Made by a program: the position numbers and the translations under genes. The notes beneath the pieces are model-generated. The model did no database searches. It was not told where the DNA came from and saw only the letters and a program-made list of their open reading frames with translations. Positions 1-43,814 of a DNA stretch of 43,814 bases are shown here, piece by piece. The DNA comes from Bacillota bacterium. Lineage in GTDB: Bacteria > Bacillota > Sulfobacillia > JAJYWN01. How positions within the stretch are numbered: position 1 is the first letter of the stretch; the number at the start of each line of letters is the position of its first letter. The stretch is taken from the NCBI GenBank assembly GCA_021791495.1, contig JAJYWN010000002.1, forward strand, positions 1 to 43,814. The letters are read 5' to 3'.

Positions 1-546
1 ATCTACTATCCGCGCGTGTTGCGGCGCGACTTCTCCGATCCCTTGAAGACCCATCCCAGCACCAATGTGCCGGGGCGGGGGACCGAGGAGATGAAGACCA
101 ACGACGTGACCGGCCGCTTCAAGCGCGGTTGGGCCGGCATTGCCGTGGAGCTGGGGCGTCCGGGGACGGGCACCCGTTTCCGCGATGTCCAGAAGGTGTC
201 CATGGCCGTGGCGTCCATGGGTATCGCTTTCGAGGAGAAGAACCCCACCACTTCCATCATGGTGGATAAGACCAAGGGCACGCTGCCGCCGGAGGTGTTG
301 GACGAGAAAGTGCTGTCGGCCATCGTGGAGTTCGCGGTGCCGCAGTCACGGGTCGTCGAGGTCTTGACGCGTCTGAAGGAAGTGGCGCCGACCCTTGACA
401 CCGTCTTCAGCCTTGACCTGTCGTGCCGGGTGGAGCCGGACGGGTCGGTACCCACGGTGGAACTGGCCAAGGCGGCCGGGTTCACCCCGTCCATCAACGG
501 CAAGCTCAACGTCGGCCTGGGGCGGCCCCGGGCGAAGGAGGACTGA
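1..546 (+). CDS. Conserved-looking protein of unknown function, 5' end outside the window
   Basis: The frame is open from base 1 to the TGA at 544-546, giving 181 visible residues, so the true start lies upstream. I do not recognise the family. The sequence is soluble, without signal peptide or membrane segment, and contains one cysteine (in LDLSCRVEP). It has alternating strand/helix character (LDEKVLSAIVEFAVPQSRVVEVL) that would suit an alpha/beta fold. The next gene starts 8 bases after the stop, so the two are very likely cotranscribed and may act together. An in-frame GTG at 16 exists but has no ribosome site and would cut into coding sequence. Coding is supported by third-position GC bias and by the tight spacing to the next gene. 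No function is assigned. Confidence 0.75.
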   Translation: MYYPRVLRRDFSDPLKTHPSTNVPGRGTEEMKTNDVTGRFKRGWAGIAVELGRPGTGTRFRDVQKVSMAVASMGIAFEEKNPTTSIMVDKTKGTLPPEVLDEKVLSAIVEFAVPQSRVVEVLTRLKEVAPTLDTVFSLDLSCRVEPDGSVPTVELAKAAGFTPSINGKLNVGLGRPRAKED

Positions 547-554
547 CCACTGCT

Positions 555-1193
555 ATGACGCATAGCCTTCATCGCCAGGGGACGGCCGAAAACCTGAGCG
601 GGGATTATATCATCTTCGCCATCGCCGCCCAGGGCATCAACGCCAAGGGGTCGGCCCCGCTCTACGCCAAGTTTTCGGAGATAGTGGAGAAGTACGGGCC
701 GGTGAACCTTGGCGACATGCGCACCGGCAACACGTATTCCAAGGACGTCGCCACGGTACGGCGCAGCACGCAGGACAACTCCATCTATCACGCCGTCTTT
801 ACCGACCCCAAGAAGGTGGCGGCGGCGCTGGCCGACCTGAAGGCGGCCGACCTGGGGCTGTCCATCGTGCTGTCGGGGCTTTTCGAACACCTTGGGCCGT
901 GCTGTGAGGCGGGCGGGGTAGAGCGGCACACCATCGAGCACTCGCTGGGGGTTTGGGGTAACACGGCGCGGCTGCCGAGCCCGGGTGTACTGCAGGTTTC
1001 GACCATGTGCGGCCACGGAATGGTGGGCTTCCCGCTCATCAAGGACGCCGTGGAGCGGGTGCGCGCCGGTAGCTGGACGGCGAAGAAGGCCGCCGAGACG
1101 CTGGCTTGCCAGTGCCACTGCGGCATCTTCAACCCGGTCAGGGCCGAGCGCCTGATAGAGGCCATGGCCGGGGCCGAGCAGGCGGCAGATTAA
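555..1193 (+). CDS. Cysteine-rich protein of unknown function
   Basis: This is a 212-residue protein starting at ATG 555 with a GAAGGAGG ribosome site just upstream, inside the end of the previous gene. The frame stays open further upstream, but the ribosome site favours this start. No signal peptide or membrane segment is visible. Six cysteines cluster in the second half: CC at 116-117, MCGHG at 151-155 and a CQCHC block at 185-189 followed by GIFNP. Such clustering in an intracellular protein suggests metal or iron-sulfur binding, which is inference. The family is not recognised. The 8-base gap to the upstream gene suggests a two-gene unit ending at the hairpin at 1216-1233. Confidence 0.8.
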   Translation: MTHSLHRQGTAENLSGDYIIFAIAAQGINAKGSAPLYAKFSEIVEKYGPVNLGDMRTGNTYSKDVATVRRSTQDNSIYHAVFTDPKKVAAALADLKAADLGLSIVLSGLFEHLGPCCEAGGVERHTIEHSLGVWGNTARLPSPGVLQVSTMCGHGMVGFPLIKDAVERVRAGSWTAKKAAETLACQCHCGIFNPVRAERLIEAMAGAEQAAD

Positions 1194-1215
1194 GCTAAAG
1201 CCAGACAGGAGGGGA

Positions 1216-1233
1216 CCTCTCCCGCGGGAGAGG
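1216..1233. terminator. Hairpin between convergent genes
   Basis: An 8-bp perfect stem (CCTCTCCC/GGGAGAGG, loop GC) can be extended by G:C pairs beyond one A/C mismatch. It lies between two convergent genes and has no T-run on either side, so it may be a factor-dependent or bidirectional terminator. Confidence 0.45.
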
Positions 1234-1242
1234 CCCTCAAAT

Positions 1243-1692
1243 CTACTCCTTGGCCGGGGGCGTGGGAGTCTGTTCCGGGGAGTTCCCGGCACGGTCCGGC
1301 CCCTTCTCAATGGTGATAGATTCGGCCGGCCCGTGGTGGCTGTGCCATCCAGGGCTGGCGATGACCACATGTCGGTCACGGTGCCTCGGTGACTCTTCCC
1401 AGTCGATGTCGGATTCCCAGCCGCCCAGATAGCCGTGGAGAAGCGCAGCCGCCACCCCGACCTGGTCCGCGTCGGCGCCGGCGGGAAGTTCCTGGAATAG
1501 CTCGGGGAGTAGGGGGTCGCTCTCCTGGTTCATCGTCCCCAGAGCCTTCAGGCAGCGGTTGTAGGCGTCGATCAGAGCCGGGGTCCCCTTACCCAGGCCA
1601 GCGTCCAAGGACACCTGAACGGCGACGGACTTGATCGAGCTTAGGAGACCGCGCAGGGACCGGACATTGCGTTCCTTCTCGTCCTCATTCAT
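1243..1692 (-). CDS. Small soluble partner of the upstream ECF sigma factor, unknown family
   Basis: This 149-residue protein begins at ATG 1692-1690, overlapping the sigma-factor stop in an ATGA arrangement (TGA at 1691-1689). This implies translational coupling. The same frame is open to base 2100, but that extension runs through the sigma gene and is proline/arginine-rich shadow sequence. The protein is acidic with a helical N-terminal half (about 1-75) and a His-rich middle segment (SPRHRDRHVV, WHSHHG). The C-terminus is low-complexity (PEQTPTPPAKE). It lacks a transmembrane segment and the HxxxCxxC zinc motif of common anti-sigma factors. Its position suggests it modulates the sigma factor, which is inference only. 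Confidence 0.75.
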   Translation of the reverse strand: MNEDEKERNVRSLRGLLSSIKSVAVQVSLDAGLGKGTPALIDAYNRCLKALGTMNQESDPLLPELFQELPAGADADQVGVAAALLHGYLGGWESDIDWEESPRHRDRHVVIASPGWHSHHGPAESITIEKGPDRAGNSPEQTPTPPAKE

Positions 1693-2363
1693 CTGTAGAA
1701 CCCTCCCGTGTTTGCCATGTAGGTCAGCAAGCGAGATCGGAGCAGGGAGCGCCCCTGGTGGAGGCGCCAGCGGACGGTGCTGATGGGGAGGCCCGTGACT
1801 TCGGCGATCTCCTCGTAGGACATCCCCTCGAAGTAGTGGAGTCCGAGAAGCCTTCCGTAGTCCGCCGGTAGGCCGGCCATCTTGTCGCGGAGAAGGCGGC
1901 GAAGTTCGGATGACTCCAGAATCTCGTCCAGGGGCCCCGCCTCGTCGGCCACGCTCTCCACCAGCCGCACCCACGCCTCGTGACTTAGGAGTGTCTCGTG
2001 TCCGGCCAGCCGGGTCCGCCTCTGGCGGTAGTTCAGGCACTGGTGGTACACCACCTGGCGGAGCCAGGGGAGGAACTTTCCGCCGTCCTCCAGTTGCCAC
2101 AGTTTGCGGTAGACGGCGGTCCAGATCTCCTGTGCCACGTCGGCTATGTCGGCCTGCCTTGCGGACCCGAGATACAAGGTCACCAGTGAGCGGAGGAAGG
2201 ACTCATAGCCCTTCACCAGATGTGCAAAGGCGTCGCCGTCGCCCTTCTGGGCCGACTGAATCAGCTCCAGTTCTCCTTCTTGCCGTACTTCGCCCAAAGC
2301 TGGCATCTCTCCGCGCCGCGCCTTCTTGCTGCCTTCACCTCTAAAGACAGCCGTCAACGCCAT
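1689..2363 (-). CDS. ECF-type RNA polymerase sigma-70 family factor
   Basis: The 224-residue protein has the two-domain ECF layout. Region 2 covers about residues 30-100, with AFAHLVKGYESFLRSLV, the core-binding DIADVAQEIWTAVYRKL and the promoter-opening FLPWLRQVVYHQCLNYRQR. Region 4 covers about residues 155-215, with the helix-turn-helix SYEEIAEVTGLPISTVRWRLHQGRSLLR. The start is taken as ATG 2363; an in-frame ATG at MPALGEV would also keep both domains. The gene is divergent from a second ECF sigma gene across an 80-bp gap and coupled to a small downstream gene by a 4-base overlap. No target promoter is evident. The family call is firm; the stimulus is unknown. Confidence 0.93.
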   Translation of the reverse strand: MALTAVFRGEGSKKARRGEMPALGEVRQEGELELIQSAQKGDGDAFAHLVKGYESFLRSLVTLYLGSARQADIADVAQEIWTAVYRKLWQLEDGGKFLPWLRQVVYHQCLNYRQRRTRLAGHETLLSHEAWVRLVESVADEAGPLDEILESSELRRLLRDKMAGLPADYGRLLGLHYFEGMSYEEIAEVTGLPISTVRWRLHQGRSLLRSRLLTYMANTGGFYR

Positions 2364-2443
2364 GGAGTTAGGGGCATGAGCAAAGAATTCCTCACGAAAA
2401 CAAAAAACCTCTGTGCAGCCAACTTCGTCAGCTAAGCGAGGGT

Positions 2444-3178
2444 ATGTATAGTGAGAGCAACAAAATCCAAGCCAGCAAGAGTTTCGTAGTGCTGGGGAGG
2501 TCCGGACGCTCCTTGCCGCTGCCGATAAGGCCAGACGAAAATGAGAATAAGCTCGTGGAACGGTGTCGAACAGGGGATATCCAGGCCTTTGAATTGCTTT
2601 ATCGGGCCCATGCCGGCGAAGCAGTCAGGACGGCATTCTTCGTCACACGCGATTGGGCGGCCGCGGAGGACGCGGCGCAGGAAGCCTTCACCCGGGCATT
2701 CCGGTCGATGAGGAAGCTGCTCCCTGGCTGGCCTTTCGCCCCGTGGTTGCACCGGATTGTGGTGAACGAGGCCCGTCGGGTGGCCCGAAGAGCGTCGAGA
2801 GTGGGAATACCAGTCGCCTTGGTGTGGGATGAACCCCCTGCGTCGTCTCTGCCGGGTCCCGGTGGTGCGGGCGCCGGCCGCGCGCCTGAGGGAGCCATAG
2901 GGGAGGGCGCTGCAAGGAAGGACGCCGCGGAGGGTGACGCCGGCCTCAGTGCCGAGGAAGTCGCGTTGCAGGCGGAAAGACGTGCGTCCCTCTGGAAGGC
3001 CGTTCTGGATCTACCCGAGCCATACCGTCTCCCGATCATCCTGAAATACCACCGCGACCTCAGCGAAGTTGAAATCGGCGCCATCCTAGGCATCCCGGTG
3101 GGGCGCGTGAAGTCCAGACTCTACGATGCGAGGCAACGTCTGAAGAAAGCACTTGGAAACTGGATGGCTGAAGAGTGA
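2444..3178 (+). CDS. ECF-type sigma factor with a long inter-domain linker
   Basis: This 244-residue ECF sigma factor has region 2 at about residues 33-105, including AFELLYRAHAGEAVRTAFFVTRDWAAAEDAAQEAFTRAF read in pieces, then PWLHRIVVNEARR. Region 4 lies at about 175-240 (LPEPYRLPIILKYHRDLSEVEIGAILGIPVGRVKSRL in pieces). Between them is a roughly 50-residue Gly/Ala/Pro-rich linker, longer than usual. ATG 2444 has GCGAGGG immediately upstream, rather close. A later GTG at VERCRTGD is possible but would trim the start of region 2. The next gene overlaps its stop as GTGA, the usual arrangement for a sigma/anti-sigma pair. Confidence 0.93.
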   Translation: MYSESNKIQASKSFVVLGRSGRSLPLPIRPDENENKLVERCRTGDIQAFELLYRAHAGEAVRTAFFVTRDWAAAEDAAQEAFTRAFRSMRKLLPGWPFAPWLHRIVVNEARRVARRASRVGIPVALVWDEPPASSLPGPGGAGAGRAPEGAIGEGAARKDAAEGDAGLSAEEVALQAERRASLWKAVLDLPEPYRLPIILKYHRDLSEVEIGAILGIPVGRVKSRLYDARQRLKKALGNWMAEE

Positions 3179-4104
3179 GAGGAGTCACTTCCATGGACCA
3201 CCCTTCCGCAAACGGAGGAAGAGGAATCGGAGATGCTGGAATCGAGCGCGAACTCCGGCAGGCCCTAAAGCGGGCTCCGGCTTGGCCCGGTTCAGCGGAC
3301 GTTCTGTGGCGGCGTCTGGAGGAAGGCTTGCGGGGCGGTCGTCTTGCCGCTGGGCGTGGCTTCAGGGTGCCTGTGTGGGCGACCGCCGCCGTCGCCACCT
3401 GCGTCATCGCCGGGCTGGCCCTGGCCGGTCGCGCACAATGGCTGGGGACGATGGGTGGGAATCGAACGCCGGGCCCCACCAACGGTCAGGTCGCCATCAG
3501 CGCCGGTGGTGAGGTGAACGCGCCCGGCGTGGGTGTGGGGGGCGGCCGGCCCACCGGGGGCCTAGTCATGCTCATCGCGACCATGTCCGGTTCCGTGACG
3601 GACATCAAGGGCGGCAAGCTCCTCCTCAGCGACGTGAGCTACGTCCTTCCCCGCGACTTCAAGGGGACCAAACCCGGACCCGAGCTGCCCTTGCCGGCCG
3701 GCCGGTGGGTGACCCCCAACCACTGGCAGAGCGACGGCGGCACCCTGGACCTCTTCAAGGGTGAACAGGTCGTCTATTTCATTGAACACAACGTCATCGC
3801 CCCCGAATTCCGAAACGAGGGCCCGAACTCGTCCAACCCCTGGGCGAAGGCCCCTCAGATGCGGTTCATTTATGGGGAAGTGACGCGCATCGCCGGCGAC
3901 AAGGTGACGGTGCTGCAGCACCCCGGATACTCGAAGGTGCCGAACGATTGGAACACGTCCCTCGGGAACATCACTCTGCGCCTGGCGCCCTACAGCCGTC
4001 GCGGCAATGACCCGGCGCTCAAGGTGAAAGACCAGGTTATCATCGGTTACTTCGGGGACTCCACCGACCAGATCATCTGGCAGTATACGGTGGTGAACCG
4101 CTGA
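3175..4104 (+). CDS. Single-pass membrane protein, probable anti-sigma factor
   Basis: The protein has 309 residues from GTG 3175 (GTGA overlap with the sigma stop). An ATG at 3193 with GAGAGGAG upstream is equally credible. A charged cytoplasmic stretch of about 65 residues contains ERELRQALKRAPAWPGSADVLWRRLEEGL, the size and composition of a short sigma-binding domain. One hydrophobic segment follows (VWATAAVATCVIAGLALAG, about 67-86). Then comes a Gly-rich spacer and an external beta-rich domain of about 190 residues (repeated VTDIKGGKLLLSDV and VTRIAGDKVTVLQ motifs). There is no HxxxCxxC zinc motif. The anti-sigma role rests on topology and coupling, not on a recognised domain. Confidence 0.75.
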   Translation: MRGVTSMDHPSANGGRGIGDAGIERELRQALKRAPAWPGSADVLWRRLEEGLRGGRLAAGRGFRVPVWATAAVATCVIAGLALAGRAQWLGTMGGNRTPGPTNGQVAISAGGEVNAPGVGVGGGRPTGGLVMLIATMSGSVTDIKGGKLLLSDVSYVLPRDFKGTKPGPELPLPAGRWVTPNHWQSDGGTLDLFKGEQVVYFIEHNVIAPEFRNEGPNSSNPWAKAPQMRFIYGEVTRIAGDKVTVLQHPGYSKVPNDWNTSLGNITLRLAPYSRRGNDPALKVKDQVIIGYFGDSTDQIIWQYTVVNR

Positions 4105-4214
4105 TTAGCCACCCCACTGCGCCACTCTCGCTGAGGCCGGAAGGGTTTGGAGGACCGGGGGTCCAAAATACAAGGGAACCGGTTACCGATGCAACCGCCA
4201 AGGGAGAGGTCCCC

Positions 4215-4973
4215 GTGAGCTTCACCTCCGGCCCGACCCGTTCCCGGCCCCGATCACGCACCTCGCGCAGCTTTCCGCGGACGCTAGTGGCCATTGCGGC
4301 CGCGGCGTTCGTGGTGCCACTGGGCGTGTCCTTCTTGAGCGCCTGCAAAGCCCAGGAGACGCCTCCCCCGGACAAACCGGGGATCCCCAAGGCAGTATTC
4401 ACCTTCTTGAAACAGCGTGGTTTGGAGACTAGCGACGCCCCGATAACCTTCCGTACTCAGGTGCCGGCGAGCTGGGAGGTAGACCTGGCCGGCCTCGGCT
4501 TCGACCAATGGCTCGCGAAGCAAGGCTTCTTCACGCCGGCGGGTAAGAACAGTGACCTGATCACCCTGAGCCCCGTGGAAGTCGTCCAAGCCTTCCTCCA
4601 GGCGATAGACGCGGGCGACAAGACCAGGGCACAGGCCTGTCTTTCTCCTCAGCAGCAGCTCCACAGTCTTACCGTGAACATGGACCGGAGCAGCCGCCTC
4701 TACAACCCGGAGTACAGCTCTAACAACTCCCTGGTCGAGAACATCATGAGCGCCTACCTCACCAGCTACAGGTTCATTGACCCCAACCGCCCGTCCCAAT
4801 CCTCCGAGGATCCAGGCGGTAGCCGAGCACAGACTGTGGAGATAGCCGCCCAGCTCGTCATCAAATGGAGAGACGAGGCGTTCAACACCCCCAGCGGCCA
4901 GCAGACCCGGTTTTTCATCCTAAACAAGTATGGTGGCGGCTGGAAGATTGAAGGCATGGGTACAGGCCCCTAG
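4215..4973 (+). CDS. Lipoprotein with a DUF4829-like domain
   Basis: The protein has 252 residues from GTG 4215, with AGGGAGAGG at 4201-4209. An Arg-rich N-region is followed by a hydrophobic core and a lipobox FLSAC, making Cys44 the lipidated residue after cleavage. After a Pro-rich tether, residues about 115-250 match what I know of DUF4829 proteins of Bacillota: SPVEVVQAFLQAIDAGDKTRAQACL, read in parts, then a mixed strand region ending in WKIEGMG. This fold resembles NTF2/SnoaL-like cones. The gene follows the ECF/membrane-protein pair after 110 bp and probably belongs to the same envelope-response unit. No catalytic residues are apparent. Confidence 0.8.
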   Translation: MSFTSGPTRSRPRSRTSRSFPRTLVAIAAAAFVVPLGVSFLSACKAQETPPPDKPGIPKAVFTFLKQRGLETSDAPITFRTQVPASWEVDLAGLGFDQWLAKQGFFTPAGKNSDLITLSPVEVVQAFLQAIDAGDKTRAQACLSPQQQLHSLTVNMDRSSRLYNPEYSSNNSLVENIMSAYLTSYRFIDPNRPSQSSEDPGGSRAQTVEIAAQLVIKWRDEAFNTPSGQQTRFFILNKYGGGWKIEGMGTGP

Positions 4974-4992
4974 CTTAGCAGGAGGGATAGCC

Positions 4993-5781
4993 TTGAGCAG
5001 CGTCTTGGGCACCGACAGTCTTTTCGTGTCTCCTGTTACCCCTGTGGATGGTGTTGTGGATTTCGTCAGACGGCGCGGGGCCGACCGATTCGGAGAGGGA
5101 ATCCTGCGCGGGAACTGGGTGGAACGAAACTGGCACAAGGAGAAAACCCTCTGGGAGCAGGGAACTCCGGGCCCAGGCCTCGGCTCGATGTTGGCCGGCG
5201 AGCGCGGCGTCATCCTGGAGATCGCCGCCGGACCGGGCGGTGGGAACTTGCCCTCGATCCTTTTCCACAACTCCCAGGCCACGGTCATCGTTAACGACTT
5301 CAGCCGTTTGGTCCTGGCGGAGTGGAAACGGGTCCTGAGCCTGGACAAAGCGGGCGATAACGTGTTGTTCGCGGCCTTTGACGCCAGGAAGATGCCCCTG
5401 AAGTCGGCCTCGATGGACGTGGTCTCTACCCTGGGCGGGTTCGGCAACATAGCCGGGCAGGCCCGGGCTATCCGTGAAGCCGTCCGTGTACTCCGGCCGG
5501 GCGGGCGGCTTCTAATGATCGACGTGGAGCCTCTGAATGAAGATTGGCGGAGACTGCCCGACTCGGTGAGGCGGAAGTGGCAGTCGTCGTGCCCAGCTTT
5601 GGGCAGCGGTTTCACCAAGTTGCTGTGGCGGTGTGGTCTGATCGTCCAGCAGAGGGCGGTCATCGGAAGGAAAGTCTTCGACGACGCGGACGACGGCGAG
5701 TTGGCTCGGACCGCGATTGAGCACGGCGTCCACCTGCGGGCCGATGTGGCCGTCTTCGAGGCCATCAAGCCGGCCTCCTAA
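4993..5781 (+). CDS. Class I SAM-dependent methyltransferase
   Basis: The chosen start is TTG 4993, preceded by AGGAGGG at 4980-4986 and 20 bases after the previous stop, giving 262 residues. The frame stays open to 4930 inside the previous gene. Motif I is VILEIAAGPGGGNLPSI at about 78-94, a glycine-rich loop for S-adenosylmethionine. A later acidic segment is FAAFDARKMPLKSASMDVV. The post-motif AIREAVRVLRPGGRLLMIDVEP is the standard motif III region of UbiE/Methyltransf_11-type enzymes. The substrate cannot be told; the family covers quinones, small metabolites and lipids. It is probably the last gene of the ECF-linked operon or cotranscribed with the next gene. Confidence 0.88.
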   Translation: MSSVLGTDSLFVSPVTPVDGVVDFVRRRGADRFGEGILRGNWVERNWHKEKTLWEQGTPGPGLGSMLAGERGVILEIAAGPGGGNLPSILFHNSQATVIVNDFSRLVLAEWKRVLSLDKAGDNVLFAAFDARKMPLKSASMDVVSTLGGFGNIAGQARAIREAVRVLRPGGRLLMIDVEPLNEDWRRLPDSVRRKWQSSCPALGSGFTKLLWRCGLIVQQRAVIGRKVFDDADDGELARTAIEHGVHLRADVAVFEAIKPAS

Positions 5782-5807
5782 GCAACAAAGATAGGCAATG
5801 GTGTGAT

Positions 5808-6911
5808 ATGAGCGTAAAAAGCTTGGGCCGGCGTATCTGTGATGTCTTTGTCCTCGGGACCATCCACCAGTTTCACACCCTAACCCCCGGGTACACCTTG
5901 TTCCACCTAGAGGGGCTGCTGGAGGCTTTCGGCCCGGACCTCATCGCCGTAGAGATCCGCCCTGAGGACTGGGCGAAAGGTGATCTCGACCGGGGCCCCT
6001 ACGAGATGGGGCGCGTGGCCGTCCCTTGGGCGCAGAAGAAGGCGGTGCCCGTGGTGCCGGTGGACTGGTGGGAAGACGGGATGCCGGACGAATACCGCCT
6101 GGCCCTGGCGGAACTCCAGGCATCCGCGGAGGGACGGTCTCGCTTAGAGCGGGTAGAAGAGCGGGAGAAGGAAGCCCTCGGGCTGCCTTTCCCTGAGCTA
6201 TGTCGCACCATCGAGCGGGTCCACAGCCCCGAAGTCCAGGCCCGCTTCCGTGCCGTCCACGATATCGAGGCGGCCGCCTTCGGGGAAGGCCCACTCAACA
6301 AATACTGGCGAACAAGAAACCGCATCATGGCGGAACGAGTCACCGCCGCCATCCGTGACCGGGGCGCGCGGCGCGCGGTGGCGGTGGTGGGCTGCGAGCA
6401 CAAGTACGCCATTGAAGACCAGTTGGTCAAGGGACCGGACATCCGGCTGACTCGTTTGGACGAGTTTCTCAAGACCCCGGTCGCCCTCACTCCGGAGCAG
6501 AGCCTATCCTTCGACCGCCTCTTTGTCTTTCAGAAAGTCGACGGACCGGAAGCAAACACCCACCCCGACCGTGCGGACCTCACCGGCGTCCAACCCGCCA
6601 TCGAACGCCTCCTGGCGGCCGGCCCCGGTGACCCCGAAGTCATCTACTACCGCGGCCTCTACCACTTCCTGAAACGCGAATTGGACCTCGCCCTGCGGGA
6701 TTTCGCCAGGGCCAGCCAGGATGAAGCTACCCTTCTACTTGGGAGGGTCCGCCTGTGGGAAATCGCCCGAATTCGCATGGGCCAGGTCTACGATATGCGC
6801 GGAGAACGGGAAAACGCGCTGGCAGAGTACGGTGCCGTCACCGTCCGTGGGTACACCAGGGTGACGCTGGCCAAGCGGTTTGCGGCATCCCCGTACGTGC
6901 GGTCGTCCTAG
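5808..6911 (+). CDS. TraB/TIKI-superfamily-like protein with a TPR-like C-terminal region
   Basis: The 367-residue protein begins VFVLGTIHQFHTL, close to the GxxH motif opening of TraB/PrgY/TIKI/ChaN-type domains. It then has an acidic site (LIAVEIRPEDW) and VVGCEHKYAIEDQL near residue 205, equivalent to the conserved GxxH-like helix of that superfamily. These residues form a metal or catalytic pocket in studied members. Residues about 265-350 (VIYYRGLYHFLKRELDLALRDFARAS, then RMGQVYDMRGERENALAEYG) look like two TPR-type hairpins. No membrane segment is visible, unlike plasmid PrgY. ATG 5808 follows the methyltransferase by 26 bases, although its ribosome site is weak. Function is unknown; proteolysis or a regulatory role is possible. 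Confidence 0.7.
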   Translation: MSVKSLGRRICDVFVLGTIHQFHTLTPGYTLFHLEGLLEAFGPDLIAVEIRPEDWAKGDLDRGPYEMGRVAVPWAQKKAVPVVPVDWWEDGMPDEYRLALAELQASAEGRSRLERVEEREKEALGLPFPELCRTIERVHSPEVQARFRAVHDIEAAAFGEGPLNKYWRTRNRIMAERVTAAIRDRGARRAVAVVGCEHKYAIEDQLVKGPDIRLTRLDEFLKTPVALTPEQSLSFDRLFVFQKVDGPEANTHPDRADLTGVQPAIERLLAAGPGDPEVIYYRGLYHFLKRELDLALRDFARASQDEATLLLGRVRLWEIARIRMGQVYDMRGERENALAEYGAVTVRGYTRVTLAKRFAASPYVRSS

Positions 6912-6927
6912 GGCCACCCGTTGGTTC

Positions 6928-7599
6928 TCAGTTCGCTACGATGTGCACCGTCGTACCGTCGGCCGCCCACTCGTAAAGGCTCTTGGCGTCGGCCTCGGCC
7001 AGGGCGATGCAGCCATGGGTGGCCTCCACCTCAGTCTTCATGGTCGCGTCGTTCACCTTGTAAGTGTGAAAACCGTAGTCGCCCTGGAACTGGAGGAAGT
7101 ACTTCAGGAAGAACTCGTGGCCGAGGGTCGCCTTATACAGGCCGGTGTGGATGGTGCCCAGATGGCCGGTGATCTTGAAGTCCCCGGCCGGCGTCTCGTC
7201 CCCGGGACCACCGGATTTGCCCTGGAAGACCGCGACTTCAGTGTCACCCACATACTCATGGACGATGGCTGTCGCCGTCTTGTCGTCGATTTGAACTTCT
7301 ATGTGTTTCGGACCAGTGGGCTTGACCGGGGATGGCGTGGGACCGCTGCCGACGCCGCCACCCGTGGTGGCACCGGGTGCTGGCGCCATCCCTGAACCCG
7401 GTACTGTCCCTGCACTGGACCCCGTCCCCGGGGCAGTTGTCGCCACGCCACCCGGCTGTGTCTTCCCTCCGGCGGCATCGATGGCGTGACTCACGGCGAC
7501 ATAGGTCATGGCGACGACCGCGATAAGAACAAACACCGACACCACAAGGCGGCCCTTGTCAACGACGCGTCGCGGACGGCGCAAGGACCGCGATGGCAA
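6928..7599 (-). CDS. Membrane-anchored L,D-transpeptidase (YkuD domain)
   Basis: About 223 residues from TTG 7599. One N-terminal hydrophobic segment (LVVSVFVLIAVVAMTYVAV) is followed by a Gly/Pro/Thr-rich tether of about 70 residues. The YkuD domain (about 100-223) contains GDFKITGHLGTIHTGLY and ends with THGCIAL, whose Cys197 and His195 match the catalytic HGC motif of L,D-transpeptidases. Those enzymes make 3-3 crosslinks or attach proteins to peptidoglycan. The family usually has HGCIR; here Ala-Leu follows. Start choice is uncertain: TTG 7599 lacks a ribosome site, while GAGGAGG at about 7663-7670 precedes in-frame sequence without ATG, GTG or TTG. Confidence 0.85.
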   Translation of the reverse strand: MPSRSLRRPRRVVDKGRLVVSVFVLIAVVAMTYVAVSHAIDAAGGKTQPGGVATTAPGTGSSAGTVPGSGMAPAPGATTGGGVGSGPTPSPVKPTGPKHIEVQIDDKTATAIVHEYVGDTEVAVFQGKSGGPGDETPAGDFKITGHLGTIHTGLYKATLGHEFFLKYFLQFQGDYGFHTYKVNDATMKTEVEATHGCIALAEADAKSLYEWAADGTTVHIVAN

Positions 7600-7836
7600 G
7601 GGTGAAGGTCCGTAAGACGGACGATAGGGTGATGGCTTTGACGAGAACGACGACGTAGGAGGGCCTCCTCATCCAATATTCAATACAAGCAGTAGATGAG
7701 ACGAAGCTTCGCCCAAACCCGTTCCCATCCTTTTTGAAAGAGCATTGCAGATACTAGATCAATTGTCAGGTGTTAGCATGGGGTCATTCATAACGGCGCC
7801 TCGGCGGAGAAATCAAGGATCTAACGACCATTGTAG

Positions 7837-7852
7837 ACTGTCTCAAGACAGT
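7837..7852 (-). terminator. Perfect hairpin downstream of the phosphoesterase gene
   Basis: ACTGTCT/AGACAGT with a 2-base loop lies 22 bases past the phosphoesterase stop on the minus strand. It has no T-run, so termination is only suggested. Nothing else is evident in the 274-bp gap 7600-7873 apart from AT-rich promoter-like sequence at 7670-7760. Confidence 0.35.
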
Positions 7853-7873
7853 GGGACAAGTCCTTATTGCCGG

Positions 7874-9559
7874 TCACCGGGTGCTCTTGGGAGTGATGAC
7901 CTTAGGCGCCAGCGGAGTCTGGCTGAAGTCGAAAGCCGCCATCATGTCGTTGGCCGTCCGGTCCCGTTCGGTCAGGGCCGGAAGCCCAAACCGCTCCTCG
8001 ATGAACTTCAAGACCGATGTGAAGTCGTAGGTCGTGTGGTCTACGAACCCCTTCTTGGCGTAAGGCGAGATGACGATGGTCGGCACGCGCGGCCCGTAGC
8101 CGTACTTGTCCAGCTGCGGCGGCGCGACGTGATCGTAGAAACCGCCGTAGTCATCCCAGGTAAGGAAGATGACGGTGTCCTTCCAGTAAGGGCTCTTCAT
8201 CACCGCGTTCACGAGCGAAGTGACGTACCACATCCCCAGCTGCACGTTTTGCGTTGGGTGCTCACTCTCCACTCCGTTAGGGACCACCCATGACACCCTT
8301 GGAAGCATCCCATTCATCAGATCAGCGTAGAACTGCGACGACGGGACCAGGTTATGGGCGAGAGAGCGGTCCTGCTGGAATTCTCTGAAGCCGGGCAGGG
8401 GGTTCCAGAGAGAGAACTTCAGCGGGTCCTTTTTCCCATCATAGTACCGCCAGCTGATATTGGACTTGCTGAGGAGATCGGCCATGGTGGGGAAGTTGAA
8501 GCCGCTCTCGGGCGCCGCCTTCAGGTTATTCTCCACTCCGCCTGACTGGGCAGCCACGGTGTAGAGGTGGTTCGGCAGCGACGGCCCCATCAGGGACGAG
8601 AAGAACCCGTCCATCAAAGTGAACTCGCGCGCGTAAGCCCAGTAGTTTGGCAGGTCGGTGCCGTCGTAGTAGCCCATGGTGTCCTTGGATTTCTCAGCGT
8701 ACACGAAACCGTCCATCTTGCCGCCGTTGTACGCCCTGTGGGCGACGTCAAAGGCGTGGGGCAGGTCATGGTTGAGATTGGTCAGGTGGAACGGTGCCAC
8801 CATCGGTGGCCCGCCTGGAGTTTCCGGAAGCTTGGTGCCGGCCGGGATGCCGTTGGCGCCGGGGAAGGTGCCGAAGTAGTTATCGAAGGCGTGGTTCTCC
8901 TGGATGACATAGATGATGTGGTTGATCGGAGCGGCTTTGGGCGGAGCGGGCGCGGGGGTTCGGGTCGATGGCGCGCCGATGGCACCGCCGACACCGGGCG
9001 GCGGCATACCCGGAACAACGCCACCTTCGGGATAGGGCGAGCCCTGGCTGGCGGGCGGTTGGCGCCAGGACCAGTTAATGATACGCTGCCACCAAGGTTT
9101 TGCCGTGGACAGTGACCCTCTCCCCGTTACCACGACTTCTCTCGCGTTGATGAAACCTTCACGGGAAAAGGTCCCCACCACGCTGGCCGCCGTCCCTAGA
9201 CTGAGTTGGCTGGTGGTGAGCTGCCGCTTGCCACGTCGCACCGCCGTCCCGGTCCCGGTCGCCACCGTCACCAGGGTGCTCGTGGCACTGTCCTTGATGA
9301 CGAAGCTGTCTCCGTTCACGTCGCAGATGACACCGGTGACCCGTCCGTTGAAGATATGGCCGGGCGCCGTGGCATCGGGGTCGCCGTCCGGACTGGCCGC
9401 CACTCCGGCCTCGCCCGCTCCGCCGGGCAGGGGTTTGGCCACCGGACCCCGTCCCGTCTCATATAGCCAGCCCCAATAACCGACCACCACGAGGATGAGC
9501 ACCAACAACAAGGCCGCCGTGTAGCGCGTTCCCTTGGCGCCTTTCCAGTTTCCAGACAC
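7874..9559 (-). CDS. Membrane-anchored phosphoesterase, phospholipase C / acid phosphatase family
   Basis: The protein has 561 residues from GTG 9559. One hydrophobic segment ([17 protein letters not shown], about 15-32) anchors it outside the cell. Residues about 65-150 form a small beta-barrel-like domain ([21 protein letters not shown] in parts), resembling DUF5666-type modules. After a Pro-rich tether, the alkaline-phosphatase-fold domain starts near residue 210 with [20 protein letters not shown], which carries the metal-site ENHxFDxYFGT motif of PF04185. [26 protein letters not shown] and [17 protein letters not shown] follow in family order. It probably hydrolyses a phosphodiester or phosphomonoester outside the membrane, possibly to scavenge phosphate. 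No Pho box is visible upstream. Confidence 0.88.
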
Positions 9560-9679
9560 CCTGACATCGCCCCCGGTCGAAGCGTGGACTTAGAAACGCA
9601 AGCGTGAACCCGCGCTCTTAGTCTGCCAACCGATGGTTTCCGAAGCGGTGGATGAGTGGTCCACGAATGAAGGGAAAGG

Positions 9680-9982
9680 ATGGCAACGGCCGAGAAGTCT
9701 TGTCTGTCGGGTCAGTATGAGAAAGGAGTCGTGGTCCTGGCCACCAGACCATATCCGGACCACGTCTTCCTGGTCGAATTGGCCGTGGCCCCGGCGCACC
9801 AGGGCCGCGGCTTGGGCCGGGCCGCACTGTCGAGGGCCCTGGCGACCGCGCAAGAATCAGGCGCCGCCAGCGTCTGGTTGGTGGTGAGTAACGGAAACGT
9901 GCCTGCCATCGGCCTCTACCGCGCGTCCGGGTTCACGCCTGTCCGGCGTCTGACCAGTTGCCACTGGGCACGCCGACCATAG
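9680..9982 (+). CDS. Short GNAT-family N-acetyltransferase
   Basis: This 100-residue protein from ATG 9680 has AAGGG at 9670-9674 as its ribosome site. It contains the core of the GNAT fold: FLVELAVAPAHQGRGLGRAAL (read in parts) holds the acetyl-CoA-binding QGRGLG loop, followed by the helix ALSRALATAQ. VWLVVSNGNVPAIGLYRASGF is the usual motif B strand and helix. It is shorter than the typical 140-170 residues, lacking the first strands and helices, so it may be a minimal RimI-like enzyme or a truncated gene. It is divergent from the phosphoesterase gene across 120 bp. Confidence 0.75.
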   Translation: MATAEKSCLSGQYEKGVVVLATRPYPDHVFLVELAVAPAHQGRGLGRAALSRALATAQESGAASVWLVVSNGNVPAIGLYRASGFTPVRRLTSCHWARRP

Positions 9983-9991
9983 GCGCCTGGC

Positions 9992-10032
9992 GGTAACGCT
10001 CTTCCTTCCAAGGGTCACCGCGCATGTGGTAC
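9992..10032. repeat. 41-bp perfect direct repeat, left copy
   Basis: These 41 bases are identical to 14147-14187, and identity stops abruptly at both ends. On the minus strand the repeat encodes YHMRGDPWKEERY, the conserved C-terminal end of the sulfite-oxidase-like protein at 14067-14855. Together the copies bracket the ger operon. Confidence 0.95.
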
Positions 10033-10156
10033 AGTGGAGACTCGTGGGGCGTATGGCCCCGCTATCGGCACGGGTATACTGGACGGTAACGTTGAGCCTA
10101 CCGGGCCCGGTTTCCAGCCGCCGGCGCCTCTTAGGGTGTAGGGAGGCGCGCCCACC

Positions 10157-11800
10157 TTGGCCGACCGAGCCTCCCGTGGGTGGAGAAAAACCAGAAAACA
10201 TCGGCGGGGGACGGCGGTCCTTCCCCGCGAAACCTCCGTTCCACCCGAGAGCACCGCGGAGAGCCCTTCGCCCCACATGGACGACGCCCTGATCGGGGCC
10301 AGCGACCTTCCGCCCGAAACCAAACTGGCTGCCGACCTTGAGCCCAACGTCCGGGCGCTGCGGTCGGCCCTCGGAGATACGGCCGACCTAGTGGTTACTC
10401 GCCGGACTAGCTGCGACAAGCGGCTGGCTTTCGCCTTGTGCTATCTGAACGGAATCATCGATGCCAGGGCGATCGAGGAAGCGGTGCTACGGCCCCTCGC
10501 CCGCCGAACGCCTCCCGGGGGCCGCGACGTCACCCTTGCCATTGAAGAAAGCGTGGTCGACGTGGCCTCCTCCAAACGCGCGGCGACTATGGGGGAAGTG
10601 GTGGAGGGCCTGCTCAAAGCGCAAGGAGTACTGTTCATTGAGGGGGCGGCCGCGGCCCTGGTGCTCGAGCTACGAGAGTGGCCTCAGCGTCAGGTGGACG
10701 ACCCTAAGGATGAGGCGGCCGTTCGTGGTCCCGGAGAATCCTTCATTGAGCTGCTGATCACCAATGTGGCCCTGGTACGCCGCCATGTCCGAAACCGTTA
10801 CCTCCGGGTCCGCACCATGGAGGTTGGGGGCGAAACCAAGACCACCGTGGCTCTCCTTTACCTCGACAACCTGGCCGACCCAGACCTGGTGGCCGAGGTC
10901 CGCCGGCGGATTGAAGGAGTTGGGGACCGCAACATCCTAGACAGCGCACACCTGGCGGGGCTGATCAAGGATTCGCCATGGTCGCCCTTTCCGCTACTGT
11001 GGAATACCGAGCGGGTCGACCGTGCTACGGGATACCTCCTGGAGGGACGAGTGGTAATCCTCACCGATGGCAGTCCTGGAGCCATCATCGCCCCGACCAC
11101 ATTCTTCGACCTTTTTGCGGCGCCGGAAGACTACTATTTCAGCTTCTACTACGGTACCATCCTGCGGTTCATCCGCCTGATAAACGCGCTGCTAGCGATG
11201 ACCCTTCCCCCGCTCTACATCAGCCTGGTTTCCTATAATGTGGAGATGCTCCCCACCAAACTGGCCCTATTGATAGCCGGTACCCGCCAGGGCATACCCA
11301 TTCCCGCCCTCATCGAAGTGGTCCTAATTGAGCTGGCGATGGAGGCGCTACGCGAGGCCAGCGTACGTATGCCCCGGGCCATGGGTCAGACTATCGGGGT
11401 GGTGGGTGCCCTGATTCTGGGAACCGCTGCCGTACAGGCCGGCATTATCAGCAACATGATGGTAATTGTGGTGGCGGTTACGGCGATCACCAGCTTCGCC
11501 ATGCCCAGCTACCAATTGGGAGTGACCACGCGCGTCCTAAAGTATTTCCTCGTCGCCTGGGCCGCGGTGTTCGGCACTTACGGGTTGGTGCTGGGTTTTT
11601 CAATTATCCTGGCCCACCAGATCGGCCTGGAATCCTTCGGTGTACCATACTTCTCCCCAGCCGCTCCGGGCACGGCCAAACAGGCGGGCTCCACCTTACT
11701 GCGTTTCCCGTTGTTCCTCCTGCCCCATGAGCCTGGCTATGTCGACCCCCTTGCCAGACGCCACGGTCGGCTGCGCAAGCAGGAGCGTGACTATGAATAA
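10157..11800 (+). CDS. GerA-family spore germination protein, A subunit
   Basis: The 547-residue protein starts at TTG 10157 with GGGAGG about 10 bases upstream. The N-terminal soluble domain (about 60-300) contains the family stretch LAFALCYLNGIIDARAIEEAVLRPL and GRVVILTDGSPGAIIAPTTFFDLF. The C-terminal half has about five membrane segments, including IIAPTTFFDLFAAPEDYY, LLAMTLPPLYISLV, AMGQTIGVVGALILGTAAVQAG and a final hydrophobic pair. Length matches the usual 480-550. Together with the next two genes it forms a germinant receptor in the inner spore membrane, where amino acids, sugars or other nutrients trigger germination. The operon implies sporulation. The germinant cannot be predicted. 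Confidence 0.95.
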   Translation: MADRASRGWRKTRKHRRGTAVLPRETSVPPESTAESPSPHMDDALIGASDLPPETKLAADLEPNVRALRSALGDTADLVVTRRTSCDKRLAFALCYLNGIIDARAIEEAVLRPLARRTPPGGRDVTLAIEESVVDVASSKRAATMGEVVEGLLKAQGVLFIEGAAAALVLELREWPQRQVDDPKDEAAVRGPGESFIELLITNVALVRRHVRNRYLRVRTMEVGGETKTTVALLYLDNLADPDLVAEVRRRIEGVGDRNILDSAHLAGLIKDSPWSPFPLLWNTERVDRATGYLLEGRVVILTDGSPGAIIAPTTFFDLFAAPEDYYFSFYYGTILRFIRLINALLAMTLPPLYISLVSYNVEMLPTKLALLIAGTRQGIPIPALIEVVLIELAMEALREASVRMPRAMGQTIGVVGALILGTAAVQAGIISNMMVIVVAVTAITSFAMPSYQLGVTTRVLKYFLVAWAAVFGTYGLVLGFSIILAHQIGLESFGVPYFSPAAPGTAKQAGSTLLRFPLFLLPHEPGYVDPLARRHGRLRKQERDYE

Positions 11801-12917
11801 CCGCGGGATCAAGCTGGACCGGGCCGACAATCAGGTTCTTGATGGGCGCTACGTGACGGTCTTCTTCTTCTGCTCAACGGTGGGTTTAGGGATCTTCCTG
11901 GGGTCGGCCATCGTTATCGGTGTGGGTCCCACCTACGCTCCCTTCAGTCAGGTTCTGGGTACGGTGTTTACCGGCCTTCTGGTGGTGGGGATGCTGCGAG
12001 TGAACGCTCTCTGTGCCTCAGAGGGGTTCGCTCCCTGGGTGAAACGGACCCTGGGGGCCTACGTGGGAGCCTTATACCTGGCTTCGTTCTACGCGTACTT
12101 CACCCTCGTCATGTCGGCCCACGCCCGTCTCTTTGCCGAGGTGATCCACATGACCGTCTTGACACGGACCCCGGTCATTATCTTGCTCGCCGGGCAGTAC
12201 CTGGCTTCCTATTACCTGGCCGCCCAGGGAGTTGAAACCGTAGCCCGCTTCTTGTATGTCGTTGTTGCCGTGGAGATGCTGATCTACGCCCCGCTATCCT
12301 TTAGCGGACTTACCGGCCTGACCCGGTCGTTCTTACAGCCCGCGCTGCCACCAAGCTTTCGGTCGCTGGCCGAAGGGGTGGTGGCGGGAAGCGCGGCCTA
12401 CGCCGGATACGGCGTGCTTCTGGCGATCCTCCCCGCCGTGATCGAGAGCCAGGCGACCATTTCCCGAGCCTTCCAGGGCCTGGGGTTAGCCGGAGTCTTT
12501 ATGTTGGCGGCGGTGACCGGGACGGTCGGCACCTTCGGACCCGCTGTTGCCCCCTCCTTCGCGTTTCCCTTCATCGAGTACACAGAGGCCATCAGGCTGG
12601 GAGGGATGCTCTCCTTTGTGCACAGGGTCTCATTCGTCTTCATCTCCTTTTGGGTGTTTGCCGTGTTGAAAACAATAGTGATCACCTACCTGGGGCTTAC
12701 ACGAGTACTGACCGGTAGCGCGGGTCTCAGCCAGAAGACCGCCCTGCAATTGACCGCCCTGCTGATCCTGGGTGTCTCTTCCATGCCGCTCCACCTCCAA
12801 TCGTGGATGCAGCTTCTTGCCACGGTGTCCAAGATCGGCGTGGGGTATGGCGCCGCATCCCTGCTTATACTGCTGAGCCTGGGCAGGCGGCGGAGGAGCG
12901 GCGTCCACCATGGATAG
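11793..12917 (+). CDS. GerA-family spore germination protein, B subunit (APC-type membrane protein)
   Basis: The start ATG 11793 has AGGAG 10 bases upstream and overlaps the A-subunit stop by 8 bases; the frame continues upstream but inside gerA. The product is 374 residues with about ten hydrophobic segments, beginning VFFFCSTVGLGIFLGSAIVIG. This is the layout of GerAB/Spore_permease proteins of the amino acid-polyamine-organocation superfamily. In studied receptors the B subunit binds the germinant. The loop YFTLVMSAHARLFAEVIHMTVLTRTP (read in parts) is typical of the family's central region. The C-terminus overlaps the C-subunit start by 8 bases. Confidence 0.94.
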   Translation: MNNRGIKLDRADNQVLDGRYVTVFFFCSTVGLGIFLGSAIVIGVGPTYAPFSQVLGTVFTGLLVVGMLRVNALCASEGFAPWVKRTLGAYVGALYLASFYAYFTLVMSAHARLFAEVIHMTVLTRTPVIILLAGQYLASYYLAAQGVETVARFLYVVVAVEMLIYAPLSFSGLTGLTRSFLQPALPPSFRSLAEGVVAGSAAYAGYGVLLAILPAVIESQATISRAFQGLGLAGVFMLAAVTGTVGTFGPAVAPSFAFPFIEYTEAIRLGGMLSFVHRVSFVFISFWVFAVLKTIVITYLGLTRVLTGSAGLSQKTALQLTALLILGVSSMPLHLQSWMQLLATVSKIGVGYGAASLLILLSLGRRRRSGVHHG

Positions 12918-14070
12918 GAGACTACGCAAGGCCATCGCGGGCTTACTCTCAATAGTGGTGATGGCCGCAAGCGGGGGATGCTGGGATGCTGTGGAAATTG
13001 AGAACCGGGCCCTCGTGTTAGGCCTAGGCTTTGACGAGGATGCCGAAGGCCGGGTATTGGTGAGTGCCCAGGTCCCGACGCCGACAGGCCTGATGGCGGG
13101 CATTCAGGGCGGCGGGGGGATAACTGGTAAGGGGGCCTCCTCTGCGGGAGCGGGATCTGGGAATAGTTTCTCGGTGCAGTCCGAGGGCCAGACCGGGTTC
13201 GAGGCTTGGGGTGACCTGAACTACCGGCTATCCCGCAATATGGACACCTCCCAGCTGCAAGCCATTGCCATTGGCGAGCACCTGGCCCGGTCGGGAATCG
13301 CAAAGGCCGTGGATCTGCTGTACAAAACGCCCCTCATTCCCCGCAGCGTCTGGGTGGTATATACGACCGACGCCGGCCTCTTGATGGCTACGCCCGGGAT
13401 ACAGGAGTCCATGACATCCTCCCATGTCGCCAACTACTTCACCACCGCGAAGGGTGTCTATGGAACCCCGATTCCCGCCCCCCTCTGGCGGTTCTGGGTT
13501 CTTCTCGTGACGCCGTGGACATCGGCCTACCTGCCAATCGTGACCGTAAGCGGGACAGCCCTCCATTTTGCCGGGACGGCCATCTTCAAGGGGGATAGAC
13601 TGGCCGGATTGTTCAATGACCATGAGTCGGCGGCCTTGGCCCTCTTGACCTCCCAGTTCCGGGCGGACGTGGTGCGAGTCTCGGCGGTGGGAAACGGCGC
13701 TTTCGGAATACATGTAACCTCTGCTGGACTGCATCTGGAAACCGACCTGTCTCCCGAGGGACGCCCCGAAATCCGCGCGGTGGTCCGGGTACGGGGTCGG
13801 GTTATGGAGATGACCGATTGGCAAGGGAAACTGGACCCAGATAAGCTCCGCGCGGTGGCGGACTCCCTGGAAGAGCGCCTCTCGCAGGACATGAAGGATG
13901 TGGTTCGAAAGGCGCAAGATCTCGGGGTGGATCCGTTTCTGTTTGGAGACCTGTTTCGGGCCGCCGGAGTCGACAGTTGGTCGCCGGAGTGGTGGTGGCG
14001 GGTCTGGCCCGAGGCAGCTTTCACCGTCAAGGTCCAGGCCTACGTTCAGCCTGGGCGGACGACGCGCTAG
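12910..14070 (+). CDS. GerA-family spore germination lipoprotein, C subunit (Ger(x)C)
   Basis: The 386-residue lipoprotein begins at ATG 12910, overlapping the B-subunit stop. A short signal peptide ends in the lipobox ASGGC with Cys24 as the lipid anchor. GCWDAVEIENRALVLGLGFD is the hallmark opening of Ger(x)C proteins. The rest follows the family's three-domain layout, with LQAIAIGEHLARSGIAKAVDLL in domain 1 and LEERLSQDMKDVVRKAQDLGVDPFLFGDLF near the C-terminus. It contributes the outer-leaflet lipoprotein of the germinant receptor. Its stop overlaps that of the convergent molybdoprotein gene by 4 bases, and the flanking direct repeats suggest the operon arrived as a unit. Confidence 0.95.
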   Translation: MDRRLRKAIAGLLSIVVMAASGGCWDAVEIENRALVLGLGFDEDAEGRVLVSAQVPTPTGLMAGIQGGGGITGKGASSAGAGSGNSFSVQSEGQTGFEAWGDLNYRLSRNMDTSQLQAIAIGEHLARSGIAKAVDLLYKTPLIPRSVWVVYTTDAGLLMATPGIQESMTSSHVANYFTTAKGVYGTPIPAPLWRFWVLLVTPWTSAYLPIVTVSGTALHFAGTAIFKGDRLAGLFNDHESAALALLTSQFRADVVRVSAVGNGAFGIHVTSAGLHLETDLSPEGRPEIRAVVRVRGRVMEMTDWQGKLDPDKLRAVADSLEERLSQDMKDVVRKAQDLGVDPFLFGDLFRAAGVDSWSPEWWWRVWPEAAFTVKVQAYVQPGRTTR

Positions 14071-14855
14071 ACGCTGGCCGCCAGGCGGAGCCTTGAGGGG
14101 AAAGTGACGCCCTGCCCAGTACCGGCGGATGGGCGTACGTCATCGTGGTAACGCTCTTCCTTCCAAGGGTCACCGCGCATGTGGTACCCGCGTTTCTCCC
14201 AGAACCCCGGTTCGTCATGGTCCATGAACTCCAGGCCGGTGACCCATTTGGCGCTCTTCCAGAAGTAGAGGTGGGGGACCACGAGGCGCAGTGGCCAGCC
14301 GTGCTTCGGCGTCAGAGGCTTTCCGTCGTACTCCCAGGCGAACACCACATCGTTGCGGTCCAAGTCTTCGAGCGGGAGGTTGGCGGTCCAGTCATTCGGA
14401 GCCTGGACCATGACGAAGCGGGCCTCCTCTTTCGGACGGCACCGCTGGACCACTTCGTGTCCCCGCACCCCGTGCCACTTGGTATCCAGTTTGCTCCACC
14501 CCGTCACACAGTGAATGTCCGGGGTAATGGTCGTAGCCGGCAGGGACGTCAATTCCTCATAAGACCACTCGAACGGCTTTTCCACCAGGCCCCCGACGCG
14601 GAAGCGGTAGGTGTCCAGGTCGATATCCGGGACCGGGCCGGCGTGAAGGACGGGGAACTGATCCGTGGCTTTCTGATCGGGGGGTATTCGGCCGGGATCC
14701 GCTTGGTGAGTACCTCTTAGAGCGTGGCGCAGGTCGAAGGCATCCAGCAACGAGCCCACTTCCATCCGTCCGGAGTCAGGGTCTCCCTCGGGGAAGTCCG
14801 ACCGAAAGGGACCCGAACCGTCTCCACCGCAGCAGGGTGTTTCCCTCGAAGCCAT
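14067..14855 (-). CDS. Sulfite-oxidase-fold molybdopterin oxidoreductase, C-terminal tail replaced
   Basis: This 262-residue protein starts at ATG 14855, supported by GGGAGG 10 bases upstream. The conserved part begins at about residue 57 (FPVLHAGPVPDID), so the N-terminal 55 residues are unusual. IHCVTGWSKLDTKWHGV carries the molybdenum-ligand cysteine of the oxidoreductase_molybdopterin family. PLRLVVPHLYFWKSAKWV and FWEKRGYHMRGDPWKEERY are family signatures. Known relatives usually end soon after EERY. Here 26 extra residues follow, encoded beyond the 41-bp repeat. The substrate is unknown; no signal peptide is clear and no partner is adjacent. Cofactor genes lie 26 kb away. Confidence 0.87.
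   Translation of the reverse strand: MASRETPCCGGDGSGPFRSDFPEGDPDSGRMEVGSLLDAFDLRHALRGTHQADPGRIPPDQKATDQFPVLHAGPVPDIDLDTYRFRVGGLVEKPFEWSYEELTSLPATTITPDIHCVTGWSKLDTKWHGVRGHEVVQRCRPKEEARFVMVQAPNDWTANLPLEDLDRNDVVFAWEYDGKPLTPKHGWPLRLVVPHLYFWKSAKWVTGLEFMDHDEPGFWEKRGYHMRGDPWKEERYHDDVRPSAGTGQGVTFPSRLRLAASV
14147..14187. repeat. 41-bp perfect direct repeat, right copy
   Basis: Identical to 9992-10032. This copy lies within the 3' part of the molybdoprotein gene and encodes the last conserved residues of that family. The sequence between the copies is 4,114 bp and contains only the ger operon plus short flanks. Confidence 0.95.
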
Positions 14856-15021
14856 TGGCGCAACGCCTCCCAGTGAGTACTAGTGTGACTGGCACCCTTA
14901 GTTTTGTCCAACGCAGGGAAGAGGCGCGGTTTTTGTCGAAACCCATCCGGCAGCAAGTGATGGTGGGCGGTGACTCCCGACAGCAAGGCGGAGTTATACT
15001 GCTTTCAGAGGTGGGTGGGAC

Positions 15022-15930
15022 ATGCTCATAAGCTCCAGCGCCCTCGAAGAACTCAGGCAGCGTCGGCGTTGTCTTCGTTCAGGCGCCAAGGTGCTTAGGA
15101 TGGAAGACGCCGCCGCCTACATCAACGAGCGGGGCTTTGTCCCACTTTGGCCCCTAACGAGCTACCCGCTGCCCAGCCTGTCGGAAGCCGACGGCAATCC
15201 CAAGCCGCGTGGCTGGTCGGAGAGGGCCTGGGACTGGAAGGAGCAGTTACCGGGAGACAAGCTCTGCGCTTACTCCAAGTTCTTTGGCGGCCGTGGCACC
15301 TTCTTTTCTTGGGGCGCCTTTCCCTATTTCTGGGCACTGTACGGCCGATCCGGCGATTACGAAGAACAATACGCGGACGGCCTGCTGGACCGCCTGGAAC
15401 TCCGGATCCTACGCCACCTGAGCGAGTCGGGCGAGACCGACTCACGCCGCCTGTGGCGTGAGGTAAAGGGATTGGCTGAAGGGAAACGGACCCGTTTCAC
15501 CGCGGCCCTGACGCGGCTTCAGGAAGGGTTCTGGATCACCGTCAGCGGCGGGTCGCTGGAGGGCTGGTCCCTCCACTACTGGGATCTGCTGGACCGCCAT
15601 GTCCCGGAGGACGCGTTGGCCTACCGGCCCACCAAGGAAACGGCGCACGACCGGTTGACGCTCATATACCTTGAAAACGCTGTCTTGGGCGACGCTCGCC
15701 AGGTGGCGCGGCTTTTCCGGTGGAACGTGAAGGTGGCCGAGGAATCACTGGCCCGGCTGGAGAGAAGCGGTGAGGTTACCTCGGACGTGCGTTGCGAAGG
15801 GGCGGCAGGGCGCAGCAAGTGCTACATGCTGGTAACGGCGGTCCAAGAGGTCAGAGGTTTGTCGAGCGACCGTGGCGACGGGGGCGTTCGGGGCGACCGG
15901 GGCCGTTGGGCGCCGGCCAAGGAAGCATAG
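15022..15930 (+). CDS. AlkZ-related winged-helix protein
   Basis: The 302-residue protein starts at ATG 15022 after GAGGTGGGTGG. Its opening (MEDAAAYINERGFVPLWPL, then LPSLSEADG) and WDWKEQLPGDKLCAYSKFFGGRGTFFS, read in parts, resemble the proteins annotated as AlkZ-related in Bacillota. These are distant relatives of the AlkZ/YcaQ interstrand-crosslink DNA glycosylases built from winged helices. Two winged-helix-like segments follow (LRILRHLSESGETDSRRLWREV and RLTLIYLENAVLGDARQVARLF in parts). The QxQ or QxD catalytic motif of true AlkZ is not evident, so glycosylase activity is doubtful. It is 3 bases upstream of the phosphate response regulator and may share its transcript. Confidence 0.7.
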   Translation: MLISSSALEELRQRRRCLRSGAKVLRMEDAAAYINERGFVPLWPLTSYPLPSLSEADGNPKPRGWSERAWDWKEQLPGDKLCAYSKFFGGRGTFFSWGAFPYFWALYGRSGDYEEQYADGLLDRLELRILRHLSESGETDSRRLWREVKGLAEGKRTRFTAALTRLQEGFWITVSGGSLEGWSLHYWDLLDRHVPEDALAYRPTKETAHDRLTLIYLENAVLGDARQVARLFRWNVKVAEESLARLERSGEVTSDVRCEGAAGRSKCYMLVTAVQEVRGLSSDRGDGGVRGDRGRWAPAKEA

Positions 15931-15933
15931 AGC

Positions 15934-16770
15934 GTGGAACAAGCAGGGCAGAAGAACATCCTCATCGTCGAGGACGAGGCGGTACTGCGGAAAACCCTAC
16001 AGTACAATCTCGAAAAAGAAGGTTACGCGGTGGAGACCGCTTCCGAGGGCTACGAGGCCCTGGAACGGTTCGAGAAGCGTTCTTTCGACCTCATCCTCCT
16101 GGACGTCATGCTGCCGGGGCTCTCCGGTTTCGAACTGTGCCAGATCATCCGCCGCCAGGACCGAGCGTTGCCCATCATCCTCCTCACGGCCCGCCGCGAT
16201 GAACTGGACAAGGTGGCCGGTCTGGACCTTGGCGCCGACGACTATGTCACCAAGCCCTTCAGCCTGCGTGAGTTGATGGCACGTATCCGGGCGGCCTTAC
16301 GCCGGTCGGCGGCGATGGCGGAGGCCGATACTGTGGCTCGGGCCGAACCGGCGGCGGCGGGGCCGGATGCGGCCAGGGCGGCGGCCGCGGCGGCTGGCGT
16401 GGCTCCGGTGACCGCGACGGGGGCCGGCAGGGCGGGTGGTCCGGTGCTCGAAGTGGCCGGCGATCTGGTCCTGGACGTCTCCCGGCACGAGGCGCGCATC
16501 GGACGGCAAGCCCTGACGACTTCGCGCAAGGAGTTCGACCTGCTGCGCCTCCTGGCGGCCTCGTCCGGCGCGGTGGTCACCCGCCAGTTGGCCATGGAGA
16601 AGGTTTGGGGGTACGATTTCCCCGGCGACGACCGCACCTTGGATGTGCATATCGCCTGGCTCCGGCAGAAGCTGGCCAAGGCCGGCGCCACGGCCCGCAT
16701 CACAACGGTGCGCGGCGTCGGCTACCGGCTCGACGCCGAAGCGCCGCCCAAGGATGAAACTCGTGCCTGA
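15934..16770 (+). CDS. phoP: OmpR/PhoB-family response regulator, PhoP-like
   Basis: The protein has 278 residues from GTG 15934. The receiver domain (about 7-122) has the acidic pair ED at 13-14, the phosphoacceptor Asp57 in LILLDVMLPG, and LLTAR and VTKPF with the conserved Thr and Lys. The DNA-binding winged helix (about 175-268) ends in DDRTLDVHIAWLRQKL and VRGVGYRL. Between them is an unusually long Ala-rich linker of about 50 residues. It overlaps the histidine kinase gene and sits next to pst genes, so a PhoP/PhoB role in the phosphate response is inferred. The 11-bp-phased boxes at 19769-19863 are the natural candidates for its binding sites. Confidence 0.9.
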   Translation: MEQAGQKNILIVEDEAVLRKTLQYNLEKEGYAVETASEGYEALERFEKRSFDLILLDVMLPGLSGFELCQIIRRQDRALPIILLTARRDELDKVAGLDLGADDYVTKPFSLRELMARIRAALRRSAAMAEADTVARAEPAAAGPDAARAAAAAAGVAPVTATGAGRAGGPVLEVAGDLVLDVSRHEARIGRQALTTSRKEFDLLRLLAASSGAVVTRQLAMEKVWGYDFPGDDRTLDVHIAWLRQKLAKAGATARITTVRGVGYRLDAEAPPKDETRA

Positions 16771-18667
16771 TCGGAAGGTTACCGCCGCCGCTCTCTCCAC
16801 AAACGCCCGCGGCCGCCGCGTCGGCACGCGTGGCCTCAGTCTCCACGGGCGTCTGACCCTAACTTATGTCGGCCTAGTGGCCCTGTCGCTGGCGGTCACC
16901 GCGCTGGTGGTCGGCATCCTTGTTAACGGCTTCTTCCTCGACCGCATGCGGCAGGACCTGACCTGGCAAGCCAGGCTGATCGATGAGCGTGTCGCTCGCG
17001 AACGCTCGCCCGCCGGTGTGCCGCTAGGCTCACTACACCTACAGTCTCTGGCCATCACTCTCGGCCAAGTTTCGCTGGTCCGCATTACTCTGATGGACCA
17101 GAAGGGGGTGGTGCTGGCCGACTCTTGGGAGAACCCGGGGTTGATGGAGAACCATGCCACCCGCCCCGAAATGCGGGCGGCGCTCGCCGGGCAAGTGGGG
17201 TCGGACACCCGGCGGTCGAAGACGGTCGGGGCCGACCTGTTCTACGTAGCTGTTCCGGCCGAACAGGCCCGTCCCGAGGTGGCCGTGGTCCGTCTGGCCG
17301 TGAAGCTGGATAGCATCACGGGCTTCCTTCTTTCGGTACGGGCCACGCTTCTGGCCGTGTTCTTCATCGTGTCCTTGGCCGGGTTGGTTCTCAGTCTGCG
17401 GCTGGCCGCCTCGGTGGGCCGCCCCGTCTCGGAACTGGCGGCCGTGGCCGCCAGGTTGGCCGAGGGTGATCTGGCGGCCCGCGCCGCTCCCGACCCGTCG
17501 GCGCCGCCGGACTTGCGCGCGCTGGGGCAGACTCTCAACGGCATGGCCGACAAGCTGGAGCGGACGGTCAGAGACCTGGCCTTCGAGAAATCAAGGATGG
17601 AACGGGTCATCGCGAACCTGCACGACGCCGTGGTGGCCATGGGGTCCACCGGACTCATCTCGCTTTTCAACCCGGCTGCCGAACGGCTCTTCAGCACCAC
17701 GGCAACCGGCGCCATCGGACGGCGGCCCATGGAGGTCTTCCAACACCATCGATTGGACGCGCTGTTCCGCCTGGCGGCCGAAGAACGCCGGACCCAAGTG
17801 GCCGATATTGAACTCCGGAGGCCAGATCGGCTCATCCACGCAGTGGCCGTGCCCGTCCTCGAAGGACTGGGGCCGGACAGAACGGATGCCGTCGCTATCA
17901 GGGTCACCGCCGTGGTGGCCGTTTTCCACGACATGACGGAGAAGAGCCAGGCAGAGCTGTTGCGCCGGGAGTTCGTGGCCGCCGTTTCCCACGAGTTGCG
18001 GACGCCGGTGGCTTCCCTCAGAGCCTTGGCCGAGACTTTGGCCGCTGGGGCTATCGATGACCGGGAGGCGGCTCGAGGGTTCTTGGAGTCGATGGTGAGC
18101 GAAGCCGACCGTCTGACCCGCCTGGTGGAGGACCTCCTGGACCTGTCGCGGCTGGAGGCAGGGCTGTTGGAGCTGCGGCTGCAGCCGACATCGCTGAACG
18201 CATTGGCTGCGTCAGTAGAGGCCCTGTTCCGCGAGAGGGCGGAGGAGGCCGGCATCTCCCTGGTGACCGAACTGGCGACCGGTCCGGTGTCCGTCCAGGG
18301 CGATCCGGACCGCCTGCTACAGGTGGCCTCGAACCTGGTCGAGAACGCCATCAAGTTCACACCGCGCCGGGGCAAAGTGACCGTCCGGACGGTGGTCGAG
18401 GAGGATCACGGTCGCTTCGAAGTGGCCGACACAGGTGTAGGCATCGATCCCGCGGACCTACCGCATGTCTTTGATCGCTTCTTCCGCGCCGACCGGTCCC
18501 GCGACCGCCGCACCGGCGGTTACGGGCTGGGGCTGGCCATCTCGCGCTACTTAGTGGAAGCCCATGGTGGGCGCATCTTCGCCGAGAGCCGGCCCGATGG
18601 GGGCAGCACCTTCTCGTTCATCCTGCCGGTGACTGAAGCCGGACCTGCGGCGGCGACGAACGCCTAG
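16754..18667 (+). CDS. phoR: PhoR-like sensor histidine kinase
   Basis: The 637-residue protein starts at ATG 16754, overlapping the regulator stop by 17 bases. TM1 is about 35-60, an extracytoplasmic domain of about 130 residues follows, and TM2 is about 190-215. A HAMP linker (VGRPVSELAAVAARLAEGDL) and a PAS domain (MERVIANLHDAVVAMGSTGLI in parts) come next. The HisKA H-box is VSHELRTPVASL with the phosphorylated His near residue 411. The ATPase domain has NLVENAIKFTP (N box), VADTGVGI (G1), FDRFFRADRS (F box) and GYGLGLAI (G2). This order matches PhoR/PnpS of Bacillota. Proximity to pst supports phosphate sensing through PstSCAB-PhoU, which is inference. Confidence 0.92.
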   Translation: MKLVPDRKVTAAALSTNARGRRVGTRGLSLHGRLTLTYVGLVALSLAVTALVVGILVNGFFLDRMRQDLTWQARLIDERVARERSPAGVPLGSLHLQSLAITLGQVSLVRITLMDQKGVVLADSWENPGLMENHATRPEMRAALAGQVGSDTRRSKTVGADLFYVAVPAEQARPEVAVVRLAVKLDSITGFLLSVRATLLAVFFIVSLAGLVLSLRLAASVGRPVSELAAVAARLAEGDLAARAAPDPSAPPDLRALGQTLNGMADKLERTVRDLAFEKSRMERVIANLHDAVVAMGSTGLISLFNPAAERLFSTTATGAIGRRPMEVFQHHRLDALFRLAAEERRTQVADIELRRPDRLIHAVAVPVLEGLGPDRTDAVAIRVTAVVAVFHDMTEKSQAELLRREFVAAVSHELRTPVASLRALAETLAAGAIDDREAARGFLESMVSEADRLTRLVEDLLDLSRLEAGLLELRLQPTSLNALAASVEALFRERAEEAGISLVTELATGPVSVQGDPDRLLQVASNLVENAIKFTPRRGKVTVRTVVEEDHGRFEVADTGVGIDPADLPHVFDRFFRADRSRDRRTGGYGLGLAISRYLVEAHGGRIFAESRPDGGSTFSFILPVTEAGPAAATNA

Positions 18668-18672
18668 CGGCC

Positions 18673-18936
18673 CTAACCATCAAACCGGTAGCCCACGCCG
18701 CGGACGGTGACTATTATGCGGGGTGAAGCGGGGTCATCCTCTATCTTCTCGCGCAGCCAATGGATGTGTACGTCAAGAGTCCGCCCGTCTCCGTCATAGT
18801 CGATTCCCCAGACCCTTTCCACAGCTTCCCGCCCGTCGGCGGCCGTGAGGACCTCGTAGCGCTCCCGCTCCAGGTTATACCGGAGCGTCTGGAGCATTAC
18901 TTCCTCATCGTCCACTACCAGAATCCTGGCTTTCAT
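18673..18936 (-). pseudogene. Internally deleted OmpR-family response regulator, frame intact
   Basis: This 87-residue open frame fuses the first 40 residues of a receiver domain ([21 protein letters not shown], then [10 protein letters not shown]) directly to the last 45 residues of an OmpR-type winged helix ([21 protein letters not shown], then [10 protein letters not shown]). The phosphoacceptor Asp, Thr and Lys of the receiver and the first part of the DNA-binding domain are missing. The junction falls at AVERVWG, where an intact regulator would have ERVWG, so an in-frame deletion of roughly 400 bp fits. The gene follows pstB by 12 bases on the same strand and is paralogous to the intact regulator at 15934-16770. 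It could be a dead remnant of the original phoP or a retained small DNA-binding fragment. Confidence 0.75.
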
Positions 18937-18948
18937 AGCCCGCGGACT

Positions 18949-19731
18949 CTAACCGAACCGGCCGGTGATGTAGTCTTCAGTACGCTTGTCGCTGGGCATG
19001 GTGAAGATCTTGCCGGCCGGACCGTACTCCACCATCTCACCGAGGAGGAAGAAGGCTACATGGTCGGAAATGCGGGCGGCCTGTTGCATGTTGTGAGTGA
19101 CTATGACTACCGTGTAGTCCTCTTTTAGCTGTGTGATCAGGTTCTCCAGCTTACCGGTGGAGATCGGGTCCAAAGCCGAGGCGGGCTCGTCCATCAAGAT
19201 CACGTCGGGCTTAACGGCGAGTACCCGCGCGACCACCAGCCGCTGTTGCTGGCCGCCCGAAAGACCCAGGGCTGAACGGTGCAAGCGGTCCTTGACCTCA
19301 TCCCACAGAGCCGCCGAAGTTAGGCTGCGTTCGACGATCTCGTCCAAGGTACCGCGGTCGTTGATACCCTGAATGCGCAGACCGTACGCAACGTTCTCGT
19401 AGATGGACATGGGGAAGGGGTTGGGACGTTGGAAGACCATCCCGACTCTCTTCCGTAGCTCGACTACGTCGACCCTCGGGGAATAGATGTCCGTCCCGTC
19501 AAGGGTGACGCGACCGGTGACACGTGCCGTTTCTACCAAGTCGTTCATACGGTTGAGGCAGCGCAGGAAGGTGGACTTGCCGCACCCCGATGGTCCAATG
19601 AGGGCCGTGACCTGGTTGGCCTTGATTTCCAGGCTAATGTCTTTGATAGCTTGCGTGCTTCCAAAAGACACGGACAGGCCTTCAGTTCCCATCTTGCATT
19701 CGTCGGTAAACACCGCCTGATTGCTAGTCAT
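18949..19731 (-). CDS. pstB: Phosphate ABC transporter ATP-binding protein PstB
   Basis: This 260-residue ATPase starts at ATG 19731. Walker A is GPSGCGKST, the Q-loop is [20 protein letters not shown] (a PstB hallmark), the signature is LSGGQQQRL, Walker B is [12 protein letters not shown] and the switch His is in [21 protein letters not shown] is another conserved PstB segment. It energises high-affinity phosphate uptake with PstS, PstC and PstA. In most bacteria pstB lies after pstA; here it is divergent from pstSCA across a 185-bp regulatory gap and is followed by a response-regulator remnant. The arginine-alanine of the usual IARALA after the signature is VARVLA here. Confidence 0.97.
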
Positions 19732-19768
19732 CTGTGTGCCACCTCAGCTACAACAATAGGCGATGCAA

Positions 19769-19863
19769 GTCAAAGCAACGTTAAGGGAGTTTTAAATGGG
19801 TCTTAAAACGGTTTGCGGCATCGATTTAGCTAACCGATAATGAACGCTTAAGGTCCATTTAAA
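19769..19863. promoter_or_regulatory. Two clusters of 11-bp-phased Pho-box-like repeats between pstB and pstS
   Basis: On the pstB side GTTAAG (19780), TTTAAA (19791) and CTTAAA (19802) are exactly 11 bases apart, with a weaker GTCAAA at 19769. On the pstS side CTTAAG (19847) and TTTAAA (19858) are again 11 apart, with weaker TTTAGC (19825) and GATAAT (19836) in phase. PhoB/PhoP-type regulators bind direct repeats with one helical turn of spacing, so these are good candidate operators for both divergent genes. Confidence 0.65.
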
Positions 19864-19873
19864 GGAGAGGCGG

Positions 19874-19879
19874 TATAAC
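19874..19879 (+). promoter_or_regulatory. Probable -10 element of pstS
   Basis: TATAAC lies 10 bases after the last phased box (19858-19863) and 38 bases before the pstS start. No -35 hexamer is visible at the normal distance, and the boxes occupy that position, as in activator-dependent Pho promoters. Confidence 0.45.
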
Positions 19880-19916
19880 AAGAGCGTAGACAAATCGCGA
19901 AGGGGAGTTGAACAAA

Positions 19917-20810
19917 GTGCGCAATGGCAAATGGTTCAAGTCCGCAGTAAGCACCGGCCTCGTGATTACCCTTGTTCTGGCTATGACTCTAGCAGCCGGA
20001 TGTAGCCAGAAGCCAAAAGCTGAGGCGCTTAAGGGCAGTTTCACCGCTGTTGGCTCCACCGCTCTGCAGCCGCTCGTGGACGAAGCCTCCAAGCAGTTCA
20101 TGGCCACTAACACCGGCGTACAGATCAGTGTAGCCGGCGGTGGCAGCGGCACCGGCCTCAGCCAGGTAGCCTCGGGCGCGGCCCAGATCGGGAACTCTGA
20201 TATCTTCGCCGAAGAGAAGAGCGGCGTGGACGCTTCGCAACTCGTGGACTTCAAGGTCGCCGTCGTGGGCATCGCGGCCGTGGTCAACCCCGGCGTCACC
20301 GTATCCGACCTCACCAGCAAGCAGTTGGTGGACATCTTCACCGGCAAGGTCACGAACTGGAAAGAGGTTGGCGGGAACGATCAGAAGATCGTCGTGGTGA
20401 ACCGTGCCGCCGGCTCCGGCACCAGGGCCACCTTTAACAAGTTCGCTCTCGGCGGGGCGCAGGAGATCAAGAGCATGGAGGAAGATGCTTCCGGCACCGT
20501 CCGCACCATTGTGAAGACCACCCCGGGTGCCATCAGTTACCTGGCCCTCTCGTATATCGATAGCAGTGTGAAGGCTCTCAGCCTGAACGGCGTGGCGCCG
20601 ACCAAAGACAACATCACCTCCGGCAAGTACCCGGTGTGGGCTTACGAGCACATGTACACTAAGGGCCAGCCCACCGGCGCCGTCAAGGCTTTCCTCGACT
20701 ACATGCTCACCGGCGCGGTGCAGTCGACGCTGGTCCCCCAGCTCGGGTATATCCCGGCCACGGACATGAAGGTCGTCCGCGACGCCTCGGGCAAGGTGAC
20801 CACCAAGTAG
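19917..20810 (+). CDS. pstS: Phosphate-binding lipoprotein PstS
   Basis: GTG 19917 is preferred because AAGGGGAG ends 9 bases upstream; an in-frame TTG at 19908 would sit directly on that site. The product has 297 residues. The signal peptide ends with lipobox LAAGC, Cys29. The mature protein has the PstS ligand loops: GSFTAVGSTALQPLVDEASK, SVAGGGSGTGLSQVASGAAQIGNSD read in parts, and VVNRAAGSGTRATF. TPGAISYLALSYID is also a family segment. It captures phosphate outside the membrane for PstCA. The hairpin after the gene may let pstS be made in excess over pstCA. Confidence 0.97.
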   Translation: MRNGKWFKSAVSTGLVITLVLAMTLAAGCSQKPKAEALKGSFTAVGSTALQPLVDEASKQFMATNTGVQISVAGGGSGTGLSQVASGAAQIGNSDIFAEEKSGVDASQLVDFKVAVVGIAAVVNPGVTVSDLTSKQLVDIFTGKVTNWKEVGGNDQKIVVVNRAAGSGTRATFNKFALGGAQEIKSMEEDASGTVRTIVKTTPGAISYLALSYIDSSVKALSLNGVAPTKDNITSGKYPVWAYEHMYTKGQPTGAVKAFLDYMLTGAVQSTLVPQLGYIPATDMKVVRDASGKVTTK

Positions 20811-20874
20811 CAGCGGCAGTAGGGGCCATTGCGGCCCAACTGGGTCCAGAGACGTAGACCTCGGCCCCCTCCGA

Positions 20875-20910
20875 ACAGCTCCTCCGACCCCAACGGGCGG
20901 AAGGGGCTGT
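20875..20910 (+). terminator. Hairpin in the pstS-pstC gap
   Basis: A 12-bp stem (ACAGCTCCTCCG with CGGAAGGGGCTGT, one bulged A and one G:T pair) with a loop of about 11 bases lies in the 149-bp gap. There is no T-run, so it more likely acts as a partial terminator or a 3' stabiliser of pstS mRNA than as a full stop. Confidence 0.4.
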
Positions 20911-20959
20911 CGGGTGTCAACCGGGGTGGACGGGGCAAGAAGAGAGGATGACATAAGAT

Positions 20960-21853
20960 ATGATCCGGCTCGGCGAACGGCGGGTTGCCTGGGACAAATG
21001 GTTGCTCTTCACGTGTGCGGGACTGGTCGTGGTCCTGACCGGCAGCATCATCCTCTTCATCGCCGGCAAGGGAGTGTCCACCTTCGTGACCAACCATGCC
21101 AGTCCGGTGCAGTTCCTCTTTAGCACCGACTGGGCGCCGGACCGGGCCGTCGCTGAAGGAGGTCCAGGCGTGGGAAGCCTGATCTTCTTGGCCGGCTCTC
21201 TGGCGGTTTCTCTGCTGGCCGTGGCCGTGGCCGTGCCGGTCAGTCTGTCGGCGGCTATCTTCGCCACCCAAGTTGCCCCCAAGCTTGGGCAGCGCATCCT
21301 GCAGCCGTCCCTGGAGATTCTGGCGGGGATACCTTCGGTCGTTTACGGGTGGATCGGTTTGACCCTATTGGTGCCGTTCATCCGCCTGCACTTCGGCGGC
21401 CTTGGCTTCAGCCTTCTGGCAGGTTTCCTGGTCCTCTCGGTCATGATCACTCCGACCATTTTCACCGTCTCCGTGGATAGTCTACGGGCAACCCCGGCCG
21501 AACTCCGTGAAGGAGCCTACGCCATGGGGTCCACTCGCTGGCAGGTCGTCCGCCGGGTTTTGCTCCCGGCGGCGCGGTCGGGCATCATCACCGGTGTCAT
21601 CCTAGGCCTCTCCAGGGCCTTCGGTGAAGCGCTGGCCGTCCAGATGGTCATCGGCAACCTGCGGAAACTCCCCTCGTCACTGCTGGCGCCGATGACCACG
21701 CTGACCAGCGCCATCACCATGGACATGCCTTACACCATCATGGGATCGCTCTGGAACAACGCCCTCTGGTCCATGGCCTTGCTGTTGCTGCTCGTCAGCT
21801 GCGCCTTCATCGTGGGTACCCGTCTGATCGGACGGAAGGAGGCAAGGGTATGA
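20960..21853 (+). CDS. pstC: Phosphate ABC transporter permease PstC
   Basis: The 297-residue protein from ATG 20960 has about six membrane segments, starting with WLLFTCAGLVVVLTGSIILFI. The external loop GVSTFVTNHASPVQFLFSTDWAP is typical of PstC. The permease EAA-like loop is LREGAYAMGSTRWQVVRRVLLPAARSGI (read in parts), which contacts PstB. SAAIFATQVAPKLGQRILQPSLEILAGIPSVVYG, in parts, matches the family's central region. Its stop overlaps pstA by 4 bases (ATGA), giving coupled translation. It forms half of the membrane channel. Confidence 0.97.
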   Translation: MIRLGERRVAWDKWLLFTCAGLVVVLTGSIILFIAGKGVSTFVTNHASPVQFLFSTDWAPDRAVAEGGPGVGSLIFLAGSLAVSLLAVAVAVPVSLSAAIFATQVAPKLGQRILQPSLEILAGIPSVVYGWIGLTLLVPFIRLHFGGLGFSLLAGFLVLSVMITPTIFTVSVDSLRATPAELREGAYAMGSTRWQVVRRVLLPAARSGIITGVILGLSRAFGEALAVQMVIGNLRKLPSSLLAPMTTLTSAITMDMPYTIMGSLWNNALWSMALLLLLVSCAFIVGTRLIGRKEARV

Positions 21854-22755
21854 CGGTGACAGGCAATAAGAAAGCCCACCTCGCCGACAAGATCGCCACG
21901 GCCGTCTTCTGGCTGGGCGCCATCCTCCTGGTCGGGTCCATGCTGGGCCTGGTCGGATTCGTCCTCTACCACGGCCTGCGGCAGATATCTTGGCATTTTC
22001 TGACCGCCGCGCCCGAGACCATCCGGGCCGGCGGCGGCATCGGCCCCCAGCTCTTCAACTCCTTCTACCTTCTGGTCCTATCCATGACCGTCGCCGCGCC
22101 CATCGGCATTCTGGCCGCAATCTACCTGGCCGAATACTCGCGGCCGGGTTTCGCCACCGAGGCCATCCGGTTCAGCATCGAAGCCTTGAGTTCGCTGCCC
22201 TCCATCGTCGTCGGCCTCTTCGGACTATTGACCTTCGTCGTGCTGACTGGGTGGGGGTATTCGCTCATGGCCGGGGCCATGGCCTTGACCGTCATTAACC
22301 TGCCCCTGATCGTCCGCGTTTCGGAGGAAGCCATCCGGACGGTGCCGAGAGAGCTCAAGGAAGGTAGCATGGCCGTGGGCGCCACCAAATGGCAGACGGT
22401 CTGGCGCGTGGTGCTGCCCTCGGCCCTCCCCGGCATCCTGACCGGCATCATCGTGGCCTCGGGCCGCGTGTTCGGGGAGGCGGCGGCGCTTCTCTACACG
22501 GCCGGCATGAGCACGCCGCGCCTGGACTTCGGCATGATGTGGAACCCTTCCCACCCGGCCTCTCCGCTGAACCCCTTCCGGCCGGCGGAGACCCTGGCGG
22601 TCCACATCTGGAAGGTGAACGCCGAAGGGCTCATCCCCGACCTGCGCCAAGTGGGCGACGGGGCGGCGGCCGTGCTCATCCTGGGGGTGCTGGGGTTCAA
22701 CCTTGCGGCGCGCGCGCTGGGGCGGTGGCTCCACCGGCGGATGACCGCGGCCTGA
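21850..22755 (+). CDS. pstA: Phosphate ABC transporter permease PstA
   Basis: The 301-residue permease starts at ATG 21850 within the pstC stop. About six membrane segments are present. Family landmarks are HFLTAAPETIRAGGGIGPQLFNSFYLL in parts, AAIYLAEYSRPGF, LSSLPSIVVGLFGLL, and the PstB-contacting loop LKEGSMAVGATKWQTVWRVVLPSALPGI in parts. The last hydrophobic segment ends ALGRWLHRRMTAA. It completes the channel with PstC. An 86-bp gap with no strong terminator separates it from the phoU frame, so pstSCA-phoU is probably one unit. Confidence 0.97.
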   Translation: MTVTGNKKAHLADKIATAVFWLGAILLVGSMLGLVGFVLYHGLRQISWHFLTAAPETIRAGGGIGPQLFNSFYLLVLSMTVAAPIGILAAIYLAEYSRPGFATEAIRFSIEALSSLPSIVVGLFGLLTFVVLTGWGYSLMAGAMALTVINLPLIVRVSEEAIRTVPRELKEGSMAVGATKWQTVWRVVLPSALPGILTGIIVASGRVFGEAAALLYTAGMSTPRLDFGMMWNPSHPASPLNPFRPAETLAVHIWKVNAEGLIPDLRQVGDGAAAVLILGVLGFNLAARALGRWLHRRMTAA

Positions 22756-22895
22756 GGCCTGATTCTCCCTGATCCGCCGTTAGAGATTGTGCGGGCAGGC
22801 GCAGTAAATGACAAAATAGGAGAAACGGCAATAGTTGTAGAATGGGAAAGAACCGTAATCGAATCGGCGGTTCAGAAATCGAGGAGGTCTGCCCC

Positions 22896-23603
22896 GTGGC
22901 CGTTGCCCGAAAGTCTTTCGACCAGGAACTGAAGACTTTGGAGGATATGGTCCTTTCCCTCGCCAGCATAACGGGGGAGGCGGTCGCCGATTCCGTCGAG
23001 GCGCTGAAGCGGCGCGAAATGAAACTGGTCCGCAAGGTCCACGACTCCGAAGCCCAGACCGACAGCCTACGACATCAGATCGAAAGCAAGTGCGTCGGCC
23101 TTCTGGCTACGCAGCAGCCCATGGCGGGCGACCTGCGACGCATCCTCGCCGCTCTAGTCATCAGCATCGACCTGGAGCGCATGGCCGACCACGCCGAGGG
23201 CGTGGCTTCCGCCGCCGAGCGGATGATGGTGCAGCCGCCGTTGAAACCCTTGGTCGACATCCCGCGGATGGCCGAGATCGTTCAGGACATGTTGAGGAAG
23301 GCCATGGACGCTTTCGTGCGGCGCGACGCCCATCTGGCGGCTGATTTTACTAAAGAGGACGATGAAGTAGACAGCCTCCGCTCACAGGTCTTCCGCGAGC
23401 TCTTGACTTACATGATCGAGGACCCGCGTAACATTTCGCGAGCGCTGGAACTAATTCTGGTTACGCAGCACCTGGAGCGGATGGGGGACCACGCCACCAA
23501 CCTGGGTGAGCGAGTAGTCTACATGATCACCGGGGAGCTGTCCGACCTGAACGTTTCTGAACGGGAACGGGTGGGGCAGCCGGGGCAGTCCGGCCGGGAC
23601 TGA
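22896..23603 (+). CDS. phoU: Phosphate signalling protein PhoU
   Basis: GTG 22896 is chosen because GAGGAGG at 22881-22887 lies 8 bases upstream; the open frame extends to 22842 without a better site. This gives 235 residues, the usual PhoU length. Two three-helix PhoU repeats are visible: SFDQELKTLEDMVLSLASI with LRRILAALVISIDLERMADHAEGVA, and the second copy with ISRALELILVTQHLERMGDHATNLGERVVYM (in parts). The ERMADHA and ERMGDHATN motifs are the metal-binding signatures. It links Pst transport state to the PhoR-like kinase. It is the last gene of the pst cluster. Confidence 0.96.
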   Translation: MAVARKSFDQELKTLEDMVLSLASITGEAVADSVEALKRREMKLVRKVHDSEAQTDSLRHQIESKCVGLLATQQPMAGDLRRILAALVISIDLERMADHAEGVASAAERMMVQPPLKPLVDIPRMAEIVQDMLRKAMDAFVRRDAHLAADFTKEDDEVDSLRSQVFRELLTYMIEDPRNISRALELILVTQHLERMGDHATNLGERVVYMITGELSDLNVSERERVGQPGQSGRD

Positions 23604-23710
23604 CCCCGGGGAGCGTCCACCGCCCCTGGCTTCTAAGCTTACCGACCCACGGGGTCTGACCATACCTCAGCTTGAAGCCCCTAAAAGGGCAAAAAAGTAG
23701 GTTGTCGGCT

Positions 23711-23763
23711 TCCGGGGCCGTCGCCACGGCCCCGGAGGCGGCGGGTTTCGCCTAACCCGCCGC
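23711..23763. other. Two strong adjacent GC-rich hairpins after phoU
   Basis: An 11-bp perfect stem (TCCGGGGCCGT with its complement, loop CGCC, 23711-23736) is followed after one base by a 10-bp perfect stem (GCGGCGGGTT, 23738-23763). A small GCCC/GGGC hairpin and A6 run lie just before at 23677-23696. On the minus strand the pair would be followed by a T6 run 16 bases later. Roles as phoU terminator or RNA structure are both possible. Confidence 0.5.
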
Positions 23764-23849
23764 TTTACACCGCAACCTTGGAGGGAGGTAGGGAGTGGGG
23801 AGGTAAGCTTTTTTGTTGTAGCAAACTCTGGACTTGAAAAACCCTGAGA

Positions 23850-24017
23850 AACAACAAACCCGGACAGCAAGTCCACTTAACGGAACTTGCCGCTCGGGTT
23901 TTTTAGTACCCACGGTGTACCCCACGTTACGGGGCTGTACCGCTCGGACCAGACCCCGCGGCCCCCTTGCATCATCATACACGGCCGCGGGCGGAACCCT
24001 AAGGTACACTTCCTATT
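23850..24017 (-). ncRNA. Candidate structured small RNA, unassigned
   Basis: On the minus strand a TTGACA box (24054-24049) lies 18 bases before TAAACT (24030-24025), predicting a start near 24017. The transcript would contain GTGTACC pairing with GGTACAC (24003-24009 with 23915-23921), a 9-bp stem CCCGCGGCC/GGCCGCGGG (23955-23963 with 23983-23991) and a CCCC/GGGG hairpin. It would end in the two-part terminator at 23857-23904. No open frame of note lies in the region. I cannot match it to a named RNA family with certainty. Promoter, paired elements and terminator in the right order make a roughly 170-nt RNA plausible. Confidence 0.35.
23857..23904 (+). terminator. Intrinsic terminator, T-run on the plus strand
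   Basis: A two-part stem pairs AACCCG (23857-23862) with CGGGTT (23895-23900), and GCAAGT (23867-23872) with ACTTGC (23885-23890). It runs directly into T6. Read on the minus strand the same hairpin is followed by a looser T-rich stretch (TGTTGTTT), so it may work in both directions. Confidence 0.65.
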
Positions 24018-24185
24018 AGCAAGCAGTTTATTACAGTAAAGCACGCCCTGTCAACCCAATATTGGCAGGGTTTGCAGGAAAAGGCCACTGCCACCACATC
24101 CCATTTCCGCCGCCCGGGGCCATACTACCGTATAGACGGGTGCAGGCAAGACGGAAAGCAGGACAGACGGGGAGGATGGTCTCAC

Positions 24186-24518
24186 ATGAGCATTAGGCGG
24201 AACGTCGGGACTCTGGACAGCTACATCCACATCGCAGCCGGAGTCACCATGGTGGCCTGCGGCGCGTCCAGGGCGGCCCGATCTCCGGGCTTGTTCGCGG
24301 ATGTCCTGATTCTGTTCGGGGCATCGAAGATCGCCGAGGGCATCACGAAGTACGACCCGCTTTGGTCGGTACTGGGCATCTCCACTCTGGACCGCGAGAC
24401 GGGAAAACTGGATATCCGAAAACGGGCCGCCGAGATCTTCAGCGACCCGGTGACCCAGGTCTATCCCCATTTGAACGACCGCCGGGTCGAGATTCCGCCT
24501 CAGCCCACGATCACTTAG
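24186..24518 (+). CDS. Small membrane protein, DUF2892 type
   Basis: ATG 24186 has GGGGAGGA about 9 bases upstream and gives 110 residues. The opening RRNVGTLDSYIHIAAGVTMVACG, read in parts, is the DUF2892 pattern: a basic N-terminus, LD, then a hydrophobic hairpin. The second segment is LFADVLILFGASKIAEGITKYDPLWSVLGIST, in parts, and matches the family's conserved end (PLW/Y-LLGIST). About 40 charged residues follow. DUF2892 modules occur alone or fused to rhodanese domains (YgaP), and their role is unclear. The gene stands alone, with a long structured gap upstream and the minus-strand island downstream. Confidence 0.8.
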   Translation: MSIRRNVGTLDSYIHIAAGVTMVACGASRAARSPGLFADVLILFGASKIAEGITKYDPLWSVLGISTLDRETGKLDIRKRAAEIFSDPVTQVYPHLNDRRVEIPPQPTIT

Positions 24519-24681
24519 AGCTTTCGTGGAACTGCACAACCGGGAATGGCGCGTGGAGAAGAACGGTTTCCTCACTCCGTGGGGGCCCGGCGGGTGTGGC
24601 TGGAGAACTCAGAGTTGAAGGCGTCCGACTGACAACCTTGTGTCCAGAGTACTGGGTGCGGTACACCAACGGACGAGGACA

Positions 24682-25425
24682 CTATTGTCTCCAGTCCATT
24701 CTGACCGTGGAAATGTACCCCAGAACTATGGAGCTAATTGCCAACATGGCTGCGTCATGAAGTGGAAAGACGCCGCTGAATAGAACCGTTCGCAAGCCAT
24801 GTGCCGCATAGGTTAGAGGCATGATTGAGCTGAGGTATGCCAACGCGGGGGCGAGTGTTTCGGTCGGGACAAACACCGGGGACAGCAACAAAGTGACACC
24901 CAACACGAAGTTGGTCAGAAGCGCTGCCACACTCGGATTTGGCGAGAACACTCCAATCGCTGCCCCTACACCCGTCATAGAAAGCATGGAAAGCAGGGCG
25001 ATGACGAAGAACCCCAGTGACAAGTGGAAGTGTACATCGTAGAGTTGGGAGCCTGCAATAAGCACGACTAACACGGAAGGCAGTGACGAGAGTGCCGCGA
25101 TGACAAGTACCGATGAACTAAGCATCCACCGTTGGACGGGAAGAGCACCGTAGTATTCCACCTCGTTATTAACCTTGGCCCAAGAAAGACGTTCAGCCAA
25201 TGTGGTTACGGGACCAAAGACCAAAGAGAGCACTGCATTACCCGTGACCAGATAGGCGATTCTGGAAGAGTCATATATACCTGCCAACTTGAAGAAGTAC
25301 ATCATGATCACCGGAAACAAAGCACTCATCAGTAGGGCCGGTACCCAAAGGCGCCTGTACATTGCAAGCCTTATTCTAACAAGAACCGAAAGTTGGGTAA
25401 CGGTATTGTAATTATGCACTTTCAT
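24682..25425 (-). CDS. ABC-2 type transporter permease of the RiPP island
   Basis: The 247-residue protein starts at ATG 25425, overlapping the ATPase gene by 14 bases. It has about six hydrophobic segments (LWVPALLMSALFPVIMMYFF, IAYLVTGNAVLSLVFGPVTTL, MLSSSVLVIAALSSLPSVLVVLI in part, and others). The pattern fits ABC-2 exporters (drug, bacteriocin or lipid export and self-immunity). A cytosolic loop with EYYGALPVQRWM is the usual coupling region. With the adjacent ATPase it would form a homodimeric channel. In this cluster it most likely exports the mature peptide or protects the producer. Codon choice and base composition look less GC-rich than in the pst or mol genes. Confidence 0.85.
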   Translation of the reverse strand: MKVHNYNTVTQLSVLVRIRLAMYRRLWVPALLMSALFPVIMMYFFKLAGIYDSSRIAYLVTGNAVLSLVFGPVTTLAERLSWAKVNNEVEYYGALPVQRWMLSSSVLVIAALSSLPSVLVVLIAGSQLYDVHFHLSLGFFVIALLSMLSMTGVGAAIGVFSPNPSVAALLTNFVLGVTLLLSPVFVPTETLAPALAYLSSIMPLTYAAHGLRTVLFSGVFPLHDAAMLAISSIVLGYISTVRMDWRQ

Positions 25426-26332
25426 CCCTCATCTTGGCATAGACGTCTTGAAGGGTGCCCGTTGATATGGTTAGTGCCTGGATTGATTCAGGGGGTACGA
25501 CGTCAGAAAGAGTCGCAAGGAAACGGGATAGATTCGCTCTGGCTATTTGGATCTGTAACCTGTCTTCACTTACCCTAGTCGCATCCCAAGGAAGAGTCAC
25601 CGACAGGTTTGGTGCCGTCGACGCCAAGGTTACTATCATGGTATCTCCTAACCGCGCCCGCAGTTCTGTTGGTGTCCCAATTGCAGTAACCCTGCCATCG
25701 TTTATGAACCCAACTCTGTCCAAGACTTGCTCAGCCTCTAACACGTCGTGGGTTACCAGGATGACCGTGGTACCGAATTCATGATTTCTCCTCCTAATCT
25801 CATCCCAAAGTCGACGTCTGTTTGTAATGTCCAGATGAGTTGTCGGTTCATCCAGGATTAGCAGGGGACGATAACCCACAAGTGCAGCGCACACTCCTAC
25901 GAGCCTTCGAGAACCACCCGACAGGGCTGAGAATAGCTTTGATGCCTGCTTGGTTAAGCCGAATAGGTCCATTAGCTCATTGGTGCCTTGCCTGGCCAGT
26001 GCAGGCGGTATACCCCTGAGAAGCGCGGTGTATTCAATGCATTCACTTACCTTCAGGTCAGAAAAGGGTGTGGGATTCTGAGAGAGATAGGCTGAGACTT
26101 TGGAAGGGACATCCCTCTGAGCCAAGATGTCATGCCCGTGTATTGTGATCGAACCACTGTCGGGCTTAAGAAGCCCGAGTAGGAGCTTGACAAACGTCGT
26201 CTTTCCTGCGCCGTTGGGGCCAAGAAGGCCAAACACCTCTCCTTGCCTGACCGAGAGAGTAACAGAGTCTATCGCCTTGACACCTGTCAAGTACGACTTC
26301 GATAGATCCCCGGTAGCTATGGTGTCTGTCAT
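25412..26332 (-). CDS. ABC transporter ATP-binding protein of the RiPP island
   Basis: The 306-residue protein from ATG 26332 has Walker A GPNGAGKTT, signature ALSGGSRRLVGV, Walker B LLILDEPTTHLD and switch His in LVTHDVLEAEQ. This places it in the multidrug/bacteriocin exporter group (CcmA/DRA-like). The Q-loop is YLSQNPTPFSDLKV. After about residue 220 there is a C-terminal extension (IVTLASTAPNLSVTLPWDATRVSEDRLQI in parts), as in BcrA/NodI-type ATPases. The signature has SGGSRR rather than the common SGGQ/MRQR. It is coupled to the permease and begins 14 bases after the GNAT stop in the direction of transcription. Confidence 0.92.
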   Translation of the reverse strand: MTDTIATGDLSKSYLTGVKAIDSVTLSVRQGEVFGLLGPNGAGKTTFVKLLLGLLKPDSGSITIHGHDILAQRDVPSKVSAYLSQNPTPFSDLKVSECIEYTALLRGIPPALARQGTNELMDLFGLTKQASKLFSALSGGSRRLVGVCAALVGYRPLLILDEPTTHLDITNRRRLWDEIRRRNHEFGTTVILVTHDVLEAEQVLDRVGFINDGRVTAIGTPTELRARLGDTMIVTLASTAPNLSVTLPWDATRVSEDRLQIQIARANLSRFLATLSDVVPPESIQALTISTGTLQDVYAKMRDESA

Positions 26333-26346
26333 TTACTGCCCCCCGG

Positions 26347-27237
26347 CTAGAGAGAATAGACCTTGTACTTCAGCAACGGGACCGCGCCGTACCTACAAGC
26401 CACTCGGGTTGCCACCAGGTTTCGCTCGTCGATGTCTACCAGTACTCGGCCGTCCACTGCAGCTGCTTCAAGGGCTGACGCAATCAGGAGTTTCGTTACC
26501 CATGTTCCTCGAAAAGGCTTTCGGACTCCGACTCCACATAAGATCCCTTCGTACGGCGAGAAGTTGAAGAAGCCAGCGGCTGTATCATTTACGAAGAGGA
26601 CTCTCAAAGTCCCTGGTGCTGCATCATCAAAGTCACTGGCTTTCATCGGCACGAAATTGGGTGCGTCCTGGATGGTTTCATTGTAGACCTCTATAAAGAG
26701 GTCAATGGGCACATCGGGGACTTGGTCGATATGCCATCCCCCGCCAAGTTGATCGTCAAGGGAGCAAGGTGAGATAGCCAATTCCACCATGCTACGTTGG
26801 GCAATGTGTCTGAGGGAGAACCCGGCCTTGACTAAGTCATCTCCAAACCACGGGCCATCACGCATGGTGAGGGGGTGAAAAGACTGGCGAAACCCGTCCT
26901 CCCGTGCAGGATCGACAATTGTGATAAGCCATGCCTTCGGACGTGGGCTAATCTGAGCGATGGTCTCCTCCAGAAACTGTCGTATAGCAGGCAATTCCTG
27001 CACTAATTGGGCGCGGCTAGTTGATACAGGTCCCAGGATCAGCCTTACACCAGGTCTGGCCTCCAGCAGTCCCAAAAGTGCCCCCGGGGTTCCCGCCTCA
27101 AATACCCGGCAGCGCCCTTCATGTGCCGCCTTGCCCAAAGCCTTGATTCCCGCGAGTGAGAGAAGTGGATACGAAGATCCCATGGATGACAGGAGTCTTT
27201 CCTCTACGCCCTCGCTCCATTCGACCTCTTGCACCAA
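26347..27237 (-). CDS. Tandem-GNAT-like protein of the RiPP island
   Basis: TTG 27237 is preferred: AGAGGAGAG at 27252-27244 lies 8 bases upstream, whereas a TTG at 27255 precedes that site. GTG 27234 is also possible. The product is about 296 residues. The C-terminal third is a GNAT fold: GFFNFSPYEGILCGVGVRKPFRGTWVTKLLIASAL, in parts, then VLVDIDERNLVATRVACRYGAVPL. The acetyl-CoA loop is degenerate (RKPFRGTWVTK instead of QxxGxG/A). The N-terminal half ends WFGDDLVKAGFSLRHIAQRSMVEL and looks like a second, weaker GNAT repeat. It lies between the radical SAM gene and the transporter. It may acylate the peptide or confer immunity; this is inference. Confidence 0.75.
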   Translation of the reverse strand: MVQEVEWSEGVEERLLSSMGSSYPLLSLAGIKALGKAAHEGRCRVFEAGTPGALLGLLEARPGVRLILGPVSTSRAQLVQELPAIRQFLEETIAQISPRPKAWLITIVDPAREDGFRQSFHPLTMRDGPWFGDDLVKAGFSLRHIAQRSMVELAISPCSLDDQLGGGWHIDQVPDVPIDLFIEVYNETIQDAPNFVPMKASDFDDAAPGTLRVLFVNDTAAGFFNFSPYEGILCGVGVRKPFRGTWVTKLLIASALEAAAVDGRVLVDIDERNLVATRVACRYGAVPLLKYKVYSL

Positions 27238-27265
27238 GGAAATCTCTCCTCTCAACCTTTCTGCG

Positions 27266-28648
27266 CTAGGTAAGGCGCGTTCTCTTCTGTCTCACGTTGT
27301 GGCACCGCGGGTCGGGTGCCCAAGCTGTCCCAGTCGCTTTGATCGAGTCCCTTAGGCATCTGCCCCGACGCGTGCATTCGTCGAAGGTTGCGCAATCAAA
27401 ACAGGCAGTCCCAAGATACTTCTCTCTTGGAGGCTGGACCAGCTCCATCATGGTGTCACTTTGCCACAGTGAGATCAGAGACTGCTCAGCAAGGTTTCCA
27501 ATCCGGAAGAAATCCAAAGGTATGGACTCGCAGAAGCCCACATCTGCGTTGGGGTAAATGACTAGACTCTCTCGGCCGGCCGTGCAGCGGGCCCTCGACA
27601 CGAAAGCCTTTTCGCGTTCAATGTCCGACAACTCGGTGTGGTCTGCCCGGGCGTTAAGCCTGACCTCGGCGTCTGGATGTTTGTCTTGAAGGCCTTTTAC
27701 GATGTGTTCTGCTCTACGTCTCTCCTCGGGAGAAATGAAAAGCTCGTCAGAATGCCTATACAAGGATCTGCCGTAAGAGGTGAAGATCACTTTGCCAGTC
27801 CCTGCAGAGATCATTGCCTCTCCCAGTTCTGGGAGGTGACCGATGTTGTAGGGAGTCAGGACGGTTACAGTCTTAACCCGTATCCCTAAAGATGATGCTA
27901 GTTCGACTTGGTCTCTGATGGCCTTCCCATGATCCTGGAAACCGAGCATGTACTGACTGTACTGTCCATCCAGTGAATCAACGCTGAACTGAATCTGCCT
28001 CAGGCCGATCTCGGACAGTCTCTCGAGAACACGTCTACCAAGGATTGACTTGGTCGAAGTCTGGACGTGAATTCCCCGACACAGGAACGCGTCAATAACC
28101 TCGATGATATCCTTCCTTGCAAACGGGTCACCGCCGCTCAATTGCATACCGACACAGCCAGACTCAGCGCAGTCCTGGGCAATCTTGTCGATCTGCGGCA
28201 GATCCAGTTCGATGTGACCACCGATTCTGCGTTCCGCGTAACAATACTTGCAGTTGAATGCACACCTGAAGGTGGTCACATATACAAAAGAAGCAGGGTT
28301 TGCCAAACGCACCGGAATGTGAGGTGTAACGGGCTGAAAGACGAATGAGGTGGGGTCAATGGGGAGACGTTTGAACCATGAAAGCCGTTGGTCGAGAGGT
28401 GAAACCAAAACACCTTTATTGTCGGAAGTCAGGGTCGACAAGAAGCTGAGAGTCTCCTCAGCAGGCAAATCCGTCAGGAAGCACAGCTGGGAGGCAACTT
28501 CCGCATCGGTGGTGGGCTTCTGGTAGAGGCTCAGGGCTATTGCCCTCATGGGGTCAATGTACTCCACCACCCCTTCCTCAACGTCTATTACAACTACTTG
28601 GTCTCCATCACGTCTTAACCTGATCCAAGACCCCAATACACGCTGCAC
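27266..28648 (-). CDS. Radical SAM/SPASM peptide maturase with PqqD-like N-terminal domain
   Basis: GTG 28648 follows AGAGGTG by 10 bases and gives 460 residues; a TTG further up at 28729 has no ribosome site. Residues about 5-80 look like a PqqD-type RiPP recognition element: VVVIDVEEGVVEYIDPMRA, TTDAEVASQL, EETLSFLSTL. The radical SAM core starts at Ala119 with CAFNCKYC (Cys129, 133, 136), which binds the [4Fe-4S] cluster, then QLSGGDPFARKDI. The C-terminal SPASM-like region has seven cysteines, in RARC, GFC, TACFDC, DEC, GRC and PRC, for auxiliary clusters. Enzymes built this way form thioether or carbon crosslinks on peptides. The 49-residue peptide just upstream is the obvious substrate. 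Confidence 0.9.
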   Translation of the reverse strand: MQRVLGSWIRLRRDGDQVVVIDVEEGVVEYIDPMRAIALSLYQKPTTDAEVASQLCFLTDLPAEETLSFLSTLTSDNKGVLVSPLDQRLSWFKRLPIDPTSFVFQPVTPHIPVRLANPASFVYVTTFRCAFNCKYCYAERRIGGHIELDLPQIDKIAQDCAESGCVGMQLSGGDPFARKDIIEVIDAFLCRGIHVQTSTKSILGRRVLERLSEIGLRQIQFSVDSLDGQYSQYMLGFQDHGKAIRDQVELASSLGIRVKTVTVLTPYNIGHLPELGEAMISAGTGKVIFTSYGRSLYRHSDELFISPEERRRAEHIVKGLQDKHPDAEVRLNARADHTELSDIEREKAFVSRARCTAGRESLVIYPNADVGFCESIPLDFFRIGNLAEQSLISLWQSDTMMELVQPPREKYLGTACFDCATFDECTRRGRCLRDSIKATGTAWAPDPRCHNVRQKRTRLT

Positions 28649-28754
28649 AGCTTCTTCACCTCTTGGCCGGATTGAGTCGGGACAGAGGGTGTCTGAACAC
28701 GACCGGCTTCGACTCGTTCGACTCAACAACTGGCAACTGCTACCTTAGTGTGGG

Positions 28755-28802
28755 AAAAGGCCCCTTCCGCGCTAGGCGGGGACATCACACCCGAAAGGGC
28801 CT
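28755..28802 (-). terminator. Attenuator-like hairpin between precursor and maturase genes
   Basis: On the minus strand AGGCCCTTTC (28802-28793) pairs with the complementary arm at 28768-28758 in a roughly 10-bp stem with one wobble pair, followed by TTTT. Placed 13 bases after the precursor stop, it would let precursor mRNA exceed enzyme mRNA, as is common in peptide clusters. Confidence 0.6.
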
Positions 28803-28814
28803 CGGTCACGTAGA

Positions 28815-28964
28815 CTAGTTTTCGCCCTTGCCCCCGTTGAGGCAGGAATCACCACACCCAGGCTGGCATCCACCAAAACAGGAATGGTTCCTAACCGAGC
28901 AGGACATAGCCTCCTGCAAATGGTAGGTTCTCATCAACTCCTTCAGGACCAGGAGTTCACTCAT
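28815..28964 (-). CDS. Putative RiPP precursor peptide, 49 residues, C-x3-C repeats
   Basis: ATG 28964 is 7 bases after a near-perfect AAAGGAGGT (28980-28972). The frame is open to a GTG at 29024, but that start lacks a ribosome site. The leader (about 1-20, MSELLVLKELMRTYHLQEAM) is helical and acidic. The core carries Cys22, 29, 33, 37 and 41, the last four in CFGGCQPGCGDSC, and ends LNGGKGEN. The exact three-residue spacing, small residues between cysteines and lack of a signal peptide are typical of thioether-bridged peptides such as sactipeptides and ranthipeptides. It also recalls the Cys-every-fourth-residue peptides known elsewhere. The gene directly precedes the radical SAM maturase. 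I could not assign it to a named class. Confidence 0.8.
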   Translation of the reverse strand: MSELLVLKELMRTYHLQEAMSCSVRNHSCFGGCQPGCGDSCLNGGKGEN

Positions 28965-29530
28965 TCGCAATACCTCCTTTCGCATGGCTTCCTTCAGATT
29001 GGGACATGGAGACTCGGTCGCCACACCCGACTGCAGACACCTCTCTGCCCCTTATCAAAAGATACCAGAAATTACGAATGTTTCCTTTTAACTTCAGATT
29101 AGTGATAACAAAAAGTTAACATTAGGTGCAGCCCATAACTCCTTAAGCTTTGATTTACATCACTGGCTCGGATACCATTGTCGCTTAACCTCAGCCCGGG
29201 CTGATGCAACATTTCTGGGATGACCGATACATGAACGGTTTCTCCTTAGGCATTGAGTGTTCCGCATCAGGGTGCCTCGCTGCTTCCATCGTCCATCGGG
29301 TTAGAAGTAGTTGCGTCGCCAGGTCTTCACCAGACACGTCTCGTTTCTTGGTCCTTCCTGCGTCGTCAGAGCCAGTTCTGGCCCTTCCTGGGGGTTCAGG
29401 ACTCGCCGCGGCCAGCCCAACGAGCTGAAGCCGTTTTCTGTTTACCATGACCTCCGACAATGCTAACTGGAGCGAGTGGGGCAGTATGGCTCGACATCCC
29501 AGTGTGCTACTTTGGACGACAGGAGTGCCA
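28965..29530. other. AT-rich leader of the precursor gene and non-coding flank
   Basis: Bases 29041-29160 are markedly AT-rich against their surroundings and probably hold the precursor promoter. TGGTATCTT (about 29067-29059 on the minus strand) resembles an extended -10 but has no matching -35. A perfect 14-bp palindrome TCAGCCCGGGCTGA lies at 29191-29204. The rest to 29530 has open frames on both strands but none with a ribosome site or a recognisable protein. Confidence 0.4.
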
Positions 29531-29906
29531 TAGCTACGGAACGCGCAGAAGACCGGAGACATCCCTCATGGAGAGCTGCGGAAACTGTTTATGCAGGTGC
29601 TGAGGCTATGCCAAAAGGCCGGCCTGAAACGTGGATTATCGAAGAGAAGGCATCCAGCTGTAACCAAAGTGGTGCCCCCTTCAACGCCAGTTCTCCGTCA
29701 GGACCGCCCTACGGACCGAGCCGGGAGTCAGCGGTTTTCTGGGATACGGCCAAATCAGGAATTCTGGTGTGCAGTTCAGCGGAGTTGACGAAGATGGACC
29801 CCAGGACTCCGCTGAAGCGGGAGCCCACTACTCGGAACTCATTGAGCACGAGGTCGCAGACGCGTTATCCCGCGCTGAGGTCTGTGATGCACAGCTATGC
29901 GGCTAG
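29531..29906 (+). pseudogene. Probable decayed IS1182-type transposase fragment
   Basis: Two segments in different frames resemble parts of DUF772/IS1182-type transposases. Around 29560-29620 one frame reads PHGELRKLFMQVLRLCQKAGL, like the FVQVLRLCREAGL helix. Around 29826-29906 another reads YSELIEHEVADALSRAEVCD and then AQLCG, like the ELLxRAEAVDAEED region. Stops and frame changes separate them, and their spacing exceeds that of an intact enzyme. No terminal inverted repeats were found. The assignment is from memory of the family and is tentative. Confidence 0.35.
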
Positions 29907-30013
29907 CAGCATTCCCGTCACCTTCCGGCACCCATGTCGTTTGCGAGAACAAGGAGGTGGAGGCCGCCTCCGAGAATCCTGGGGCAGTTCATGGATATCG
30001 GAGGAGAACCCTT

Positions 30014-31024
30014 TTGATTAGTGGTCCCGGTTCGACTACATCCAACCTTGCCGCGCCCACCCTAGCCGACGTCTTGGCCGCCCGCCAGATCGTCGACAAG
30101 TACCTGCGCCGCACGCCTTTCCTGCACCCCATGGCCCTGGGTCAGGCGCTCGGGCTCGATGTCTATCTAAAGTGCGAGAACATGCAGCCCACCGGCGCTT
30201 TCAAGGTACGAGGAGGCGTTAACCTCTTCGCGCGCTCGCCCCGGGCCGAACTGGAGCGCGGCGTGGTGACCGCTTCCACCGGCAACCACGGCCAATCCAT
30301 CGCCTTCGCCGGCCGGGCGTTCGGTATCCCGGTCATCATCTATGCTCCGGAAAAGGCCAACACCTTCAAGATCAAGGCCATGCAGAACCTGGGCGCCACC
30401 GTGGTTCAGGAAGGGGCCACCTATGACGATTCGGTCGCTAACGGCCAGGCCCGGGCGCGCCGCGAAGGCCAGCGTTACGTCAGCGCCAGCGACGAGCCGC
30501 TGCTCATAGCCGGCGTCGCCACGGCCTACCTGGAGATGCTGGAAGAGGAACCGGCGCTGGACACTTTCATCGTCCCCTTGGGCGGTGGCAGCAACGCCTG
30601 CGGCGCCTGCATCGTGGCCAAGACCATCAACCCGCGGGCCCGCGTCATCGCGGTGCAGGCCGCCGGCGCCCCCGCCTTCTACAACTCCTTCAGAGCCGGA
30701 CACGTCACCAGTACAGAAACCGTGAACACCTTCGCCGATGGTTTGGCGACCAGGGCGGCCTATGACCTTCCCTTCGGCATCCTCAGCAGGATGCTGGATG
30801 ATGTTATCTTGGTTAGTGATGATGAGATCGCGGAAGCCATCGCCCTCCTCATGGACACCACCCACCAACTGGCGGAAGGGGCGGGAGCGGCCCCGGTGGC
30901 GGCGGCACGCAAGCTTGCGCCACAGTTGAAGGGCCGCAAGGTCGGGCTGATGCTGTCTGGCGGTAATGTGACCCTGGACATCGTCGCGCGAGCCTTGAGG
31001 ACAAGGGGGGCAGATCGCCGTTGA
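30014..31024 (+). CDS. PLP-dependent threonine dehydratase-like ammonia-lyase
   Basis: TTG 30014 lies 7 bases after GGAGGAG (30000-30006) and gives 336 residues; upstream in-frame sequence is unlike coding. The fold-type II PLP enzyme starts LAARQIVDKYLRRTPFLHP. The lysine that binds PLP is in CENMQPTGAFKVRGG, and the phosphate-binding loop is VPLGGGSNACGA. ASTGNHGQSIAFAGRAFGIP is the conserved Asn-Gly-His region. The length fits catabolic threonine/serine dehydratases or hydroxyaspartate ammonia-lyases; no ACT regulatory domain is present. The substrate is uncertain. Its TGA overlaps the next start (TTGA), linking it to the sensor operon, which is unusual. Confidence 0.88.
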   Translation: MISGPGSTTSNLAAPTLADVLAARQIVDKYLRRTPFLHPMALGQALGLDVYLKCENMQPTGAFKVRGGVNLFARSPRAELERGVVTASTGNHGQSIAFAGRAFGIPVIIYAPEKANTFKIKAMQNLGATVVQEGATYDDSVANGQARARREGQRYVSASDEPLLIAGVATAYLEMLEEEPALDTFIVPLGGGSNACGACIVAKTINPRARVIAVQAAGAPAFYNSFRAGHVTSTETVNTFADGLATRAAYDLPFGILSRMLDDVILVSDDEIAEAIALLMDTTHQLAEGAGAAPVAAARKLAPQLKGRKVGLMLSGGNVTLDIVARALRTRGADRR

Positions 31025-32010
31025 TCTCGACCCGCCGGCACGGAAGGCATCCGTTCTCGTATTCCCTGCGTTGTGTGCATTCATTTGCCGTAGTCTTGAT
31101 CCTCGCGGCGGTCTTGACCCCGTTCCTGACCGGCTGTGCTCGGCGAACCGTGCCCAAGGTGAGACTTTCCGACCTGCAAGTTGCCTATCCCGGTTCGGCC
31201 TTAGCCGCCCCAACTCCGACCGGTTCGGCCCAGGTACTACGTGTGGCACTGGCCTCCGTGGTCTCGCCCAAAGAGAACCTCAACTACTACGGTGCGCTCC
31301 TTAGATACCTGTCCGATAAGACCGGGCGTGAGGTGAGACTGGTCCAACGGCAAACCTACGCCGAAATCAACGACCTCCTGAAGTTGGGAGACGTGGATAT
31401 GGCTTTCGTATGTACCTACGCCTACGTTGAGGGGCAGCAGGAATTCGGCATGGAACTGCTGGTCGCGCCCGTGGTCAACGGCAAGGCGGAATACCGCTCA
31501 TATCTTATTGTGCCGGCCGATAGCGAGGCCAAACGCTTTGAAGACCTGAAGGGCCGCACTTTCGCCTTCACTGATCCCATGTCGACCTCCGGCCGCCTGG
31601 TTCCCATGTATTGGTTAACCCAGATGGGACAAACCCCACGCGGCTTCTTCAGCAGCTACGTATTCACCTATAGCCATGACAATTCGATCCGCGCCGTGGC
31701 GAACCACCTGGTGGATGGCGCGGCGGTGGATAGCCTGGTCTTTGATACCATGACTGCCCAGGATGAGGAACTGAGCAAGAGGGTCAAGATCCTCACCCGC
31801 TCTCAAGCCTTCGGGGCGCCACCGGTCGTGGTCAGACCCGGACTGGACCCCCACCTTAAGACTCTACTCAAGGAGACGTTCCTCGGCCTTTCCGACGAAC
31901 CGGCGGGCCACGACGTATTAAAAGGGTTACGCATCGACCAATTTGTGGCTATCGACGACCGTGCCTACGAGGGTGTACGGGAGATGGCGCGTAAGGTGGG
32001 ATCCCGGTGA
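31021..32010 (+). CDS. PhnD-like solute-binding lipoprotein next to a two-component system
   Basis: The 329-residue lipoprotein starts at TTG 31021 (TTGA overlap). After a hydrophobic signal, the lipobox FLTGC places the lipid on Cys39. The mature protein follows the phosphate/phosphite/phosphonate-binding family: LRVALASVVSPKENLNYYGALLRYLSDKTGREV (in parts), LLKLGDVDMAFVCTYAYVEG, LKGRTFAFTDPMSTSGRLVPMYWL and VDGAAVDSLVFD. No ABC permease or ATPase is nearby. Instead a histidine kinase follows at once. TtrS of Salmonella has a PhnD-like sensing domain in the kinase itself, so this free lipoprotein may serve as the ligand sensor for the kinase. Confidence 0.88.
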   Translation: MISTRRHGRHPFSYSLRCVHSFAVVLILAAVLTPFLTGCARRTVPKVRLSDLQVAYPGSALAAPTPTGSAQVLRVALASVVSPKENLNYYGALLRYLSDKTGREVRLVQRQTYAEINDLLKLGDVDMAFVCTYAYVEGQQEFGMELLVAPVVNGKAEYRSYLIVPADSEAKRFEDLKGRTFAFTDPMSTSGRLVPMYWLTQMGQTPRGFFSSYVFTYSHDNSIRAVANHLVDGAAVDSLVFDTMTAQDEELSKRVKILTRSQAFGAPPVVVRPGLDPHLKTLLKETFLGLSDEPAGHDVLKGLRIDQFVAIDDRAYEGVREMARKVGSR

Positions 32011-33548
32011 CGGATCAACCGATTATGCCAACCCAATCTGCCGTGCCGGCCCGCCGTGATGTTTTCCACAGGACGGTTCTGGGGAACCTGTTGTGGTCTC
32101 TGCACGGCGTGCATGCCAGCGTGAGCCTGCGTTTCAAGATCATGGGCATCGCGGTCGCCATCGTGCTCATACTTGGGCTGGGGGTGGCCTTGCAGACAAC
32201 ACAAACGCTGTCCGGAGCCTTACTGGCGGGACTTGACGAGCGGGCGGTCTCCACCGCAACGGATCTGGCGACCCGTGCTACTGATCTTGTCCTCACCGGC
32301 AACAAGTATGGCCTCTACGAATTGATTTCCGACACCCTGGCGAATAACCGGGATCTGCGCTATGTCTTCCTGCTTGACCCGGAAGGCAACGTGATCGCGC
32401 ATTCCTTTGGCGCCGGCTTTCCGGTGGATCTCCTGAGGGTCAACAGGGTTCTCCCAGGTGAGCGTTATAGCCTGCGTATCCTCGATTCCGAGGAAGGTTT
32501 CGTCCACGACGTGGCCGCGCCCATCTTTGGCGGCAAGGCCGGCCAGATTAGAGTCGGCTTCACCGAGAAGCCTGTGGCGCGGGCGCTGGCCAGCACGACT
32601 GCCAAGCAGATGATGATAGCGGGCCTGATGTCCCTGCTGGCGGTCGCCGCGGCCTACGGCCTGACCAACGTGCTGACCCGTCCCATCCAAGACCTGGTGG
32701 ACGCCAACGCGGCCGTAGCCAGGGGTGATCTGACGAGGAAGACCAGCGTTCAGACCAACGACGAGGTGGGGCGCCTGGGCCGGGCATTTAACGAGATGAC
32801 TGAAAGCCTCCGCCGGTCCCGCGAGGAAATCGAGAACCTGAGCAATATGCGTAGCCAACTGGTGAACAAGGTGATTTCGGCTCAGGAGGAGGAAAGGAAA
32901 AGGATCGCCCGCGAGCTTCATGACGAGACCGGGCAGGCGCTAACCTCTCTCATGTTGTGCATGCGTGCCCTGGAAGGGTCGGAAGACCTGTCCGGCGTCC
33001 ACCATGGTCTGGAGCAATTGCGGTCCATGACCGCCGTCGCGCTGGATAAGGTGAAGCGACTGTCCCTGGAACTTCGTCCGAGCATCTTGGACGACCTCGG
33101 GCTGGTGGCGGCCCTCGAACGGTATGCGTCCGACTACTCTTCGCAATACGGTATCAAGGTGCAGATGAGAGTGGTGGAGATGGACGGCGTGCGGTTGCCC
33201 AGGCAAACCGAGGTGGCCATCTATCGTATTGTTCAGGAATCCCTCACCAACGTGGCCAAACACGCGCGGGCCGGCATCATCAGCCTAACGGTGAAGCGCG
33301 AGGCCGACACGGTGGTTGTCGCGGTAATGGATAACGGGCGGGGATTCGACCTGCAGGCTTTGATGGGGTCGGGTGATACCAGCGCCAGGCTGGGCTTGTT
33401 CGGGATGGAGGAGCGGGCCGCGCTGGTGGGTGGGCGCCTGTCGATCCGGTCCCACGTAGGAGAGGGCACAGAAGTATCCGTGCAGATTCCATGTGCGGCG
33501 GCGGAGTCACCTTGCCTTGGTGGGGAGGGGTTCGATGGACGGGGATAG
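32007..33548 (+). CDS. NarX/TtrS-type sensor histidine kinase (HisKA_3)
   Basis: The 513-residue kinase starts at GTG 32007 with a GTGA overlap. TM1 is about 44-64, an external domain of about 135 residues follows (dCache/sCache-like, with YVFLLDPEGNVIAHSF), and TM2 is about 201-220. HAMP (LTRPIQDLVDANAAVARGDL) leads into a helical linker. The HisKA_3 box is EEERKRIARELHDETGQALTSLM, with His near residue 303. The ATPase has VQESLTNVAKHA and VMDNGRGFD, then LGLFGMEERAALVGG. HisKA_3 kinases pair with NarL-type regulators, and the next gene is one. Its 3' end overlaps that gene by 14 bases. Confidence 0.93.
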   Translation: MTDQPIMPTQSAVPARRDVFHRTVLGNLLWSLHGVHASVSLRFKIMGIAVAIVLILGLGVALQTTQTLSGALLAGLDERAVSTATDLATRATDLVLTGNKYGLYELISDTLANNRDLRYVFLLDPEGNVIAHSFGAGFPVDLLRVNRVLPGERYSLRILDSEEGFVHDVAAPIFGGKAGQIRVGFTEKPVARALASTTAKQMMIAGLMSLLAVAAAYGLTNVLTRPIQDLVDANAAVARGDLTRKTSVQTNDEVGRLGRAFNEMTESLRRSREEIENLSNMRSQLVNKVISAQEEERKRIARELHDETGQALTSLMLCMRALEGSEDLSGVHHGLEQLRSMTAVALDKVKRLSLELRPSILDDLGLVAALERYASDYSSQYGIKVQMRVVEMDGVRLPRQTEVAIYRIVQESLTNVAKHARAGIISLTVKREADTVVVAVMDNGRGFDLQALMGSGDTSARLGLFGMEERAALVGGRLSIRSHVGEGTEVSVQIPCAAAESPCLGGEGFDGRG

Positions 33549-34230
33549 AGCCCAGCGGAAGACACGGCTTCTGCTGGCGGATGACCATGCCGTCATGCGG
33601 ACAGGGCTGAGAATGCTCCTCAATGCCCAGCCCGACATGGAAGTCGTGGGAGAGGCGATGGACGGGGATGAGGCTCTCGTCCTGGCCCGACAGCACAGAC
33701 CGGACATCATCCTCATGGATATCAGTATGCCCTGCTGCGACGGTCTGAAAGCAGCTCGCCGCGTCCGTCAGGAAATGCCAGACACCAAGGTGCTCATCCT
33801 AACCATGCACGAGGACAAGGGGTACCTCTACCAAGCGTTAAGGGCGGGGGCCGCCGGTTACGTGGTAAAGAGCGCGGCGGATATCGAGCTGATCACCGCC
33901 ATCCGCGCGGTCAAGGAAGGCGGTGTGTTCCTGCACCCCATGGTGGCGAGGGACTTGGTCCAGGAGATGCTCTCGGCGGCGGATTGGAAGCATGAATTCG
34001 GGAAGGTCGAAGAACGCCCCCACGGTCTGTCCCCTCGTGAACTCGAGGTGTTGCGGCTGATCGCCCTTGGCCACACCAACCAGGAGATTGCCGAAATACT
34101 GGTACTGAGTGTCAAGACGGTGGAGACTCACAAGACGCACATCATGGAGAAACTGGGGCCGCGCACCCGGTCCGAGCTTGTGCGCTATGCCATCAAGAAT
34201 GGCCTTCTGGGCACCTTACGGGAGCAGTAG
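33535..34230 (+). CDS. NarL/FixJ-family response regulator, TtrR-like by context
   Basis: ATG 33535 follows GGGGAGGGG and gives 231 residues. The receiver (about 10-130) has DD at 16-17, the phosphoacceptor Asp62 in IILMDISMP, LTMH and VVKSA. The LuxR-type helix-turn-helix (about 165-225) is LSPRELEVLRLIALGHTNQEIAEILVLSVKTVETHKTHIMEKL, read in parts. It should be phosphorylated by the overlapping kinase gene product and activate nearby genes. The operon ends at the terminator at 34301-34330. The respiratory operon that starts at 34464 is the likely target. Confidence 0.93.
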   Translation: MDGDRAQRKTRLLLADDHAVMRTGLRMLLNAQPDMEVVGEAMDGDEALVLARQHRPDIILMDISMPCCDGLKAARRVRQEMPDTKVLILTMHEDKGYLYQALRAGAAGYVVKSAADIELITAIRAVKEGGVFLHPMVARDLVQEMLSAADWKHEFGKVEERPHGLSPRELEVLRLIALGHTNQEIAEILVLSVKTVETHKTHIMEKLGPRTRSELVRYAIKNGLLGTLREQ

Positions 34231-34300
34231 TCGGCGCCAAGGAGGAGGGCCCTGACGGGTCCGCTGAACTGACGCCGAACTGACGCGCTTTCTTTGAGTC

Positions 34301-34330
34301 GGCCATCGGGAAAAGTCCCGATGGCCTTTT
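34301..34330 (+). terminator. Intrinsic terminator after the response regulator
   Basis: A perfect 10-bp stem GGCCATCGGG/CCCGATGGCC with a 6-base loop is followed by TTTTCCTCTTTCTT. A tandem GAACTGACGC repeat with an 11-base period lies just before it at 34266-34286. Confidence 0.85.
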
Positions 34331-34463
34331 CCTCTTTCTTGGAGGCTTCTCCTGATGGGAGCTTGCCCCTCGCCACGGCAGTATGTTCTATAGGGCACAA
34401 GGTGCGTACGAGTGGGTGCGGATCGTTCTGTCTTTTACGATTTCACGTCCTTAGAGAGGAGGA

Positions 34464-35438
34464 ATGAAGGTGACAGCACTTAGAGAGGCCCGTGGCGGTG
34501 CAGGTGCCGTTGGGACCGAGGCGGTTGGGGCGGCTTCGGGAAATGGGGTCACGAGCAGGCGGGACCTGCTCAGGAAGGCCGGCGTCGCCTTGGCCGCCGT
34601 CGCCGTGGCCGAGATTCTGGAGACCTCCGAGGCGCTGAGCGTGGTTCACGCCGAGGCCTTACCGGGTGGGTCATCCGCGGGCGCCAAGCCGGCAGTGTCG
34701 GTACCGGCGGCACCCCTTGCCAGCCCCGGTTCCGAATGGCGTAGCAACGTCCTGCGCATGCAGGACGAGCTAGCCGCCGCGCTCAAGAAACCGCTGGCCG
34801 AACGGCGGTGGGGCATGGTCATTGACCGGCGCAAGTGCGTTGGGTGCATGTCATGCACGGTGGCCTGCAAGGCGGAGAACGGGTTGCCCCCGGGTGTGGT
34901 CTACCGGCCGGTGATAGAGGAGGAAATGGGGACCTACCCCGCTGTGGGCAGGCGCTTTACCCCCCGGCCATGCATGCAGTGCGAGAATCCGCCCTGCGTC
35001 CCGGTTTGCCCCGTGCACGCCACCTACCGGCAGCCGGACGGTGTGGTGGTCATCGACTATGAGCAGTGCATCGGCTGTCGCTACTGTATCACCGCCTGCC
35101 CCTACGGGGCCCGCGGGTTCGACTTCGGCGAGTACTACACCACCCGTACCCCAGAAGTGCAGCCGTACGAACTCAGCCCCAGCCACGAGTATGGCAAGAA
35201 GTGGGTGAGAAAGGGCGAACGCTCTCCGGTGGGTAACGCCCGCAAGTGTCAGTTCTGCCTCCACCGGCTGAACGCCGGCATGCTTCCCGCCTGTGTAACC
35301 ACCTGCATCGGCGGCGCGACCTATTTCGGCGACCTGAAGCTGGCCGGCAGCCTGGTTAGCGAGATGATCGGCCAGGAGAGCGCCAGTCGTCTGAGAGACG
35401 AACTGGGCACCCGTCCCGCTGTCTACTACCTGGGATAG
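34464..35438 (+). CDS. Tat-exported ferredoxin subunit of a ttr/srd-type oxidoreductase
   Basis: The 324-residue protein starts at ATG 34464 or GTG 34470; GAGAGGAGG at 34455-34462 fits the latter better. A twin-arginine signal ([19 protein letters not shown], Arg32-33) implies folded export. Four 4-cysteine cluster motifs follow: [11 protein letters not shown] (125-135), [32 protein letters not shown] and [20 protein letters not shown]. This is the four-[4Fe-4S] arrangement of DmsB/PsrB/TtrB proteins. It passes electrons between the membrane NrfD-like subunit and the molybdenum subunit encoded downstream. The gene order B-C-A matches ttrBCA and srdBCA. Confidence 0.92.
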
Positions 35439-35498
35439 AGAGGCTCGGGACTGGAGTTATGCGGAGCGGGATTGACTGATGGAAAAGGGGGGAACGCC

Positions 35499-36722
35499 TT
35501 GAAACGAATCTGGGCCGCATTGTGGTTGATTCTTCTGGCGGCGGGCCTGGTTGGGGTGTACGAGCGGTTGGCCCAGGGGCACCGGGTAGCGGGATACACC
35601 AGCAATGTCCCCTGGGGCCTGTGGGTGGCGCTCTACATGTCCTTGATGGGTTTGTCGGCGGGCGCTTTCTTGCTATCGAATTTGGCGTATGTCTTTAACG
35701 TGAAAGCCTTGCGGCGTGTCGGGAGACTCGGCCTGCTAACGGCGCTGGTTTCCCTGATCGCCGCGCTTTTCGCCATTTGGTTCGACCTCGGCCACATGGC
35801 ACGCTTCTGGAAAGTCTTCCTCAGACCGAACTTCGCATCCCCGATGGCATGGATGGTTTGGCTCTACACAGCCTATTTCGTGACCCTCGCGGGCGAGTTG
35901 TGGTACGCCATCCGGGCCGACTTGGTCCGGGCCGCCGACGGCGATGGCATCCAGGCACGTGTGGCACGTCGCCTGACCTTTGGCAACCGCGATCTCACCC
36001 AGCAAGCGATGGAGAGGGACGCGCACCGAGTGCGCCTACTAGGAACGATCGGGGTTCCCTTGGCGATCGCGTTCAACGCGGGGTCCGGCGTTCTGTTCGC
36101 CGTGGTCGAAGCCAGACCATATTGGAACTCGGCCGTTCTGCCCATTCTGTTCCTGGTATCCGCGCTCACCACCGGGGGCGCCCTCCTGACGTTCCTGGTG
36201 GCCTTCCTCACGCGGGATAAAGGGGGCGAGACCCACCGGCAGACCGTTGCTTTCTTGGGCCGTCTGACCCTCGGGTTTCTCGTGCTCGACCTCCTGCTAC
36301 AGGTGTCTGAACTCCTGGTCGGGCTCAACACCACCGTTCCAGGCCATGGTGATGCCGTTCGCTGGATGCTCGCCGGTCCGGGTTGGTGGAGTTTCTGGCT
36401 GGTGACGGTCCTGGCCGGGGCGGTCGTCCCCATCGTGATGCTAACGCGGCGGGGCGCCTCGGTAAGCCAGATGGGGACGGCGGGGCTGCTGATAGCGGTC
36501 TCGTTCGTTGCGGTGCGCCTGAATATCGTGGTCCCCGGCTTGGTTGTACCCCCGCTGGCCGGGCTGCCCGCCGCCTACGTGGAGCCGCGGCTCGCTTTCC
36601 ATTACGCCCCCAGCGCCATGGAATGGCTGGTGGCGTTGTTCATCGTGATCGTGGGGGTTGGCCTGTTCCACCTGGGCAGGAATGTTCTTCCTGTCGCGGG
36701 GGAGAACCGGAGGGAGGCGTAA
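35499..36722 (+). CDS. NrfD/PsrC-type membrane quinol dehydrogenase subunit (TtrC/SrdC position)
   Basis: TTG 35499 has AAAAGGGGGG just upstream and gives 407 residues; a TTG at 35472 is possible. About ten hydrophobic segments are visible, beginning IWAALWLILLAAGLVGVYERLA and including VPWGLWVALYMSLMGLSAGAFLLS, typical of NrfD/PsrC. WNSAVLPILFLVSALTTGGALLTFLVAFL, in parts, and the final AMEWLVALFIVIVGVGLFHLG complete the pattern. These proteins exchange electrons with menaquinol at the outer membrane face. No heme ligands or iron-sulfur motifs are seen. The stop TAA is 3 bases before the GTG of the catalytic subunit. Confidence 0.9.
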   Translation: MKRIWAALWLILLAAGLVGVYERLAQGHRVAGYTSNVPWGLWVALYMSLMGLSAGAFLLSNLAYVFNVKALRRVGRLGLLTALVSLIAALFAIWFDLGHMARFWKVFLRPNFASPMAWMVWLYTAYFVTLAGELWYAIRADLVRAADGDGIQARVARRLTFGNRDLTQQAMERDAHRVRLLGTIGVPLAIAFNAGSGVLFAVVEARPYWNSAVLPILFLVSALTTGGALLTFLVAFLTRDKGGETHRQTVAFLGRLTLGFLVLDLLLQVSELLVGLNTTVPGHGDAVRWMLAGPGWWSFWLVTVLAGAVVPIVMLTRRGASVSQMGTAGLLIAVSFVAVRLNIVVPGLVVPPLAGLPAAYVEPRLAFHYAPSAMEWLVALFIVIVGVGLFHLGRNVLPVAGENRREA

Positions 36723-36724
36723 GC

Positions 36725-39700
36725 GTGAACACAAAGGGGAAAGAACCCCAGGCCGGGCGGTCGAAGCCGAGGAAAGCCCACACTATTTCGCGAAGGCAGT
36801 TCATCAAGTCCTCAGCCTTTCTGGGGGCGGCGGCCCTGGCCGCGGCCGAGGCGCCCTGGGCCCTAGGCCAGGTAAAGGCGTTGGCGGCCGGCGCTGGACA
36901 GGCTGAAGGCCAAGACTACGACTTGGCCAAGGCCACCAATGTCATCTATGGCGCCTGCCTGCAATGCAACACCCAGTGCACCATGAAGGGCAAGCTTCTG
37001 GACGGCGTGTTGGTCAAAGTGGACGGCAATCCGTACAGCCCCCAGAATATGCTGCCGCCCATAAAGTACTCCACCTCGCTTGACGAGGCGGCGCGCGTGG
37101 ACGGTAAGCTATGCCCCAAGGGGCAGTCAACCATACAGACCCTGTATGATCCGTATCGCTTGCGCAAGGTGCTCAAGCGGGCCGGGCCGCGCGGCTCCAA
37201 CCGGTGGAAGGTGATCGGCTTCGACCAGGCGATCAGCGAGATCACCAACGGCGGCAAGCTCTTCGTCGACGCTGGCGAGGACCGGGCGGTCTCCGGCATG
37301 AAAGACGTCCTTGCCGTGCGCGACGCGGCCCTGCTGAAGGAGCTGTCGGGGGATGCCGCCAAGGTGGCCAAGAAGGAGATGACGCCGGAGGCTTTCCGGG
37401 CTAAGCACCAGGACCACCTCGACCTGCTGATCGATCCGGAACATCCCGACTTTGGCCCGAAGAATAACCAGTTCGTGTTCCTGGCGGGACGCATCGAGCC
37501 AGGACGCTCGGATTTCTCGAAACGGTTCGTCATCGGTGGCGCAGGCTCGGTTAACTGGTTCGAGCACACCACCATCTGTGAGCAGAGCCACCACGTGGCC
37601 TACAAGTGGACGACAGCCCAATACGACAAGGGCGCATGGTCGCCGGGCCCCAACCACATGAAGCCCGACTACATCAACTCCAGCTTCGTCATCTTCTGGG
37701 GCACAGGCGCCTTCGAGGCCAACTTCGGGCCGACCCCCATGGCCGAACACGTCACGCGCGCCCTCGTCGAACGTGGGCTGAAGATCGCCGTCGTCGACCC
37801 CCGCCTGTCCAAGACGGCCGCCAAGGCCGACATCTGGGTGCCGGTCAAGCCGGGCGATGGGGATCTGGCTCTGGCCTTGGGCATGATCCGCTGGATCATT
37901 GACCACGGCCGCTACGACCAAAAGTATCTGGAAAACGCCAACAAGGCGGCGGCGACCGCGGACGGTGAAAACACCTGGACCAACTCCGCCTGGCTGGTCA
38001 AAGTGGATAAGAACGGACATTCCGGCGCACTCTTACGCGCCGGCGAAGTGGGGCTTGGGTTGCCTGGAAAGGACGCCAAAGACCTGTTCGTGGTGAGCCG
38101 CGGCGGCAGTCTGCTCGCGGTCGACCCGAACGACACGAAAGCTGCCGTCGAAGGCGACCTCGCGGTCGACACGGTGGTGGGGGGTATCACGGTCAAATCC
38201 GCGTTCCAGGTGCTCAGGGACGAGGCTTTCGCTAAGGACATGGCGGCCTACGCGACCCTTGCGGGAGTTGATGCCGGTCTCATCGAACGGCTCGCCAATG
38301 AGTTCACTTCTTACGGCAGGAAGGCGGCTATTGACTTCTACCGCGGCGCTGTGCAACACACCAACGGTTACTATACCGCGCAGGCCATTATCGCGCTGAA
38401 CCTGCTCATCGGAAACGTCGACTGGAAGGGAGGCCTTTCGACGGGCGGCGGAGCGTGGGCGGCCATGGGCGGTAAGTCAAACCAGCCCTTCGACCTCGGT
38501 AAGCACCCCGGGAAACTTCCCGCTTTCGGTCTTAAGCTTACCAGAGAAGGATCCGCTTACGAGAAGTCGAGCATCTTCCAGGGATACCCCGCCCCACGGC
38601 AGTGGTACCCTTTCACTACCGACGTGTACCAGGAGGTCATCCCCGCCGCCGGCGCCGGCTACCCGTATCCTATCAAGGTGCTCTGGCTGCACAAGGGTAC
38701 CCCCGCCCTGGCCTGTCCGGGCGGCACCGAACAGATCAAGATCCTCACCGACCCGAGCAAGGTGCCGCTCTTCATCGCCACCGACATTGTGATTGCGGAG
38801 ACCTCCATGTACGCCGATTACATCTTCCCCGACCTCTCCTTCGCGGAACGTTGGGGCTTCCTGGGATCGCCGCCGTCCACCGTGGTCAAGACGACGAAGG
38901 TCCGCCAGCCCATGGCTCCCGCCATTCCCGAGATGGTCAAGGTGGCTGGAGAGGAAATGCCCATCTCCATGGAATCGGCCATGCTGGCTTTGGCCGACCG
39001 CCTGCGTCTGTCCGGGCTCGGCAAGGATGCCTTCGGCCCCGCCTCGGACCTCCTTCGCCCCGAGGACTTCTACCTGAAGGCCGTGGCCAACATCGCCGCT
39101 GGCGACAAGGATGGGGACGCGGTCCCGGCAGCGGGTGACCGCGAGCTGGAGATCCTCCGGCAGGCAAGGCGCTCTATGCAAAAGGGCGTGTTCGATGAGG
39201 CGAGGTGGAGGAAAGCGGTCGGCGACGCCAACTGGGCCAACACGGCCTACGTGCTCAACCGTGGGGGTCGCTTCGAGGACGCGAGCAAGGCTTACGCCGG
39301 TGAATTACTGGGCCACCCCTTCGGCAAGCTCCTGAACCTCTATGTGGAACCGGTGGCGACGGCTCGAGACGCCGTGACCGGGGACTTCTACTCCGGCGTG
39401 GGCAAATATGAACCGGTCAAGAACGCCAACGGCAAGCCGGTCGCGGACAAGGATTTTCCCTTCGCCCTCATCACGTTCAAGGAGATCTTCGGTGGACAGT
39501 CGCGCACTCCTGGCAACTACTGGGCCCAGAACGCGCTCCTACCAGAGAACTTCGTGCTCATGAACGCGAAGGACGCGGCCAATCTTGGGGTTGCCGACGG
39601 GGACATGGTCGTGCTCAAGTCCCGCACGAACCCGAATGGCATCATGGACCTCGGACAAGGCGGGAAAGAACCGGTCAAAGGGCGGGTCAAGATCACGGAA

Positions 39701-39940
39701 GGTATCCGACCCGGAGTGGTGGCGGCGTCCTGGCACTATGGGCACTGGGCCTACGGGGCACGGGACGTCGTGGTCGACGGCAAGGTGGTCAAGGGTGACC
39801 GCCGCCGCGGCACCGGTCTTTGCCCCAACCCGGTCATGTTGCTGGATGAGCACATGAAAACCGTATCCCTGACCGACCCCATCGGGGGCAGCGCCTCGTT
39901 CTACGATACTCGCGTGAAGGTCGAAAAGGCTGGCGCGTAG
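36725..39940 (+). CDS. Tat-exported molybdopterin oxidoreductase catalytic subunit, TtrA/SrdA-like
   Basis: The 1071-residue protein starts at GTG 36725. SRRQFIKSSAFLGAAALAA is a twin-arginine signal. Cys78, 81 and 85 (CLQCNTQC) with Cys130 (LCPKGQ) bind a [4Fe-4S] cluster. Cys285 in TTICEQSHHVAYKW is the likely molybdenum ligand, so no selenocysteine is needed. FVIFWGTGAFEANFGPTPMAEH and IAVVDPRLSKTAAKADIWVPVKPG are the dinucleotide-binding region. ETSMYADYIFPDLSFAERWG resembles the TtrA/PsrA/PhsA group. The molybdopterin-binding barrel at the end includes NYWAQNALLPENFVLMNAKDAANLGV, in parts. Length fits TtrA. The substrate could be tetrathionate, selenate, polysulfide, thiosulfate or another oxyanion; sequence alone cannot decide. 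Confidence 0.92.
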   Translation: MNTKGKEPQAGRSKPRKAHTISRRQFIKSSAFLGAAALAAAEAPWALGQVKALAAGAGQAEGQDYDLAKATNVIYGACLQCNTQCTMKGKLLDGVLVKVDGNPYSPQNMLPPIKYSTSLDEAARVDGKLCPKGQSTIQTLYDPYRLRKVLKRAGPRGSNRWKVIGFDQAISEITNGGKLFVDAGEDRAVSGMKDVLAVRDAALLKELSGDAAKVAKKEMTPEAFRAKHQDHLDLLIDPEHPDFGPKNNQFVFLAGRIEPGRSDFSKRFVIGGAGSVNWFEHTTICEQSHHVAYKWTTAQYDKGAWSPGPNHMKPDYINSSFVIFWGTGAFEANFGPTPMAEHVTRALVERGLKIAVVDPRLSKTAAKADIWVPVKPGDGDLALALGMIRWIIDHGRYDQKYLENANKAAATADGENTWTNSAWLVKVDKNGHSGALLRAGEVGLGLPGKDAKDLFVVSRGGSLLAVDPNDTKAAVEGDLAVDTVVGGITVKSAFQVLRDEAFAKDMAAYATLAGVDAGLIERLANEFTSYGRKAAIDFYRGAVQHTNGYYTAQAIIALNLLIGNVDWKGGLSTGGGAWAAMGGKSNQPFDLGKHPGKLPAFGLKLTREGSAYEKSSIFQGYPAPRQWYPFTTDVYQEVIPAAGAGYPYPIKVLWLHKGTPALACPGGTEQIKILTDPSKVPLFIATDIVIAETSMYADYIFPDLSFAERWGFLGSPPSTVVKTTKVRQPMAPAIPEMVKVAGEEMPISMESAMLALADRLRLSGLGKDAFGPASDLLRPEDFYLKAVANIAAGDKDGDAVPAAGDRELEILRQARRSMQKGVFDEARWRKAVGDANWANTAYVLNRGGRFEDASKAYAGELLGHPFGKLLNLYVEPVATARDAVTGDFYSGVGKYEPVKNANGKPVADKDFPFALITFKEIFGGQSRTPGNYWAQNALLPENFVLMNAKDAANLGVADGDMVVLKSRTNPNGIMDLGQGGKEPVKGRVKITEGIRPGVVAASWHYGHWAYGARDVVVDGKVVKGDRRRGTGLCPNPVMLLDEHMKTVSLTDPIGGSASFYDTRVKVEKAGA

Positions 39941-39981
39941 ACGAGAAGAAGGCCAACATGTAGCAGAGCGAGTGCGTCTGG

Positions 39982-40014
39982 GGCCGGGAGGAGGGATGAA
40001 CTCCTCTCCCGGCC
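39982..40014 (+). terminator. Hairpin after the oxidoreductase operon
   Basis: GGCCGGGAG with GAG pairs with CTC and CTCTCCCGGCC with a small bulge, enclosing GGATGAA. There is no T-run. The rest of the 344-bp gap 39941-40284 holds no recognisable gene; AT-richer sequence at 40145-40255 probably carries the tatA promoter (TTGACT at about 40172 is a candidate -35). Confidence 0.45.
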
Positions 40015-40284
40015 TCAGGCCGTTGAAGGGTTCTCGCCTTTATCGGTTTTTCGGGATTACCGCCACAGACGGGCACGGAGCGCCAAGCGCATACCTATCG
40101 GATCACCAAGAGTACGCGAGAAGAAGACACCCCTACACGGTCATCGGGAAAAACCCTGATTGCGACATGTTTGACTCAGGTTGTTTGCCGATAGCGGGTT
40201 GATTTTGGTCGGTGCAAAATGAGATTGGGACAAGCGGCACAATCATTGTGTTTGATCTGACTGACGTCAAGGGAGGTGGAAGTA

Positions 40285-40488
40285 ATGCGGCTTGGAGTAA
40301 CGGAACTGGTCCTGATCTTGGTAGTGGCCCTGGTGATTTTTGGCCCGGGCAAGCTTCCTGAACTGGGCAAAGCGCTGGGGCGGAGCCTGAAGGAGTTCAA
40401 GGAGGCCACGAAGGGTCTGGTAGCAGAAGCGGAGACCGTCAAGAAAGACGTCGAGAAGACGGTAGAGCAAGCTGGACAGGCGAAGTGA
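40285..40488 (+). CDS. tatA: Sec-independent protein translocase subunit TatA
   Basis: ATG 40285 lies 7 bases after AAGGGAGGT and gives 67 residues; a GTG at 40276 sits on the ribosome site. One N-terminal membrane helix ([13 protein letters not shown]) is followed by the hallmark [23 protein letters not shown] amphipathic helix, read in parts, and a charged tail. This is the pore-forming TatA/E type, exporting folded proteins. No tatC is present in the window. Its position right after two twin-arginine substrates suggests a dedicated copy for the molybdoenzyme. Confidence 0.95.
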
Positions 40489-40544
40489 GAGTATACGTGC
40501 GGATCGTTCGGATTTGGTAGCCAGATTCAAGTGGGGGAACCGAC

Positions 40545-41567
40545 GTGAGAATGTTGAGAGTCGAAGACGCTGTGGGGATGGTGCTCTGCCATGATATCAC
40601 ACGCATCGTTCCCGGCGAGTTCAAGGGACCGGCGTTTCGGAAAGGACATGTCATTGCCCCTGGGGACGTCGACCAACTCCGAGAGATCGGCAAAGAACAC
40701 ATATACGTCTGGGAGCCGAGACCCGACGAGGTCCACGAGAACGATGCCGCTGAACGCATCGCCAGGGTAGGCGCGGGTTCCGGGCTCGAGATCACGTCCC
40801 CCGTGGAAGGGAAGTGCAACCTGGTAGCGGCTAGAAAGGGCCTGCTACGGGTCAAGCGGAGCACACTCCAGGCGGTGAACGCGGTGCCGGAGATCGTGTT
40901 CGCGACTCGGCACGACTACACGCCGGTGGAGGCCGGCGAGGTAGTGGCCGGCACACGGGTGGTTCCTCTCGCGGTCCGCGCCGAGAGGGTGGAAGCCGTC
41001 GAAGGTATCTGCCGAAAGGCGGGGTTTGTCCTTGAAGTCAAGCCCTATAGGCGGGCGCGGGTGGGTCTCGTCACTACCGGCAGTGAGGTATACCATGGCC
41101 GGATTCCCGATCGATTCGGACCGGTGGTCCGAGCTAAGCTTGAGGCGTACGGTTCGCAGGCTCTCGGCCAGACCTTTTGCCCAGACGACGCTGAACAAAT
41201 CGCATCCGCCATCCGACGCTGGGTGAACTTCAGCGCGGACATGGTCCTCGTGACCGGCGGGATGTCGGTCGACCCCGACGACGTCACCCCATCCGCCATC
41301 CGGCGCACCGGGGCGCGTATCGTTGGTTACGGGGCCCCCGTGCTTCCAGGGTCGATGCTGATGGTGGCCTACCTCGGCCGTGTGCCAATCTTGGGCCTGC
41401 CGGGCTGCGTGATGCATGACAAGGCCACCGTATTTGACCTGGTCCTGCCGCGGCTGTTGGCGGGTGAGGGGATAACCCGGCGCTATTTGGTCTCCCTCGG
41501 GTACGGTGGGCTGTGCCTGCGCTGTCCGACCTGTCAGTTTCCGCGGTGTGCCTTCGGGCGGCCATGA
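40545..41567 (+). CDS. MoeA-like molybdopterin-binding protein
   Basis: GTG 40545 follows GTGGGGGA by 7 bases and gives 340 residues. The MoCF-biosynthesis (MPT-binding) domain covers about 165-310: RARVGLVTTGSEVYHGRIPDRF, ADMVLVTGGMSVDPDDVTPSAIR and GAPVLPGSMLMVAYL with GLPGCVMHDKATVFD. The N-terminal 150 residues (RVEDAVGMVLCHDITRIVPGEFKG) resemble MoeA's domain layout but lack a full MoeA catalytic half. The C-terminus has a conserved-type cysteine cluster, CLRCPTCQFPRCAFG, which could bind metal. It probably assists molybdenum insertion or cofactor handling. It sits directly before moeA. Confidence 0.88.
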   Translation: MRMLRVEDAVGMVLCHDITRIVPGEFKGPAFRKGHVIAPGDVDQLREIGKEHIYVWEPRPDEVHENDAAERIARVGAGSGLEITSPVEGKCNLVAARKGLLRVKRSTLQAVNAVPEIVFATRHDYTPVEAGEVVAGTRVVPLAVRAERVEAVEGICRKAGFVLEVKPYRRARVGLVTTGSEVYHGRIPDRFGPVVRAKLEAYGSQALGQTFCPDDAEQIASAIRRWVNFSADMVLVTGGMSVDPDDVTPSAIRRTGARIVGYGAPVLPGSMLMVAYLGRVPILGLPGCVMHDKATVFDLVLPRLLAGEGITRRYLVSLGYGGLCLRCPTCQFPRCAFGRP

Positions 41568-41582
41568 GGCAGATGAGGAGCG

Positions 41583-42971
41583 ATGCCGGTGGTTAGGGAA
41601 GCGTATGGGGAAGTCGTCCACCAACTGAACAACTCGCAGCATCTGATTAGCGTTGACGAGGCCCGCCGTACCATCCTCGCTCAAGTAAGAGGGAATGATC
41701 GAGAGGGCGAAGATGGCACAGGCCCCACAAATCCCTCCGGGAAAGCCGGCAAGCCAGGTGGTCGGGAGGAGCAGGTTGAGCTGCTGGAAGCCAGGGGCCG
41801 GGTGAGTATACGCCCCGTGTTTGCCGCGGGAGCCGCTCCGCCCTTTGATCGTTCGCCGCTCGACGGCTATGCGTTCACGGCGGCGGACCTTGCGCTTTAT
41901 CCCGACGGCCTGAAGGTGACCGGTGAGGTAGCGGCTGGAGCTGCTCCAGAGAGCGGGCCAGGCCACGGTGAGGCCTGGCGGGTGGCCACGGGGGCGCCGC
42001 TGCCACCCGGTTGCGACGCCGTGGTGCGTTTCGAAGACACTGAGTCGCGGGGTGATATCGTTCACGTCAGAGTGCCGGTGCACTCGGGAGACAACGTGGC
42101 CCGACGGGGCGAGGATTTCGCGGTCGGTAGCCTACTCCTGCCGGCTGGAGTGGTGATAAGAGCTCAGCACATAGGCCTCTTGGCGGCCGGCGGGCATCCC
42201 CAGGTGTGGGTCTGCCGCAAACCTTGTGTCGCTATCGTTTCGACCGGGGACGAGTTGGTGGAAACCGGTCGCCCCCTGGGACCAGGACAGATCTGGAATA
42301 GTAACCGTTTCGCTCTGGCAGCGGCCATCGTCGAGGCGGGGGGCCGGCCCGTGACTCTAGGTACCTGTCCGGACTCGGCCCCGGCCATTGCCAAGAGTCT
42401 GCGCCGCCTCCTGGTCGGCTACCGCCCGGACCTGATCTTGACTACGGGCGGGGCTTCCGTAGGCGAGCGGGATGTCTGCCGGGCGGCTGTGGCCGAACTG
42501 GGTGGACGCGAGTTGTTCTGGCGCGTCGCGATGAAGCCGGGCACGCCGGCCTTCGCCGCCTTGTTAGGGCCGAGGCTCCTTATCGGGCTCTCCGGCAATC
42601 CGGCGGCCGCCCTGACCACCTTCGACGTGTTGGTACGCCCGGCGCTAGCCGCGTTTCTGGGTGTGAAGTGGCGGCCGTCCGTCGTCCGCGCCATACTGGT
42701 CAACGGAGTGGGCAAGCCCTCTTCGTTAAGGAGATACTACCGCGCTTTGCTCACCTGCTCCGGCGGCCAGTGGAGGGCGGACGTACTGCCAGGTCAGAGC
42801 CCAGGCGCATTGAGTGGTATGGCCCGCGCCAACGGGTTGGTGGTGGTACCTGAAGGAAAGGGCCCCATCCAATCGGGTGAACCGGTCGAAGCCTGGCTCA
42901 CAACGGACCTCACGATAGACGGGGGTGAAACCTTTGCCGTTGACCCCACCCATCCTCTCGCTAGTTGGTAG
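41583..42971 (+). CDS. moeA: Molybdopterin molybdenumtransferase MoeA
   Basis: The 462-residue protein starts at ATG 41583 after ATGAGGAG. Domain order is that of MoeA: ISVDEARRTILAQV at the start, PPFDRSPLDGYAFTAADL (the conserved PxxDxSxxDGYA motif), VATGAPLPPGCDAVVRFEDTE, VSTGDELVETGRPLGPGQIWNSN, and LILTTGGASVGERD with MKPGTPAFAALLG and GLSGNPAAALTTFDVLV. It inserts molybdate into adenylylated molybdopterin. A Gly/Pro/Lys-rich insert of about 28 residues (about 38-65) interrupts the usual N-terminal helix region. It follows the MoeA-like gene by 15 bases and overlaps mobB by 47 bases. Confidence 0.96.
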   Translation: MPVVREAYGEVVHQLNNSQHLISVDEARRTILAQVRGNDREGEDGTGPTNPSGKAGKPGGREEQVELLEARGRVSIRPVFAAGAAPPFDRSPLDGYAFTAADLALYPDGLKVTGEVAAGAAPESGPGHGEAWRVATGAPLPPGCDAVVRFEDTESRGDIVHVRVPVHSGDNVARRGEDFAVGSLLLPAGVVIRAQHIGLLAAGGHPQVWVCRKPCVAIVSTGDELVETGRPLGPGQIWNSNRFALAAAIVEAGGRPVTLGTCPDSAPAIAKSLRRLLVGYRPDLILTTGGASVGERDVCRAAVAELGGRELFWRVAMKPGTPAFAALLGPRLLIGLSGNPAAALTTFDVLVRPALAAFLGVKWRPSVVRAILVNGVGKPSSLRRYYRALLTCSGGQWRADVLPGQSPGALSGMARANGLVVVPEGKGPIQSGEPVEAWLTTDLTIDGGETFAVDPTHPLASW

Positions 42972-43560
42972 ATCGAATACCGGCAAGACCACGCTGATGG
43001 AGAAACTCATCGCTGAACTGGGTCGCCGCGGGTATCGCGTAGGGACGATCAAACACGACGTCCACGGGTTCGAACTGGACCATCCGGGCAAGGACACCTG
43101 GCGGCACGCGCGGGCGGGAGCACGAGCGGTGGCTATCTCTTCCCCGGGCAAAGTGGCGCTCATCCAACTGGTCGACCACGAGCGCAGCATCGATGAAGTG
43201 ACAGCCCTAATGGATTGTGTCGACCTCGTCATGACGGAGGGGTATAAGCGCGCCGACAAGCCTAAGATTGAGGTCACCAACGCCGAAAGCGGCGGAGAGT
43301 TGATCTGCGGCCCCCATGACCGACTGCTCGCCGTGGCAGCGGAGAACCCAGCCCTGGTCTTTGCCAAGATGGGGGTGCCGCCATGGTCGGCGGACGTACC
43401 CGCTCCCGCGCCCCTCTCCGTCCCCGTGTTTCACAGGGATGACGCGGTGGCCCTGTGCGATTTCATCGAGGAGAGCCTGCTCAGGTCGGCGACCGCGAAA
43501 CGGGGCCGAGACGGTGGTCCCGCCAAGGGGCTCAGCCTGGGAGGAGGTGGGCCTCAGTGA
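42925..43560 (+). CDS. mobB: Molybdopterin-guanine dinucleotide biosynthesis GTPase MobB
   Basis: The frame from GTG 42925 gives 211 residues; TTG at 42934 or 42940 are alternative starts, since the GGGGG run overlaps the GTG. The P-loop is LVGRSNTGKTTLMEKLI, followed by YRVGTIKHDVHGFELDHPGKDTW and RHARAGARAV, all MobB signatures. TEGYKRADKPKIEV is the conserved MobB end motif. A Pro/Ala-rich and Gly-rich tail of about 70 residues follows. MobB binds GTP and assists MobA in making the guanylated cofactor needed by DMSO-reductase-family enzymes such as the one at 36725-39940. It ends in a GTGA overlap with mobA. Confidence 0.94.
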   Translation: MKPLPLTPPILSLVGRSNTGKTTLMEKLIAELGRRGYRVGTIKHDVHGFELDHPGKDTWRHARAGARAVAISSPGKVALIQLVDHERSIDEVTALMDCVDLVMTEGYKRADKPKIEVTNAESGGELICGPHDRLLAVAAENPALVFAKMGVPPWSADVPAPAPLSVPVFHRDDAVALCDFIEESLLRSATAKRGRDGGPAKGLSLGGGGPQ

Positions 43561-43814
43561 GCGCCATGTCCGGGATGGTCACCGGTGTGATCCTGGCTGG
43601 CGGAAAGAGCACGAGGCTTCCTCCCGATAAGGCCCTGATGCCCGTCGATGGAAAGCGCTTGATTGAGCACGTGGCCGGAGTCCTGGGAGACGCTTGCGAC
43701 AACGTCATCATGGTCACCGATCGTCCCGAGGCCTATAGTTTCCTGGGGCTTCCGGCCGTAGCCGACCGCTACCCGGGCAGGGGACCGCTGGCCGGCATTC
43801 ACGCGGCCCAGATC
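43557..43814 (+). CDS. mobA: Molybdenum cofactor guanylyltransferase MobA, 3' end outside the window
   Basis: GTG 43557 overlaps the mobB stop and GGAGGAGG lies about 14 bases upstream. The frame runs off the window after 86 codons. The start is the nucleotidyltransferase motif GVILAGGKSTRLPPDKALMPV, where the usual GxSxRMGxDK is present with LPP in place of MG. Then come the GKRLIEH and DNVIMVTDRPEAYSFLG segments, and the substrate-binding RYPGRGPLAGIHAA. It attaches GMP to the molybdenum cofactor. It is the fourth gene of the cofactor cluster. Confidence 0.95.
   Translation, partial: MSAMSGMVTGVILAGGKSTRLPPDKALMPVDGKRLIEHVAGVLGDACDNVIMVTDRPEAYSFLGLPAVADRYPGRGPLAGIHAAQI

What the first reader, a model, noticed from the sequence alone, without database searches (positions are those of the whole stretch)
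24682..28964. Compact RiPP island: C-x3-C precursor, RRE-radical SAM/SPASM maturase, tandem GNAT-like protein and ABC exporter
Seen: a 49-codon frame with an ideal ribosome site; cysteines at 22, 29, 33, 37 and 41; an attenuator-like hairpin; then a radical SAM enzyme with CxxxCxxC, a PqqD-like N-terminus and a 7-cysteine SPASM-like tail; a GNAT-like gene; and an ATPase and permease, all on one strand. Known: radical SAM/SPASM enzymes with recognition domains crosslink peptides (AlbA, SCIFF and freyrasin maturases). Inference: the last four cysteines, each separated by exactly three residues, form thioether or related crosslinks, and the GNAT-like protein adds acylation or immunity. I know of no characterised product with this core and gene set.
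Basis: partly seen in the sequence, partly recalled or inferred. Interest (0 to 1): 0.85.

Follow-up and report, generated by a model that had tools for sequence, protein, structure and literature searches.

The report
Cysteine-repeat peptide with radical-SAM maturation operon
A small operon, probably acquired from elsewhere, encodes a short cysteine-rich peptide, the radical enzyme that most likely cross-links it, and its exporter; relatives in Paenibacillus and other phyla show that the peptide-enzyme pair belongs to a widespread family that matches no named maturase family and whose chemistry is untested.

Summary
A 49-aa precursor with cysteines at 22, 29, 33, 37 and 41 and a strong ribosome site lies directly upstream of an RRE/radical-SAM/SPASM enzyme with 3+7 invariant cluster cysteines, a weakly GNAT-like gene, and a DrrAB-type ABC ATPase and permease, in a low-GC island (50-55% against 60-65%). 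The RiPP reading is well supported. The predicted maturase fold matches the peptide maturases SuiB and SkfB over its full length, RRE included. Relatives in four Paenibacillus genomes each carry two upstream precursors with Cx2-3C cores. Across 51 homologous loci, 26 have such a peptide upstream on the same strand (0 on the opposite strand, 1.3% in shuffles, 4/50 downstream). The shared unit is C-x-x-[G/S/A]; Gly precedes the next Cys in 38 of 67 cases. The pair matches no curated NCBIfam maturase or precursor, whereas the same genome's separate SCIFF pair is recognised above cut-off. Not shown: the chemistry, the GNAT-like protein's role ('tandem GNAT' not established, no homologue found), any antimicrobial activity, or a real attenuator (hairpin no better than shuffles). 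Verdict: new variant of a known kind, an uncharacterised lineage of radical-SAM Cys-rich RiPPs.

The parts
28815..28964 (-). precursor peptide, 49 aa: leader about 1-21 (MSELLVLKELMRTYHLQEAMS), Cys core 22-45 (CSVRNHSCFGGCQPGCGDSCLNGG)
   Evidence: unique Cys spacing in window; N-terminus aligned to Paenibacillus precursors (MSEL..LK.L); top-ranked of 407 window ORFs with the Paenibacillus precursor profile, but weak (E 0.11)
28973..28980 (-). ribosome-binding site AAAGGAGG of the precursor
28758..28802 (-). hairpin followed by short U run between precursor and maturase (possible partial terminator)
   Evidence: energy not better than shuffles (z -0.10)
27266..28648 (-). radical SAM maturase, GTG start preferred (TTG 28729 is the first start in frame); residue numbers below count from the TTG
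28397..28642 (-). RRE (PqqD-like leader-binding domain), residues 30-111
   Evidence: topology and pLDDT; SuiB aligned from residue 29-30 and SkfB from 34
27776..28291 (-). radical SAM core, residues 147-318, CxxxCxxC at 156/160/163
27302..27586 (-). seven-cysteine SPASM domain, residues 382-476
26347..27237 (-). GNAT-like protein (C-terminal half weakly Acetyltransf_1); no homologue found; TTG 27237 or GTG 27234 start
25412..26332 (-). ABC transporter ATPase, DrrA-like
24682..25425 (-). ABC-2 permease, DrrB-like, overlaps the ATPase gene by 14 nt

Best explanation
This is a RiPP operon. The 49-aa peptide is translated from a strong ribosome site; its N-terminal half is the leader, bound by the RRE at the N-terminus of the maturase (inferred from fold). 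The radical SAM core cleaves SAM to a 5'-deoxyadenosyl radical and abstracts a hydrogen from a residue of the core; the thiolate of a core Cys, probably held at a SPASM cluster, captures the resulting radical and closes a thioether (inferred by analogy with AlbA, SkfB, CteB and PapB). Because the only feature kept between the cysteines across homologues is a small residue (Gly > Ser > Ala) just before the next Cys, the most likely product is a chain of small thioether rings within successive C-x-x-[G/S/A] units, with Gly/Ser/Ala carbons rather than Asp/Asn/Thr as acceptors. The two-gene ABC exporter moves the product out; it has no C39 peptidase domain, so the leader is probably cut by a protease outside the operon. 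The GNAT-like gene is a locus-specific accessory for acylation or self-protection. Shown: gene content, domain architecture, conserved cluster cysteines, conserved association with a Cx2-3C peptide. Inferred: leader binding, thioether chemistry, acceptor, export, role of the GNAT-like protein.
For: The maturase model (pLDDT 83.9) is closest to RiPP maturases over its full length including the RRE: SuiB and SkfB by Foldseek and VIA-align (Z 25-27), then PqqE and CteB. CxxxCxxC and all seven SPASM Cys are invariant in 30 homologues. Four Paenibacillus genomes and a P. peoriae plasmid carry two precursors immediately upstream of the homologous maturase with Cx2-3C cores. Neomarinimicrobiota L024 and Bacteroidota L029 and L039 have long Cx3C repeats. 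26 of 51 loci have an upstream same-strand Cx(2-3)Cx(2-3)C ORF, against 0 on the opposite strand, 1.3% in shuffles and 4/50 downstream; 74 of 129 Cys gaps are exactly 3. C-x-x-G/S/A unit: Gly 38, Ser 12, Ala 5 of 67. L025 shares the maturase + ABC ATPase + ABC-2 permease order. Low-GC island.
Against: No chemistry is demonstrated. Sequence similarity of the window precursor to the Paenibacillus precursors is weak (hhalign over 11 leader columns only; HMM E 0.11). About half of the homologous loci, including L023 and L027, show no such peptide in the 700-bp upstream scan, and the rhizobial and Peptococcaceae homologues have different short cores (CDSCTVCPCMICW, CDQC). The maturase gives no match above cut-off to any thioether-forming equivalog. 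The closest full-length fold by Foldseek, SuiB, makes a C-C bond, so the fold does not fix the bond type.
Confidence: 0.6

Rival explanations
1. Same RiPP operon, but the maturase makes something other than thioethers (carbon-carbon crosslink, epimerisation or desaturation) and the cysteines stay free, for disulfides or metal binding: the product would be a Cys-rich metal- or redox-active peptide.
For: The best full-length Foldseek match is SuiB (Lys-Trp C-C bond) and the sequence is no nearer to thioether-forming equivalogs than to PqqE, mycofactocin or GeoRSP maturases. No classical acceptor (Asp/Asn/Thr) is conserved between the Cys.
Against: Cys is the only strongly conserved residue type in the cores across phyla, and Cys-rich cores next to SPASM maturases are thioether substrates in the characterised cases I know of (own knowledge).
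Confidence: 0.22
2. A divergent member of the NCBIfam CXXX-repeat system (TIGR04115 maturase with TIGR04117/04118 peptides) or of SCIFF/ranthipeptides, i.e. an ordinary known family.
For: A Paenibacillus homologous precursor gives weak TIGR04118 (E 4e-4) and TIGR04117 (E 7e-4) matches, below their cut-offs.
Against: The window precursor matches neither. The TIGR04115 search lists five other places in this genome but not the window maturase, nor does TIGR04119. The genome's true SCIFF pair is recognised above cut-off elsewhere.
Confidence: 0.12
3. The peptide is not the substrate; the enzyme modifies another protein or small molecule and the short ORF is incidental or regulatory (leader peptide of an attenuator).
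For: A hairpin with a short U run follows the ORF; some homologous loci lack a recognised peptide.
Against: Unique Cys spacing in the window, strong ribosome site, conserved upstream association in other phyla at about 40 times the shuffled rate, RRE present; the hairpin is no stronger than shuffles.
Confidence: 0.06

Closest known systems
SuiB (streptide maturase) and SkfB (sporulation killing factor maturase)
   Same: N-terminal RRE, radical SAM core, C-terminal SPASM; full-length structural match (Z 25-27)
   Different: 15-17% identity; SuiB makes a Lys-Trp C-C bond and SkfB one Cys-S-Calpha bond; their precursors are not Cx3C repeats (own knowledge)
CteB/SCIFF and PapB/freyrasin (ranthipeptides)
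   Same: RRE-rSAM-SPASM enzyme beside a Cys-rich short precursor; PapA uses regular Cys-x3-Asp spacing (PMC9413430)
   Different: Window core has Cys-x3-Cys with only Gly/Ser/Ala conserved between, no Cys-x3-Asp repeat; no SCIFF or PapB model over cut-off; the same genome has a separate true SCIFF pair
NCBIfam CXXX-repeat systems (TIGR04115 maturase; TIGR04117/TIGR04118 precursors)
   Same: Cys-x-x-x repeat cores beside a radical SAM enzyme
   Different: Maturase not matched by TIGR04115 in this search; window precursor not matched; only the Paenibacillus relatives touch the precursor models weakly
Bacteroidales GG-leader rSAM RiPPs (TIGR04149)
   Same: Homologous maturases with Cys-rich cores, many Cx3C
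   Different: Double-Gly leader absent in the window and Paenibacillus precursors; the YxRSxxRHxD motif of the window's nearest relatives is absent there

Membership tests
Radical SAM (SPASM) RiPP system, general | radical SAM CxxxCxxC | tested here: met
   Pfam Radical_SAM 1.9e-21; invariant in 30 homologues
Radical SAM (SPASM) RiPP system, general | SPASM domain with seven cluster cysteines | tested here: met
   Pfam SPASM 3.6e-8; seven invariant Cys
Radical SAM (SPASM) RiPP system, general | RRE leader-recognition domain | tested here: met
   predicted strands + three helices, mostly pLDDT 86-90; SuiB and SkfB aligned from residues 30-34 on. Predicted fold only; leader binding not tested
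Radical SAM (SPASM) RiPP system, general | adjacent short precursor conserved with the maturase | tested here: met
   not in every homologous locus
Sactipeptide or ranthipeptide | Cys-S-to-carbon thioether (alpha, or beta/gamma) made by the rSAM enzyme | not testable with these tools
   needs co-expression and MS/MS
SCIFF (TIGR03973/TIGR03974) | precursor and maturase above the curated cut-offs | tested here: not met
   window precursor: no family at E<=1; maturase: TIGR03974 not among its best 25 families, the best of which score 78 bits or less, while the pair on contig 22 scores 64.4 (cut-off 50) and 440 (cut-off 425)
CXXX-repeat system (TIGR04115/04117/04118) | maturase over the TIGR04115 cut-off (350 bits) and precursor over the TIGR04117/04118 cut-offs | tested here: not met
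   window maturase not listed at E<=0.1; window precursor no match
TIGR04149 GG-leader precursors | double-glycine leader of the Bacteroidales type | tested here: not met
   no match for P0001; six other members of A8 match
GNAT acetyltransferase (Pfam PF00583) | score at or above the gathering cut-off (20.7 bits) | tested here: inconclusive
   18.0 bits for the C-terminal half, none for the N-half; the structure model failed (pLDDT 35)
ABC-2 type exporter (PF00005 + PF01061) | ATPase and ABC-2 permease over Pfam cut-offs | tested here: met
   100.9 and 50.3 bits

The most novel reading that the evidence does not exclude
The window belongs to an uncharacterised, cross-phylum family of RRE/rSAM/SPASM maturases whose substrates are runs of C-x-x-[G/S/A] units. 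The enzyme would join each Cys to the small residue three positions on (or to the next unit), giving a chain of four-residue rings: a crosslink pattern with Gly/Ser/Ala acceptors unlike freyrasin (Cys-x3-Asp) or SCIFF.
Probability: 0.35. Interest if true: 0.7.

Novelty: new variant of a known kind. Interest (0 to 1): 0.5.

Why it matters
It links scattered, unnamed maturase-peptide pairs from Bacillota, Bacteroidota, Fidelibacterota and others into one testable family with a simple substrate rule (C-x-x-[G/S/A] repeats). The Paenibacillus pairs come from culturable hosts and could reveal a thioether pattern with non-classical acceptors.

Tried and rejected
A close-relative scan of genome contigs with the maturase alone found nothing; an alignment reached 97 relatives. 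Among 60 taxonomic relatives only one distant hit (26%, L006), and 3 others in 398 phylum genomes. The GNAT-like protein found no relative in 154 class genomes, 249 phylum genomes, plasmids or viral contigs; its single-sequence AlphaFold model is unusable. The maturase found nothing in viral contigs. Attenuator: the hairpin exists but its energy is average for shuffles; no Rfam match in the window. SCIFF and CXXX-repeat membership rejected by curated models. Distribution in Paenibacillus is patchy: 2 of 75 genomes of the genus of L020 hold the maturase, which fits a mobile or frequently lost system. Papers: no description of this pair found in the held library; subscription papers are not held, including the 2011 J. 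Bacteriol. paper on rSAM families and target peptides, so prior description there cannot be excluded.
Full report
Observation. The five genes lie on the minus strand between PhoU (22842-23603) and a threonine-dehydratase-like gene (29897-31024). The precursor frame 28964-28815 encodes MSELLVLKELMRTYHLQEAMSCSVRNHSCFGGCQPGCGDSCLNGGKGEN, with AAAGGAGG 8 nt before its ATG. It is the only ORF of 130 aa or less in the 43.8-kb window with four Cys at x3 (or even x2-3) spacing; 60 dinucleotide shuffles of the window gave a mean of 0.0 strict and 0.12 loose. GC is 50-55% over about 25-30 kb against 60-65% in most of the window, so the operon looks imported (inference).

Maturase. Pfam finds Radical_SAM and SPASM. 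The best curated NCBIfam matches are GeoRSP, mycofactocin and PqqE maturases at 70-78 bits, against cut-offs of 265-400, so no named family fits. With 29 homologues an AlphaFold model reached pLDDT 83.9 and shows an RRE-like N-terminus (residues 30-111). Foldseek and VIA-align rank SuiB and SkfB highest among full-length matches, with PqqE close behind and CteB further down. CxxxCxxC and seven SPASM Cys are invariant across 30 homologues. The start is probably GTG 28648, not TTG 28729: a ribosome site precedes it, and confident order in the model begins at about residue 29.

Relatives. A scan with a three-row alignment found 97 relatives, 80 kept. In P. terrae, P. rhizophilus, Paenibacillus sp. 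BJ-4 and P. zanthoxyli, two short frames stand directly upstream of the maturase, with a shared leader (GLSKR.LL.ELI) and cores such as RCDVGCSASCTSCQPGCSSGG. The P. peoriae plasmid copy has the two peptides but a maturase broken by a frame change. The window precursor aligns with these at the N-terminus (MSEL..LK.L) and in the core, but the statistical support is weak: hhalign over 11 columns, and rank 1 of 407 window ORFs at E 0.11. Homology of the peptides therefore rests mainly on position and Cys pattern.

More distant loci repeat the pattern. Neomarinimicrobiota L024 has CAFSCSRACGASCSSGCYSGCDAASSCAQGCSSGCKSG; Bacteroidota L029 has CDAGCKRGCVPGCRPGCAPGC and L039 CIFSCESSCSSSCKDGC. Of 51 loci with enough upstream sequence, 26 have a same-strand upstream ORF with Cx(2-3)Cx(2-3)C, against none on the opposite strand, 1.3% in shuffles and 4 of 50 downstream; 74 of 129 successive Cys gaps are exactly three residues (a few listed frames look spurious, such as L086). 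The 51 loci are related to one another, so they are not 51 independent cases. Between Cys three apart, the last residue is Gly in 38, Ser in 12 and Ala in 5 of 67 cases, on a hand-picked set of cores. Some homologues depart: rhizobial plasmids end in CDSCTVCPCMICW, the Peptococcaceae locus has CDQC, and L023 and L027 showed no Cys-rich peptide directly upstream.

Tree. Forty-four maturases (quick IQ-TREE) place the window in a 37-row group (SH-aLRT 95) apart from the mycofactocin-like and haem-pathway rSAM rows; it is a long, deep branch with Paenibacillus nearest at 33% identity. Verified members of named RiPP families were not in this tree, so the family boundary is not settled.

Accessory genes. 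The GNAT-like protein has a sub-threshold Acetyltransf_1 match in its C-half only (18.0 bits, cut-off 20.7), nothing in its N-half, an unusable single-sequence model, and no relatives in 154 class and 249 phylum genomes, plasmids or viral contigs. The ATPase and permease are ordinary DrrAB-type. In L025 an ATPase, a permease and an M16 peptidase follow the maturase. The Paenibacillus loci have no such neighbours. So the conserved core is peptide plus maturase; the rest is local.

Known families. The genome has a genuine SCIFF pair on another contig (peptide 64.4 bits, cut-off 50; maturase 440, cut-off 425), which shows that the curated models work here and that the window system is separate. 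TIGR04115 (CXXX-repeat maturase) lists five other places in this genome but not the window enzyme. A Paenibacillus precursor touches TIGR04118/04117 weakly, below cut-off, so the CXXX idea is the nearest described concept. PapB/freyrasin uses Cys-x3-Asp units (PMC9413430); sacti- and ranthipeptide chemistry is reviewed in PMC11002830. Network-based mining has found other unexplained Cys motifs, such as Asp-Cys repeats (PMC9062424); the passages read there do not describe this one.

Mechanism. Leader binding by the RRE, radical formation on a core residue and thiolate capture is the standard route for this architecture. What is specific here is the absence of a conserved Asp/Asn/Thr acceptor and the presence of a small residue before each next Cys, which suggests thioethers to Gly/Ser/Ala carbons in four-residue units. 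This is inference; C-C bond formation or free, metal-binding thiols remain possible. Leader cleavage probably comes from outside the operon, since the exporter has no peptidase domain and no protease gene lies in it.

Verdict.

Noticed in passing
L105 (G000 contig 22), 4983-5138 and 3561-4955, minus strand: The same genome carries a true SCIFF ranthipeptide pair (six-Cys peptide plus maturase), recognised above curated cut-offs.
   Followed up: yes
L106 (G000 contig 47), 3438-4757: A further radical SAM/SPASM peptide-maturase-like gene nearest geopeptide and CefB models (below cut-off); no obvious Cys-rich precursor seen beside it.
   Followed up: partly
L016 (Paenibacillus peoriae plasmid NZ_CP011513.1), 6951-8837: Two precursors and a homologous maturase split by a frame change on a plasmid; intact copies exist in other Paenibacillus genomes.
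   Followed up: partly
L017 6560-9767 and L018 6535-9770 (rhizobial plasmids): Near-identical precursors ending CDSCTVCPCMICW followed by two radical SAM genes, distant relatives of the window maturase; looks like an undescribed RiPP system in rhizobia.
   Followed up: partly
L024 6723-6971 (Neomarinimicrobiota MAG): Precursor core with nine cysteines in almost perfect Cx3C repeats, the clearest example of the substrate rule.
   Followed up: partly
L028 3965-4927 and L023 8449-8976: A protein without Pfam match follows the maturase in the Peptococcaceae locus, and a similar-looking frame follows it in the archaeal-labelled MAG locus; possible alternative accessory (similarity judged by eye).
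   Followed up: no
window 29042-29896: About 850 bases without a convincing gene, AT-rich near 29050-29150, upstream of the precursor; probable promoter region or remains of an insertion.
   Followed up: no

Follow-up and report, generated by a model that had tools for sequence, protein, structure and literature searches.

A cysteine-rich RiPP precursor beside a radical-SAM/SPASM maturase in a Bacillota bacterium, with a predicted tandem of un-nested i to i+3 thioether rings

The precursor gene and its cluster

The window, i.e. the whole stretch of 43,814 nucleotides of Bacillota DNA that was analysed, carries on its minus strand a small cysteine-rich ORF and, downstream of it in the same orientation, a radical-SAM/SPASM gene and genes for a GNAT-like protein and an ABC transporter pair. 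The features of this locus are as follows:

28973..28978, minus strand: AGGAGG ribosome-binding site of the precursor, recognised by its sequence, 8 nt 5' of the ATG at 28964
28815..28964, minus strand: precursor peptide of 49 aa, with the translation MSELLVLKELMRTYHLQEAMSCSVRNHSCFGGCQPGCGDSCLNGGKGEN*
Precursor residues ~1-21: leader MSELLVLKELMRTYHLQEAMS, followed by the core at residues ~22-49
Precursor core: CxxG/S units C29FGG, C33QPG, C37GDS and C41LNG
28745..28804, minus strand: stem-loop rich in G+C and carrying a T run, in the gap between the precursor and maturase genes, a weak candidate for an attenuator
27266..28648, minus strand: radical-SAM/SPASM maturase of 460 aa, with a likely GTG start (the ORF is open to a TTG at 28729)
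26347..27255, minus strand: GNAT-like protein of 302 aa as listed, its true start being possibly a few codons further in (PF00583, E 0.012, under cut-off)
25412..26332, minus strand: DrrA-like ABC transporter ATPase, exporter or immunity (PF00005, 1.2e-28; TIGR01188, 1e-61, under the curated cut-off)
24682..25425, minus strand: ABC-2 type permease, partner of the ATPase (PF01061, 2.9e-13)

In the minus-strand translation of 28815-28964 the cysteines occupy positions 22, 29, 33, 37 and 41, and the core pattern is C-x6-C-x3-C-x3-C-x3-C with FGG, QPG and GDS as x3 intervals, which bears out the C-x3-C-x3-C-x3-C core with an earlier Cys reported in a previous sequence-only reading of this DNA. Three consecutive four-residue Cys steps were obtained in 0.2% of core shuffles and in 0.08% of whole-peptide shuffles. 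The ORF at 28964-28815 is a genuine gene for a RiPP precursor, the stronger support for its being a gene coming from Paenibacillus, where every homologous maturase is preceded by a pair of small Cys-rich ORFs matching the window ORF in leader start and core (see below). The peptide had no match in Pfam and none over cut-off in NCBIfam, where a single match was at chance level, and the search for precursor families with CxxxC repeats that the sequence-only reading had proposed, run on NCBIfam, returned no match over cut-off to an established family with known crosslinks. The precursor belongs to a radical-SAM-modified RiPP that is claimed by no curated model.

A GAGGTG is present at 28662-28657, 5' of the maturase GTG at 28648. 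The hairpin between the two genes was considered as an attenuator and set aside, its folding being no better than that of shuffles (z -0.44); a search of Rfam gave no match. Among the four other cluster genes neither a protease nor a regulator was found, the streptosactin family being marked by a GggC-type protease and an Rgg/SHP regulator. For the GNAT-like protein, for which gene content allows a possible role as peptide acyltransferase or in self-protection, no homologue was present among 154 genomes of the window's class and no solved structural relative was found, while its structural model (pLDDT 37) was unusable.

The maturase and its relatives

The CxxxCxxC motif of the maturase corresponds to C129/C133/C136, its SPASM cysteines are C355, C373, C416, C419, C425, C431 and C449, and the Pfam domains over cut-off are PF04055 (Radical_SAM, 1.9e-21) and PF13186 (SPASM, 3.6e-8). 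A SPASM radical-SAM enzyme therefore adjoins a Cys-containing precursor, the arrangement by which sactipeptide clusters are recognised. The scores stayed far under the cut-off of every curated maturase model listed, the best being GeoRSP (78 bits against a cut-off of 400), and the sactipeptide-maturase model StsB, possibly the streptosactin enzyme and used here as stand-in for GggB, gave 36 bits against a cut-off of 625. The maturase's predicted fold is nearest to those of PqqE, SkfB (a sactisynthase) and SuiB (streptide synthase), a likeness to be read as class assignment only because the mean pLDDT of the model is 61. Residues 20-75 are predicted to form two strands followed by three helices which, together with a weak PqqD match in one Paenibacillus relative (E 0.28), suggests that the N-terminal region is a fused RRE of the RRE/PqqD kind.

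SPASM enzymes acting on Cys-dense precursors also yield ranthipeptides (freyrasin/PapB, including the Cys-Asp beta links of Paenibacillus freyrasin; thermocellin/CteB; NxxC), and an alternative reading of the locus is that Cys sulfur is joined here to beta or gamma carbons (e.g. of Asp39, Asn26, Asn43 or Ser40) instead of alpha carbons. The comparison of maturases points away from such products: the 25 families that score best with the window maturase include AlbA and StsB and already fall to 36 bits, whereas TIGR03974 (SCIFF) and NF047865 (PapB), with cut-offs of 425 and 340, are absent from them. Furthermore, against the maturase profile SkfB (E 1.3e-12, 50 bits) outranks the ranthipeptide synthase CteB (1.8e-6, 30 bits), a ranking that agrees weakly with the formation of sactionine bonds; PqqE and MoaA outscore both.

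With the maturase alone as query, nothing was retrieved in a close-relative scan of genome contigs and viral contigs. Relatives of the maturase numbered zero in the 61 nearest genomes, zero in 154 genomes of the same class and one in 398 genomes of the phylum, with a second in the order of that one. A plasmid of Paenibacillus peoriae HS311 encodes a split homologue (31.7% identity) with two unannotated Cys-rich ORFs upstream, and the window and P. peoriae maturases as joint query retrieved intact homologues in P. terrae, P. rhizophilus, P. sp. BJ-4 and P. zanthoxyli. At these five loci (L003 for P. peoriae, and L007-L010) the maturases are 31-33% identical to that of the window over nearly their full length, and two small Cys-rich ORFs are located just upstream in every case. 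The P. peoriae gene (L003:4899-6328) is broken by a frame change and annotated as two RefSeq CDS, being intact in the four other species.

A further maturase branch is represented by two genomes of the window's phylum, L016 and L027 (28% and 26% identity), whose precursors end in CDQCANGARW and CDQCTNGAHW and hold just two cysteines, one of them in CxxG. Rhizobial plasmids (25%) encode precursors that end in ...GCDSCTVCPCMICW, without CxxG, and more distant homologues were found in Bacteroidales (24-25%). Bit scores against the window maturase decrease from Paenibacillus (215-228) through L016/L027 (170-179) and the rhizobia (~150) to Bacteroidales (90-94). Viral contigs scanned with alignment A1 gave no match, and phage records gave just partial, low-identity radical-SAM matches.

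Several of these loci have an organisation of their own. L016:1477-3187 and L027:1477-3186 constitute a second cluster type, with the precursor end CDQC[AT]NGA[HR]W, a related SPASM maturase and a 293-320 aa protein of no assigned kind; by eye, these clusters also encode a terpene-cyclase-like or prenyltransferase-like repeat protein. The rhizobial clusters (L004:4545-7767 and L005:4535-7770), with precursor end GCDSCTVCPCMICW, carry two different radical-SAM proteins in tandem. In Phocaeicola faecalis (L012:5571-5792), an ORF resembling a precursor, with a leader of the double-Gly type and a CTVSGSGT core twice repeated, adjoins a distant maturase relative and a bacteriocin-type ABC transporter.

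Position of glycine relative to cysteine

The Paenibacillus clusters resemble that of the window in their end-to-end homologous maturase, similar leader start and CxxG core; they differ in having two precursors per locus and a longer leader with a GLSKRxLLRELID insert, and in the absence of window-like ABC/GNAT genes from the immediate neighbourhood. Their leaders start M-[SR]-[EMA]-L..[LI][KR].LL, the start shared with the window leader being MSEL..LK.LL, and over the first 11 residues MSELLVLKELM (window) and its best match, MSELQELKDLL, are identical at 7/11 (shuffle p ~8e-4). Considering that pairwise similarity between precursors is modest (single-comparison E 0.001), the case for their homology is made chiefly by synteny with a homologous maturase and by the shared motifs.

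The strict x3 spacing that the sequence-only reading took for a signature does not hold beyond the window: Cys spacing in the relatives mixes x2 and x3, and x3 was dropped as a conserved signature. As judged from the compared sequences, it is C-x-x-G, and not x3 spacing, that defines these precursors. Gly occurs at +3 of Cys in 25/32 core positions and Gly or Ser in 28/32 (testable cysteines being those whose +3 residue is not Cys), counts that come from related and not independent sequences, in the same set in which the motif was noticed. At -3, -2, +1, +2, +4 and +5 the frequency of Gly is 5-22%; it reaches 44% at -1 because of C-x3-C coupling. In a control separating the two positions, Gly was present at +3 in 10/11 cases where +4 is not Cys, and at -1 in 0/13 cases where -4 is not Cys. 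Gly is therefore placed relative to the preceding Cys, and its placement relative to the following Cys was rejected. In each of the 13 precursors, including the two of the more distant branch (L016 and L027), the last Cys lies in C-x-[NTS]-G, and one aligned +3 site swaps Gly and Ser (C46QTG/C46NSS). Taken by itself, the window peptide shows no significant surplus of Gly/Ser at +3 (p 0.09-0.14). There are exceptions to the CxxG rule: the cysteines of the Paenibacillus CxxC pairs (CGQC, CINC, CTSC) have Cys at +3, and C22 of the window precursor has Arg there.

This distribution also bears on the ranthipeptide alternative. The precursor offers Ser, Asn and Asp as acceptors, whereas the conserved +3 residue is Gly; as Gly has no beta carbon, ranthipeptide bonds are disfavoured at the +3 sites. 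An Asp acceptor at a fixed short distance from each Cys, as in freyrasin, is absent, the +4 residues of the window cysteines being N, C, C, C and G. We consider a ranthipeptide distinctly unlikely. Of the two partners put forward in the sequence-only reading, glycine is favoured by the comparison, and Asp39, which is not conserved, falls away.

Another possibility is that the cysteines bind a metal or Fe-S cluster, or form a redox peptide, and that the maturase introduces a different change (e.g. a C-C bond or epimerisation), considering that regular CxxxC and CxxC spacing is able to bind metals and that maturases near PqqE catalyse non-thioether changes. Against this stand the SPASM maturase beside every precursor, the variation of spacing (x2, x3, x6) among relatives while the +3 Gly stays, and the L016/L027 precursors, which have just two Cys, of which one lies in CxxG, and whose maturase is related; we regard this explanation as improbable.

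Predicted product and setting of the cluster

Streptosactin contains two un-nested sactionine rings of four residues each (PMC13361665), Cys25-Ser28 and Cys31-Gly34, both i+3 (PMC8172795), which are formed from C to N (PMC8172795; PMC8326336; PMC13361665). This peptide (GggA/GggB of Streptococcus thermophilus, GGG subfamily) is likewise the product of a SPASM radical-SAM enzyme, and its Cys-i+3 Ser/Gly rings match the CxxG/S units of the window precursor, where the four-residue spacing from Cys to Gly/Ser is found in the core and is conserved in relatives. It differs in having two rings, as against four or five predicted here directly head to tail, and the window cluster is without a protease gene and contains an ABC pair and a GNAT-like gene. 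The window peptide is most likely akin to streptosactin in ring spacing, and at most a putative member of its family. The earlier opinion that the peptide fits no nameable class stands insofar as no curated model claims the precursor, and gives way where streptosactin, with its Cys-Ser and Cys-Gly rings from i to i+3, provides a topology that fits it (PMC8172795).

Built on the observed gene, its linkage to the maturase, the homologous clusters and the conservation of CxxG, our preferred reading, held with moderate confidence, is that the window precursor would give rise to an un-nested sactipeptide whose thioether rings, each from i to i+3, are arranged in tandem and made by the radical-SAM/SPASM enzyme in a streptosactin-like manner. 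The predicted rings are C29-G32, C33-G36, C37-S40 and C41-G44; alpha-carbon rings at i+3 are proposed because acceptor identity (Ser/Gly) and offset in streptosactin coincide with the conserved units, and both bond type and position are drawn from sequence and from this analogy. A fifth ring, C22-R25, is possible: CS[VMT]R recurs among the precursors, with CS[MT]R in the Paenibacillus B precursors, and the residues known to accept sactionine bonds include Arg (PMC8326336). The unmodified, untagged peptide has a calculated monoisotopic mass of 5288.352 Da, from which each ring would subtract 2.016 Da (to about 5280.29 with four rings and 5278.27 with five).

A classical nested hairpin, or a mixed topology in which some Cys donate further away and others are free or in disulfides, deserves consideration since nested hairpins make up the majority of known sactipeptides; in addition, the Paenibacillus CxxC pairs may be disulfides or metal ligands, and C22 is set apart by six residues. 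Such a topology leaves the CxxG at +3 unexplained. Furthermore, in type I hairpin sactipeptides such as subtilosin and thurincin H an acceptor arm is located C-terminal to the donor Cys block, whereas here just eight residues (LNGGKGEN) follow the last Cys and therefore no such arm is available. This topology is judged unlikely, though not negligibly so.

The sequence-only reading had also likened the peptide to Cys-every-fourth-residue families, and the curated Cxxx-repeat peptides, predicted targets of radical-SAM enzymes (TIGR04114, TIGR04117 and TIGR04118, AC3_0185), are, like the window peptide, short and Cys-rich with closely spaced cysteines. The best weak matches of the window and Paenibacillus peptides do fall on these families, all of them under cut-off (8.7-20 bits against 20-50): TIGR04114 gave E = 2.5 with the window peptide (8.7 bits against 20), the best values among Paenibacillus precursors were 4e-4 for TIGR04118 and 7e-4 for TIGR04117, and in the closest relative the scores were 20.3 against 35 and 19.7 against 50 bits. 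Short Cys-rich composition alone could produce such scores. A search of the phylum with TIGR04118 gave sub-cut-off matches only, two of which, with their small ORFs read, look like chance, and a search of the literature for AC3_0185 brought up only text unrelated to it. That the window peptide belongs to these families and shares their chemistry is very improbable, and the likeness amounts to weak sub-cut-off matches.

For the tandem sactipeptide, the following course can be envisaged. The helix-like N-terminal leader would be bound by the maturase, probably via the RRE-like region fused at its N terminus. A 5'-deoxyadenosyl radical, generated at the radical-SAM cluster, would take the alpha-hydrogen from the residue at +3 of each core Cys, after which the sulfur of that Cys, bound to an auxiliary cluster of the SPASM domain, would join to the alpha carbon, resulting in consecutive un-nested four-residue sactionine rings. 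The ring at the terminal invariant CxxG would probably be first, with the maturase proceeding from C to N as for streptosactin. The leader would then be cut off by an unlinked protease. As far as gene content indicates, the ABC pair would export the product, the GNAT-like protein may acylate it or protect the producer, and the product probably acts as an antimicrobial or in fratricide.

More broadly and more tentatively, an unnamed maturase family in Paenibacillus and other Bacillota may read a CxxG/S code, laying adjacent un-nested four-residue sactionine rings, 4-5 in the present case. If so, ring number would be readable from precursor sequence, the rule would predict ring positions for this family, and mass spectrometry could test ring topology directly. 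Rings of the streptosactin type, from i to i+3, would extend to a wider enzyme clade, with an un-nested sactionine chain longer than the two rings of streptosactin and beyond streptococci. Such a rule would aid genome mining, because current models miss these precursors or leave them unnamed, and it would provide a handle for the design of tandem small rings.

The host is a spore-former, as the sequence-only reading had supposed, with Spo0A over cut-off (404 bits) and GerA/B/C-like ORFs on the same contig; the latter, three ORFs at 10157-14070 of the window, were read by eye as a gerABC-like spore germination operon. The RiPP cluster is present in one copy in the genome. Its G+C content is 0.51-0.55 (0.50-0.55 over window 24600-29900), compared to 0.59-0.65 in flanking genes and ~0.62 for the contig, and its GC3 is 0.52-0.68, compared to 0.71-0.81 in flanking genes (a range that leaves out a formate-dehydrogenase-like stretch). 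Because both values are lower than those of its flanks, the cluster looks like an acquired island, which suggests that it was gained horizontally.
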